DNA from: Clostridia bacterium
GTDB lineage: Bacteria > Bacillota > Clostridia > UMGS1883
NCBI GenBank assembly: GCA_017505525.1
Contig: JAFVPB010000044.1
Coordinates: forward strand, 76,662-120,799
Length of the DNA stretch: 44,138 nucleotides
Direction: 5' to 3'
The notes under the pieces were generated by a model. It had not been told where the DNA came from. It saw only the letters and a list, made by a program, of their open reading frames with translations, and did no database searches. Each line of letters begins with the position of its first letter. Position 1 is the first letter of the stretch. The translations under genes and the position numbers were made by a program. Positions 1 through 44,138 of the stretch are shown piece after piece.

Positions 1-257
1 ACAACTCCGCAGCCGTGATCTATTAAAAGGCCTTTTCCTATCGTTGCTCCCGGATGAATTTCTATTTTAGTAAAAAATCTTGAAAGCTGTGAAATAAGCC
101 TTGGGATAAATCTTAATCTCCATTTATATAGTCTGTGCGCAAGGCGGTGCATGAGAACTGCATGAAAGCCCGGATAAAGGAATATAACCTCAAAGGCATT
201 TCTTGCCGCAGGATCACGCTCGAGTATTGATTTTATATCGTAAACAGTTCTTAGCAT
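1..257 (-). CDS. cysE: Serine O-acetyltransferase, N-terminal part (runs off left edge)
   Basis: CysE acetylates serine with acetyl-CoA, the first step of cysteine synthesis, in the cytoplasm. Translating the minus strand gives an N-terminal helical region with [13 protein letters not shown] and [17 protein letters not shown], then [12 protein letters not shown] and DHGCGVV, the start of the left-handed hexapeptide beta-helix. This is the order seen in short Gram-positive CysE/EpsC proteins. I chose the ATG at 257 because GAGG lies about 8 nt upstream; in-frame ATGs at 278, 287 and 296 are alternatives. The catalytic C-terminal half is outside the window. Family assignment is firm; the start is less certain. 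Confidence 0.9.
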
Positions 258-404
258 ATAAATGTCCTCGTAAAGCATTTTTATCATATGTACCATTTCG
301 GCACACTATCTATTGTATTATATAATATATTGCAAAAAAAAACAACTATATTTTTACAAAAAAAGCTCTTTTTATTGAAGAAAATTTTATTTTTATCTCT
401 TTAC
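258..404. other. AT-rich intergenic gap
   Basis: This is a very AT-rich spacer between cysE and the SPFH remnant. It presumably carries the cysE promoter, but I see no convincing -35/-10 pair or hairpin. Confidence 0.4.
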
Positions 405-826
405 CGCAAGGCACTGTTAAACTTCGCTCTATAGAATGGATGACACACCTACCTCAGGTGATATAATCAACACAAAAATGCGTGCAATCCTTGATGAAGC
501 AACCGACCCCTGGGGAATTAAAGTTAATCGAGTTGAATTGAAAAACATTATTCCTCCCAAGGAAATTCAGAACACCAGGGAAAACAGATGAAAGCAGAGC
601 GTGAACGCCGCGAATCAATCTTAAAAGCAGAGAGTGTCAGAAGAATTAACGAAGCAAACCATTCAAAAAAATATATTGCTATAAAATCACATGAAAGTCT
701 TAAAAAATTGCCGACGGACAATCAACAAAAATTATTATTCCATCAGAAATTCAATCAATTGCAGGTCTTGCAGCATCGTGCAAGGAACTTTTCACAGATA
801 AAGAGAAGCATAAAAGCGATAGTTAA
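405..826 (+). pseudogene. Decayed SPFH/band-7 (stomatin-like) protein gene, C-terminal remnant
   Basis: Three reading frames together spell the end of a stomatin-like SPFH protein. From 436 the frame gives DIINTKMRAILDEATDPWG and VELKNIIPPKEIQ. From 588 it gives MKAERERRESILKAE and RRINEAN. The third frame gives IIIPSEIQSIAGLAASCKEL and ends in TAA at 824-826. A frame change lies near 434, a one-base loss near 583 (GAAAACAG where GAAAAxCAG is expected), and another near 705-712. Most of the N-terminal SPFH domain is missing, as are the usual repeated EAEG-type units in the coiled coil. SPFH proteins form membrane-bound rings in lipid microdomains; this copy cannot encode one. The open stretch 588-866 is only a fragment of it. 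It is followed by an intact terminator. Confidence 0.85.
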
Positions 827-854
827 AATCAAAAATTTTAACTATCGCTTTTTT
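812..854 (+). terminator. Rho-independent terminator of the SPFH remnant
   Basis: A 17-bp perfect stem (AAAAGCGATAGTTAAAA with its complement) has a 7-nt loop and is followed by a T-run. It overlaps the end of the decayed SPFH gene on the plus strand. Confidence 0.88.
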
Positions 855-861
855 ATTGTTT

Positions 862-887
862 TATAAAGGCTGTATAATCTGGATGCC
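862..887 (-). promoter_or_regulatory. Promoter-like repeat motif, copy 1
   Basis: This is the first of five copies of a conserved block whose plus-strand core is TATAAAGRCTGTATAAT followed by CTGGATGCC. Read on the minus strand it resembles a sigma-A promoter, with TGGCA, a 17-18 bp spacer and TTTATAAA. This copy points left, toward the back of the SPFH remnant and distantly cysE, so it may no longer serve a gene. Confidence 0.5.
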
Positions 888-908
888 ATGATTTTTATTG
901 ATTGCGAG

Positions 909-939
909 GCATAAGGTTTAGATGCAAACCTTTTTATGC
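909..939. terminator. Hairpin between the SPFH remnant and the stalk-domain gene
   Basis: GCATAAGGTTT pairs with AAACCTTTTTATGC around a 6-nt loop, with a small bulge. It lies 56 nt past the stop of the minus-strand gene 995-2905 and could terminate it, though the minus-strand T-run is poor. Part of the sequence (AAGGTTTAGATGCAA) recurs at 3002-3016 next to another copy of the promoter-like repeat, so it may belong to that repeat unit. Confidence 0.45.
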
Positions 940-994
940 TTTAAACCCAAATCATTTATTAAGACAACTGCTCCCTCCCTTATATTCTATTCTT

Positions 995-2905
995 TTATCT
1001 ACTTATTTTTAGGAATGAAATATCCAAATTCTTCTTTCTGCTTATTCGATCTGCTACATCTGTATCTAGAGAACCTGAATAATAATTAATAGTTCTAGAT
1101 CTTTTTATTTGTTCTTCCCCTATGAGAAAATACTTATAGCAAACACCGCTAGATAAATCCGTATCATTCCAAGTAACATCCAAATGATATCCCATACCAT
1201 TTATATACACCACATTCCATTCGTGTCCTAGACCATCTACTTCCCCATAACATATGATATTTGGTATTGACAAGAAATCTAATAATTCCTTTGTGATTTG
1301 CATGTAATCCCCACAAACACCTTTATACGTCCATATAAAAGAGCTTCTGTCAAACGAGTTACTGTTTGCCTTCTCGTAGTCATATGTATACACCATACAC
1401 ACAAAATCGTTTATAGCCTTCACACATGCTATCTGAAACTCTGTAGAGTTTTTGTCATACTTTTCTTCTAAAGGTTCTATGTATGCTTTTATAAATATGC
1501 CTTTGAACAAATCTTCTAAGTATGAACTCTCCACATCATAAAACTCTTTCATAGGAAATTTTTCAAATCGGGTAGTAACAATAGTGTTTGGTGATAAGAA
1601 TTCGGTGCTCATATTCCAATCAAATTTTTGCTTTTTCCCTTTTAAATTAAATTCTGCATCCCACAAAGCATTGTCAATCACGAATCCGTTTAAAATCCAT
1701 TCTTGATATTCGCTAAAATACTCAGATTCATAGAATTCGTAATTTTCTAACAACTCTTCGCAATAATCTGCATCATCATATGTAGTGGAATTTTCGTCAT
1801 AATTGGATTCATATTCCGGTCTTTCTCTATAATATTCAACATATTCCTTTTTCATATACTCCAAAGTGTTTTTAAAATGAAATGAGTCAATTTCTACTTT
1901 AACGTGGTCATAACAAACAACATCCCCATCGTTCGAAATAGCGTATTTATGGTTAGGTAGATAAACTCGCACATCGTCACCATATGCAAACAAGGACTCG
2001 ATGGTAGTATACCATTTATTTTCATACAAGAGCATCGTGGTAATATTTATATTTTCGTCTTCTTCTATCTGTGCATCATATTTTTGAATGCCATTTAAAT
2101 CATCGAGAATTTTAATTGGTTTTATAGAACAAAATTCATTACTCTTATTTATAACAAATTCTACCGAATTACCTACAACTACTTCCTGAATTTTTACAAA
2201 AGGGGCAATTTTACCCGCATCAACAACAGGAACATAAACATTGCATTCGTCAATGTCAATAATACACTCTGTATTTAAACTATATGATTTTAAATTATCT
2301 TCAATTTCAAAATAGAATTTATCATAGTGTGTAATCTCCTTGCTTATGGCATTATCCTGGTCGTTATAGTTTTGGTCCTCTTTCACATTGACGACATTAT
2401 TTCCTATTGTGTCAAATTTTTCCGTATTGTGCTTGTTATCTATTTTTACTCTTTGCGTATTTGGGTCCCACGAAACATTTAAATTAAATCTTTCTGCCAC
2501 AAAACGGATAGGAAGCATCGTACGCCCATTTATAACAGTAGGTGCCACATCTAGAGTTTCTGCATTATCATTCAAATATGCCGTATTACTGTCAACAACT
2601 AACTTTATAGTATCATCTTCAATAGTTAATAAAACAGTTTGGGTGCCCCCATCCCAATCTACAGTCCCACCAAAAGCCTCTATTATTGCTCTAATTGGAA
2701 CTAATGTGCGACCATTCATTACTATTGGTTTTGTTCCTCTACCAATATCAAATTCTGTTTCTTTGCCATTTATCTCCATGATCGGATTATCGATTTGTAA
2801 ACTTACTACTACATCTGGTTTAACATCCGCAAATACAACCGAAGTACAAATAAACAAAGTAAAAATCATTCCAATAACGATTATTAGCATTTTTGTTTTT
2901 TTCAT
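995..2905 (-). CDS. Secreted stalk-domain protein with C-terminal transglutaminase-like domain
   Basis: This is a probable exported cell-surface protein of 636 residues. Residues 1-26 form a signal peptide (MKKTKMLIIVIGMIF, cleavage near VFA). Residues about 38-157 form a copper amine oxidase N-terminal-like stalk domain, with two GRTLVPIR / GRTMLPIR motifs. A long acidic middle region is unassigned. Near the C-terminus is a transglutaminase/protease-like core with all three expected residues: Cys531 in GVCGDYM, His561 in LGHEWN, and Asp576 in HLDVTWND. The fold implies thiol acyl-transfer or proteolysis; the substrate is unknown. The start is the ATG at 2905 with GAGGTGA 5 nt upstream; an in-frame GTG at 2914 overlaps that site. 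A promoter-like repeat at 2951-2976 faces the gene. It is transcribed alone. Confidence 0.85.
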   Translation of the reverse strand: MKKTKMLIIVIGMIFTLFICTSVVFADVKPDVVVSLQIDNPIMEINGKETEFDIGRGTKPIVMNGRTLVPIRAIIEAFGGTVDWDGGTQTVLLTIEDDTIKLVVDSNTAYLNDNAETLDVAPTVINGRTMLPIRFVAERFNLNVSWDPNTQRVKIDNKHNTEKFDTIGNNVVNVKEDQNYNDQDNAISKEITHYDKFYFEIEDNLKSYSLNTECIIDIDECNVYVPVVDAGKIAPFVKIQEVVVGNSVEFVINKSNEFCSIKPIKILDDLNGIQKYDAQIEEDENINITTMLLYENKWYTTIESLFAYGDDVRVYLPNHKYAISNDGDVVCYDHVKVEIDSFHFKNTLEYMKKEYVEYYRERPEYESNYDENSTTYDDADYCEELLENYEFYESEYFSEYQEWILNGFVIDNALWDAEFNLKGKKQKFDWNMSTEFLSPNTIVTTRFEKFPMKEFYDVESSYLEDLFKGIFIKAYIEPLEEKYDKNSTEFQIACVKAINDFVCMVYTYDYEKANSNSFDRSSFIWTYKGVCGDYMQITKELLDFLSIPNIICYGEVDGLGHEWNVVYINGMGYHLDVTWNDTDLSSGVCYKYFLIGEEQIKRSRTINYYSGSLDTDVADRISRKKNLDISFLKISR

Positions 2906-2950
2906 AAAAGTCACCTCGTGTTAATTATATATTTTTCTGCAAATTCCGAC

Positions 2951-2976
2951 TATAAAGACCGTATAATCTAGATGCC
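2951..2976 (-). promoter_or_regulatory. Promoter-like repeat motif, copy 2
   Basis: This is the same block as at 862-887 (TATAAAGACCGTATAAT then CTAGATGCC on the plus strand). On the minus strand the -10-like TTTATAGT lies about 45 nt before the ATG of the stalk-domain gene at 2905, a natural promoter distance. Both this copy and copy 1 continue into a shared stretch (ATAAGGTTTAGATGCAA), so the repeat unit here is about 70 bp. Confidence 0.6.
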
Positions 2977-3025
2977 TGTGTTTTTCAGTATTGCGACACA
3001 TAAGGTTTAGATGCAACTTATTTTG

Positions 3026-3228
3026 GCGATATACTCACTCTGTTCGTGCGATATATTTTCACTCCGTTCAAATGCGATATAACTCCGCTTTGCTCCGTTG
3101 CGATATAATATAAATTCCCTTTTCTCGTCCCGAAGGGACATATCGCACCTTTAGGCATATCGCATTCGCAAGGATATATCGCAAATTCCGTCAGGAATTT
3201 ATATCGTTGCGTTGCTTATGCAACGCAA
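3026..3228. repeat. Large palindromic GCGATAT-rung element, copy A
   Basis: Four direct GCGATATA units (from 3026, 3048, 3073 and 3099) are followed by four inverted ATATCG(C) units ending near 3206. They enclose a central GTCCC-GAA-GGGAC hairpin, so the whole segment can fold into one long ladder-like hairpin. An internal hairpin AAATTCC-GTCA-GGAATTT lies near the right end, and a separate terminal hairpin TTGCGTTGC-TTAT-GCAACGCAA closes it at 3207-3228. There is no open reading frame. A second copy lies at 42805-43005. It is probably a non-coding mobile or structural repeat. Confidence 0.8.
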
Positions 3229-3465
3229 TAGTTCGTGTCAAGTCAGGCGAACAGTGAATAATAAGAACCATCACGAAATATAACGAAATCAAAGATTTCT
3301 ATATTTCGGAGAACCTTGTTATGCCAAGGCATAATAGGACCTATTATTTTTTCTTGAATTTTCACTGTATTTTCCTTAAGCACTTTTCTCTAGAACCCGC
3401 AGGAATATTAGATTTTCCTGCCCGATATGTAAATATTTATTATCGGCAAACTATTCTTTTAATTT
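3229..3465. other. Hairpin-rich intergenic segment downstream of the SGNH gene
   Basis: I find no gene here. Several nested inverted repeats are visible: CAGTGAA (3250) with TTCACTG (3360), AATAATA with TATTATT, CGAAATATA with TATTTCG, GAAATC-AAA-GATTTC, TTATGCC-AA-GGCATAA, GCAGGAA with TTCCTGC (3400-3421), and GCCCGATA with TATCGGC (3420-3448). The arrangement suggests a multi-branched RNA or decayed mobile element. The last hairpins could terminate the SGNH gene on the minus strand. Confidence 0.45.
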
Positions 3466-3512
3466 TTGAAATTTGTCACAAGTGAAACATAGCAGAACTT
3501 TTTGCAAACAGA

Positions 3513-4556
3513 TTAGAGGTTATAGCGACCAATAACATCTGTCAATGCTTTGGCCATAGACGCAAATCCAAAATCTGTTGGATGGCAATTATCTACAGTT
3601 CCCGAATCTTTACAAAGTTCAGTCAGTGCCTCTCCGTCAATAAAATATACATTTTTATCGCCAGATAAAACCGCATTACGATATGTTGTTTCAATTATGC
3701 TTCGTCTTATTCTTTCATCATCGGTTAAAAAATGTTTTGGTCGAGACATCATTATCACAGGCAAAAGCGGGTTCTTCTTTCTTATTGCCTTAAACATTTT
3801 TTCGTGAGTTTTTTCAAGATGCTCAACGGTGGGAGCATTATGATCGTAATCATAAACAAAAATTGACATATCTAAATTCTTGATATATTCAATCATCTCA
3901 TCTTCTGCCCTTGCATTTCCTGAAAAACCAAGATTTATGTAATCGTAATTAAAAGTTCTCGAAACAATCGCTTGATAGCTCATTCCCGGCCTTGATGCAC
4001 ATCCACCCTGTGTTATTGATGAACCGTAATATACAATCGGTTTATCATTTTTATATGCTGCAGCTTCTGATACATAAGCAGTGTCCTGCAAACCGATAAA
4101 CAACTCGCAAACATTGGAATACAAAGGGAAATTAATTGTTATTTCCCGTCGTTCCTTTTTCTCAAGTTCAAAGATGCTTTCATATTCATCTTTAATATCA
4201 AACGGTGGAACAAATGTTTTTGCATAATAATTATCAATATACAAATCAAATCCTATGGAACCTGTTAGTGCAAAATGAGGCATTTTCCCTAAACCATCCA
4301 TTTTAACATGAATAGCTATGTAAGGACTGTCTGTAACGAACTTTACTCTACCACCAGCAGTATTTGAATGAAGAGCATATACTCCTTCACTTACACTTTT
4401 GGCAACACCTTCAGGCATTCGCCTATATTTACCGTTTTCTTTGAAAACTCCATAAACTTTAAATGGAGCCTCATCAATTTTATAAAACTTAATATCATTT
4501 TTATCTATTTCTGTTTCAATCGTAAAATTCCCATCTACTTTTGAAATATCAAACAT
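3513..4556 (-). CDS. SGNH/GDSL-type hydrolase (GxDLY + Lipase_GDSL_3 architecture)
   Basis: This is a probable esterase of 347 residues acting on acylated sugars or similar esters. The N-terminal half is a beta-rich domain containing IGFDLYI near residue 105, the GxDLY signature that precedes this hydrolase group. The hydrolase core has block I YYGSSITQGG (nucleophile Ser180), block II NLGFSGNA (Gly210, Asn214), and block V DNCHPTDFGF (Asp322, His325). The catalytic set is complete. I see no signal peptide, so it is expected in the cytoplasm. RBS GAGGAGA precedes the ATG. It follows a sialidase-like gene and a small membrane protein, hinting at host or plant glycan use, with the esterase removing acetyl groups. 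The substrate is inferred, not shown. Confidence 0.85.
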   Translation of the reverse strand: MFDISKVDGNFTIETEIDKNDIKFYKIDEAPFKVYGVFKENGKYRRMPEGVAKSVSEGVYALHSNTAGGRVKFVTDSPYIAIHVKMDGLGKMPHFALTGSIGFDLYIDNYYAKTFVPPFDIKDEYESIFELEKKERREITINFPLYSNVCELFIGLQDTAYVSEAAAYKNDKPIVYYGSSITQGGCASRPGMSYQAIVSRTFNYDYINLGFSGNARAEDEMIEYIKNLDMSIFVYDYDHNAPTVEHLEKTHEKMFKAIRKKNPLLPVIMMSRPKHFLTDDERIRRSIIETTYRNAVLSGDKNVYFIDGEALTELCKDSGTVDNCHPTDFGFASMAKALTDVIGRYNL

Positions 4557-4576
4557 ATTAATTCTCCTCTTTTCCT

Positions 4577-4605
4577 AATATTCGACACAATTCGACTTTT
4601 GTCAA
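4577..4605 (-). promoter_or_regulatory. Candidate promoter of the SGNH gene with leader motif 2
   Basis: On the minus strand TTGACA (4605-4600), a 17-bp spacer and AATATT (4582-4577) precede the ATG at 4556. The spacer contains GTCGAATTGTGTCGAAT, related to a leader motif also found before the genes starting at 7056 and 8945. The upstream TTTTTTTGTCCC also matches the region before the 7056 gene. Confidence 0.5.
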
Positions 4606-4621
4606 GACCGGGACAAAAAAA

Positions 4622-5206
4622 TTATTTAAATTTATTCTTTATCGGTTTACTAAAATCAAATCTTATTATCCTAATACCAAAGTGTTTTTCCAGTTCTTTC
4701 TCAGAAAGCTTTTCCCCTGTATTATATGTTGTTTTTTCATCAGTTTTATATCTTTCAGAATAATAGAAAAACGGCTTAGCATATATCATACTTCTTGAGT
4801 TGGTTTTGTCACCCATATAATATGCTCCACTACCATAATTCAAAACAACTCTTGATTGTTCGTTTAATCTTCCTGGTGTTAGTACAGAATAATTATTTTC
4901 TTCGTGTAAAATAATTCGTTTGTCTTCGTCTCCGCTTTTCAAATGCTCATTCCATGTTCTTGGTTTAGCAAACCATGCCGAATGGTCATATCCGTCAAAT
5001 GAGCACACAACCGTATCTTCAATTATGTATCTTTCGCCAGCAATTTCATATTCAACAACAAAAGGAAATTCACCCTCTGTAATTTGAGGAGGTTTCTGTT
5101 CTACAAACAAACTAAACAATTCTAAAACAGATAATACTTTAAAAACTGCTAAAACAGAAACAACTGCAATTAACAATCCTATTATAATCTTTTTAGTTTT
5201 AGTCAT
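4622..5206 (-). CDS. Membrane-anchored protein of unknown function
   Basis: I do not recognise this 194-residue protein. One N-terminal transmembrane segment (about residues 6-35, IIIGLLIAVVSVLAVFKVL) anchors a soluble extracytoplasmic domain. That domain is rich in aromatic and charged residues, with blocks such as EYEIAGERYIIEDTVVCSFDG and RIIRFDF near the end. There is no lipobox and no catalytic motif I can name. The ATG has a strong AAAGGAGAGG site. It starts 21 nt after the sialidase-like gene, so the two are likely co-transcribed. Confidence 0.7.
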   Translation of the reverse strand: MTKTKKIIIGLLIAVVSVLAVFKVLSVLELFSLFVEQKPPQITEGEFPFVVEYEIAGERYIIEDTVVCSFDGYDHSAWFAKPRTWNEHLKSGDEDKRIILHEENNYSVLTPGRLNEQSRVVLNYGSGAYYMGDKTNSRSMIYAKPFFYYSERYKTDEKTTYNTGEKLSEKELEKHFGIRIIRFDFSKPIKNKFK

Positions 5207-5227
5207 AAAACCTCTCCTTTGTGTAAT

Positions 5228-6514
5228 TTATGAATTGTTTTTTTTAATTTTAATTCTTCTTACAAAGGCTGCCTTATGACACAAGCCATCGTCATCAACA
5301 TATTTCAGATTATTATACAGAACTATAAATGTATCTTCACTGATTTTGTCTACGAAAGTGTTGCTGTAACTTATCGAATTTCCAAATTTGGCATCAAAAT
5401 CTTCAAGGCCTTCTGCCCTGCATTCTTTCAAGGTTTTCCCTATAATGCTGTAAGGCCCACTCCATGTTTTTCCGTTATCCTCCGAAATCTTGAAGTGAAC
5501 ACCCGGTCTTCCATAGACAACAACAGCAACGCCGTTATCAAGTGCAACCACATGTGGCGTTACGCTTTCATCAGAAATAATTTCGGGTTTCGACCATGTA
5601 TATCCATTATCTTCCGAAATGCAGACAGCGGTACCAAACGGCTCAACATCAGTACACAAATCCATTCGCATTGCGCATATAATTATTCCACTAGGTGTTA
5701 TGTCTATCGAAGCTTCCTGACCATCGCCTGTATATCCATAAGGCAAATCAACACTTTTTGCTATGGTGCCCCTCTTTTTCCATGTGTGTCCGCCATCTTC
5801 TGAAGCGAGCAAATATGCAACTCCGCAATAATGGTCAGAAACATCCGGATGCTGACCGTATGCATAAGCGCCCAAAGAACCATCGGCAAGTTTAATTACA
5901 GAACCGAAGTATGGATTTTTAAAAATACATTGCTTCATTCTTTCTTCAACATCAACGAAACCAGCTTCAGTATTACCTTTCGTGTTAACCAGAATTTCTC
6001 TCTCAGGAAAATCTATTTTCACGGGATAAATCTTTGGTTCGCTGTCTTTGTTTGCATATTCGAGTATTTCAAATCCTTTGGATGTATCCGGAATATCTCC
6101 ATATCTGTAACTTTTCATTATCGCTTCTTTTGTGGGGTATAAGAATTCTTTTTGCGCCTTAACGCCTTCTATAGCATTTAAATTTTTCTTTTCACGAAAA
6201 GCAATAATTGATTCTTCAGTCTCTATGTAAGGATTATCAATTCCGTTTAAAATTCCTATATCAAATTCACTTTCACCGTCTTCAACAAAGTACCATGTGT
6301 CACCATTGTCATCAGATGCGTAATACAAATTCGGCACCACCTGCATATTATCAGTGTCACCGCAATCAATTTCACCATTAAATCGGATAATAAGCCTACC
6401 GTCAATATTGCGCCACATTCTGGGGATAGCATATACTCCCCATTTTTTTGTTTCTTCATTGATAGGAGGAGAAAAAACAAGCTTTTCTTCTCCCATGACT
6501 ATTTTCACTGACAT
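5228..6514 (-). CDS. Sialidase-like Asp-box (BNR) beta-propeller protein
   Basis: This protein of 428 residues carries four Asp-box motifs (S-x-D-x-G-x-T-W): SDDNGDTW, SEDGGHTW, SEDNGYTW and SEDNGKTW. The repeats mark a six-bladed propeller of the sialidase superfamily, and an arginine-containing IPRMWRNIDGRLIIRF near the N-terminus resembles the first sialidase blade. Exo-sialidase or a related glycosidase activity is likely but unproven. No signal peptide is visible, so it would act on imported glycans. I chose the ATG at 6514 because AAGGGGG lies 8 nt upstream; an in-frame TTG at 6538 has no such support. A promoter-like repeat lies at 6631-6656. The small membrane protein and the SGNH hydrolase lie downstream. 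Confidence 0.8.
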   Translation of the reverse strand: MSVKIVMGEEKLVFSPPINEETKKWGVYAIPRMWRNIDGRLIIRFNGEIDCGDTDNMQVVPNLYYASDDNGDTWYFVEDGESEFDIGILNGIDNPYIETEESIIAFREKKNLNAIEGVKAQKEFLYPTKEAIMKSYRYGDIPDTSKGFEILEYANKDSEPKIYPVKIDFPEREILVNTKGNTEAGFVDVEERMKQCIFKNPYFGSVIKLADGSLGAYAYGQHPDVSDHYCGVAYLLASEDGGHTWKKRGTIAKSVDLPYGYTGDGQEASIDITPSGIIICAMRMDLCTDVEPFGTAVCISEDNGYTWSKPEIISDESVTPHVVALDNGVAVVVYGRPGVHFKISEDNGKTWSGPYSIIGKTLKECRAEGLEDFDAKFGNSISYSNTFVDKISEDTFIVLYNNLKYVDDDGLCHKAAFVRRIKIKKNNS

Positions 6515-6630
6515 ATAATAATCCCCCTTTCGTCTCAATCGCTAAAGAGCTCATTCTTCTTTGATTATATTTTCTTTCCATTTGCATCTTTGGTAGCTTG
6601 TCCTCTTTAAACACCATTCAGCACTCTTAC

Positions 6631-6656
6631 TATAAAGACTGTATAATCTAGATGCC
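6631..6656 (-). promoter_or_regulatory. Promoter-like repeat motif, copy 3
   Basis: The core TATAAAGACTGTATAAT and CTAGATGCC match copies 2 and 4. On the minus strand TTGGCA, about 18 bp and TATAGT would start transcription about 110 nt before the sialidase-like gene at 6514. It sits in the 188-nt gap between that gene and the end of the gene 6703-7056; I see nothing else in the gap. Confidence 0.6.
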
Positions 6657-6702
6657 AATGTTAGTTATCAGCAGTTCATATCAAGTTAAGGATAAAATGC
6701 GT

Positions 6703-7056
6703 TTATCTTCCATACGGCCAAATAAACCCATCTGCATTCCCTGTCTTTGAATATACAGCATCATAATAATCAAAAATCCAATTACCATCATCATTTTTTA
6801 TAAAGTAGTAAAGTAAACCAACTTCATTCAAGTCATTTGCAAAAACCGCATATACTTCAGCATAATCATTGTTATATTTTAAAACTTTTATATTGCAATC
6901 ATCTAAATATCCTTCACCGCCAATATCGTGTATTTTAGTATTTCTAAAAATTTCACCATATTTATATGTATTATATTCGCACATAGCAATTGAACTAATC
7001 CAAAATAATACAAATGCTGATATTATAATCAAAACAGATATTTTAATTTTTTTCAT
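6703..7056 (-). CDS. Small exported or membrane-anchored protein, unknown function
   Basis: This is a 117-residue protein that I do not recognise. Residues 5-24 (ISVLIIISAFVLFWISSIAM) form a signal or anchor segment, leaving a 90-residue acidic, tyrosine-rich exterior domain with NDDGNWIFDYYDAVY and a FIWPYGR C-terminus. I start it at the ATG at 7056 with AAAGGAAG 7 nt upstream. The same frame is open upstream to 7164, but that extension reads through a non-coding repeat (giving SPQGEAF) and lacks an RBS. Its leader (7064-7095) closely matches the leader of the stalk-domain gene at 8945. Confidence 0.7.
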   Translation of the reverse strand: MKKIKISVLIIISAFVLFWISSIAMCEYNTYKYGEIFRNTKIHDIGGEGYLDDCNIKVLKYNNDYAEVYAVFANDLNEVGLLYYFIKNDDGNWIFDYYDAVYSKTGNADGFIWPYGR

Positions 7057-7063
7057 ATCCGCA

Positions 7064-7107
7064 CTTCCTTTCGCCAAAATTCGACAATCTTTATATGATT
7101 TTGTCAA
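7064..7107 (-). promoter_or_regulatory. Leader motif 2 and candidate promoter of the gene at 7056
   Basis: On the minus strand TTGACA (7107-7102), 17 bp and TCGAAT (7084-7079) lie upstream of the start. The downstream part (TATAAAGATTGTCGAAT, then TTTGGCGAAAGGAAG including the RBS) is shared almost base for base with the leader at 8951-8984, and with 33557-33584, where TCGAAT is a perfect TATAAT. Confidence 0.55.
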
Positions 7108-7134
7108 GTTAGGGACAAAAAAATATGTTTTTTC

Positions 7135-7182
7135 AAAGGCTTCCCCTTGAGGGGAAGCTGTCACGAAGTGACTGATGAGGTG
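7135..7182 (+). repeat. Two-hairpin repeat, left copy of cassette 1
   Basis: The layout is AAAGGC, a TTCCCCTTGAGGGGAA hairpin, CT, a second hairpin GTCAC-GAA-GTGAC, then TGATGAGGTG. The stop codon of the P-loop kinase gene directly abuts the right edge. The inverted partner is at 7709-7757. The same left copy, nearly base for base, is at 33109-33157. I recognise this kind of repeat from other clostridial genomes, where read-through yields spurious SPQGEA-type peptides. Confidence 0.85.
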
Positions 7183-7704
7183 TTAATATTCTAAATCAAC
7201 ATTTACACTATATTTATCATCAATAAGTATATAATGAACATTGTGTTTTTCTGCCAGTTCCAAAATCAAACTGTTTTCCTCAATAGCACTTTCCATTGTG
7301 TAATCTTCATCGTTCAAACGATTTTCAATCACACGCGCGTACTTTGTTATATCTTTATAATGATTCTTGATATAGTTTTCGCTCATTACAAGACAGTAAT
7401 ATTTGATATTTTTTAGATAGTCATTTTCAAAATCTTTTTCCCAATCAAAAGGAATATAACATCCCTCTACAATCAAATTTTGATTATTTTCTATAGCAGT
7501 TTTAATTATTTCACGGACAATAGGCCATAAATACTTTGTGAGTTCTACATCCTCACTCATAGGCGTAAGGTCAGTTTGTTTGCTACGAATCAATCCCATT
7601 TTCAAATGGTCTATTGACAGATAAGGATATTTATATTTTTCAAGTAATTTCTGTGCCAAAACAGTTTTACCTGTATGTGATGCACCTGTAATTAATATTA
7701 TCAT
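7183..7704 (-). CDS. P-loop kinase-like ATPase inside a repeat-bounded cassette
   Basis: This is a compact P-loop NTPase of 173 residues, likely cytoplasmic. The Walker A motif is GASHTGKT (residues 7-14) right at the N-terminus, followed by KYPYLSIDHLKMGLIR and a LIVEGCYIPFDW strand. This resembles small nucleoside/AAA_33-type kinases that phosphorylate small molecules; the substrate cannot be told. The gene fills the space between two inverted two-hairpin repeats. Its TAA abuts the left repeat, and its Shine-Dalgarno site GAGGTGG, 4 nt before the ATG, is the inner end of the right repeat. A promoter-like repeat at 7780-7805 faces it. The kinase fold is firm; a specific name is not. Confidence 0.75.
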   Translation of the reverse strand: MIILITGASHTGKTVLAQKLLEKYKYPYLSIDHLKMGLIRSKQTDLTPMSEDVELTKYLWPIVREIIKTAIENNQNLIVEGCYIPFDWEKDFENDYLKNIKYYCLVMSENYIKNHYKDITKYARVIENRLNDEDYTMESAIEENSLILELAEKHNVHYILIDDKYSVNVDLEY

Positions 7705-7708
7705 CTTT

Positions 7709-7757
7709 CCACCTCATCCACCGCAAGCGGTCCCCCTTCCCCTCAAGGGGAAGGCTT
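7709..7757 (-). repeat. Two-hairpin repeat, right (inverted) copy of cassette 1
   Basis: On the minus strand this reads AGCC, TTCCCCTTGAGGGGAA, GGGGG, a hairpin ACCGC-TT-GCGGT, then GGATGAGGTGG. The first hairpin is the same as in the left copy. The second has a wholly different stem but the same position, and the GATGAGGTG end is conserved. Confidence 0.85.
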
Positions 7758-7779
7758 TTGTCCCATGTATATCAAACTT

Positions 7780-7805
7780 TATAAAGACTGTATAATCTAG
7801 ATGCC
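7780..7805 (-). promoter_or_regulatory. Promoter-like repeat motif, copy 4
   Basis: The plus-strand core is TATAAAGACTGTATAAT and CTAGATGCC. The minus strand gives TTGGCA, about 18 bp and TATAAA, oriented toward the P-loop kinase gene whose ATG is 75 nt further on, with the right repeat copy lying in the leader. Confidence 0.6.
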
Positions 7806-7847
7806 AAGTTTTTTAGCAGTAGTTCGTTTCGTGTTGGGACTAAAAAG

Positions 7848-8945
7848 CTATCTTGATGTAATGTAAACTGAGTTGTTTTCCCACTTCACATCATATCCAA
7901 AAAATTCAGCAACATGTCTTACAGGAGTCATTGCTATTCCTTTCATAATCCGACATCCTGTGTCTATTGGCTTTTGAGAAGAGTTTTCAATTACAACATT
8001 TTCTCCCGGTAAAAAAACACAAACATTACCATCTTCTTCAAATCTAATACTTTCATCTCCACCGCTTACATATAACCCCAATGCTTTAGCTATGTTTTCG
8101 GCAGGCACAAGTGCTCTGTTATTTACAATAACAGGACCGTTATAGAACTTTATCCTTTGGTTGTTTAAATATACTTTAATTTCATCTTTTGACTTGTACT
8201 CAAACACCAGTTCTTCAAGTTTTCGACACTCTTCAATACTAAAAGAATAGCAATCACCATTAAAATAACACAACCATTTCCCGTCAAGAACGCTACTAAG
8301 ATAAAAATAGACTTCTTTATCATCCTTGACAGAAATTGTAAAACTTTCTCCCCCGTTAGTTGCAAACCCTCCGTCAACAGGAGCAAATTTTATATCAGAA
8401 ATGCACTTTTGTATTTCTTCAATCTCCGTCTTATCTGTTGTAAAGTAAGTATAGTATCCTGTTTTCAAAGGCGAATAAAATTCACCATAGTTCCCGCTGT
8501 TATAATATGAAATTTCAATGCCCTTTTTGACTTTAAAACCATATATCATATCCATAAAAGCATCATATTTATCCTTGTCAAACATATAAAACTTGCCGTT
8601 TATATTGCACATTCCGCAAGGGATATGCAATATAGCCTCAAAAGTATCATCAATATTTATACATACAGGGGAGATATCACTACAACGATGAGCTACGTCA
8701 TCTGGCACTATTTTCATAGTATTAATGAAATCAACTATAAATTTCATCTCGCTTGCATCAGTGGTTGTGTAGCTGCAATTCCAAAATGTTGACCCAGGGC
8801 TCGGACTACCGTTGTTGTATATCTTCTCAATTTTTATTTCATTGCAAGCCGAAGCATCAACGATAAAGCTTTCTTCAGATGCACAAGCTAACTGATTTAC
8901 TGCAAGTATGAATAAAATCATGGTAATTGCAATTATTCTTTTCAT
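7848..8945 (-). CDS. Secreted protein with C-terminal stalk domain
   Basis: This protein of 365 residues begins with a signal peptide (MKRIIAITMILFILAVNQLACA). The cysteine is preceded by QLA rather than a standard lipobox, so lipidation is uncertain. The central region is unassigned. The last 110 residues form a copper amine oxidase N-terminal-like stalk domain (NNQRIKF, VNNRALVPAENIAKALG, MTPVRHVAEFFGYDVKW). Such domains are common on clostridial surface proteins and probably bind wall polymers or assemble; here the domain is C-terminal. I start at 8945 with GAAAGGAAAA upstream; an ATG at 8969 lies inside the leader motif. Strong promoter TTGAGC-17-TATAAT at 8979-9007. Confidence 0.8.
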   Translation of the reverse strand: MKRIIAITMILFILAVNQLACASEESFIVDASACNEIKIEKIYNNGSPSPGSTFWNCSYTTTDASEMKFIVDFINTMKIVPDDVAHRCSDISPVCINIDDTFEAILHIPCGMCNINGKFYMFDKDKYDAFMDMIYGFKVKKGIEISYYNSGNYGEFYSPLKTGYYTYFTTDKTEIEEIQKCISDIKFAPVDGGFATNGGESFTISVKDDKEVYFYLSSVLDGKWLCYFNGDCYSFSIEECRKLEELVFEYKSKDEIKVYLNNQRIKFYNGPVIVNNRALVPAENIAKALGLYVSGGDESIRFEEDGNVCVFLPGENVVIENSSQKPIDTGCRIMKGIAMTPVRHVAEFFGYDVKWENNSVYITSR

Positions 8946-8950
8946 AGTTA

Positions 8951-9007
8951 TTTTTCCTTTCGACAACATTCGACAATCATTATAGGTTTAAATCAAATCC
9001 AGCTCAA
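8951..9007 (-). promoter_or_regulatory. Promoter and leader motif 2 of the stalk-domain gene
   Basis: On the minus strand TTGAGC (9007-9002), 17 bp and TATAAT (8984-8979) are followed by GATTGTCGAATGTTG and TCGAAAGGAAA. The leader nearly matches the one before the gene at 7056, including the ribosome site. Confidence 0.65.
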
Positions 9008-9100
9008 AATCCTGTTTTCTAGCACTTCAATTTTAACTGTTTAAATTATTGAATTCATTATATTATAAATGAAGGATATTTTCAAGTTTGATTAAAAAAT

Positions 9101-9137
9101 AAAATAGTATGTAAAAATTCATTTTACATACTATTTT
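9101..9137 (-). terminator. Terminator of the dnaE operon
   Basis: AAAATAGTATGTAAAA pairs with TTTTACATACTATTTT around a short loop, 6 nt past the stop of the 63-residue gene. The minus-strand exit is T-rich. Confidence 0.8.
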
Positions 9138-9142
9138 TGCTT

Positions 9143-9334
9143 TTATGCTGCTATTATAATTTCAAGTGCTTTTTCAAGCTCAGCTCTTGGAACAAGAATT
9201 TCGTAACAGTTATTTTCTGAATTATCTGTCGTGCATATTTTTTTCAGCATAACTATTATTCCATTTTCCTCGATAGACTTTCTAAGCTCATTCGCCTTTT
9301 CAAGGCACTGAGCCATATATACTGATGTCCACAT
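9143..9334 (-). CDS. Small DUF2007-like protein next to dnaE
   Basis: This 63-residue cytoplasmic protein begins MWTSVYMAQCLEKANEL and ends with EILVPRAELEKALEIIIA. It has the alpha-beta pattern of the small proteins often annotated as DUF2007 or putative signal-transducing proteins, which lie beside dnaE in many Clostridia. The function is not known. RBS AAAGGATAAG precedes the ATG. It is the last gene of the long operon and is followed by a terminator. Confidence 0.75.
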   Translation of the reverse strand: MWTSVYMAQCLEKANELRKSIEENGIIVMLKKICTTDNSENNCYEILVPRAELEKALEIIIAA

Positions 9335-9415
9335 AATTTCTTATCCTTTCATAGATAAACCTGTATTTTCAAGACGCAATGCACTTATAATACACCATTT
9401 TTTATTAATATGCAA

Positions 9416-12400
9416 CTATTTTTTTAAAAAAGCAACATTATTTCCTAATAAACTGTTAATTTCGGTTGCTAATTCATCACTTCCGTCGCACGTTACACTT
9501 GACGTAATAATACCAAGATCACAGTTAATTTCTATAGGACAAACTCCCCTGTGGCGCACAACAATATTTTTTATTGAATCAAGCTTATAAATGTTATCTC
9601 CAACAAGGTTCAGGCTCAAAATCTTTTCATCAGCATTAAATATGGATGCTGCCTCAAGAATAATTTTTGCATTTTCATCTTCCTTAATATCAAGCCTTCC
9701 GCTAATTACTACTATAGAATTCTCACTGACGATTGAATCTATTTTTGCAAGTATTTTCGGGAAAACTATAACCTCGACACTTCCTGTAAAATCCTCTATT
9801 GTTAAAAACGCCATATTGGTATTCGAGCGTGTAAGCTTATCTCTTCTCTGCGATATAATTCCGCAAACCGTGATATTATCGCCGTCGTTATAATCAAATT
9901 CCTGTGCTTCAGCAAGTTCTCCGCATTTAGCATATCCAAGAGATTCAATTTTTAAACGGTATTCATCAAGCGGATGCCCCGAAAGATATATTCCCGCAAC
10001 CTCTTTTTCCATATTTAAAAGTTCGCGCTTTGTATAATCGTTAACCTTATTTGGAAAAACATCAGTAGTTTCTTCTTCTGTAGTAAAGAAAGTAAACTGC
10101 CCAGCAATATTATTTTTTCCTGCTCTGGATTCTGAATCAATAATTTCTTCATAAACGGCAAGCTTTTGCGCACGAGTGCCATCCAAAGAATCAAATGCAC
10201 CGCTTTTGATAAGGCATTCAACACTGCGCTTATTAAGTTCTGTTATCATTCTTGAAACAAAATCACGCAGGCTTTTGAATTCTCCGTTCTTTTCGCGCTC
10301 AGCCACAAGCGCTTTAACAAAGTTTTCTCCAACGTTTTTAATTGTGGTAAGACCAAATCTGATTTCATTTCCCACAACGCTGAAATCAGCCCTGCTTTTG
10401 TTTATATCAGGTGGCAACACATTTATTCCATTATATGCACAGTTGTTTATATATGATGCAACTTTGTTGGTGTTGCCCATAACACTCGATATTAAAGCCG
10501 CCATAAACTGTGCTGGATACATACACTTAAGATATGCCGTTTGATACGTTACGTAAGAATATGCCGCTGCATGGCTTTTATTAAAAGCATACTGCGCGAA
10601 AGCATCCATATCATCGAATATGCTTTCAGCCGTTTTTTCATCAATACCGTTACGGATACATCCAACAAAACGCACTGAACCATCTTCATTATCCTCGCCA
10701 TAAATAAAGCTTTGCCTTGCGCGTTGCATTTCAGCTGCTTTTTTCTTACTCATAGCGCGGCGAACCTCATCTGCTCTTCCCATAGAAAAACCTGCAAGAG
10801 TACGAACTATCTGCATAACCTGTTCCTGATATACAATACATCCATACGTCATTTCAAGAATATCCTTTAAAAGCGGATGCTTATAAACAATGTTTTCAGG
10901 CGACATTTTATTTTTAATATATGCGGGAATAAAGTCCATAGGACCCGGTCTGTAAAGAGCAATACCTGCTGTGATATCTTCTATATTCTGCGGTTCAAGC
11001 CTTTTCATAAAGTTTCTCATTCCGCCGCTTTCAAGCTGAAAAACTCCGTCGGTATCACCCTCGGATATCATTTTATAAACCTTAGGTTCGTTATAATCTA
11101 TGTTATTGATATCTATATTTATTCCATCTTCTGCCGCAATTTTAACGGTGTCTTCAATAACCGTAAGGTTTCTTAAGCCCAAAAAGTCCATCTTAAGAAG
11201 ACCAAGTTCCTCCACGGTATCCTTTGTGAACTGTGTGGAAATTATATCTTCGCTTCTTTGAACCGGAACGTATGTTGAAACCGGATTACCAGCTATAACA
11301 ACGCCTGCGGCATGCGTGCCTATATTGCGCGGAAGTCCTTCAACTGCACGCGCAGTATCAATGAGTGTTTTTGTATCGGCAGAAGAATTATACGCTTCTT
11401 TCAATTTTGGATTTTCAAGAGCCAAATCAATTGTCATCCCAAGCTCCATAGGAACCATTTTAGCAACAACATCCACATCATTATAAGGCATTCCAAGAAC
11501 TCTTCCGCAATCCCTTATAGCACCACGTGCTTTCATTGTGCCGAATGTACCAATCTGGCTAACGTTTTCTGCACCATATTTTTCTATAACGTAATTGATA
11601 ACCTCTGCTCTTCTCTTCGGGCAAAAGTCAACGTCGATATCGGGCATACTAACACGCTCGGGATTAAGAAATCTTTCAAAAATAAGATTAAAACGAATAG
11701 GCTCGATATCTGTTATTCTCAGCGCATACGAAACAAGGCTTCCTGCCGCACTACCTCTTCCTGGTCCTACGGGAATGCCGTTTTTCTTTGCATAGTTAAT
11801 AAAGTCCCACACAATTAAGAAATAATCTGTAAAGCCCATCGACTTTATAACGCCAAGCTCATACGAAAGTCTTTCTTTTAATTCATCTGTAATTTCATCA
11901 TATCTTTCATTAAGACCGTTTTCACAAAGCATTGTAAGATAATCAAAGTGGTCCATATTATCGGGCACCTGATATGATGGCAAATGCCTTTCTCCAAATG
12001 TAAATTCAAAATTACACTTATCAGCAATTAACTGCGTATTTTCTATTGCCTCTTTTGCATATGGAAAAAGTGCTTTCATCTCATCTTCGCTTTTTAAGTA
12101 AAATTCATCCGTTTCAAATCGCATTCTGTTTTCGTCGTCAAGTGTTTTTCCCGTTTGAATACATATTAAAACGTCTTGATTGTGTGCATCTTCACGCGAT
12201 AAGTAATGAACGTCGTTTGTTGCAACAAGTGGTGTGTCCGTTTCCTTTGCAAGCTTTACAAGCAGCGGATTCAGTCTTTTTTGTTCTTCAATTCCATGGT
12301 CCTGAAGTTCTATATAAAACTCATCAAAAAGCTCTTTATAATCTTCCACAACCTTTTTTGCGTATTCGTAATTTCCATTTAAAAGTGCTTTTGGTATTTC

Positions 12401-12817
12401 GCCCGCAAGACAGGCTGAAAGTGCAATTAATCCACCTTTATATTTTTCGAGCACACTGCGGTCAACACGCGGTCTGTAATAAAAGCCATCCACAAAGCCT
12501 GCAGATACTATTCTTATTAGATTATCATAACCTTCTTTATTTTTGCACAGCAAAATAAGATGGTTCGTTCCGTTTTCTTCTCTTCCGCCGCCTTTTTCAA
12601 GATGATTAAGAGTTGTATATACCTCACATCCTATAATCGGCTTGATTCCCTCTTTTTTACAGGCTTTATAAAAATCCACAACGCCATACATAACGCCATG
12701 GTCAGTAAGAGCTACGGCAGTCTGTCCAAGCTCTTTTGCCTTTTTGGGAAGTTCTGAAATACGGCACATTCCATCGAGCAAGCTATATTCACTATGTAAA
12801 TGTAAATGAGTAAACAT
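9416..12817 (-). CDS. dnaE: DNA polymerase III subunit alpha
   Basis: This is a replicative C-family DNA polymerase of 1133 residues, close to the usual length. The PHP domain is at the N-terminus (THLHLHSEYS, residues 3-12), here with its metal-binding histidines intact. The palm has GPGRGSAAGS (351-360) and PDIDVDFCP with catalytic Asp393 and Asp395; the third Asp is expected in KMDFLGLRNL near 545. A helix-hairpin-helix region follows, then an OB-fold domain (VCGIISQRRD, FLTIEDFTGSVEVIVFP). There is no proofreading exonuclease domain, so it is DnaE rather than PolC. It starts 3 nt after whiA and is the penultimate gene of the operon. Confidence 0.98.
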   Translation of the reverse strand: MFTHLHLHSEYSLLDGMCRISELPKKAKELGQTAVALTDHGVMYGVVDFYKACKKEGIKPIIGCEVYTTLNHLEKGGGREENGTNHLILLCKNKEGYDNLIRIVSAGFVDGFYYRPRVDRSVLEKYKGGLIALSACLAGEIPKALLNGNYEYAKKVVEDYKELFDEFYIELQDHGIEEQKRLNPLLVKLAKETDTPLVATNDVHYLSREDAHNQDVLICIQTGKTLDDENRMRFETDEFYLKSEDEMKALFPYAKEAIENTQLIADKCNFEFTFGERHLPSYQVPDNMDHFDYLTMLCENGLNERYDEITDELKERLSYELGVIKSMGFTDYFLIVWDFINYAKKNGIPVGPGRGSAAGSLVSYALRITDIEPIRFNLIFERFLNPERVSMPDIDVDFCPKRRAEVINYVIEKYGAENVSQIGTFGTMKARGAIRDCGRVLGMPYNDVDVVAKMVPMELGMTIDLALENPKLKEAYNSSADTKTLIDTARAVEGLPRNIGTHAAGVVIAGNPVSTYVPVQRSEDIISTQFTKDTVEELGLLKMDFLGLRNLTVIEDTVKIAAEDGINIDINNIDYNEPKVYKMISEGDTDGVFQLESGGMRNFMKRLEPQNIEDITAGIALYRPGPMDFIPAYIKNKMSPENIVYKHPLLKDILEMTYGCIVYQEQVMQIVRTLAGFSMGRADEVRRAMSKKKAAEMQRARQSFIYGEDNEDGSVRFVGCIRNGIDEKTAESIFDDMDAFAQYAFNKSHAAAYSYVTYQTAYLKCMYPAQFMAALISSVMGNTNKVASYINNCAYNGINVLPPDINKSRADFSVVGNEIRFGLTTIKNVGENFVKALVAEREKNGEFKSLRDFVSRMITELNKRSVECLIKSGAFDSLDGTRAQKLAVYEEIIDSESRAGKNNIAGQFTFFTTEEETTDVFPNKVNDYTKRELLNMEKEVAGIYLSGHPLDEYRLKIESLGYAKCGELAEAQEFDYNDGDNITVCGIISQRRDKLTRSNTNMAFLTIEDFTGSVEVIVFPKILAKIDSIVSENSIVVISGRLDIKEDENAKIILEAASIFNADEKILSLNLVGDNIYKLDSIKNIVVRHRGVCPIEINCDLGIITSSVTCDGSDELATEINSLLGNNVAFLKK

Positions 12818-12820
12818 CTG

Positions 12821-13705
12821 TTAATTCTCTGCCTTTTCAATTATTTTATTGAGTCTTCTGCTTACAATACTTTTGCTTACGGGTGGCTGCATACGTTTAC
12901 CTATCTGCTCAAGGCTGTCGTCGGGATATTCAAGCCTTATCTGTGCAAGTATTTTTGTTTCTTCATCAAGCTTGTCCCATGCAGGCGTATCAATTATCTT
13001 TTCAATTGCACCTCTCTGTCTTACAGAAGCATTTACTGTTTTTCCTAAATTTGCAATCTGACAATTGTTCTGACGATTAATTTTATTGCTCAAAGTTTTT
13101 TGAATATACGCATTCATATATTCCATCATATTTTTATGTGCTCCTACAACGCTTAAAAAGTCGCTGATAGATGTGCTGTCTTTCATATATGCAACGTAGT
13201 AATTTTTTCTTTTAACCAAATTGGCGTGCAAATCAAACTCCTCTAAAAGCTCAAGCGCCAGCTGAGCCATATATTCATTATATGTGAAAAATTCGCACGA
13301 ATAGGTTTTTTCAGGATCAGCAATAGTTCCACTGACTATAAATGCACCCCTTAAAAAGGCCCTTTTATCTTCTCCTGATTGAAAAATATCCTCGTCAAGA
13401 GAAATTTCTCCGTCTTCTGAAATATAAACGCCAAGTTCCTCAGTCATCTCTGTTGGAATGCGGATAAGATAAGCTGATTTTTTCTCTAAAACATCTATAT
13501 TTATTTCTTTATTGATTGATTTTTTAAATAAAACCTGAAGCCTTGCCGCTATCTCTGCGTGCTGTGTTTTAACAACAACATCACCCTTATCTTCATTTTC
13601 GCCAAAGATTAGCATTGCCGCAAGCTCTGAAGAAGCCTCTTTCGAGCTTTGTATATATAATTCACATAATTCGTTTTTCACTTCAGCAGAAAACGATTTA
13701 ACCAT
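12821..13705 (-). CDS. whiA: DNA-binding protein WhiA
   Basis: WhiA is a 294-residue regulator found in nearly all Gram-positive bacteria, linked to cell division and, in Actinobacteria, sporulation. The N-terminal two thirds match the LAGLIDADG-like fold (RAFLRGAFIVSGTIADPEK, residues about 114-132). The C-terminus carries the helix-turn-helix (LEQIGKRM and KSIVSRRLNKI). The gene lies in the standard murB-rapZ-whiA order, 5 nt after rapZ. The length is slightly below the usual 310-330, but no domain is missing. Confidence 0.97.
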   Translation of the reverse strand: MVKSFSAEVKNELCELYIQSSKEASSELAAMLIFGENEDKGDVVVKTQHAEIAARLQVLFKKSINKEINIDVLEKKSAYLIRIPTEMTEELGVYISEDGEISLDEDIFQSGEDKRAFLRGAFIVSGTIADPEKTYSCEFFTYNEYMAQLALELLEEFDLHANLVKRKNYYVAYMKDSTSISDFLSVVGAHKNMMEYMNAYIQKTLSNKINRQNNCQIANLGKTVNASVRQRGAIEKIIDTPAWDKLDEETKILAQIRLEYPDDSLEQIGKRMQPPVSKSIVSRRLNKIIEKAEN

Positions 13706-13710
13706 ATATA

Positions 13711-14565
13711 TCAGTCCTTTATCATATCCCTGTGACGTATAACGGTGTTATAACCATTGGATTTTAAGATTTTTGCAATTGATTCACAAACAGCCACACT
13801 TCTGTGGCGTCCTCCTGTGCAACCGAAGCATATAACAAGCTGATTTTTCCCCTCTTCTATATACTGCGGCATAAGCATTAAAAGCATATCTTCAAGTTTT
13901 TTTATAAAAGAACGTGCTATATCATTATCCGTTACGTAATTAAAAACCTGAATTTCAGTTCCGTTATGCTCTTTTAATTCTTCAACATAATATGGATTAG
14001 GAAGAAATCTAACATCGAAAACCAAATCGGCATCACGCGGCAGACCATATTTAAAGCCGAAAGACTGTAGTTCAATTTTAAAATATTCGTTTTTATCGCC
14101 GTTTCCGTAAAGCTCGAATATAGTACTTTTCAACTCTTTTGTTAAAAGATTAGACGTATCAATCACTCGACTTGCTTCTCCGCGCAAAAAGGAAAGCTGT
14201 TCTCTTTCAAGAGCAATTCCACATTCAATGCTTCCGTTTGGTGCGAGAATATGTGTTCTTCTTGTTTCTTTATATCTCTTAATAATAACTTCTTCATCAG
14301 CTTCAAGGAAAAGAATTTCGTAATTAATTGAATTCTTTTTTAGTGCTTTAAGTGAATTTCCTATTTCCTTAAGCGATTCTCCGCCTCTTATATCCACAAC
14401 TATTGCAACATTTTCAAATTTATTATCTACTGCACACATTTTTGCAAAGGTTTCAAGAAAAACTATCGGAAAATTATCTATGCAATAGTATCCAATATCT
14501 TCAAGGGCGTGGATAACTTGTGTTTTCCCTGCTCCGCCCATTCCTGTTACAATTAAAAATTTCAC
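13711..14565 (-). CDS. rapZ: RNase adapter protein RapZ / nucleotide-binding YvcJ
   Basis: This P-loop protein of 284 residues binds ATP/GTP. In Gram-positives it is YvcJ; in enterics RapZ guides RNase E to small RNAs of amino-sugar synthesis. Walker A is GMGGAGKT (residues 8-15), where most homologs have GxSGAGKS. The C-terminal domain keeps CFGCTGGRHRSVAVCE, the conserved metabolite-binding segment. It starts with GTG, with GGAG upstream inside the end of murB, only 2 nt after the murB stop. Confidence 0.96.
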   Translation of the reverse strand: MKFLIVTGMGGAGKTQVIHALEDIGYYCIDNFPIVFLETFAKMCAVDNKFENVAIVVDIRGGESLKEIGNSLKALKKNSINYEILFLEADEEVIIKRYKETRRTHILAPNGSIECGIALEREQLSFLRGEASRVIDTSNLLTKELKSTIFELYGNGDKNEYFKIELQSFGFKYGLPRDADLVFDVRFLPNPYYVEELKEHNGTEIQVFNYVTDNDIARSFIKKLEDMLLMLMPQYIEEGKNQLVICFGCTGGRHRSVAVCESIAKILKSNGYNTVIRHRDMIKD

Positions 14566-14567
14566 AA

Positions 14568-15464
14568 TTAATCACTCCAGTATTTTACCTCTGGTTCAAG
14601 AAAAACATTATGTTTTTCATAAACCTTTTCCTGAACGTATGAAATAAGGTCTGTTATATCCTTTGTTGTTGCATTTCCCTTATTTATAATAAAGCCTGCG
14701 TGCTTTTCGCTTACTTGTGCTCCACCAATTGAATAACCTTTAAGTCCTGTAGTTTCTATAAGTTGACCTGCAAAATATCCTGTAGGTCGTTTAAATGTGC
14801 TGCCGGCACTTGGATATTCAAGCGGTTGCTTTTCCTTGCGCTTATATGAAAGCTCTGCCATTTTTTCACGAATTTCATCACTATCGCCTTTTTCAAGGAC
14901 AAAAGAGGCACCTGTAATTATACAATTGGTATCCATAAGAGCACTATATCTGTACCCGAACTCCATTTCTGCTCCTGTTGCAACATGTTCTTCTCCGGAT
15001 GGGTCGATATACCTTACGGCTTCTGTTACCTGTTTCATTTCTCCACCATATGCACCTGCATTCATTATTAAGGCACCACCTACTGTACCGGGGATACCTG
15101 CTGCAAATTCAAATCTTGTAAGTGATTCTTCAAGTGCAACTTTACTTACAGCTGCAAGTGTTGCCCCTGCATATGCAGTGATACAGTTTTCAAACACATT
15201 AATGCCCGATAGTGCCTTTCCTATAGAAATAACAGGTGTTTTTAACCCATCATCGCTTACCAGAAGATTGCTTCCATTTCCAAGTATATAATACGGAATT
15301 TTAGCCTCAAATAAAAACTTTAAAACGTTTTTTATATCCTCAACCGATTCGGGAACGATGAATGTTTCCGCCTTGCCACCCGTCTTAAACGTTGTATGTT
15401 TTGTCATATCAACATTCTTTAATATTTTACTTTCATCTATTACTTCCCTTAAATTGTTAAGCAT
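14568..15464 (-). CDS. murB: UDP-N-acetylenolpyruvoylglucosamine reductase
   Basis: MurB reduces UDP-GlcNAc-enolpyruvate to UDP-MurNAc with NADPH and FAD, a committed step of peptidoglycan synthesis. This 298-residue protein has the FAD-binding LGNGSNLLVSDDG, AGIPGTVGGALIMNAGAYGG, the catalytic-serine loop PSAGSTFKRP, and the C-terminal glutamate region LEPEVKYW. It is the usual Gram-positive form. RBS GAGGTAAG precedes the ATG. It lies between hprK and rapZ, the usual order. Confidence 0.98.
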   Translation of the reverse strand: MLNNLREVIDESKILKNVDMTKHTTFKTGGKAETFIVPESVEDIKNVLKFLFEAKIPYYILGNGSNLLVSDDGLKTPVISIGKALSGINVFENCITAYAGATLAAVSKVALEESLTRFEFAAGIPGTVGGALIMNAGAYGGEMKQVTEAVRYIDPSGEEHVATGAEMEFGYRYSALMDTNCIITGASFVLEKGDSDEIREKMAELSYKRKEKQPLEYPSAGSTFKRPTGYFAGQLIETTGLKGYSIGGAQVSEKHAGFIINKGNATTKDITDLISYVQEKVYEKHNVFLEPEVKYWSD

Positions 15465-15479
15465 ACTAACTTACCTCAC

Positions 15480-16442
15480 TTAAAAAATGTCTTTGCTAGA
15501 AAGCTCTATACCCTGCATCTGCTTACTTAATCTTTCGCTTAACTCTTCTGCAGCATTATATCCCATAATCTGCTGACGATGGTTCATTGCTGCTATTTCA
15601 ATAATTACTGCAAGATTTCGTCCTGGTTTTACAGGCACTGTTAAAGACGGAACCTTAATCCCAAGTATATCTGTAACCTCTTTATCAAGGCCAAGACGTT
15701 CGTAGTTTTTCCCTTGCTGCCAAAGTTCGAGGTTGATAACAAGATTAATATTTTCAGTATTTTTAACTGCACCCATACCGAAAATCTTCTTAACATCAAT
15801 TATTCCTATTCCTCGAAGTTCAATAAAATGTCTTATGATTTCAGGTGAGCTTCCAACAAGAGTTTTAGCAGAAACTCTTCTTATATCAACTGCATCATCG
15901 GCTACAAGTCGGTGCCCGCGTTTTATAAGCTCAACAGCTGTTTCACTTTTGCCAACTCCGCTTTCGCCTAAAAGTAAAACGCCCTCACCATAAACCTCAA
16001 CCAAAACACCGTGGCGCGTAATCATCGGTGCAAGAGACAGGTTCAAAAAAGCAATAAGAGCCGCCATAAATGATGATGTACTGTCTTCTGTGCGAAGTAT
16101 CGGAATTTCATATTTTTTAGCAGCCGCTATGAATTCTTCTGTGTAATCAAGTCCTCTTGTGATAACGATTGCCGGAACTTTTTTCTGCATAAGATTATCG
16201 TATGCGATTTTGCGTTCCTCTTTTGTTTTACTCATCATATAAAAGTGTTCAACCTTACCTAAAATCTGTATGCGTGTATTGTCGAAATAGTCAAAATAAT
16301 TTTCGCTCAGCTGAATTCCAGGACGATGAACATCACTTGAAGAAACAATCTTTTCTTCCAAACCATCGGGCACATATATCTTTTCAAGATGAAATTCTTC
16401 AATAATCCTTGTTAATTTAACCGTTCTTAATTTTCCATCCAT
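15480..16442 (-). CDS. hprK: HPr kinase/phosphorylase
   Basis: HprK phosphorylates and dephosphorylates Ser46 of HPr and so controls carbon catabolite repression. The 320-residue protein has the N-terminal domain followed by Walker A GESGVGKSE (near residue 155) and the HprK signature region LRGIGIIDVKKIFGMGAVK. The C-terminal KVPSLTVPVKPGRNLAVIIE is also typical. It acts in the cytoplasm on the phosphotransferase system. RBS AAGGAGAA, 12 nt after prfA. Confidence 0.98.
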   Translation of the reverse strand: MDGKLRTVKLTRIIEEFHLEKIYVPDGLEEKIVSSSDVHRPGIQLSENYFDYFDNTRIQILGKVEHFYMMSKTKEERKIAYDNLMQKKVPAIVITRGLDYTEEFIAAAKKYEIPILRTEDSTSSFMAALIAFLNLSLAPMITRHGVLVEVYGEGVLLLGESGVGKSETAVELIKRGHRLVADDAVDIRRVSAKTLVGSSPEIIRHFIELRGIGIIDVKKIFGMGAVKNTENINLVINLELWQQGKNYERLGLDKEVTDILGIKVPSLTVPVKPGRNLAVIIEIAAMNHRQQIMGYNAAEELSERLSKQMQGIELSSKDIF

Positions 16443-16453
16443 AGTAATTCTCC

Positions 16454-17524
16454 TTAATCCTGTGTATTTTTCAGCTTTTCACTTTGATAATGCGTGATTA
16501 AAGAATCAATAATTTCGTCTAAATCTCCGTTCATAATAGCCTCTATTTTATAAAGAGTAAGATTAATTCTGTGGTCGCTTACTCTTCCCTGAGGGAAGTT
16601 GTATGTTCTTATTCGCTCGCTTCTATCTCCGCTTCCAACCTGACTTTTTCTTTCCTGGCTGATAGCATCGTTACGTTGCGATTCATAGAATTCGTAAAGA
16701 CGACTTCTGAGAACTTTTAAAGCTTTATCCTTATTTTTATGCTGGCTCTTTTCGTCCTGACACGAAACAACAAGTCCTGTTGGAATATGGGTTACACGAA
16801 CAGCCGAGTCCGTTGTATTAACGCACTGACCTCCGGGACCGCCTGCGCGGAATACATCAATTCTTAAATCGTTTGCATTTATTTCAAATTCAACTTCTTC
16901 AACCTCGGGCAAAACGGCAACTGTTGCAGCACTTGTGTGAATTCTACCACCCGATTCTGTTTCAGGTACTCGCTGAACTCTGTGAACACCGCTTTCGTAT
17001 TTAAGGCGACTGTATGCACCATCGCCCTCGACTGTAAAGGTTATTTCCTTGTAGCCCCCAAGCTCTGTTGGGTTTGAATTCATTATATCAATTTTCCATC
17101 CATGGTTTTCAGCATACATACTATACATTCTGAAAAGCGAGCCTGCAAAAAGTGCTGCTTCCTCTCCACCTGTGCCACCACGGATTTCAACAATTACATT
17201 CTTTTCATCGTTAGGGTCTTTGGGAATAAGAAGTATTTTTAAATCTTCTTCAAGCTGTGCTATTTTCTCCTTATTTTCTTCTATTTCAAGAAGCAGAAGT
17301 TCTTCAAAATCTTTATCAGGCTTTTCTTCAAGCATTTCCTGGCTTGATTCTATTGCCTCTTTAGCCTTTTTATACTCCCTGTATTTTTCAACTATGGGTG
17401 TAATATCCGAATTTTCCTTGCAAAGCTTTCTCCATTTATTCTGGTCAGCTATAATTTCCGGATCACTTATTTTCTGGGAAAGCTCTTCATATCTTTCCTC
17501 TATAAAAGCAAGTTTAGTAAACAT
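16454..17524 (-). CDS. prfA: Peptide chain release factor 1
   Basis: RF1 recognises UAA and UAG stop codons and triggers peptide release. The 356-residue protein has GGQ in [18 protein letters not shown], the catalytic loop, and the codon-recognition stretch [19 protein letters not shown], in which PET is the PxT motif of Gram-positive RF1. The length is normal and RBS GGAGG lies upstream. It follows ispA within the operon. I see no prmC methyltransferase gene beside it, although it is a common neighbour. Confidence 0.97.
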
Positions 17525-17536
17525 ATATATCCTCCG

Positions 17537-18397
17537 TTAAGATTCTCTGTTTAATAAATATAGAGCAAGCTCTTTTAAAAACTTTCCTTTTTCTCCTAAA
17601 AATTCAAGAGAATCTATTGCATTTTGAGTTTCTTCCATAAGCTTATTTTGTGCACCGCCTATGCCATAAAGCGTAACAAAAGTAACTTTGTTATTTTTTT
17701 CATCGCTGTTTACAGGCTTACCAAGGCTAATTTCATCGCCGTCTACATCTAAAATATCGTCGCGAATCTGAAAAGCTATTCCAAGTGAGGCGGAATAACC
17801 TTTAAGTAAGTCTTTATCTTTTTCTGCACAAATAGCACCAAGCGATGCTGCAGCATCGATAAGGGCACCTGTTTTCTTTTTGTGAAGAAGATACAGTTCA
17901 TCTTCATTAAGAGATACTTTTTCCGCCTTCATATCAAGCATCTGTCCGCCAACCATACCTTCTGCTCCACTTGATGTATAAATAATACGAAGAGCTTCAA
18001 CAGTTATTTTAGCGTCAAATCCCGCCTCTGTTATTAATTCACAAGCCATATTTAAAAGAGCATCTCCGCTAAGCACTGCCGTCGCTTCGCCAAAAACCTT
18101 ATGATTGGTTGGCTTACCACGCCTAAAATCATCGTTATCCATACACGGAAGGTCATCGTGAATCAATGAGTAGGTATGTATCATTTCAAGAGCAGTGCCA
18201 AAAACAAGTGCTTTTTTGTTATCTCCTTCCAAAGCATCGCAAACAGCCAATGCTAAAACAGGGCGAATTCGCTTTCCACCAGCCAAAAGACTATACTTGA
18301 CAGCATCATACAATTCTCCCTTTTTACCCGAAAGATATTCTTCAAGAAAACTATTAATTTTTTTCTGGTAATTCTCTAATGTATTTATAAAGCTCAT
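17537..18397 (-). CDS. ispA: Farnesyl/geranyl diphosphate synthase (polyprenyl synthetase)
   Basis: IspA condenses isopentenyl diphosphate with allylic diphosphates, mainly to farnesyl diphosphate, the primer for undecaprenyl phosphate. The 286-residue protein has the first aspartate motif in IHDDLPCMDNDDFRRGKPT and the second in FQIRDDILDVDGD, plus GGKRIRPVLALAV for substrate binding. The ATG overlaps the xseB stop by 4 nt. The usual downstream partner dxs is not in this operon. Confidence 0.95.
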   Translation of the reverse strand: MSFINTLENYQKKINSFLEEYLSGKKGELYDAVKYSLLAGGKRIRPVLALAVCDALEGDNKKALVFGTALEMIHTYSLIHDDLPCMDNDDFRRGKPTNHKVFGEATAVLSGDALLNMACELITEAGFDAKITVEALRIIYTSSGAEGMVGGQMLDMKAEKVSLNEDELYLLHKKKTGALIDAAASLGAICAEKDKDLLKGYSASLGIAFQIRDDILDVDGDEISLGKPVNSDEKNNKVTFVTLYGIGGAQNKLMEETQNAIDSLEFLGEKGKFLKELALYLLNRES

Positions 18398-18612
18398 TCT
18401 TCTATCTCCGTATTAAAGTCAACTTCCTCTTTTTCAGCTCCGCCAACAAGCTTTGTAACCTTAAGCTGTGCTTCACCAAGAAGCTTTTGACATGTTTTCG
18501 TAAGTCCTACACCCTTTTCAAAAAGATCCATAGCTTCATCAAGAGTAGTATCTGAATTTTCAAGTTTTTTAACCGTTTCCTCAAGTTCTTTCATTGCTTC
18601 TTCAAATTTCAT
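18394..18612 (-). CDS. xseB: Exodeoxyribonuclease VII small subunit
   Basis: XseB is the small helical subunit of exonuclease VII. The 72-residue product (FEEAMKELEETVKKLEN, LFEKGVGLTKTCQKLL) matches the family. I start at the ATG at 18612 with AAAGGAGA 7 nt upstream; the frame is open further but without an RBS. The start lies inside the last codons of xseA, indicating translational coupling. Confidence 0.95.
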   Translation of the reverse strand: MKFEEAMKELEETVKKLENSDTTLDEAMDLFEKGVGLTKTCQKLLGEAQLKVTKLVGGAEKEEVDFNTEIEE

Positions 18613-19819
18613 CTGAAATTCTCCTTTCAGTAACTTCGCAATCAAGCTCTCCGCCTTTTAGTCGAAGAGTAACTGTATCGCCTTTTTCAACATCTTTTAC
18701 ATCTGCAACTATTTTATCATCCTTACTTAACGAGCAATATCCTCTTTCAAAAACCGAAAGAGGACTTAAAGCAGAAAGCTTTCCTGCTTCTTTTTCAAAT
18801 CTTTTTTGCTCGAGGTCAATCTTATTTGTAAAAGCTTTTGCCAAGTTTTCACTCATTCTATCAATGTCTTGTTCTAAGTCCAGTAGATATTTTTCTATGT
18901 TTGATTTTGATGTTTTTGCACTTAATAATTCGAGTTGTTTTTTAGGGGCATCAATTTTTTGTTTCAGAAGTGCCGCCATTCTTGCACACGATGTATCTAT
19001 TTGATTTTTAAGCTCAAGTATATCTGGCACAGCTAATTCGGCTGCTGCCGATGGAGTTGGCGCTCTTAAATCAGAGACGAAATCAGATATAGTAAAATCA
19101 GTTTCGTGGCCTACTGCAGATATAACAGGTATTTCACTGTTATATGCCGCCCTTGCCGTAGTCTCTTCATTAAATGCCCATAAATCTTCTATCGAGCCAC
19201 CGCCTCGTCCGATAATTATAACATCAACTAATTTTTTACTGTTAAAATATTCAATCGCTTCAACAATGGTTTTTGATGCGCCGTCTCCCTGTACAAGACA
19301 AGGATATATTATAATTTTCACCATGGGACAACGTCTTTTAATAACGTTAATCATATCACGTATTGCCGCACCTGTTGGACTTGTAGCAATACCTATGCAA
19401 GATGGAAACTTTGGTATACACTTTTTATGCGCTTCATCAAAAAGTCCTTCATCTCCAAGCTTTTTCTTTAACTCTTCAAACTGAGCATAAAGGTCGCCCG
19501 TTCCCTCTTGTTCCATTGCCTCTATATAAAGCTGATACTGTCCGCCTGCTTCATATACCGCAATTCTTCCTAAAGCAAGTACCATCATTCCGTCTTTAGG
19601 CTTAAAATTAAGCTTAGAGGCTGCTCCACGGAACATAACTGCTTTCAAAACGGAATTGCTATCCTTAAGAGTAAGATAAATATGTCCCGATGAATGAAGC
19701 TTGAAATTACTTATTTCACCCTTTATCCAAACGTTTTGAATAACACTTACCTGTTCAAGCAGAGCTTTTATGTAGTTGTTTATCTGGCTTACCGTTGCAA
19801 CACGCCTTGTATTTTCCAT
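18602..19819 (-). CDS. xseA: Exodeoxyribonuclease VII large subunit
   Basis: XseA is the catalytic subunit of exonuclease VII, which degrades single-stranded DNA from both ends. The 405-residue protein has an N-terminal OB-fold (VWIKGEISNFKLHSSGHIY), the catalytic region (GIATSPTGAAIRDM, IIIGRGGGSIEDLWAFNEE, ISAVGHETDFTISDFVSDLRA), and a long coiled-coil tail. The length is near the usual 400-450. It overlaps nusB by one base (TAATG) and xseB by 11 nt. Confidence 0.97.
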   Translation of the reverse strand: MENTRRVATVSQINNYIKALLEQVSVIQNVWIKGEISNFKLHSSGHIYLTLKDSNSVLKAVMFRGAASKLNFKPKDGMMVLALGRIAVYEAGGQYQLYIEAMEQEGTGDLYAQFEELKKKLGDEGLFDEAHKKCIPKFPSCIGIATSPTGAAIRDMINVIKRRCPMVKIIIYPCLVQGDGASKTIVEAIEYFNSKKLVDVIIIGRGGGSIEDLWAFNEETTARAAYNSEIPVISAVGHETDFTISDFVSDLRAPTPSAAAELAVPDILELKNQIDTSCARMAALLKQKIDAPKKQLELLSAKTSKSNIEKYLLDLEQDIDRMSENLAKAFTNKIDLEQKRFEKEAGKLSALSPLSVFERGYCSLSKDDKIVADVKDVEKGDTVTLRLKGGELDCEVTERRISDEI

Positions 19820-20259
19820 TATTTAATCACTTCTTTTTCTTTAAGCACTGCGCCTAAAACTCCGTTAATAAATCCTTTCGATTCTTCTCCCCCATAAATT
19901 TTGGCAAGCTCTATCGCTTCGTTAGTGCTAACCTTATCAGGAATCGAATCGAAATACATAATTTCTGCCACTGCAAGCTGCAAAAGTGATAAATTAACCT
20001 TCGATATTCTGTCTATCGTCCACTTTTTAAGCTTAGATGAAATAAGATTGTTAAGAGCTTCTTTATTGTCCCTTACCTTATTCACAATCTCTGATATATA
20101 ATCCATATCACTCTGGCTTATTTTCTTCTGCGCCCACATTTCATTTCCACTGTCTACGCTTTCTGTTAAATAAGCAATACATTCCTCGGGCGAAATATCT
20201 GTTACATTCATTTCAAAAATTAATTTAAAAGCATCCTCACGCGCCATTTTTCTACTCAT
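19819..20259 (-). CDS. nusB: Transcription antitermination factor NusB
   Basis: NusB pairs with NusE (ribosomal protein S10) on boxA RNA for rRNA antitermination. The 146-residue all-helical protein has MSRKMAREDAFKLIFEM at the N-terminus and DSIPDKVSTNEAIELAK with FINGVLGAV at the C-terminus, the family hallmarks. It follows rseP by 11 nt and its stop overlaps the xseA start. Confidence 0.95.
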   Translation of the reverse strand: MSRKMAREDAFKLIFEMNVTDISPEECIAYLTESVDSGNEMWAQKKISQSDMDYISEIVNKVRDNKEALNNLISSKLKKWTIDRISKVNLSLLQLAVAEIMYFDSIPDKVSTNEAIELAKIYGGEESKGFINGVLGAVLKEKEVIK

Positions 20260-20270
20260 TTGTATTCCTC

Positions 20271-21287
20271 CTATTTAACAATTGCTAATATATCTCCAAC
20301 AGTAACATACACTGCTAAAACCATTAACAAAACAAATCCCGCTGCACTTATATACCCAACTATTTCGGCTTTAACCTTTTTACGTGTAATCAATTCATAC
20401 AGTGCAAAAACAATACTTCCACCGTCAAGCGCGGGAAACGGCAAAAGATTAAAAACGCCTAAATTCACTGTAATCATAGCAAAAAGCATTAATACCGCAA
20501 GATACGTATAATCACTTTTTTGTGATGTAACATCACCTACAACCGAAACTATTTCAACGGGACCGGAAAGAGCATTTAATCCCACTCTTCCCGTTATTAA
20601 ATCGCCTACCGCATAAAGCACCGATTTAGTGATATGAACGGCATCATAAAAAGCATATCTCACTGCCGTGAAAACATTAGCATTCTGTGCCTCAAATATC
20701 ACACCAAGTTTAAATCCTGTTTCAGTTTTAAAAGGCTTAACCGGTATTTCAAGCTTTTCCTGGTTACGCTTAACAGTAACAATAATTTCGCTTTTATCCG
20801 CCCTCGACATAAAAAGTGCAACATCATCATAAGTATGGATGTTTGTAGAATCCATCTTAATAATTTCATCTTCAGGCAAAAGAACTGTTTGCTCTGTTTT
20901 GAATTCAGGAGCAATATCTTTAATCACACTTGGGGTTACCCCTGTTTTAACATTTATAAATGCAAAAATCAATATTCCAAGAAGAATATTCATAAAAGCA
21001 CCGGCTATAAGAACCAAAATTCTTTTAATAGGCTTTAAGTTTGAAAATGACCTTGGATTATCATTCTCTTCTAATTCGTTTTCGCCCTCAAGCTTCACAA
21101 ATCCACCAATCGGAAATAGCCTTAACGAATATTTAGTTTCACCTTTGCCAAAGGAAAAAAGTTTCGGCCCCATTCCAACAGCAAATTCGTGTACCTGAAC
21201 TCCAAAGCTTTTGGCAAGAATAAAATGACCAAGTTCATGAAGAACAACCATTATTCCAAAAGCAATAATCGTAATTAAAATAGCCAA
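20271..21287 (-). CDS. rseP: Site-2 intramembrane metalloprotease RseP/RasP
   Basis: This zinc protease cuts transmembrane segments within the membrane; in Bacillus RasP cleaves anti-sigma factors and signal-peptide remnants. The 338-residue protein has HELGH in VVLHELGHFILAKSFG (zinc ligands), a PDZ domain around residues 110-180, and the second zinc motif in NLLPFPALDGGSIVF, with four membrane segments. The start is a TTG, as AAGGAATG lies upstream and the reading frame begins right after the dxr stop. The dxr-rseP order is the usual one. Confidence 0.95.
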   Translation of the reverse strand: MAILITIIAFGIMVVLHELGHFILAKSFGVQVHEFAVGMGPKLFSFGKGETKYSLRLFPIGGFVKLEGENELEENDNPRSFSNLKPIKRILVLIAGAFMNILLGILIFAFINVKTGVTPSVIKDIAPEFKTEQTVLLPEDEIIKMDSTNIHTYDDVALFMSRADKSEIIVTVKRNQEKLEIPVKPFKTETGFKLGVIFEAQNANVFTAVRYAFYDAVHITKSVLYAVGDLITGRVGLNALSGPVEIVSVVGDVTSQKSDYTYLAVLMLFAMITVNLGVFNLLPFPALDGGSIVFALYELITRKKVKAEIVGYISAAGFVLLMVLAVYVTVGDILAIVK

Positions 21288-22427
21288 TTAAAAACATTCC
21301 TTTACAAAATTTCTTGCAAATAAATCTGCCTCAAAAACATCCTCAAGCGTTGGGCTTTCTATATAAGGCGCATTATCCATAGCCTTCTCAATTATATCTG
21401 TAATATCCGTAAATTTGCATTTTTCTTTAAGGAAAAGCTCAACTGCCGCTTCATTTGCTCCGTTATACACAGCACACATTACGCCACCCATTTTTGCTGC
21501 TTTCTTTGCAAGTTCAACGCCTTTAAATGCATCATTATCTATATCATAGAATGTAAGGCTTTTTGCCTTTACAAGGTCGAGAAGTTCACAAACTCTGTCC
21601 CCTCTTTCAGGATATGCCAAAGCATAGCTTATTGGAAGTTTCATATCGGGTACTCCAAGCTGAGCTATAACACTTCCATCGCAAAATTCAACAAGTGAAT
21701 GAATAATGCTTTCTCTGTGAACAACGGGAATTATTTTATCAACCGGCAAATCAAAAAGGTGCATCGCCTCAATTATTTCAAGACCTTTATTAACAAGTGT
21801 TGCACTATCAATTGTAATTTTTGCACCCATATCCCAGTTAGGATGTTTAAGAGCTTCCTTTGGTGTAACTTTTATAAGTTCTTCCTTGGTTTTTCCGAAG
21901 AATGGACCTCCTGAAGCCGTTATAATGATTTTATTCAAAAACTTCTTCTGGTTTGATATGGATTGAAAAATTGCACTGTGTTCACTATCTACAGGGATAA
22001 TTTCAACTCCATTTATTTTCGCTTCACACGTAACAATGCTTCCTGCCGTTACAAGAGTTTCTTTGTTAGCAAGCGCAATTCTCTTTTTAGCCTTAATTGC
22101 ACTCATTGTAGGTTTTAATCCGGCAATACCAACTATGGCAGTTACAACGGTATCAACATTTTCTATTGAAGCGCATTCGCAAGCACCCTCTATACCTGAA
22201 ACAACCTTAGTATTAGTATCAGCTACTCTTACCTTCAAATCCTTTGCAGAAGCTTCATCTGTCATACAAGCTATTTCAGGCTTGTATTTTCTGATTTGTT
22301 CTTCAAACTTTTTTATATTTGTGTTACATGTAATACTCTTAACATTATAGTTTTTTGTTATATCAACAACCTCAAGTGTTTGAGTTCCAATAGATCCTGT
22401 TGAACCAAGAATTGAAATATTTTTCAT
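21288..22427 (-). CDS. dxr: 1-deoxy-D-xylulose 5-phosphate reductoisomerase
   Basis: Dxr (IspC) converts DXP to methylerythritol phosphate with NADPH, the second step of the MEP isoprenoid pathway. The 379-residue protein has NADPH-binding LGSTGSIGTQTLEV (residues 6-19), RIALANKETLVTAG, the metal-binding PVDSEHSAIFQ, and HPNWDMGAKITIDSATLVNK. It is complete. The ribosome site is weak (AGGGTG). Confidence 0.98.
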   Translation of the reverse strand: MKNISILGSTGSIGTQTLEVVDITKNYNVKSITCNTNIKKFEEQIRKYKPEIACMTDEASAKDLKVRVADTNTKVVSGIEGACECASIENVDTVVTAIVGIAGLKPTMSAIKAKKRIALANKETLVTAGSIVTCEAKINGVEIIPVDSEHSAIFQSISNQKKFLNKIIITASGGPFFGKTKEELIKVTPKEALKHPNWDMGAKITIDSATLVNKGLEIIEAMHLFDLPVDKIIPVVHRESIIHSLVEFCDGSVIAQLGVPDMKLPISYALAYPERGDRVCELLDLVKAKSLTFYDIDNDAFKGVELAKKAAKMGGVMCAVYNGANEAAVELFLKEKCKFTDITDIIEKAMDNAPYIESPTLEDVFEADLFARNFVKECF

Positions 22428-22436
22428 AAATACACC

Positions 22437-23255
22437 CTATCTTATCACTGTAAGAAAAACAGGAAAATTAGTTATAAAATAAAATACAGTTGGAGCTACA
22501 AAAAGCACACTATCGAATCTATCCATAACTCCGCCGTGCCCGGGCATAAGGTTTCCAAAATCCTTTATATTCTGCTCTCGCTTAATAGCAGAAGCTGATA
22601 AATCTCCGATTTGAGAAACTATTCCGCAAATAAGACCAAGAAGACCTATAGAAATAAAGTTTACCTGAACATTATCAATTATATTTGAGATTAGCATACC
22701 GTATGCAACAAACACTATTATTGTACCCAATATTCCTCCGATTGAACCTTCAACCGTTTTTTTAGGGCTGAGTGTTGGGGCAAGCTTATGCTTACCAAAT
22801 GCTCTTCCTGCAAAATAGGCGCAACTATCTGTAATCCAGCTTCCGATAAGAACTAAAAACAGATTAATAAGGCCATTGTCCATTGCTCTGATCTTTGTAA
22901 GGAGCAGAAACGAAGTTGTTATGAAAACAACTGCAGTAAATGATGAGGAAACAACCGAAAATGTGTATTTATCATGTTTGAACACCATTGTTACAAGCAT
23001 TAATAAAAGATAAATAAAGATAACGCTTTTCCATGAAGCATTTGTATAATACTCAGAAAGCACTATAACTATCGGCATAAGCATACTTAAATAATAAGTT
23101 AATTTATGCTCTTTAAGCTTAAGAGCTGAAAGCATTTCGTGAATTGCAATTTCTGCCAACAAAAGAACACAGATATTTATAACTGCAACAGGGCTTAATA
23201 TTACTATAATTAATAGTATTACCCCAAAAAATGCACTAATTAAACGCTGTTTCAT
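22437..23255 (-). CDS. cdsA: Phosphatidate cytidylyltransferase
   Basis: CdsA makes CDP-diacylglycerol from phosphatidate and CTP, the entry to phospholipid synthesis. The 272-residue membrane protein has about seven to eight hydrophobic segments and the family signature at the C-terminal end: LSPKKTVEGSIGG, GDLSASAIKREQNIKDFG, and MPGHGGVMDRFDS. Order uppS-cdsA-dxr is standard. RBS AAAGGATT. Confidence 0.97.
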   Translation of the reverse strand: MKQRLISAFFGVILLIIVILSPVAVINICVLLLAEIAIHEMLSALKLKEHKLTYYLSMLMPIVIVLSEYYTNASWKSVIFIYLLLMLVTMVFKHDKYTFSVVSSSFTAVVFITTSFLLLTKIRAMDNGLINLFLVLIGSWITDSCAYFAGRAFGKHKLAPTLSPKKTVEGSIGGILGTIIVFVAYGMLISNIIDNVQVNFISIGLLGLICGIVSQIGDLSASAIKREQNIKDFGNLMPGHGGVMDRFDSVLFVAPTVFYFITNFPVFLTVIR

Positions 23256-23272
23256 AGTATAAAAATCCTTTC

Positions 23273-24022
23273 TTATACTCCGCCAAATCTTCTGTTTCGT
23301 TTTTGATAATCTGAAATAGCCTGGAGTAAATCATTTTTAGTAAAATCAGGCCAAAGGCAATTTGAAAACCAAAGCTCGCTATATGCTCCTTGCCAAAGCA
23401 TAAAATTACTAAGTCTGTACTCACCACTTGGACGAATAATTAAATCTGGGTCAGCCTGACCGCTTGTGTAAAGGTATTTTTCAATATCTTTTTCCGTTAT
23501 ATCCTCTGCTTTAATTTTTCCTTCCACAGCTTGCCCGATGAGTTTTTTCACGGAATGAATAATTTCCGAGCGACCACCATAATTTAAAGCTACATTAAGT
23601 AAAAGGCCACTGTTATTTTCAGTGGCCTTTTCCATATGCATAAGCTTTTTCTGAAAGCTTTCTGAAAATGCACCGGGGTCACCAATAAAATGAATTTTAA
23701 CATCTCGTCCTGCAAGACGGTTAAGTCCATTATCGAGATAGTCTTCCAAAAGTGCCATTAAGGCATTGATTTCATCTTTGGGACGGTTCCAGTTTTCCGT
23801 TGAAAAGGCATAAACTGTAACAATCTTTATACCAATATTTCCCGCATCTTCAACTATTCTTTCAAAAGTTTTTGCGCCTGCAGCATGACCGCTACTACGT
23901 GGAAGGCCGCGTTTTTTTGCCCAGCGGCCATTTCCATCCATAATTATTCCGATATGCTGCGGTAAGTTTTCAAAGTCCACTATATTTTTCTCTTTTTTAG
24001 AAAAAATATTTTTAATTTTCAT
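23273..24022 (-). CDS. uppS: Undecaprenyl diphosphate synthase
   Basis: UppS (cis-prenyltransferase) extends farnesyl diphosphate to the C55 carrier for wall synthesis. The core begins GIIMDGNGRWAKKRGLPR with the catalytic Asp, followed by TVYAFSTENWNRPKDE and PDLIIRPSGEYRLSNFMLW; the usual T in IIRTSGE is P here. The start is uncertain: ATG at 24022 lies 7 nt after the frr stop but has only a weak ribosome site, while a TTG at 24067 would overlap frr by 38 nt. Confidence 0.95.
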   Translation of the reverse strand: MKIKNIFSKKEKNIVDFENLPQHIGIIMDGNGRWAKKRGLPRSSGHAAGAKTFERIVEDAGNIGIKIVTVYAFSTENWNRPKDEINALMALLEDYLDNGLNRLAGRDVKIHFIGDPGAFSESFQKKLMHMEKATENNSGLLLNVALNYGGRSEIIHSVKKLIGQAVEGKIKAEDITEKDIEKYLYTSGQADPDLIIRPSGEYRLSNFMLWQGAYSELWFSNCLWPDFTKNDLLQAISDYQKRNRRFGGV

Positions 24023-24029
24023 AAGCTTT

Positions 24030-24584
24030 TTAGATTTCCATAATTTCCTTGTTTTTATTTTCGGCAAGCTTATCTACCTCTTTAATCTTAGCATCAATAA
24101 TATCCTGAATATCCTTTTCGATACCCTTTAAATCATCTTCTGTGATTTCGCTGTTTTTCTTCATTGTTTTATATTTTTCAATCTCATCGCGGCGTATTCC
24201 TCTTATAACAACCTTGCAGTCTTCTGATTTTTTTGCAACCGTTTTGGTAAGTTCTTTACGACGGTCCTCTGTAAGCTGAGGGAATGCAAGTCTGATTACT
24301 TTACCATCGTTTTGTGGATTAATACCAATTTCAGAAGCTAAAATAGCCTTTTCAATGTCCTTAATAAGAGTAGCATCCCAAGGCTGAATTGCAATTGTGC
24401 GTGGATCAGGTGTTGAAACTGCTGCCACCTGATTAATGGGCGACATTGTACCATAGTAATCAACGCTTATTTTATTGAGAACTGCTGTGTTAGCTCTGCC
24501 AGCACGAACAGTATCAATATCTTCAACAAAATAATTGATTGCCTTTTCTATTTTTGCTTCAAGTTCAGGATAATTGTTTTTCAT
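24030..24584 (-). CDS. frr: Ribosome recycling factor
   Basis: RRF splits post-termination ribosomes with EF-G. The 184-residue protein carries VRAGRANTAVLNKISVDYYG near the N-terminus and the C-terminal helix with VAKKSEDCKVVIRGIRRDE. Length and sequence are typical. RBS GAGGAATTT, 18 nt after pyrH. Confidence 0.98.
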   Translation of the reverse strand: MKNNYPELEAKIEKAINYFVEDIDTVRAGRANTAVLNKISVDYYGTMSPINQVAAVSTPDPRTIAIQPWDATLIKDIEKAILASEIGINPQNDGKVIRLAFPQLTEDRRKELTKTVAKKSEDCKVVIRGIRRDEIEKYKTMKKNSEITEDDLKGIEKDIQDIIDAKIKEVDKLAENKNKEIMEI

Positions 24585-24602
24585 AATAAATTCCTCCTCA
24601 AA

Positions 24603-25316
24603 TTAGTTATTAGCATATACTATTGTTCCGATTTCTTCGCCCTCGAGAACCTTTTTTATATTATCAGGTTCACTTAATCCAAATACTCTGATAGGCATTT
24701 TATTATCCATACAAAGTGATGTAGCAGTGGTGTCCATAACTCCAAGGCCTTTATTTAAAACATCTATATAAGTGATGGAATCAAATTTTACTGCATTTGG
24801 ATTAACATTCGGATCACTATCATAAACACCGTCAACCTTTTTTGCAAGCAAAATAGCATCTGCACCGATTTCAACTGCACGAAGAGCTGCAGTAGTATCT
24901 GTAGAGAAGAACGGATTACCTGTACCGCATCCAAATATTACAACTCGACCTTTTTCAAGGTGCCTGATAGCTCTCCCCCTTATGTAAGGTTCTGCAATCT
25001 GGCGCATTTCAATAGCTGTTTGAACTCTTGTTGGAATTCCGTGGCGTTCAAAAGCATCGCAAAGTGCAAGAGAATTGATAACTGTTGCAAGCATTCCCAT
25101 ATGGTCTGCTCGTGTGCGTTCCATTTTTTCCCCTGTTCTGCCTCTCCAGAAGTTTCCTCCGCCAACAACAACAGCAATTTCCACTCCCATATCCACACAT
25201 TTTTTCATTGTTTCCGCAATTGAATCAAGCGTGGGTTCATCAAGACCGAAACCTCTTTCTCCCGCAAGAGCTTCACCGCTGAGTTTTATTAACACTCTTT
25301 TATATTTAGTCTGCAT
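24603..25316 (-). CDS. pyrH: Uridylate kinase
   Basis: PyrH phosphorylates UMP to UDP in the cytoplasm. The 237-residue protein of the amino acid kinase fold has [42 protein letters not shown], and [20 protein letters not shown] chose the ATG at 25316 (AAGAAAGG about 10 nt upstream); an ATG at 25340 lacks a site. It is the first gene of the long operon. The usual upstream rpsB-tsf pair is absent. Confidence 0.97.
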
Positions 25317-25347
25317 TTTAACACAGCCTTTCTTATTCATTTAGTCT

Positions 25348-25377
25348 ATTTTACCACAAATGCTATTGTTTTGTAAA
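25348..25377 (-). promoter_or_regulatory. Promoter of the pyrH-dnaE operon
   Basis: On the minus strand TTTACA (25377-25372), 18 bp and TAAAAT (25353-25348) lie about 30 nt before the pyrH ATG. The spacer is one base longer than ideal. This would drive up to 16 kb of co-directional genes. Confidence 0.6.
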
Positions 25378-25472
25378 TATCTATCATGCAATATTTTAAT
25401 TAATTTTTTAAAAATTTAGAAGTATATAATATGCCTGTAAAGAAATAATATTTTTGAAAGGATACAAAAAAT

Positions 25473-25826
25473 ATGGATTATATAAAAGCATTTATAATTG
25501 GCGGAATTTTATGCGCTATTGGAGAAATTATTATCGACAAAACAAAACTTACCCCCGCTAGGTTACTCACGTGCTACGTATGCACAGGTGTACTTCTCTC
25601 ATTAATAGGAATTTACGATAAGCTCGTTGAGTTTGCAGGTGCAGGTGCAACCGTTCCTTTAACAGGTTTTGGATACTGTTTGTTTGAAGGAGTAAAGGAA
25701 GCTTGTAAAAAAGATGGATTTATAGGCATATTTACAGGCGGTTTAACTGCCACAGCAGGTGGTATTGCCGCAGTAATGCTATTTGGTTTTTTAGCAGCAT
25801 TGTTTTCCAAACCAAAAAGCAAATAA
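25473..25826 (+). CDS. spoVAE: Stage V sporulation protein AE
   Basis: SpoVAE is a membrane protein of the SpoVA channel that loads dipicolinic acid into the forespore and releases it on germination. The 117-residue protein has three hydrophobic segments and conserved blocks MDYIKAFIIGGILCAIGEI, IDKTKLTPARLL, and EFAGAGATVPLTGFGY. These are diagnostic for the family. It stands alone on the plus strand, without spoVAC or spoVAD beside it. RBS GAAAGGATAC. I could not recognise a clear sigma-G promoter. A shared terminator follows. Confidence 0.93.
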   Translation: MDYIKAFIIGGILCAIGEIIIDKTKLTPARLLTCYVCTGVLLSLIGIYDKLVEFAGAGATVPLTGFGYCLFEGVKEACKKDGFIGIFTGGLTATAGGIAAVMLFGFLAALFSKPKSK

Positions 25827-25857
25827 AAAAAGAGGGATTCCTCTTTTTTTATTTGCT
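25818..25857. terminator. Bidirectional terminator between spoVAE and the CPBP protease gene
   Basis: This is an 18-bp perfect palindromic stem (AGCAAATAAAAAAAGAGG and complement) with a 4-nt loop. It has T-runs on both strands and overlaps the ends of two convergent genes. Confidence 0.92.
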
Positions 25858-26649
25858 TTTATAAGTTCCAATAATATAAAACAATGAAATTGCTGTTATA
25901 ACAATACCAAAAATGAGAATAATTATTGCGCTTTGCATATCCTTTGCAATTTCTGAAAAAAAAGCAGTAAAATTAAACACACCATGGCAAACAGCAACTG
26001 TTTTAATACTTTGGGTTCTAAAATATATAATTCCTAAGATAACACCTACCACAAGCGCAAAACTTGACTGAAAGAGCGAAAAATGAACAACGCCGAAAAA
26101 CACTGCCTGAAGCACAATTGCCGCCCATGGTCGCATAATTTTTAAGAATTCATTCATTATAAGCCCTCTGAAGAGGATTTCTTCAAATAACGGACCAATA
26201 ATAATTATTAAAAATAAAGCAATTAATACCTGATATGCGTATGTAAACTCAAAGCCTTGCAAGGCTGAGTTTTCAATAGATTTCTTTAAAACAGGAATAT
26301 CATTAGCGAAATGAAAATATGCACTGACAACAAGTCTTGCTCCAACCGCGCAAACAACAGCCATAAACATAGTTGCAGGCGCAACTTTATTATTCTTAAT
26401 CGTTTTGGTTAATGGCTCTTTTCTTATTTTCCCAATCAGTGCATATATCCAAAGAGAAACAATTGATGATATAACGCTGAGAGCAAAAGTTGATTCTTGG
26501 AGTCCGTTATGAAGTTCAGAAAAAGATTCAATAGAATTAGCCTTACAGTACACAACATATACACCCTGAGCAACATACTGTATCAGGCAGTATATGATAA
26601 AATAAATCAAGGCACTTAAAATCCCGCGTAATCTTTTTTTAGCCTTCAT
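25849..26649 (-). CDS. CPBP-family (CAAX/Abi) intramembrane metalloprotease
   Basis: This 266-residue membrane protein has about seven hydrophobic segments. The CPBP motifs are present: EEILFRGLIMNEFL (Glu-Glu and Arg), FGVVHFSLFQ (His) and CHGVFNFTAFF (His). Family members are membrane proteases such as eukaryotic CAAX endopeptidase and bacteriocin-immunity proteins; the substrate here is unknown. It is the last gene of the rnf-ldh operon, starting 3 nt after ldh. Confidence 0.88.
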   Translation of the reverse strand: MKAKKRLRGILSALIYFIIYCLIQYVAQGVYVVYCKANSIESFSELHNGLQESTFALSVISSIVSLWIYALIGKIRKEPLTKTIKNNKVAPATMFMAVVCAVGARLVVSAYFHFANDIPVLKKSIENSALQGFEFTYAYQVLIALFLIIIIGPLFEEILFRGLIMNEFLKIMRPWAAIVLQAVFFGVVHFSLFQSSFALVVGVILGIIYFRTQSIKTVAVCHGVFNFTAFFSEIAKDMQSAIIILIFGIVITAISLFYIIGTYKSK

Positions 26650-26652
26650 ATT

Positions 26653-27597
26653 TTAAAACCCCAGTTCTCTCAAAATTTCTGAAATCTTCTGTGCACTTTC
26701 TTTTAACCCCTGTTGTTCTTCTTCGTTAAGGGGAGTTTCAATGACATCAATTATGCCCTTTCCTCCCACAACGGTAGGAACAGAAAGACACACATCTTCT
26801 ATACCATATTTTTCTCCATCAAGAACACTCGAAACTGTAAGAATTGATTTTTCATCATTTACAATAGCTGTTACTATTCTTTCAACCGCCAATGCGATTG
26901 CATAAAAAGTTGCACCTTTTTTGTTTATGATTTCGTATGCAGCATTTCTGACTTCGTCAAGCATATTTGTTAAACTTCCATTATCACACGTTATGCAGTT
27001 ATCGCAAAATTTATCTATAGGTAGTCCGCCTATAGAAGTTGTACTCCACGCAGCTATCTCTGAATCTCCGTGTTCACCAATGATATAAGCGTGAATATTT
27101 CGTGCATCAATACCCGTGTGGCTACTCAACAAATATTTGAATCTTGAAGTATCAAGCACCGTTCCGCTGCCTATAACTCTTCTTAATGGCCATCCTGAAA
27201 GTTTATAGGTTATATACGTCAGTATATCAACAGGGTTGCTTACTACAAGCAGTATCGGATAATCATCAGTATTAGCCTTAATATTATCAATAATTTCCTT
27301 TAAAATAACCGCATTTCTCTTAAGTAAATCAATTCTTGTTTCTCCGTTTTTCTGATTTGCTCCGGCCGAAATAATAATCATATCTGCATCGCGACAACAG
27401 GAATAATCACATGAATACACCTTCACAGGTTTAACAAAAGCCGCACCATGGCTCATATCAAGCGCATCGCCTTCTGCTTTATCCTTATTAATATCAACTA
27501 TAGCAATTTCAGAAAATATTCCGCTGTGCATAAGTGTGTATGCACAAGTTGAGCCAACATATCCGGCTCCTATAACAACAAGTTTGCCTCTATGCAT
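26653..27597 (-). CDS. ldh: L-lactate dehydrogenase
   Basis: LDH interconverts pyruvate and lactate with NAD(H). The 314-residue protein has the Rossmann motif VVIGAGYVGSTCAYTL, NAD-binding Asp in EIAIVDINKDKAEGDALD, and GANQKNGETRIDLL with Gln at the specificity position, which points to lactate rather than malate. The proton-relay His is in IIGEHGDSEIAAWS. It overlaps the end of rnfB by 8 nt and has RBS GGAGG inside rnfB, so it belongs to the rnf transcript. Confidence 0.95.
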   Translation of the reverse strand: MHRGKLVVIGAGYVGSTCAYTLMHSGIFSEIAIVDINKDKAEGDALDMSHGAAFVKPVKVYSCDYSCCRDADMIIISAGANQKNGETRIDLLKRNAVILKEIIDNIKANTDDYPILLVVSNPVDILTYITYKLSGWPLRRVIGSGTVLDTSRFKYLLSSHTGIDARNIHAYIIGEHGDSEIAAWSTTSIGGLPIDKFCDNCITCDNGSLTNMLDEVRNAAYEIINKKGATFYAIALAVERIVTAIVNDEKSILTVSSVLDGEKYGIEDVCLSVPTVVGGKGIIDVIETPLNEEEQQGLKESAQKISEILRELGF

Positions 27598-28393
27598 TTA
27601 TGCCTCCATCAATAATTATTTTTTTCGGGCACTTTTCAATGCACAGACCGCACTCAGTACATTTCGAGTAATCTATAGAAGCACAATTATCTGTAACAGT
27701 GATAGCACCCTCAGGGCAATTTTTCTCGCAAATCTTACAACCAATACAACCGATTGAACATTTATTCTTCACAATTGCCCCTTTATCACAGGATTTGCAC
27801 TTTACGTATATTTTATTCTTTTTCGGTATAATTTCTATAACTTTTTTCGGACATACAGATACACATTCTCCGCATCCTCCGCATTTTTCTTCATCAACAA
27901 CAGCAATACCGTTTACTATTTTGATTGCATTATTTCTGCACACCTTTACACATGAACCGTACCCAAGGCAACCATAAGAACAATCCTTTGCACCACCGCC
28001 CTGAAGTTTAGAGGCAACAATACAATCAAGTTCTCCAACATAATTATACTTATCGTTTGCAATTCCTTCTTCACCACTACAGAGTATAACAGCCTTTTTT
28101 TCCTCAACTATTTCAGACTGCATTCCCATAATATTTGCAATACTGTCTGCGGTATTTTGTCCACCTGGACAGCAGCAATTTATTTTTGCATTTCCATCAG
28201 CAACGGCTTGTGCATATGCGCTGCAACCCGCAAATCCACAAGCTCCGCAGTTGGCACCAGGTAATACCTCTGTTATTTCTACTGCCTTTTCATTTACCTC
28301 AACATGGAAGATTTTAGAAGCAAGTGCAAGCAAAGCTCCCAAAACTAAGCCGATAGCACCAATTGAAAGAGCAGGAATTATTATATTATTCAT
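27590..28393 (-). CDS. rnfB: Rnf complex subunit B (ferredoxin-type)
   Basis: RnfB takes electrons from reduced ferredoxin into the Rnf complex. The 267-residue protein has an N-terminal membrane helix, then a four-cysteine cluster (CGACGFAGCSAYAQAV and CCCPGG) and several ferredoxin motifs: CGGCGECVSVCPKKVI, CIGCKICEKNCPEGAI, and CTECGLCIEKCPKKII, plus CSYGCLGYGSCVKVC. This multi-cluster layout is typical of clostridial RnfB. It is last of the six rnf genes. Confidence 0.96.
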   Translation of the reverse strand: MNNIIIPALSIGAIGLVLGALLALASKIFHVEVNEKAVEITEVLPGANCGACGFAGCSAYAQAVADGNAKINCCCPGGQNTADSIANIMGMQSEIVEEKKAVILCSGEEGIANDKYNYVGELDCIVASKLQGGGAKDCSYGCLGYGSCVKVCRNNAIKIVNGIAVVDEEKCGGCGECVSVCPKKVIEIIPKKNKIYVKCKSCDKGAIVKNKCSIGCIGCKICEKNCPEGAITVTDNCASIDYSKCTECGLCIEKCPKKIIIDGGINA

Positions 28394-28408
28394 ATTAAAC
28401 CCCTCCCT

Positions 28409-29011
28409 TTAAAAATTCATTCCCTGGAATCCCAGGAATGCTATGGCAAGAAGAGATGCACTGATAAGCGCAATTGGGAATCCCTGAAGAGCTTTTGGAA
28501 TATCAGAGCTTTCAAGACGTTCTCTTACGCCTGCAAAAAGCACAATTGCAATTAAAAAACCAAGTCCCGCGCTAAAGCCATTAACTATGGCTTCAATAAG
28601 AGTATAGCTTTCTGCACTGGATATTACAGATGCACTTCTTACATTTAAAAGAGCAACACCTAACACAGCACAGTTAGTTGTTATCAGAGGCAAGTATATG
28701 CCAAGCGAGCTATATAAAGAAGGAATTGATTTTTGCAAAAACATCTCCACAAACTGAACAAGCGCAGCAATAATAACAATAAAAGCTATTGTTTGCATAT
28801 ACTCTATTTTTAGTGGAACAAGTATGTATTTCTGACAAATAGTTGTCATAATAGATGCAAGAGTCATTACAAAAGTTACTGCCATTCCCATTCCAAGTGC
28901 CGTATCAACTTTTTTCGACACACCAAGAAACGGGCAAATTCCATAGAATTTAACAAGCACAAAATTCTGTACAAATATAGAAGTTAATGCAATACCAATT
29001 AAAGCACCCAT
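28409..29011 (-). CDS. rnfA: Rnf complex subunit A
   Basis: RnfA is a six-helix membrane subunit that, with RnfE, forms the pseudo-symmetric core holding a Fe-S cluster within the membrane. The 200-residue protein has FVLVKFYGICPFLGVSKKVD and ITTNCAVLGVALLN, each with a cluster-binding cysteine. The ATG at 29011 shares a base with the rnfE stop (TGATG); a GTG one codon upstream is an alternative. RBS AAAGGGGGAAG. Confidence 0.95.
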   Translation of the reverse strand: MGALIGIALTSIFVQNFVLVKFYGICPFLGVSKKVDTALGMGMAVTFVMTLASIMTTICQKYILVPLKIEYMQTIAFIVIIAALVQFVEMFLQKSIPSLYSSLGIYLPLITTNCAVLGVALLNVRSASVISSAESYTLIEAIVNGFSAGLGFLIAIVLFAGVRERLESSDIPKALQGFPIALISASLLAIAFLGFQGMNF

Positions 29012-29598
29012 CACTCTTCCCCCTTTCTTGCCTTGATAACATTAATAATACCAAGAATTAAACCAAGTGTTAAAAACCCTCCCGGAGGAAGAATCATTAT
29101 AATTGCGGGGGTTGAAATTCCAAGCGGAATATCAAATATTGTACCATTTCCAAGTATTTCCCTAACTGCAGAAATAATTGAAAGTGCTACTGTGAATCCA
29201 AGTCCCATTCCCAATCCGTCCATCATTGATTTAAGAACTGAATTCTTAGATGCAAACGCTTCAGCTCTTGCAAGAATTATACAGTTAACAACAATAAGAG
29301 GAATGAATAACCCCAATGATTTTGAAAGCGATGGTATGTATGCCTTTAGCACCAGATCAACCACCGTTACAAAAGTTGCTATAATAACAACGTATGCAGC
29401 TATTCTTATTTTTTGAGGAATAACCTTTCTTAAAAGAGAAATGATCATATTTGAAAGCACAAGCACAAACGTAACTGAAAGCCCCATTCCTATACCATTC
29501 TTAAGAGCAGTTGTAACGGCAAGAGTAGGACACATTCCCAAAAGTTGAACGAATGTTGGGTTTTCATTTATTAAACCATTTTTTAATGTTTTAAGCAT
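29011..29598 (-). CDS. rnfE: Rnf complex subunit E
   Basis: RnfE is the second cluster-bearing membrane core subunit and a paralog of RnfA. The 195-residue protein has NPTFVQLLGMCPTLAVTTAL and FIPLIVVNCIILARAEAFAS with the two cysteines, and six hydrophobic segments. It overlaps the rnfG stop (TAATG) and the rnfA start. Confidence 0.95.
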   Translation of the reverse strand: MLKTLKNGLINENPTFVQLLGMCPTLAVTTALKNGIGMGLSVTFVLVLSNMIISLLRKVIPQKIRIAAYVVIIATFVTVVDLVLKAYIPSLSKSLGLFIPLIVVNCIILARAEAFASKNSVLKSMMDGLGMGLGFTVALSIISAVREILGNGTIFDIPLGISTPAIIMILPPGGFLTLGLILGIINVIKARKGEE

Positions 29599-30140
29599 TA
29601 TTTACCCCCTCCGTTCATTAATTCCTGCACTTGATTAAATGCATCTTCAATACCTTTTGCAATAGCACTGCTTGTAATAGTAGCACCTGTAATAGCCTGA
29701 ACTTCATCACTACGTTCTGTCTTTGTTTTAACTATTTTAAGAACGACATCTTTACCAGTAAATGACTCCTCAAATTCTTTTGTATCAGCTTTTGCCCCCA
29801 GGCCTGCAGTTTCACTGTGAGTCAAAATATCTATACCTGCTAAGCTGCTATCGTTATTGATTCCAACAAGCATGTTTATATCTCCGCCAAAACCTTTAAC
29901 AGTAGTATTAACGCAATAGCCTATAACGCCGCCATCTGAAAGCGCAGCTGTTACATTTTCGTCAACGACTTCAAAGGAATCAGCTTCAGACAAAAGTTTT
30001 TCCATACTTAACACTCGTGTTTCTTCTTCTTGTAAGGCAATTTTTTCTTCAGTAATACTGTTTACCCCTGCAAGCAAAAGTGCCGCAATAAGAGTTATCG
30101 CACAAAGAGTGGCGGAAAGCTTTATAAATTCGTTTTTCAT
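29598..30140 (-). CDS. rnfG: Rnf complex subunit G (covalent FMN)
   Basis: RnfG carries a covalently bound FMN outside the membrane. The 180-residue protein has an N-terminal membrane anchor (residues 4-24) and the flavinylation motif in AITGATITSSAI, where the Thr before the second hydrophobic residue is the attachment site. I start at 30140 with AAGGAGGGG 6 nt upstream; the open frame extends to 30176 but would start inside the end of rnfD. Confidence 0.95.
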   Translation of the reverse strand: MKNEFIKLSATLCAITLIAALLLAGVNSITEEKIALQEEETRVLSMEKLLSEADSFEVVDENVTAALSDGGVIGYCVNTTVKGFGGDINMLVGINNDSSLAGIDILTHSETAGLGAKADTKEFEESFTGKDVVLKIVKTKTERSDEVQAITGATITSSAIAKGIEDAFNQVQELMNGGGK

Positions 30141-30153
30141 ACAGCACCCCTCC

Positions 30154-31137
30154 TTACGCATTCTTAACAAAACCAAAAGCTTTTGGTTTTATCCATTTAT
30201 CAATCAATGGCGTAAGAACATTCATAAAGAGTATTGCATATGTAACACCCTCTGGATAACCGCCCCAAAAACGAATAACGCTTGTAAGAAAACCGCATCC
30301 AACGCCAAAAATAATCTGCCCGAGCCTTGTTGTTGGAGTTGTAACATAATCCGTAGCCATAAAGAATGCACCAAAGCATACACCACCGGAAAATACTGCA
30401 CCAAGAGTATTTCCGCCGAAAATGTCAACACGGCCTTTAAATAAAAGCGCCATCACAACCATGGTAATTAAATAAGAAAGCGGTATTCTGAGAGATATCA
30501 CCCTTCTTATCACAAGATAAGCTCCACCAAGTAGTATTGCAGCAATACATGTTTCACCAATGCAGCCTCCAATAGGCATTCCGTTTGAAAACTTACCTAA
30601 AAGTTGTTCCGTAAAAGTTGGAAGCGCATCCGGGTTATCAGAAAGTGGTGTTGCACTTGTTACAACATCCGCAATTTTCTCTGTTATTCCCAATCTTAAA
30701 TTAGTAAATTTTGTAAGCGCAACAGGAAATGATGCAAGCAAAAATGCTCTGCCGATTAAAGCAGGATTCATAAAATTATGCCCTATTCCACCGAAAAGTT
30801 GCTTTGTGATTACAATAGCAACAAAAGCCCCTATTACAACATCATAATATGGCACTGTTACAGGAAGCACAAATGCAAGAAGCATACCTGTTACAACGGC
30901 ACTCAGGTCGTTAATTGTAACTTTTTTGCGTGCGATTTTCTGATAAAGATATTCAAACAACACACAGGAAATTACAGAAACAAGTATAATAGCCAATGCA
31001 CGTGCGCCAAAATAATATACTCCAACAAATGCCGCTGGCATTAATGCAAGGATAACATCAAGCATTATATCATCAACACTGTTATTTGCTCTGATATGCG
31101 GAGTTGAAGAAACTGTAAATTTTAAATTTTCCATCAT
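30154..31137 (-). CDS. rnfD: Rnf complex subunit D (covalent FMN)
   Basis: RnfD is a multi-pass membrane subunit related to NqrB, with covalent FMN and a role in ion translocation. The 327-residue protein has about nine to ten hydrophobic segments and the flavinylation motif DVVTSATPLSD. The C-terminal part has FGVGCGFLTSVIRFWGGYPEG, typical of the family. The ATG overlaps the rnfC stop by 4 nt (ATGA). Confidence 0.95.
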   Translation of the reverse strand: MMENLKFTVSSTPHIRANNSVDDIMLDVILALMPAAFVGVYYFGARALAIILVSVISCVLFEYLYQKIARKKVTINDLSAVVTGMLLAFVLPVTVPYYDVVIGAFVAIVITKQLFGGIGHNFMNPALIGRAFLLASFPVALTKFTNLRLGITEKIADVVTSATPLSDNPDALPTFTEQLLGKFSNGMPIGGCIGETCIAAILLGGAYLVIRRVISLRIPLSYLITMVVMALLFKGRVDIFGGNTLGAVFSGGVCFGAFFMATDYVTTPTTRLGQIIFGVGCGFLTSVIRFWGGYPEGVTYAILFMNVLTPLIDKWIKPKAFGFVKNA

Positions 31138-32474
31138 TTAGCCTCCTGTTTCTGTGCTCTTTCACGCATATTAGCCATAACCTGCTGCTTTGCAACACGA
31201 ATATTCTGCACTAAATTTTTCTTAGCAGGGCAACCATAGCTACAGCAACCACATTCAATACAAGATGCAGCCCCATATTTTTCGCATGAATCGATATCAT
31301 CCTTTTTATAAAACTCATAAAGATAAAGCGGCATAAGATTCATCGGACAATTCTCTACACATTTTCCGCATCTGATGCACGAACTTTCCTCTGGTATCTT
31401 AGCTTCATCTTTAGTGAGAAGAAGAATCGCCGACGTACCCTTTATAATTGGAACATCAATAGTGAATTGAGATACCCCCATCATCGGACCGCCAATAATT
31501 ATTTTCTCTGTTTCACATTTAAGTTCGCCGTTCTTCTCTATAATATGTTTAATTGGAGTTCCAATAGGTACTCTGTAATTTACACAGTCATTTACGGGTG
31601 TTCCAACTAAGGTTACAATTCTTCTGTATAGCGGCGTGCCATACAGAAATCTTCTGGCAATAGCGGCGCAAGTATCAATGTTTATAACAACAACTCCAAC
31701 ATCACTTGGCAGCTTCCCTACCGGCACTTTTCTTTTTGTTACTGCATATATAAGTTGCTTTTCTCCGCCCTGCGGATATTTTTTCTTAAGCACATCAACT
31801 TTTATTGTTTCATTTGCAGTTTTTGTTTTTAATACGGCTATTGCATCAGGCTTATTTTCTTCTATAGCAATATGACCGTTTGAAATGCCGAAACGATAAA
31901 GCATAATTTTAAGTCCCGTAATAATTTCTTCGGGGTTTTCAAGCATAATTCTATGGTCGCTTGTAAGATATGGTTCACACTCTGTCCCATTTATAATCAC
32001 AGTATCAATCTTTTTATCAGGCGGAGGAGTTAATTTAACATGAGTTGGAAATGTAGCTCCTCCCATACCAACAATTCCAGCCTCACGAACTATTTTTGCG
32101 ATTTCGTCAGGTGAAACTGTTTTATAATCAACAGGTTTAATGTTTTCATCGTATGTATTTTTAAAATCATTTTCAATAATTATCGAATCTATCATATTCC
32201 CGTTAGGAACAGGTCTTTTTTCTATAGCTTTAACAACACCTGAAACAGATGAATGTATCGGTGCACTTACAAAAGCTTCGCTATCTGCTATTTTTGTTCC
32301 GACGCACACAACATCTCCCACGCTAACACAAGGCACACACGGGGCACCAATATGTTGTACTAATGGGAAAATAAGTTCTTGCGATTGTTCAAGCTCTCTG
32401 ATTGGCTTTGAGCTTGTAAAGTTTTTATTATCTTTTGGATGAACTCCACCCTTAAAGGTAAGTTTTCTGTTCAT
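31134..32474 (-). CDS. rnfC: Rnf complex subunit C (NADH-binding)
   Basis: RnfC is the peripheral subunit thought to bind NAD(H) and FMN. The 446-residue protein has an N-terminal barrel-sandwich domain, a Rossmann-like FMN/NADH region (REAGIVGMGGATFPTHVKL; NGTECEPYLTSDHR), and two [4Fe-4S] motifs near the C-terminus: CIRCGKCVENCPMNL and CIECGCCSYGCPAKK. It is the first gene of the rnfCDGEAB operon, with a strong promoter upstream. Confidence 0.97.
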   Translation of the reverse strand: MNRKLTFKGGVHPKDNKNFTSSKPIRELEQSQELIFPLVQHIGAPCVPCVSVGDVVCVGTKIADSEAFVSAPIHSSVSGVVKAIEKRPVPNGNMIDSIIIENDFKNTYDENIKPVDYKTVSPDEIAKIVREAGIVGMGGATFPTHVKLTPPPDKKIDTVIINGTECEPYLTSDHRIMLENPEEIITGLKIMLYRFGISNGHIAIEENKPDAIAVLKTKTANETIKVDVLKKKYPQGGEKQLIYAVTKRKVPVGKLPSDVGVVVINIDTCAAIARRFLYGTPLYRRIVTLVGTPVNDCVNYRVPIGTPIKHIIEKNGELKCETEKIIIGGPMMGVSQFTIDVPIIKGTSAILLLTKDEAKIPEESSCIRCGKCVENCPMNLMPLYLYEFYKKDDIDSCEKYGAASCIECGCCSYGCPAKKNLVQNIRVAKQQVMANMRERAQKQEAK

Positions 32475-32503
32475 ATGTCCAACCCCCTTACATACCTTAT
32501 TTA

Positions 32504-32532
32504 ATTATACCAATATATAGCGCAAATTTCAA
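32504..32532 (-). promoter_or_regulatory. Promoter of the rnf operon
   Basis: On the minus strand TTGAAA (32532-32527), an exact 17-bp spacer and a perfect TATAAT (32509-32504) lie about 30 nt before the rnfC start. It is one of the best sigma-A matches in the window. Confidence 0.8.
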
Positions 32533-32564
32533 CATAAATTTCAAAAAATAACTATATATTAATA

Positions 32565-32598
32565 GGCAGAGAAATAAAATATAGTATATTTCCCTGCC
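32565..32598 (-). terminator. Hairpin after the small membrane protein gene
   Basis: GGCAG-A-GAAATA pairs with TATTTC-C-CTGCC with one mismatch. It lies between the stop of the gene at 32616 and the rnf promoter and probably ends that transcript; the T-run is imperfect. Confidence 0.5.
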
Positions 32599-32615
32599 CT
32601 CTCTACTTTATATTT

Positions 32616-33056
32616 CTATTGCCCGTCTGCTAATTTTAAAACATATTCATACAACATACTATTTTCACCAATGATGTATCCGTTATTTTTCAGTATTCGG
32701 TATACTTTTTCAGGATTTTCAGGAGTGGCAAACTTATCCATTTTTCCATCGGCATAAAATAGTGTTATCTCGAATTCCGGGTCTGCCCCTTCAACTATAG
32801 AATGCCTGGGATAACGCTTAACATTAATTTTATCGGTATTCTCTATTATCTCATACAGTTTATTTAATTTCTTCTTCTTTACAATTTTAATCACATTCAT
32901 GCTTTCGCGGTCTGTTTCTTTATACACTGTTACAACAGCTTTTTCAAGGTTTTCACTGGTATCGGAAACCATTTTGATATAAAGTTGAGGGAAAAATAAA
33001 TATATCACCACAACTAGAAATATTAAAAAAACAAATATATTTATTATTTTTTTCAT
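32616..33056 (-). CDS. Small membrane-anchored protein of unknown function
   Basis: I do not recognise this 146-residue protein. Residues about 4-24 (IINIFVFLIFLVVVIYLFF) form a membrane anchor. The rest is an extracytoplasmic alpha/beta domain with KKKKLNKLYEIIENTDKI, DPEFEITLFYADGKMDKF and a YRILKNNGYIIGENS end. RBS AGAGGAAAC precedes the ATG, and a copy of the promoter-like repeat lies only 20-45 nt upstream. It is probably a single-gene transcript. Confidence 0.7.
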   Translation of the reverse strand: MKKIINIFVFLIFLVVVIYLFFPQLYIKMVSDTSENLEKAVVTVYKETDRESMNVIKIVKKKKLNKLYEIIENTDKINVKRYPRHSIVEGADPEFEITLFYADGKMDKFATPENPEKVYRILKNNGYIIGENSMLYEYVLKLADGQ

Positions 33057-33075
33057 ATTGTTTCCTCTTCTTAAT

Positions 33076-33101
33076 TATAAAGACTGTATAATCTGGATGC
33101 C
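33076..33101 (-). promoter_or_regulatory. Promoter-like repeat motif, copy 5
   Basis: The plus-strand core is TATAAAGACTGTATAAT then CTGGATGCC. On the minus strand this copy has the best -10 of the five (TTTATAAT) and lies 20 nt before the ATG at 33056, so it is very likely the promoter of that gene. It also forms the outer left end of cassette 2. Confidence 0.65.
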
Positions 33102-33108
33102 ACTTTCT

Positions 33109-33157
33109 AAAGGCTTCCCCTTGAGGGGAAGCTGTCACGAAGTGACTGATGAGGTGG
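33109..33157 (+). repeat. Two-hairpin repeat, left copy of cassette 2
   Basis: It is the same as the copy at 7135-7182 over nearly its whole length: the CCCCTTGAGGGG hairpin, the GTCAC-GAA-GTGAC hairpin, then TGATGAGGTGG. The nuclease reading frame runs into it and ends at a TGA inside the second hairpin, so the last seven residues (TTSSVTS) come from repeat sequence. Confidence 0.85.
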
Positions 33158-33443
33158 TAATATGATTCAGTATATCTTCGCAAACGCTCTCAAATCTTTG
33201 GTTAACATCTAAGTTTGAATATCTTAATACTTTTATGCCTAAATCATTTAGAAATGAATCTCTCTTTATATCATTCTCTATACCATCATCTTCATAATGC
33301 TGTGAACCGTCAAGTTCAATAACAAGTTTCTCTGTAGCAATATAAAAGTCAACGATATAATTACCTATCACCTTTTGTCTATTTACAGTTATGGGTAATG
33401 ATTTCAAAAAATCATACCAAAGATGTCTTTCTTCTTTTGTCAT
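33135..33443 (-). CDS. DUF559-type endonuclease, N-terminally shortened by a frameshift
   Basis: This is a small nuclease-fold protein (Vsr/restriction-endonuclease-like DUF559) of 102 residues. Visible motifs are MTKEERHLWYDFLKSLP, RQKVIGNYIVDFY, KLVIELDGSQHYE and GIKVLRYSNLDV, which supply the family's acidic and glutamine active-site residues. Homologs normally have 15-20 more residues at the N-terminus. Those residues (NNTNNSKLTGNAKELRK) are encoded just upstream from an ATG at 33499 but in another frame; a single missing A in the A-run at 33444-33449 separates the two. The upstream ATG has GAGGTGGG from the right repeat as its ribosome site; the 33443 ATG has none. Function in the cell is unknown. 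It fills a repeat-bounded cassette. Confidence 0.8.
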   Translation of the reverse strand: MTKEERHLWYDFLKSLPITVNRQKVIGNYIVDFYIATEKLVIELDGSQHYEDDGIENDIKRDSFLNDLGIKVLRYSNLDVNQRFESVCEDILNHITTSSVTS

Positions 33444-33500
33444 TTTTTTCTTAATTCTTTTGCATTACCAGTTAATTTTGAATTATTTGTATTATTCATT

Positions 33501-33551
33501 CCCACCTCATCCGTCAGCTATCGCTGACACCTTCCCCTCAAGGGGAAGGCT
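33501..33551 (-). repeat. Two-hairpin repeat, right (inverted) copy of cassette 2
   Basis: On the minus strand this reads AGCC, TTCCCCTTGAGGGGAA, GGT, a hairpin GTCAGC-GATA-GCTGAC, then GGATGAGGTGGG. The variable stem differs from those of the other three copies in sequence and length, while the outer hairpin and the GATGAGGTGG end are unchanged. Confidence 0.85.
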
Positions 33552-33556
33552 CTTTA

Positions 33557-33597
33557 TTTTCGCCAAAATTATACAATCTTTATATGCTATTATTCAA
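33557..33597 (-). promoter_or_regulatory. Leader motif 2 and candidate promoter of cassette 2
   Basis: On the minus strand TTGAAT (33597-33592), 18 bp and TATAAT (33573-33568) are followed by TTTGGCGAAAA. It shares TATAAAGATTGT and TTTGGCGAAA with the leader at 7064-7095, and its reverse complement resembles the promoter-like repeat at 33076. Confidence 0.55.
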
Positions 33598-33633
33598 AAA
33601 GGATTAAAAACAATTTCGTCTTTAATCCTTTTT
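33596..33633 (-). terminator. Terminator of the tyrS-mntP-csaB operon
   Basis: AAAAAGGATTAAA pairs with TTTAATCCTTTTT around a 12-nt loop, 10 nt past the stop of the gene at 33643, with a T-rich exit on the minus strand. Confidence 0.85.
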
Positions 33634-33642
33634 ATAATCTAA

Positions 33643-34470
33643 TCAATCCAAATAAGTGCCTGCATAATAAGCAAGTTTTAGTTCCTTTTCTTTTTCATAT
33701 GTTTCTCTCATCGTTTTAACAATTCCGAGATTGGCACCTATTTCCTTAAGCTCACCCTCAAGTCTTGTAATAATTGCTTCAACATCACCGTCGCAACTCG
33801 CTTGAATGCCACTTACCTTCGGAGTATATTTTGTAATAATATGTGTTCTTGCCTGTGCCCACTTCATACCATTTTTCCTGATTGAATTGAATTCACTCTC
33901 CGCCTGAGCAATCAAAGCCTCACTCCTAGCGGTATATGCACCTTGCAAATCGTACAATTCGGAAAGTGCATTTGATACAAGCTCATCAGTTTTCTTTTTT
34001 ATATCCTCCTGGGTTAATTCCGTCTTGCCTGCTGTTTCAGTTTCAGTTTCAGTTTTATTTTTTTCTTTATCAGATTTTTCAGGAGAATTCTTTTCTTTAT
34101 CAGATTTTTCAGGAGAATTCTTTTCTTCATCAAATTTATCGGGTTGTATATTACTGATTACATCGTTATTCTTCTTTTCAATGTGTTCCTTGATAATGGT
34201 ATTATAAACATCGGTAATTTGCATTTCTCCCTTTTCCACAAGATCTTTTTCTTCTTTTGTAGGTTCACGAAGCTCTCCTTCAAGATATCCGCTCACTTCA
34301 TCTACAAGAACCTTGTTATTCTCTTCCTGCATTTTTGTTATCTCTTCAGTTTCACTTGTAACAGCAGTATATATCATAGATATATTTTTCCTTTGCCATA
34401 TCGCAAGACAGGCAATTAATATACATATTACCAAGCTAACAATCAAAAAAATTTTAATTACTTTCTTCAT
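33643..34470 (-). CDS. Membrane-anchored protein with repetitive charged linker, unknown function
   Basis: I do not recognise this 275-residue protein. Residues about 4-26 (VIKIFLIVSLVICILIACLAI) form a membrane anchor. A helical region follows, then a low-complexity charged linker near residues 110-150 with a tandem SPEKSDKEKN repeat and a TETETE run, and last a helical, probably coiled-coil domain ending KLAYYAGTYLD. The linker is encoded by 30-bp tandem DNA repeats. It is the last gene of the tyrS-mntP-csaB operon, 13 nt after csaB, so a cell-envelope role is plausible. Confidence 0.7.
   Translation of the reverse strand: MKKVIKIFLIVSLVICILIACLAIWQRKNISMIYTAVTSETEEITKMQEENNKVLVDEVSGYLEGELREPTKEEKDLVEKGEMQITDVYNTIIKEHIEKKNNDVISNIQPDKFDEEKNSPEKSDKEKNSPEKSDKEKNKTETETETAGKTELTQEDIKKKTDELVSNALSELYDLQGAYTARSEALIAQAESEFNSIRKNGMKWAQARTHIITKYTPKVSGIQASCDGDVEAIITRLEGELKEIGANLGIVKTMRETYEKEKELKLAYYAGTYLD
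34061..34146. repeat. 30-bp tandem repeat encoding a charged linker
   Basis: Two identical 30-bp units (34061-34090 and 34091-34120) and a diverged third unit code for repeated SPEKSDKEKN in the gene 33643-34470. Just left of them is a short TTTCAG run coding for TETETE. The 30-bp length keeps the frame, so copy number can vary without breaking the gene. Confidence 0.85.
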
Positions 34471-34483
34471 ATTAATCCCTCTG

Positions 34484-35572
34484 TTATGATTTTAAAAGCT
34501 TTACAGCAAGCTTTGCATTTTCGTCTGCTTTTTTCTTAAAAGAATCAAAATTCTGCGAAAGAATATTTTTCATCTCACTTTTATTTTCATGACAATATAC
34601 AAGTGCATCAAAAAATTCTTTTTGGCTGAAATTATCAAGTTCAACGTATGTTGTCTGCCCCATATAATCCATAAAGCCTTTAATTTTAGGGTCATATACA
34701 ATCCCTGCCATAGGAATTTTCATAACGGATGCAAAAATAAGCATATGAAGTCTCATGCCACAGGCTATATCAGATTTCCCAATAATTCCAAGCATATCTG
34801 AAACCTCAATTTCTTCATCCACGATGCTGCTTCTATGCTGCATTTTATTTGCAATTTCAAGAGAAATATTTAAATCACTTGAAAGTTGCATTGGAACAAA
34901 CACAGGAAAATAACCTTTTTCACACATGTTATCAAGAACTGATGCTATTTGTTCAGCAAAGCATTCCTTCAACCCCTGCCATTCCCTAACCGACACAGCA
35001 ATTAAAGGTTTATCCTGGGGAATATTAAATTTTTCCATCAGCGAAGCAAGTCTTTCTTCTGAACTTGGCACAAGATTAAATGCAGGATCAGCCGTTATAT
35101 GAATTTCAGGCTTTGTAATATTGCATCTTTTAATTTCATCAAGAGAAATATTTTCTCTCAACGTTATAACATCTGCCTTATTTAAAACTTTTTCTACCAG
35201 TTTTACATTCTTATCTTTTATGGGACCAAGACCGTTTGCATAAAGCATAATCTTAAGGCCGAGTTTCTTTGCAAGGTATATGATTCCCAGATAATACAAA
35301 AGACTTTTCGTGCTTGTGGCATCCTGAATGAGAGTTCCTCCACCGCTTATAAGCATTTTTGCTTTTTTAAGTTCACGAAAAACAGAAAAAACATTAAATC
35401 TTCCAACAGTGGCAATATTATATTTTCTTTCTGTCATCTGTGCATTCCCTGAAAGAGCAGTTACAGTTACATCAGGAGAAATCTTTCTTAAATCACTAAC
35501 TATACTCTTAAGAAGAGCCTCATCTCCACTGTTACCAAGACCGTAGTATCCTGATATAACTATATCCGACAT
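34484..35572 (-). CDS. csaB: Polysaccharide pyruvyl transferase CsaB
   Basis: CsaB adds ketal pyruvate to the secondary cell-wall polymer, creating the site bound by SLH domains. The 362-residue protein has SGYYGLGNSGDEALLKSI at the N-terminus, LISGGGTLIQDATSTKSLLYY, and the C-terminal ACGMRLHMLIFASVMKIP with VYDPKIKGFMDYMG, all typical of CsaB. It presumably acts at the inner face of the membrane on lipid-linked precursors. RBS GAGGTGAT. It lies between mntP and the unknown gene at 33643. An SLH protein gene is encoded at 41591, consistent with this role. Confidence 0.95.
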   Translation of the reverse strand: MSDIVISGYYGLGNSGDEALLKSIVSDLRKISPDVTVTALSGNAQMTERKYNIATVGRFNVFSVFRELKKAKMLISGGGTLIQDATSTKSLLYYLGIIYLAKKLGLKIMLYANGLGPIKDKNVKLVEKVLNKADVITLRENISLDEIKRCNITKPEIHITADPAFNLVPSSEERLASLMEKFNIPQDKPLIAVSVREWQGLKECFAEQIASVLDNMCEKGYFPVFVPMQLSSDLNISLEIANKMQHRSSIVDEEIEVSDMLGIIGKSDIACGMRLHMLIFASVMKIPMAGIVYDPKIKGFMDYMGQTTYVELDNFSQKEFFDALVYCHENKSEMKNILSQNFDSFKKKADENAKLAVKLLKS

Positions 35573-35584
35573 AATATCACCTCA

Positions 35585-36160
35585 TTACAACTTGAAAATC
35601 AGCAAATGGTCAAAATGCTCACAAAGTATTTTTATGCCAATGCAAATTAAAATAATACCACCAATACGGTTAGCGTATTTTTGAAAAACTCCTCCAAGGC
35701 CTTTCCCAAACAATCCTCCAATAAAGGATAAAATCAAAGCAACAATTCCTATTACCGCTGAATTGAATAGAATTTTATCATCGCGAATAACAGCAAAACT
35801 TATTCCAACAGCCAAAGCATCTATACTTGTTGCAATTGCCTGAACAATAAGTTTTTTATTACTAAGTTCCTCACAGCCGCAGTTTTCATCCTTTTCACAT
35901 TCCCGCAGCATATTTATTCCAATAGCACAAAGAAGCAAGAATGCTATCCAATGGTCGAAAGACTTTATAATATCTTCAAACCCTGAGGCCAACAAATAAC
36001 CTATTATTGGCATTATAAACTGAAACACGCCAAAATATAACGCAATTTTAAAACAATCTCTTTTTCTTATTGATTGTACTGCTATTCCATTTGAAACTGA
36101 AACAGCAAATGCATCCATTGCAAGGCTTAATGCTATAAGAAAAACTTCAAAAAAACCCAT
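35585..36160 (-). CDS. mntP: Manganese efflux pump MntP
   Basis: MntP exports Mn2+ across the membrane. The 191-residue protein has six hydrophobic segments arranged as two similar halves, with the conserved aspartate motifs SLAMDAFAVSVSNGI and ATSIDALAVGISFAV. The loop DENCGCEEL is variable. Its gene often has a yybP-ykoY riboswitch, but here the gap to tyrS is only 17 nt, so none is possible; it is expressed with tyrS. Confidence 0.93.
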   Translation of the reverse strand: MGFFEVFLIALSLAMDAFAVSVSNGIAVQSIRKRDCFKIALYFGVFQFIMPIIGYLLASGFEDIIKSFDHWIAFLLLCAIGINMLRECEKDENCGCEELSNKKLIVQAIATSIDALAVGISFAVIRDDKILFNSAVIGIVALILSFIGGLFGKGLGGVFQKYANRIGGIILICIGIKILCEHFDHLLIFKL

Positions 36161-36177
36161 TGATTCATACCGCCTAA

Positions 36178-37404
36178 TTATTTAATTTCAATTTTAAGAA
36201 AAGATTTCTTGCCTTTCTTAACAACAATCTGATTATCCTTAAAACTTTCTTTAGTAATTATATGATTAATTTCTGTGATTTTTTCTCCGTCAACACTGAT
36301 ACCACCTTGCTGAATAAGTCTGCGACCCTCACCTTTAGATGGAATCATATTTACAGCCGTAAGCAGATCAAGAATTAATATTCCATCACCAATCTGGTTT
36401 TCTGTAACTGTTTCAGATGGCATATTTGATGCATCACCCTGCCCTGAGAATATTGCCTTTGCAGTTTCCTGAGCTTTTTTTGCCTCTTCTTCACCATGAA
36501 CAAGCATTGTAAGTTCGTAAGCAAGGATATCCTTAACCTTATTAAGTTCTCCACCCTCAAGCTTTTCATATTCACGAATCTGTTCCATAGGAATAAATGT
36601 AAGAAGCTTTAAGCATTTGCAAACATCACAGTCGTCAACATTTCTCCAATACTGATAAAATTCGTACGGAGAAGTTTTTTCTGCAGAAAGCCATACAGCA
36701 CCGTTTGCTGTTTTTCCCATTTTCTTTCCTTCACTGTTAGTCAAAAGAGTAAATGTCATTCCATAAACCTGCTTCTGATCTTTTCTGCGGCAAAGGTTAA
36801 TGCCACCAAGTATATTGCTCCACTGATCATCTCCACCAAGTTCCATCTTACAATCATACTTACGGCTAAGCATAAGGAAATCATAGCTTTGCATAAGCAT
36901 ATAGTTAAATTCAAGGAATGATAATCCTTTTTCCAGTCTCTGTTTAAAGCATTCAGCAGTAAGCATCTGATTAACAGAGAAGCACGAACCAATATCGCGG
37001 ATAAATTCAACATAATTCAAGTCAAGAAGCCAATCAGCATTGTTAACCATAATTGCCTTACCATCGGAAAAATCAACAACACGAGAAAGCTGTTCTTTAA
37101 AGCGTTCGCAGTTGTAATCAATTGTTTCCTTTGTCATCATTTTACGCATATCGGTTCTACCAGAGGGATCACCTATGTGGCCTGTTCCTCCACCAACAAG
37201 AGCTATAGGACGATGACCGTAGTTTTGCATATGGCGCATAACAATCATCTGCAGAAAATGGCCTACATGCAAGCTGTCTGCAGTAGGATCGAAACCTATA
37301 TAAAATGTAACCTTCTCATTTGCGAGAAGTTCTCTTATTTCATCTTCATGAGTTGTCTGTGCAATAAGTCCTCTTTCTTTTAAGACGTCAAATACGTTTT
37401 CCAT
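36178..37404 (-). CDS. tyrS: Tyrosyl-tRNA synthetase
   Basis: TyrS charges tRNA-Tyr. The 408-residue class I synthetase has the HIGH-type motif in [11 protein letters not shown], the tyrosine-binding loop with [12 protein letters not shown] and GGDDQWSNI, the KMSKS-type motif as KKMGKT, and a C-terminal S4-like RNA-binding domain (GISVDGEKI). I start at the ATG at 37404 with AAAGGATG 6 nt upstream; an ATG at 37413 is too close to that site. The leader is only about 30 nt, too short for a T-box. Confidence 0.96.
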
Positions 37405-37442
37405 TATTTTCATCCTTTCGATTACAACAATTTTCTTATTAT

Positions 37443-37470
37443 ATTATACCATTTTTTAGTGGTTTTTCAA
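37443..37470 (-). promoter_or_regulatory. Promoter of the tyrS operon
   Basis: On the minus strand TTGAAA (37470-37465), 16 bp and TATAAT (37448-37443) lie about 40 nt before the tyrS ATG. Confidence 0.75.
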
Positions 37471-37495
37471 GCATTTTTTGCGATTGAATATAATT

Positions 37496-38395
37496 TTATA
37501 CTCCCTCTCCGCTAAATTCAGGTATAAAACTTTCGCAAGCGCTTTCCCGTTCTTGCACAAATACATTTTCCATTCCTAAATCAATACAAAAATCAACTAT
37601 TTCATCGTATTCAGATTCCCTGAGTTTTCTGTTAAGTGGAGGAATATTTTGGGTGTTTTTTGTAGGAGTATACTGACTCATTATACTATAGCAAACAGAT
37701 TCACCATATTTTTCATATAAGCTTTTTATGATTTCTTTTGTTTCTTCTATATGTCCCGGCAAACATAAAACTCTTATCACAACGCCTTTTTTCAGCATTC
37801 CATCACCATCATAAATCATCTTTGCTTTCTGATTCACCATTTCACTAATTGCATTTTTCGCCACTTCACAGTAGTTTTCTGCCTGCGAATATTTTTTTGC
37901 TGTTTCACTAAAAAAATATTTACAATCAACTAGATATATGTCTATATAATTTTCAAGCATTTTAAGAGTTCTAATATTTATATATCCGCTACTGTTTAAA
38001 ATCACAGGGATTGAAAGACCGTTTTTACGAGCTGTTTTTATAGCTTCGCATATGTGTGGTGCAAAGTGCTCTGCCGTAACAAGGTTAATATTATGAGCGC
38101 CCTTCTCCTGAAGTTCTGAAAAAATTTTTGAAAGTCTCTCCACAGTTATTTCTTTCCCAAGATTTTCACTGCTTATTTTGTAATTCTGACAATAAATACA
38201 TTTCAGACTGCATCCCGTAAAGAAAACTGTGCCCGAGCCTCTTTCTCCCGAAATCGGAGGTTCTTCCCACATATGAAGCGAGGCCCTTGCTATTTTAAGA
38301 GCAGAAGTTTGATTGCACCACCCTTTATAATTTTTATTTCTGTTTACCTTACACCCCCTTGGGCACAAGTTACAAGAGTTATATTCACTAAACAA
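37496..38395 (-). CDS. Radical SAM protein, PflA/PflX-like
   Basis: This 299-residue iron-sulfur enzyme has the radical SAM motif FFTGCSLKCIYCQNYKIS (three cysteines). A leading cysteine-rich segment, YNSCNLCPRGCKVNRN, is typical of the PflX/YfkA-like subgroup related to pyruvate formate-lyase activators. Other conserved parts are VTAEHFAPHICEAI, YLVDCKYFF and SQYTPT. The target is unknown; no glycyl radical enzyme is in the window. It starts with TTG, with AAAGGG 8-10 nt upstream, and stands between two operons. Confidence 0.88.
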   Translation of the reverse strand: MFSEYNSCNLCPRGCKVNRNKNYKGWCNQTSALKIARASLHMWEEPPISGERGSGTVFFTGCSLKCIYCQNYKISSENLGKEITVERLSKIFSELQEKGAHNINLVTAEHFAPHICEAIKTARKNGLSIPVILNSSGYINIRTLKMLENYIDIYLVDCKYFFSETAKKYSQAENYCEVAKNAISEMVNQKAKMIYDGDGMLKKGVVIRVLCLPGHIEETKEIIKSLYEKYGESVCYSIMSQYTPTKNTQNIPPLNRKLRESEYDEIVDFCIDLGMENVFVQERESACESFIPEFSGEGV

Positions 38396-38417
38396 TATAT
38401 CATCCCTTTAATAATTT

Positions 38418-38461
38418 AAAAAGCAATTCCCAAAGCAGAAACTAAAGGAAATTGCTTTTTT
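38418..38461 (-). terminator. Terminator of the cpsC-cpsD-cpsB operon
   Basis: AAAAAGCAATT and AATTGCTTTTT form an 11-bp stem with an extended loop, 7 nt past the cpsB stop. The T-run lies on the exit side of the minus strand. Confidence 0.82.
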
Positions 38462-38467
38462 AACACA

Positions 38468-39181
38468 TTAATATATTCTTTGTGCTTCTTTCAGCACGAA
38501 ATTTTGCCTGTCTATCATATATTGATATTGCTCTTTCGATACCATCTTTTTTATATATTGCATACTTTCTTCATATAAAGGCGCCCTTCCCTCCATATTA
38601 TGACAATCAGTTCCAAATAAAGTTATAACACCTTTTTTAAATAAAGTTTTTAGTCTTAGTCTTGAAAAGAATGATAATACCGAAGCTGTATTAACCTGAA
38701 GAAGTGCTCCCTGTTCGGCAAGCCGATAAAAACAACTAAAGTTTTTTTGTTTTTTAATATACCTGTCAATATGCGCAATTATAGGAATATATCCTTTGCT
38801 TGTAAGCCTTGATATTTTACCAATCATACTGTCGGTCCATCTGCAAAACGGCATTTCAACCATAATATATTTAGTGCCTTTAATAGTAAGTTCATCAAGA
38901 TTATCCACAGTCCACACTTCATCAAAATACAGAACTTCCGCACCAAGATACAAGCTGATGTCTACAGGTTTTTTCTTTAATTCATCAAGCAATTTATTAA
39001 CCGATATTTCTCTTTTGCAAACAAAGCTTTCCACATCTGTTCTATAAGCATAAAAATGCGGTGTTAAAACAACTTTGCTCACACCCTGTTCACACAACGA
39101 AGAAAGCATTTTAATTGAAACTTCACAATCCGGACTTCCATCATCAATAAATGGCAATATATGAGTATGTATATCAATCAT
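38468..39181 (-). CDS. cpsB: Protein-tyrosine phosphatase CpsB/CapC (PHP fold)
   Basis: This manganese-dependent phosphatase removes phosphate from the tyrosine-rich tail of the CpsD kinase. The 237-residue protein has the PHP motifs DIHTHILPFIDDGSPD (residues 3-18), LTPHFY, EMPFCRW, IAHIDRY and FGTDCHNME. It is cytoplasmic. It is the third gene of the cpsC-cpsD-cpsB operon, 21 nt after cpsD, so kinase, activator and phosphatase are made together. Confidence 0.93.
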   Translation of the reverse strand: MIDIHTHILPFIDDGSPDCEVSIKMLSSLCEQGVSKVVLTPHFYAYRTDVESFVCKREISVNKLLDELKKKPVDISLYLGAEVLYFDEVWTVDNLDELTIKGTKYIMVEMPFCRWTDSMIGKISRLTSKGYIPIIAHIDRYIKKQKNFSCFYRLAEQGALLQVNTASVLSFFSRLRLKTLFKKGVITLFGTDCHNMEGRAPLYEESMQYIKKMVSKEQYQYMIDRQNFVLKEAQRIY

Positions 39182-39202
39182 AACAAATTACCTTTTGTTT
39201 AA

Positions 39203-40144
39203 TTATTTTTTCTTTTTCCCTGAGGAATGTTTGCTTGATGAATAGTAGCTGTTTGATCTTTGGTATGTTTTTGATTCTGAATATTTATCACTGTTGTTCT
39301 TTTTTGCTGATGCTGGCGGTGCTTTATAATAACCGTTTCCGCCATAGCTTCCGTAATATCCCGAACGATAATAAGATGAATCCTTACCATAACGATAATA
39401 AGAACCTCTGTTATACTGGTTGTTCTTTATATCAGAAAGTCTGCCATTGAGCACAAAACCTATAATTTTAGCATCAACTAACTCAAGCTTCTTTATAGCT
39501 TCTGCAACCGTTTCTTTATCCGTACGTCCCTGACGCACAACCACTACAACGCCATCAATCATTTTAGTCATTACAGCAGCATCTGTAACAATATTTATTG
39601 GGGTTGAATCCAGGAATATATACTCATAAATATCTGAAAGCTTATCGAGAGTATCCTGCATCGCTACGGAACCTAAAAGTTCAGACGGGTTCGGAGGCAT
39701 ATCTCCTGAAGGAATTACGTCAAGATTAGAATGAACTGAATGTATTATTGCTTCATCAATTGAACTGAGATTAGCCAGAACGTTTGATAATCCAGGTGTT
39801 GAGGGAAGATTCAATAGATTTGCTACGTTAGGTTTTCTAAGGTCGCAATCTATAAGAAGAACCTTTGCACCTGTTTGAGCAAACGAAATAGCAATGTTTA
39901 AGCAATTTGTACTTTTCCCCTCTCCGGCAAGAGCACTTGTTACCACAATTCTTTTCGCCTTACTCTGTGGTAAAGAAAAAACTATATTTGTTCTAAGCGC
40001 CTTATATGCTTCTTTAACATGGAATGAACTTTTCGCATTAAGAACTCTTGCTCTCTTAACTACTAAGGGAGAGTTACTTGCAACATTACTTTTCTTGAGC
40101 ATTTTTCCCGGTAATTTTCTAATAAAAGAAACAAAATCTGTCAT
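39203..40144 (-). CDS. cpsD: Tyrosine-protein kinase CpsD/CapB (BY-kinase)
   Basis: This bacterial tyrosine kinase autophosphorylates its C-terminal tyrosines and regulates capsule or exopolysaccharide assembly. The 313-residue protein has Walker A SALAGEGKSTNCLN, Walker A' VLLIDCDLRKPNV, and Walker B YIFLDSTP. The tail after about residue 225 has about fifteen tyrosines (RGSYYRYGKDSSYYRSGYYG and more) and ends in lysines, longer than usual. It needs CpsC (next gene upstream) for activation. RBS AAGGAGGGAG. Confidence 0.94.
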   Translation of the reverse strand: MTDFVSFIRKLPGKMLKKSNVASNSPLVVKRARVLNAKSSFHVKEAYKALRTNIVFSLPQSKAKRIVVTSALAGEGKSTNCLNIAISFAQTGAKVLLIDCDLRKPNVANLLNLPSTPGLSNVLANLSSIDEAIIHSVHSNLDVIPSGDMPPNPSELLGSVAMQDTLDKLSDIYEYIFLDSTPINIVTDAAVMTKMIDGVVVVVRQGRTDKETVAEAIKKLELVDAKIIGFVLNGRLSDIKNNQYNRGSYYRYGKDSSYYRSGYYGSYGGNGYYKAPPASAKKNNSDKYSESKTYQRSNSYYSSSKHSSGKKKK

Positions 40145-40159
40145 TGGTAATCTCCCTCC

Positions 40160-40951
40160 TTAATAAGCATTCTGTGCATTATCTTCTTCATTTTCGAATT
40201 CACTTTCTACGGCCAAATCATAGGCTGAGTCATCATACGAAACAATAATCTCGGGAATTGTTCCGAGAACAGGATAGTTAAACCTTTTAACAAGATCATC
40301 TGTATTCTTAACTCTAACATCGAAAAGTTCTTTTATTAATATGAACGATATACTAAGAACAAGACCTAAAAGCGTTCCTATTATAGTGTTGTTTCTCATA
40401 TTGGGAGAAACAGGAGTTGTTGAAATTTTTGCATAGTCGATTATCTTTACATCACTACGGTCGATAAAAGTTTGAATTTTCTGCGGAGCAATCTCAGCAA
40501 TAATATTTGCAATTTCTCTGGCTTCAGCAGCTTCCGTAGTTTTAACGGTTACCTTAAGAATTTCGGTACTTCCCAATGAAGTTGCTTCAATCATTCTCTT
40601 AATTTTATCCACACTGTATGATTCGCCTGTTCTTTCATTGAACTTATCTGCAACGACTTCTAAAACATTATTACTCTTAATCATTTCAACATAAGTAGGA
40701 ACAAGTTGCTGTGATGCCTGTATATCACTTGTAAGCATCTTAGTCTCATTTACTTCTGTTTCAGTACTACGCCTGTTATTTACATACATTGTTATGTAAG
40801 ATTCATATTTTGGAGTAAGAAAATACCTGCTTACTCCAAAAGAAATAATTCCGCACAAAATTGTTATAACAACAATTGAAACGAATCTTTCAAGAACAAT
40901 CTCAATTATTCGTTTTATGTCTACCTGTTCTAATTCGTTTGTATTATTCAT
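40160..40951 (-). CDS. cpsC: Wzz/CpsC-type kinase activator and chain-length regulator
   Basis: CpsC is a membrane protein with two transmembrane helices, near residues 22-45 (IVVITILCGIISFGVSRYF) and 185-205 (GTLLGLVLSISFILIKEL). They flank an extracytoplasmic Wzz domain. Its cytoplasmic end activates the CpsD kinase. The protein has 263 residues when started at the ATG at 40951, which has AGGAGG upstream; an ATG at 40981 coincides with the predicted transcription start and is rejected. It is the first gene of the operon. Confidence 0.92.
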   Translation of the reverse strand: MNNTNELEQVDIKRIIEIVLERFVSIVVITILCGIISFGVSRYFLTPKYESYITMYVNNRRSTETEVNETKMLTSDIQASQQLVPTYVEMIKSNNVLEVVADKFNERTGESYSVDKIKRMIEATSLGSTEILKVTVKTTEAAEAREIANIIAEIAPQKIQTFIDRSDVKIIDYAKISTTPVSPNMRNNTIIGTLLGLVLSISFILIKELFDVRVKNTDDLVKRFNYPVLGTIPEIIVSYDDSAYDLAVESEFENEEDNAQNAY

Positions 40952-40987
40952 AACTGATATTCCTCCTAAAGGTTTGCTCATTGTATT

Positions 40988-41016
40988 ATTGTATATAAAT
41001 AATAAGCTTTTGTCAA
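40988..41016 (-). promoter_or_regulatory. Promoter of the cpsCDB operon
   Basis: On the minus strand a perfect TTGACA (41016-41011), 17 bp and TACAAT (40993-40988) lie about 40 nt before the cpsC start. Confidence 0.8.
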
Positions 41017-41035
41017 TAGATATAAGACTAATACT

Positions 41036-41500
41036 TTAACTAATATATCCCATATCTTCTAGTGTAGCTGAATTTGTGTATGCTTCAACAGCCAAGGAAT
41101 CACAAATTTCATTATATTCGTTGCCTGCATGTCCCTTAACCCATATTAAATTGACAGAATGAATGTTTAAAAGTGATATAAGCTCTTCCCATAAATCAAC
41201 ATTCAAAACAGGCTTCCTGTCTGACTTTTTCCAATTATTTTTTTGCCATGAATCAAGCCACCCTTTATTTATCGCATCGGTAAGGTATTTTGAATCGCTG
41301 TATAAAGTAACATCACATGGTTCTTTTAATTTTTTAAGTGCCTCTATTGCGGCAATTAGCTCCATTCTGTTATTTGTGGTAAGCTTATATCCTGCGCTAA
41401 TTTCTTTTTTAACTCCGTTATAAATAAGCACAGCGCCATATCCTCCCTTTCCGGGATTACCGGTGCAGGCACCATCTGTATAAATATCAATTTTCTTCAT
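41036..41500 (-). CDS. rnhA: Ribonuclease HI
   Basis: RNase HI degrades the RNA strand of RNA-DNA hybrids. The 154-residue protein has the four catalytic acids in IYTDGACTGNPGKGG (Asp10), NNRMELIAAIEAL (Glu), LYSDSKYLTDAI (Asp) and EICDSLAVEAY (Asp), and the GHAGNEYNE histidine loop. The length is standard. RBS GAGGGA. A large hairpin lies just upstream. Confidence 0.96.
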   Translation of the reverse strand: MKKIDIYTDGACTGNPGKGGYGAVLIYNGVKKEISAGYKLTTNNRMELIAAIEALKKLKEPCDVTLYSDSKYLTDAINKGWLDSWQKNNWKKSDRKPVLNVDLWEELISLLNIHSVNLIWVKGHAGNEYNEICDSLAVEAYTNSATLEDMGYIS

Positions 41501-41514
41501 TTTTCCCTCATTAA

Positions 41515-41561
41515 ATTAATGCCGCATACTCAATTTATAAAAAAGAATCTGCGGCATTAAT
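41515..41561 (-). terminator. Hairpin between the SLH gene and rnhA
   Basis: ATTAATGCCGCA and TGCGGCATTAAT form a perfect 12-bp stem around a 23-nt loop that contains six Ts on the minus strand. It most likely terminates the SLH gene; it also lies within 15 nt of the rnhA start. Confidence 0.65.
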
Positions 41562-41590
41562 TTTCTCATAAAAACTATTTACAAGTTTTA

Positions 41591-42553
41591 TTACTGAACA
41601 ACCTCTACATCATAATATGGTAATATTACAAGTTCTCCATATCCTGGTTTAGCATAAAACGAACCCATAGTTCCATCTTCATACTTTCTTACAAGTTCTG
41701 CAGGGAACTTGGAAAGATTCATCTTTGTACCCTTGCCCACTGCACGGAAGCTTGAATATACACCTGATTTAACATCGGCTATTCCGCCACGAACAACAAC
41801 ACGCTCTAAATCGCAATCTTCGAAAATTGTAGCAGTTTTTACGCCATCTCCTATGTAGATATTATTTTTAGATGTTACGCCCTTAAGCACAACATTATCC
41901 GCTTTAATCAAAACATTGCCGGTAGGGAAATTAGACGCATTGTATTCTCCGCTTTGAGTAATATATGACTCTGCAAGCTTATTCATTATTGTTGCAAACT
42001 CAACCCTTTTCATAGGCTTTAAAGGTCTTAAATAACCTGTGTTTTTAACATAGCCACCCAGAACAACTTTGCTTACTTCAATCTTTGCCCATGAAGAAAT
42101 TTCATTAGAATCTCTTATATTATCAAGAACCGAAAGAGGTGCTTCGGGCAAATCAAACACACGACTGAGAACAATTAACGCCTCCTGAATTGTAATTTCA
42201 GCATTAGGGTTGAGTGTATTGTTGCTTCCCTGAAAAGCTCCCATTGCAACACCTTTAGAAAGAGCATCGTAGTACCAGTTTGAAGAAGTAACATCAGTAT
42301 AGGATGATATATCAGCCTGTTCTGTTACGCCAAAGGCTCTTGTAATTATTGCAGCCATCTGCGCACGTGTTATTGTAGCATTTGGTCTGACTGTTGAATC
42401 TTCAAATCCTGTTAAAAGCCCATTATCAACAGCCTTTTGTATTGCTATGCCATCTTCTCCTGCGGGCATATCAATGAATGCAGCAAAGGCACTTGTTGTT
42501 AAAAGAGTCAACACAACTCCCGCTATTAATATACTTTTAAATAATCCTTTCAT
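41591..42553 (-). CDS. Secreted SLH-domain surface protein
   Basis: This exported protein of 320 residues is held to the wall by SLH domains. Residues 1-24 form a signal peptide ending in TTSAFA. Three SLH-like repeats follow (residues about 25-75, 84-140 and 145-200), recognisable by DNGLLTGFEDSTVRPNATIT with RAQMAAIITRAF, DVTSSNWYYDALSKGVAMG, and VEFATIMNKLAES. The last 110 residues form a beta-rich region (NVLIKADNVVLKGVTSKNN, CDLERVVVRGG) that may be a short beta-helix; its role is unknown. The binding partner should be the polymer pyruvylated by CsaB. RBS GAGGTGG. It begins about 25 nt after a probable 6S RNA on the same strand. Confidence 0.9.
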   Translation of the reverse strand: MKGLFKSILIAGVVLTLLTTSAFAAFIDMPAGEDGIAIQKAVDNGLLTGFEDSTVRPNATITRAQMAAIITRAFGVTEQADISSYTDVTSSNWYYDALSKGVAMGAFQGSNNTLNPNAEITIQEALIVLSRVFDLPEAPLSVLDNIRDSNEISSWAKIEVSKVVLGGYVKNTGYLRPLKPMKRVEFATIMNKLAESYITQSGEYNASNFPTGNVLIKADNVVLKGVTSKNNIYIGDGVKTATIFEDCDLERVVVRGGIADVKSGVYSSFRAVGKGTKMNLSKFPAELVRKYEDGTMGSFYAKPGYGELVILPYYDVEVVQ

Positions 42554-42576
42554 TTTTCCACCTCATATGTATTTTT

Positions 42577-42754
42577 TCCCCGCAGTGCCGTTTTTTTCGG
42601 ACTATTCTAAACCTGCGTTAGCAGGTGGGTGATTTATGTGCTGCTCCTGGGTTTCTCACCATATTGTGAGCCTACACGCCACAACCCAATAATAATCTCC
42701 CGTAGAAAATGTGTTGGTTAAAATAAATCCGTAATTGCGCACACCGCAGGGGTG
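42577..42754 (-). ncRNA. ssrS: Probable 6S RNA
   Basis: 6S RNA mimics an open promoter and sequesters sigma-A RNA polymerase. On the minus strand the 5' part CCCCTGCGGTGTGCGCAA pairs with the 3' part CGGCACTGCGGGG, a 10-bp closing stem with one bulged U. The next segment CGGATTTATTTT pairs with AGAATAGTCCG. The closing-stem pattern (CTGxGxTGTxCGCAA opposite GGCAxxxCGG) matches E. coli 6S, and the 178-nt length fits. An internal stem GGGTT...AACCC and a GGCTCAC...GTGAG hairpin form the upper arm, leaving an open region in the middle. The assignment rests on my recall of the consensus, without a model search. Confidence 0.72.
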
Positions 42755-42781
42755 TATATTTAATTAGTTGATTAGAATCAA
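42753..42781 (-). promoter_or_regulatory. Possible promoter of the 6S RNA
   Basis: On the minus strand TTGATT (42781-42776), 17 bp and TATACA (42758-42753) lie at the 5' end. The predicted start would fall a few bases inside the closing stem, so either the hexamers or the start are off by several bases. A perfect inverted repeat GTTGATT-AG-AATCAAC (42767-42782) overlaps the -35. Confidence 0.4.
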
Positions 42782-42804
42782 CGATTTAAATGCCAAATTT
42801 TTAA

Positions 42805-43005
42805 GCGATATACTCGCTCACGCTCGTGCAATATATTTGTTTCTCAAATACGATATACCCTCACTCCGTTCGGTTGCGATATGATATAAATTCCTTATCT
42901 CGTCCCGAAGGGACATATCGCATTACGAAGTAATATATCGCACCGAAGGTATATCGCAAATTCCGCCAGGAATTTATATCGCTGATTTCATCTTCTATGA
43001 AATCA
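42805..43005. repeat. Large palindromic GCGATAT-rung element, copy B
   Basis: This is the same design as 3026-3228: several degenerate GCGATATA units on the left, a GTCCC-GAA-GGGAC centre, inverted ATATCGC units on the right, then AAATTCC-GCCA-GGAATTT and a terminal hairpin TGATTTCAT-CTTCT-ATGAAATCA. The centre and right third match copy A closely; the terminal hairpin is unrelated in sequence. It lies between the DUF1292 gene and the 6S RNA. Confidence 0.8.
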
Positions 43006-43029
43006 TTATACCATATATTATCTTTAAGT

Positions 43030-43296
43030 TCAATCTAAAAATTCATATTCGTCCTTATTATTTTCCTTGAAAATATTGTAAATTTTATCAAATAATTCTC
43101 CGTCGTCAATGCCTTCAAGCATTTCCTCCCCTTCGATTTCAACAAGCTTCATAATAAAAACTTCGCCATCGATCTCCTCATCTTCCGTTGCAGGTATCAT
43201 CATAAAATAAGTATTTCCCTCAAACTCTACACTATCAAGAAATTCGTATTCCTCTTCTACTGATTCGAAAATATCTTCTTTTTTGTTTTCTGCCAT
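43030..43296 (-). CDS. DUF1292 domain protein
   Basis: This is an 88-residue, very acidic cytoplasmic protein (YrzB-like) found beside ruvX throughout the Firmicutes; its function is unknown. Conserved parts are EFEGNTYFMMIPATEDEE and EVFIMKLVEIEGEEML. I start at the ATG at 43296 with GAAAGGAAG 6 nt upstream; the open frame reaches 43335 but would overlap ruvX. Confidence 0.9.
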   Translation of the reverse strand: MAENKKEDIFESVEEEYEFLDSVEFEGNTYFMMIPATEDEEIDGEVFIMKLVEIEGEEMLEGIDDGELFDKIYNIFKENNKDEYEFLD

Positions 43297-43309
43297 TTTA
43301 ATCTTCCTT

Positions 43310-43729
43310 TCAAAATTTATTTCCGCAGCTATCAAGATAACCCTGTAAAATTATTACAGCAGCAATCTTGTCAACCTTAGTTTTTCTTTTTTTACCGCTA
43401 ACTCCACCTTCTTCTAAAATCCTGTGTGCCTCCGTGCTTGAAAGGCGTTCATCCCACAATTCATAAGGAATTCCAAGGCTTTTAGATAAATCTTTTGCAA
43501 ATTCTTCTGTGTACTGTGCGCGGTGCCCGATTGTTCCATCCATATGCTTTGGATATCCTACAACAATTTTTTCAACCCTGTTTTCTTTTGCAACTTCAAT
43601 TGTTTTTTTAAGCTGAATATCTCTGTTTTTTTCACAAATGGTATCAAGAGGAGTTGCAATCATTCCAAGAGCATCACTTACTGCAACGCCTATCCTGGCT
43701 TCACCATAGTCAAGCCCCATTATTTTCAT
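43310..43729 (-). CDS. ruvX: Putative Holliday junction resolvase / pre-16S rRNA nuclease YqgF
   Basis: YqgF/RuvX is an RNase H-fold nuclease needed for 16S rRNA 5' maturation and proposed to resolve recombination junctions. The 139-residue protein has MGLDYGEARIGVAVSD (first catalytic Asp), IVVGYPKHMDGTIG, ELWDERLSSTEAHR (Glu), and KIAAVIILQGYLD (last Asp). RBS GGAGGAGG. It heads a short operon with DUF1292; the usual upstream alaS and yrzL are missing because a divergent tRNA locus lies there. Confidence 0.96.
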   Translation of the reverse strand: MKIMGLDYGEARIGVAVSDALGMIATPLDTICEKNRDIQLKKTIEVAKENRVEKIVVGYPKHMDGTIGHRAQYTEEFAKDLSKSLGIPYELWDERLSSTEAHRILEEGGVSGKKRKTKVDKIAAVIILQGYLDSCGNKF

Positions 43730-43782
43730 ATTGCCTCCTCCACTTCTTTTCTTTAATCAGGATTTTTATACAATCACTTATA

Positions 43783-43811
43783 ATTATACTTTGTATGCTC
43801 TCTATAGTCAA
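43783..43811 (-). promoter_or_regulatory. Promoter of ruvX
   Basis: On the minus strand TTGACT (43811-43806), 17 bp and a perfect TATAAT (43788-43783) lie about 55 nt before the ruvX ATG. Confidence 0.8.
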
Positions 43812-43844
43812 GCAAAATTTACGTATTAAATCTTTAAAAAGCAC

Positions 43845-43873
43845 TTGATTTTATATAATTGTTGTTGTATAAT
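43845..43873 (+). promoter_or_regulatory. Promoter of the tRNA-Leu locus
   Basis: TTGATT (43845-43850), 17 bp and a perfect TATAAT (43868-43873) lie 14 nt before the first tRNA-like copy. The -10 sits inside a palindrome TTGTAT-AATA-ATACAA. Confidence 0.8.
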
Positions 43874-43887
43874 AATACAAGTCTTAT

Positions 43888-43970
43888 GCGGATATGGCGG
43901 AATTGGCAGACGCGCATGGTTCAGGCTACGCCACCTCGGTGATTAAATAGGTTAAGCCGGATTTATCCGT
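43888..43970 (+). pseudogene. tRNA-Leu-like copy with identical 5' half and diverged 3' half
   Basis: Bases 43888-43925 are identical to the first 38 bases of the intact tRNA-Leu (44052-44089), through the anticodon. The rest is different, yet tRNA-like pairing remains: GCGGATA can pair with TATCCGT near 43963-43969 as an acceptor stem, GCATGG with CTACGC as a degenerate anticodon stem, and CACC-TC-GGTG resembles a leucine-type variable arm. There is no CCA and no clear T-loop. It is either a decayed duplicate or a tRNA-like leader of the real gene. Confidence 0.65.
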
Positions 43971-44051
43971 TTAATATGTGAGGATTAAGCAGTTTTGCTC
44001 CTCCTCGGGTTACCTCTCCCGTGTAAAAATTAAGGGGTTAAAACTAAATAT
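43971..44051 (+). other. Spacer between the two tRNA-Leu copies
   Basis: No gene is visible. It can fold into a GAGG/CCTC stem with inner AGCA/TGCT, and into CGGG-TTACCTCT-CCCG. There is no T-run that would stop transcription before the intact tRNA. Confidence 0.4.
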
Positions 44052-44138
44052 GCGGATATGGCGGAATTGGCAGACGCGCATGGTTCAGGTCCATGTGAAA
44101 GCGATTTCATGCAGGTTCAAGTCCTGTTATCCGCACCA
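44052..44138 (+). tRNA. tRNA-Leu (anticodon CAG)
   Basis: The cloverleaf is complete over 87 nt. The acceptor GCGGATA pairs with TATCCGC, the D-arm contains AATTGGCAGAC, the anticodon stem CATGG/CCATG holds loop TTCAGGT with CAG, and there is a long variable arm TGAAAGCGATTTCA and T-arm CAGGTTCAAGTCCTG. The 3' end ACCA is encoded. It decodes CUG leucine codons. The window ends exactly at its last base. Confidence 0.97.

Follow-up and report, generated by a model that had tools for sequence, protein, structure and literature searches.

A contig end in a Clostridia genome that probably marks a serine-recombinase element replacing the tRNA-Leu gene it interrupts

We analysed a stretch of 44,138 nt (the window) that reaches the end of a contig from a Clostridia bacterium, and conclude with considerable confidence that it ends at the attL, or at an attL scar, of a large serine recombinase integrative element that replaces tRNA-Leu. 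In the mechanism that we propose, the crossover made by the recombinase would fall at T33-N34, within the anticodon loop of a tRNA-Leu gene of the host, so that the host promoter and the 5′ half would remain upstream, the latter as a dead fragment. The element end would bring, in this order, a recombinase half-site, a pseudoknot leader RNA and a complete tRNA-Leu; the convergent recombinase gene and the cargo would come next, with the host 3′ half at the far end. Leucine decoding would be kept because the host promoter would now transcribe the complete tRNA-Leu of the element, by read-through. In relatives we found paired ends, the recombinase gene, a reconstituted host tRNA, horizontal spread and serial insertion, and we infer that the locus in the window arose as theirs did.

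Layout of the contig end

The features of the region are collected in Table 1. Positions 43888-43925 repeat the 5′ half of tRNA-Leu(CAG) over 38 nt without a mismatch, being identical to 44052-44089 (41 nt when three upstream nucleotides are counted), and a gap of 126 nt separates this copy from the intact tRNA-Leu, the single tRNA called by ARAGORN, just as an earlier sequence-only reading had described. The last base of the contig (120799) is the end of the tRNA CCA, position 44138, and because the contig stops there the sequence 3′ of the tRNA is not visible. The strong promoter that had been claimed before the half-copy is present as a consensus match, but the scan taken alone is weak evidence, with 4 sites against 2.8 expected; a similar promoter also stands in front of the tRNA-Leu array at L014, a locus from the same genus. 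No promoter was detected by the consensus scan immediately before the intact tRNA, which agrees with the claim that it has none of its own there.

Table 1. Features at the end of the window, in positions of the 44,138-nt stretch
Feature	Positions	Strand	Basis
Upstream neighbour gene, presumably YqgF/RuvX-like	43310..43729	-	
Predicted host tRNA promoter, -35 TTGATT / 17 nt / -10 TATAAT	43845..43873	+	consensus scan, 10/12
Disrupted host tRNA-Leu(CAG), 5′ part up to the putative crossover dinucleotide TC (T33-C34)	43888..43922	+	38-nt identity
Element end, presumed recombinase half-site (AGGCTACGCCACCTCGGTGA...)	43923..43950	+	first AGG matches tRNA
Small hairpin SL0, CGGA-TTTA-TCCG	43958..43969	+	source of the acceptor-stem match in the sequence-only reading
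Leader stem SL1, GAGG-(ATTA bulge)-AGC-loop-GCT-CCTC	43980..44003	+	covariation
H-type pseudoknot	44006..44038	+	covariation; own vs swapped partners 0/500
Pseudoknot stem CGGG/CCCG	44006-44009/44018-44021	+	covariation
Pseudoknot loop ACCTCT pairing with AGGGGT; A-rich linker TGTAAAAATTA	44012-44017/44033-44038	+	
Intact replacement tRNA-Leu(CAG), reaching the contig end	44052..44138	+	ARAGORN

The boundary between the disrupted tRNA and the element end was set by the attP inverted repeats and the attL/attR pairs of relatives, which would place the crossover in the window at 43921-43922. The presumed half-site recurs, the same or nearly so, in L090, L114 and L129, all with a recombinase gene, and by eye it resembles the half-site of related elements (CGnCACnTCGGTGA). 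In L129 the tRNA is identical to that of the window, and a large serine recombinase gene lies after it in convergent orientation.

The copy in the window was the only CAG tRNA-Leu found by DNA search in its own genome, where we found no second tRNA-Leu 3′ half and no recombinase of this subfamily (the matches share 40-47% identity across some 50 aa). The ruvX neighbourhood contains no tRNA in nine relatives, so that the window has no known empty site. The same genome also carries a tRNA-Leu(TAG) without leader (L134, G000:C45 6584-6667), with a convergent, distant large serine recombinase of about 30% identity downstream at about 7.0-8.4 kb; this locus is possibly another tRNA-Leu element.

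Recurrence, paired ends and serial insertion in related genomes

A search of 60 related genomes with the 294-base window end matched the leader in three further genomes (L004, L010, L027). In every one a 5′ half of tRNA-Leu comes first, followed after about 125 nt by an intact tRNA-Leu with anticodon TAG. The L010 leader as query gave matches in 21 of 391 class genomes, some of them weak; the weak matches L053, L054 and L055 contain neither leader nor tRNA. Between the genus of the window and a genome of another family the leader is 98% identical. Scanning the genome collection for an exact pattern returned 55 stretches, 49 of them judged real, and six were left out as chance (L078, L089, L093, L109, L123 and, having neither tRNA nor 5′ half, L102 from Desulfocarbo); L104 and L060 are one contig. 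Nearly all of the relatives are MAGs of gut Clostridia, obtained in several projects.

The arrangement of a tRNA-Leu 5′ half, the same leader of ~125 nt and a tRNA-Leu, which the sequence-only reading had suggested looking for in relatives, is present in 33 of the 49 valid stretches, with 35 cores because L107 and L128 carry two each. Every valid core is followed by a tRNA-Leu sequence, intact or interrupted, or by another core, except in L085, where the contig stops before anything after the core. The 5′ half was not seen in the remaining 16 (in L075, L111 and L113 it is degenerate or at the stretch edge). Host halves often differ from the tRNA of the element in the acceptor or anticodon stems. 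A viral origin of the leader was rejected: its pattern matched once in viral contigs (L130), by chance and inside another tRNA gene. Phage records matched in parts, at coordinates that point to the tRNA copies alone.

The loci were scanned for tRNA 3′ ends lacking a 5′ part, and the other half of the host tRNA was found on the same contig at 2.6 kb in G086:C30 and at 18.5 kb in G182:C9. Three more 3′ halves (G786, G222 and G044) came from pattern searches of two ten-genome sets; in these genomes the 5′ and 3′ halves lie on different contigs. When joined, the halves of each of the five genomes gave a sequence that ARAGORN calls as tRNA-Leu, its acceptor stem pairing at 7/7; crossing a TAG host with a CAG host, or the two TAG hosts with each other, lowered this to 4-6. 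Joins among the three CAG hosts were interchangeable, and because these also give 7 pairs only two of the five pairs are individually distinctive. As the host halves rejoin into an intact tRNA-Leu, we conclude that the elements insert at T33-N34 of the anticodon loop; an insertion at this loop was among the proposals of the sequence-only reading, and the paired element ends and reconstituted tRNAs of these five other genomes bear it out.

Within a type (CAG or TAG), the element ends beside the 3′ halves resemble one another. Read by eye, they make up imperfect inverted repeats together with the leader side, with TC at the centre for CAG and TT for TAG. The attP repeats, read by eye from the attL and attR of relatives, are CCGATTGGACGC/GCGTCACATCGG around TC and TTCACATA/TATGTGAA around TT; for the attP type of the window itself one half-site is known. 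In five relatives attL and attR with a common short core reconstitute attB. A group I intron in the anticodon loop was rejected: a complete tRNA follows, not a 3′ exon only, and a group I core found no match in the window end.

At many loci a gene for a protein of 539-554 aa lies downstream and runs toward the tRNA. The three recombinases tested from relatives all contain the Pfam domains Resolvase, Recombinase and Zn_ribbon_recom and share 41-70% pairwise identity. A convergent recombinase lies within 2.5 kb in 15 of the 21 loci in which a 5′ half is present and 500 nt or more are available downstream, and in 1 of the 13 valid loci with as much downstream sequence and no 5′ half seen, this one (L111) being a distant relative with 37% identity at the edge of the stretch. 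The other six of the 21 (L094, L095, L099, L107, L110 and L125) may be scars; the L099 recombinase is farther off, at about 2.6 kb. Downstream of the G182:C19 recombinase are a relaxase and MobC. The ORFs of the 2.6-kb G086 element include no relaxase or mobilization protein that we could see, and a 162-aa protein beside its recombinase (L061 5682-6170) has no Pfam match; the 18.5-kb element of G182:C9 (L060) carries a type I restriction-modification system with HsdM, HsdS and HsdR domains. In keeping with such scars, the tRNA of L080 and of L094 runs on into a different 3′ sequence. The L080 tRNA-Leu (7168-7251), with a 5′ acceptor strand GCGGATG against a 3′ strand CGCCCGC and one A-C mismatch, is apparently chimeric, as if the 5′ part of an element and the 3′ part of a host had recombined.

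Before one intact tRNA, L043/L057/L128 have at least three D-loop-type fragments, one T-arm-type and two anticodon-type fragments, and L004/L126 have a D-loop-type fragment and then an anticodon-type one. Such arrays of dead 5′ halves would be the expected outcome of repeated insertion into the newest intact tRNA.

Other kinds of tRNA-Leu fragment were also seen. A second kind of 5′ fragment is broken in the D loop (GGCGGAATTGG|...) and continues into a structured-looking insert and then a complete tRNA-Leu (L012 1309+, L014, L021 with two copies, L004, L075, L103 and L124); in a sub-kind (L030, L046, L106, L128, L129) GGCAGAC/GGTAGAC resumes after the insert. In a third kind (L058, L049, L057) the break falls within the T arm (GGTTCAAGTCC|GTGAACCCTTTTTAAGGG...), and these fragments come with a new tRNA-Leu and a short leader. 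L073 (G234:C6) and L175 (G234:C46) have a core and a tRNA-Leu, with a lone 3′ end from T arm to CCA about 75 nt on, in one of them followed by a terminator-like hairpin; we read these two as small replacement scars without a 5′ half.

The leader RNA and the explanations weighed

Within the leader lie a stem with a bulge and a pseudoknot of the H type, in which compensatory changes occur. Across 49 aligned cores (46 distinct ones and three further from L103 and L115), 94.1% of cells pair and 7 of the 16 leader pairs show changes on both sides, in a MAFFT alignment that undercounts divergent cores because it is not structure-aware. None of 500 shuffles equalled the observed paired percentage or covariation score, and pairing falls to 46-54% when the partner strands are slid out of register. 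The pseudoknot loop scores 8.76 with its own strand, compared with a maximum of 7.73 in 500 permutations (30 representatives), and covariant partners include TAGTTTCC/GGAAACTA (L112), GCCTTT/AAAGGC (L175) and ATCCTC/GAGGAT (L105). The conservation of GCTCCTYCTYGG and CGTGTAAAA is partly by construction because the scan pattern fixed both. With a covariance model the leader was found in 21 of 391 genomes of the class and, apart from the genome of the window, in 1 of 398 of a phylum sample; the matches in G160, G380 and G535 look like chance, and L170, L171 and L177, with no tRNA, were treated as such. Tandem cores occur in L115 (three), L169 (two) and L103. In L082, L098, L115, L122, L169 and L175 cores precede the tRNA-Leu after a promoter-like region with no 5′ half, and the leader is thus a functional RNA apart from the dead half.

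We suggest only tentatively that the leader helps the expression or maturation of the tRNA. It might represent a new RNA class, structured and specific to tRNA-Leu genes, that promoter-trapping serine-recombinase elements spread as a cassette of leader and replacement tRNA, making the host dependent on their tRNA. The RNA would then act on the tRNA, not on an mRNA, as a sensor, ribozyme or antitermination element. We hold this reading, with these roles, to be possible but less likely than not. The leader could also be a cis-regulatory or processing RNA of host tRNA-Leu genes that recombinase elements captured together with the tRNA, the dead halves being a by-product. The strong covariation and the six loci with cores directly after a promoter-like region argue for this, and it is compatible with the element explanation rather than exclusive of it; however, a leader that is absent from most genomes, with a chance-like single match in the phylum sample, is unlike an essential regulator, and a scan of the window region found no terminator-like site, so that no attenuator is visible. 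On this evidence a host origin is conceivable, though we would not presume it. The sequence-only reading had considered the upstream copy as a leader regulator, and the conserved pseudoknot might have such a role, whereas the half tRNA, unseen at 16 of 49 valid stretches, could not.

Two further explanations for the leader concern the dead half beside it. In a folding model that leaves out pseudoknots, and in which the boundaries of several 5′ halves were misplaced by 1-2 nt, the native acceptor stem in the window has a probability of 0.00 and the upstream pairing 0.98, although the native fold, when forced, is only 3 kcal/mol worse (-71.7 vs -74.7). On paper the upstream copy may thus compete in folding, which was among the proposals of the sequence-only reading. 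The upstream copy wins where the acceptor strands are the same (window, L090, L104, L127, L128 and L129; native pairing ≤0.02), so that some safeguard seems needed, and the leader might insulate the new tRNA against misfolding with the identical dead half. Yet mean native acceptor pairing over 27 loci was 0.53 with the leader, 0.67 with an 8-nt replacement and 0.45 with shuffled leaders in this pseudoknot-free model; insulation at equilibrium is unsupported because the leader does no better than the 8-nt spacer, and cores occur also where the dead half is absent. The outcome may also depend on the order of synthesis, on the pseudoknot and on RNase P, and we consider insulation unlikely. Self-cleavage of the leader, releasing the tRNA from the dead half, would suit the highly conserved unpaired TGTAAAAAT linker of the pseudoknot, which at most loci, judged by eye, ends some 4-16 nt ahead of the tRNA. 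The leader, though, has no Rfam match at the gathering score and matches no ribozyme family even at permissive thresholds, and RNase P is expected to cut at the tRNA anyway, which leaves self-cleavage improbable as well. The upstream copy might also fold as a tRNA-like decoy or RNase P substrate; the sequence-only reading, which named the latter, had pointed to an acceptor-like pairing (GCGGATA/TATCCGT) and a leucine-like variable arm. The pairing exists in the window at 7/7 (43888-43894 with 43964-43970), but its partner sits in an element hairpin that also forms locally, and it is not maintained when the host stem differs, being full in 9 of 36 rows for relatives and 3-5/7 in 15, with L117, an additional row, misparsed; no support was found for the variable arm, and we give the decoy next to no credence. 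Equally far-fetched is an assembly chimera, or a tandem duplication with a decayed first copy, as the ending of the contig at the tRNA might suggest: the 33 other contigs with the same order exclude the misassembly that the sequence-only reading had named as its refutation, the structure occurs across many assemblies and inside contigs too, and decay fits neither an insert up to 98% conserved between families nor host halves unlike the intact tRNA.

Meaning and comparison with known systems

Replacement by a serine-recombinase element, the reading that we prefer, implies that the middle of a tRNA gene can serve as an address for mobile elements, which would break the gene, make use of its promoter and bring along a complete tRNA as a substitute. 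The host tRNA supply would become dependent on element DNA, as for the sole CAG tRNA-Leu found in the genome of the window, and elements could stack at one promoter. A conserved pseudoknot RNA unmatched in Rfam stands in front of tRNA genes, and its role is directly testable. In open-licence PubMed Central we found no description of the leader, nor of a serine-recombinase element with a complete replacement tRNA.

SCC elements are moved by Ccr recombinases and target rlmH, with no tRNA involved. The present recombinase is, like Ccr, a large serine recombinase of the same broad family, with NCBIfam matches far below the cut-off, but the target here is tRNA-Leu and not rlmH. Islands with tyrosine integrases restore only the 3′ end of a tRNA; the target tRNA is functional after insertion in both systems, whereas the present element would replace the whole tRNA and borrow only the promoter.

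PMC6861422 describes ICEMh1/ICEPmu1-like elements of Pasteurellaceae whose integration site is the anticodon loop of tRNA-Leu and which leave behind a functional tRNA copy and a partial one. For these elements it proposes tyrosine recombinases, with a direct repeat across the loop and restoration through the element end. The anticodon-loop site and the pair of functional and partial copies are common to both groups, and the present elements differ in having a large serine recombinase and a complete tRNA behind a structured leader of ~125 nt. The review PMC5704250 treats integrative mobilizable elements with serine recombinases in Firmicutes, with a 2-bp core described for Tn4451. The present elements resemble those described there in their single serine recombinase and internal target site; beside one of the present recombinases lie a relaxase and MobC. 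The site-specific cases reviewed there disrupt dispensable genes, whereas the present element would resupply the gene that it breaks.
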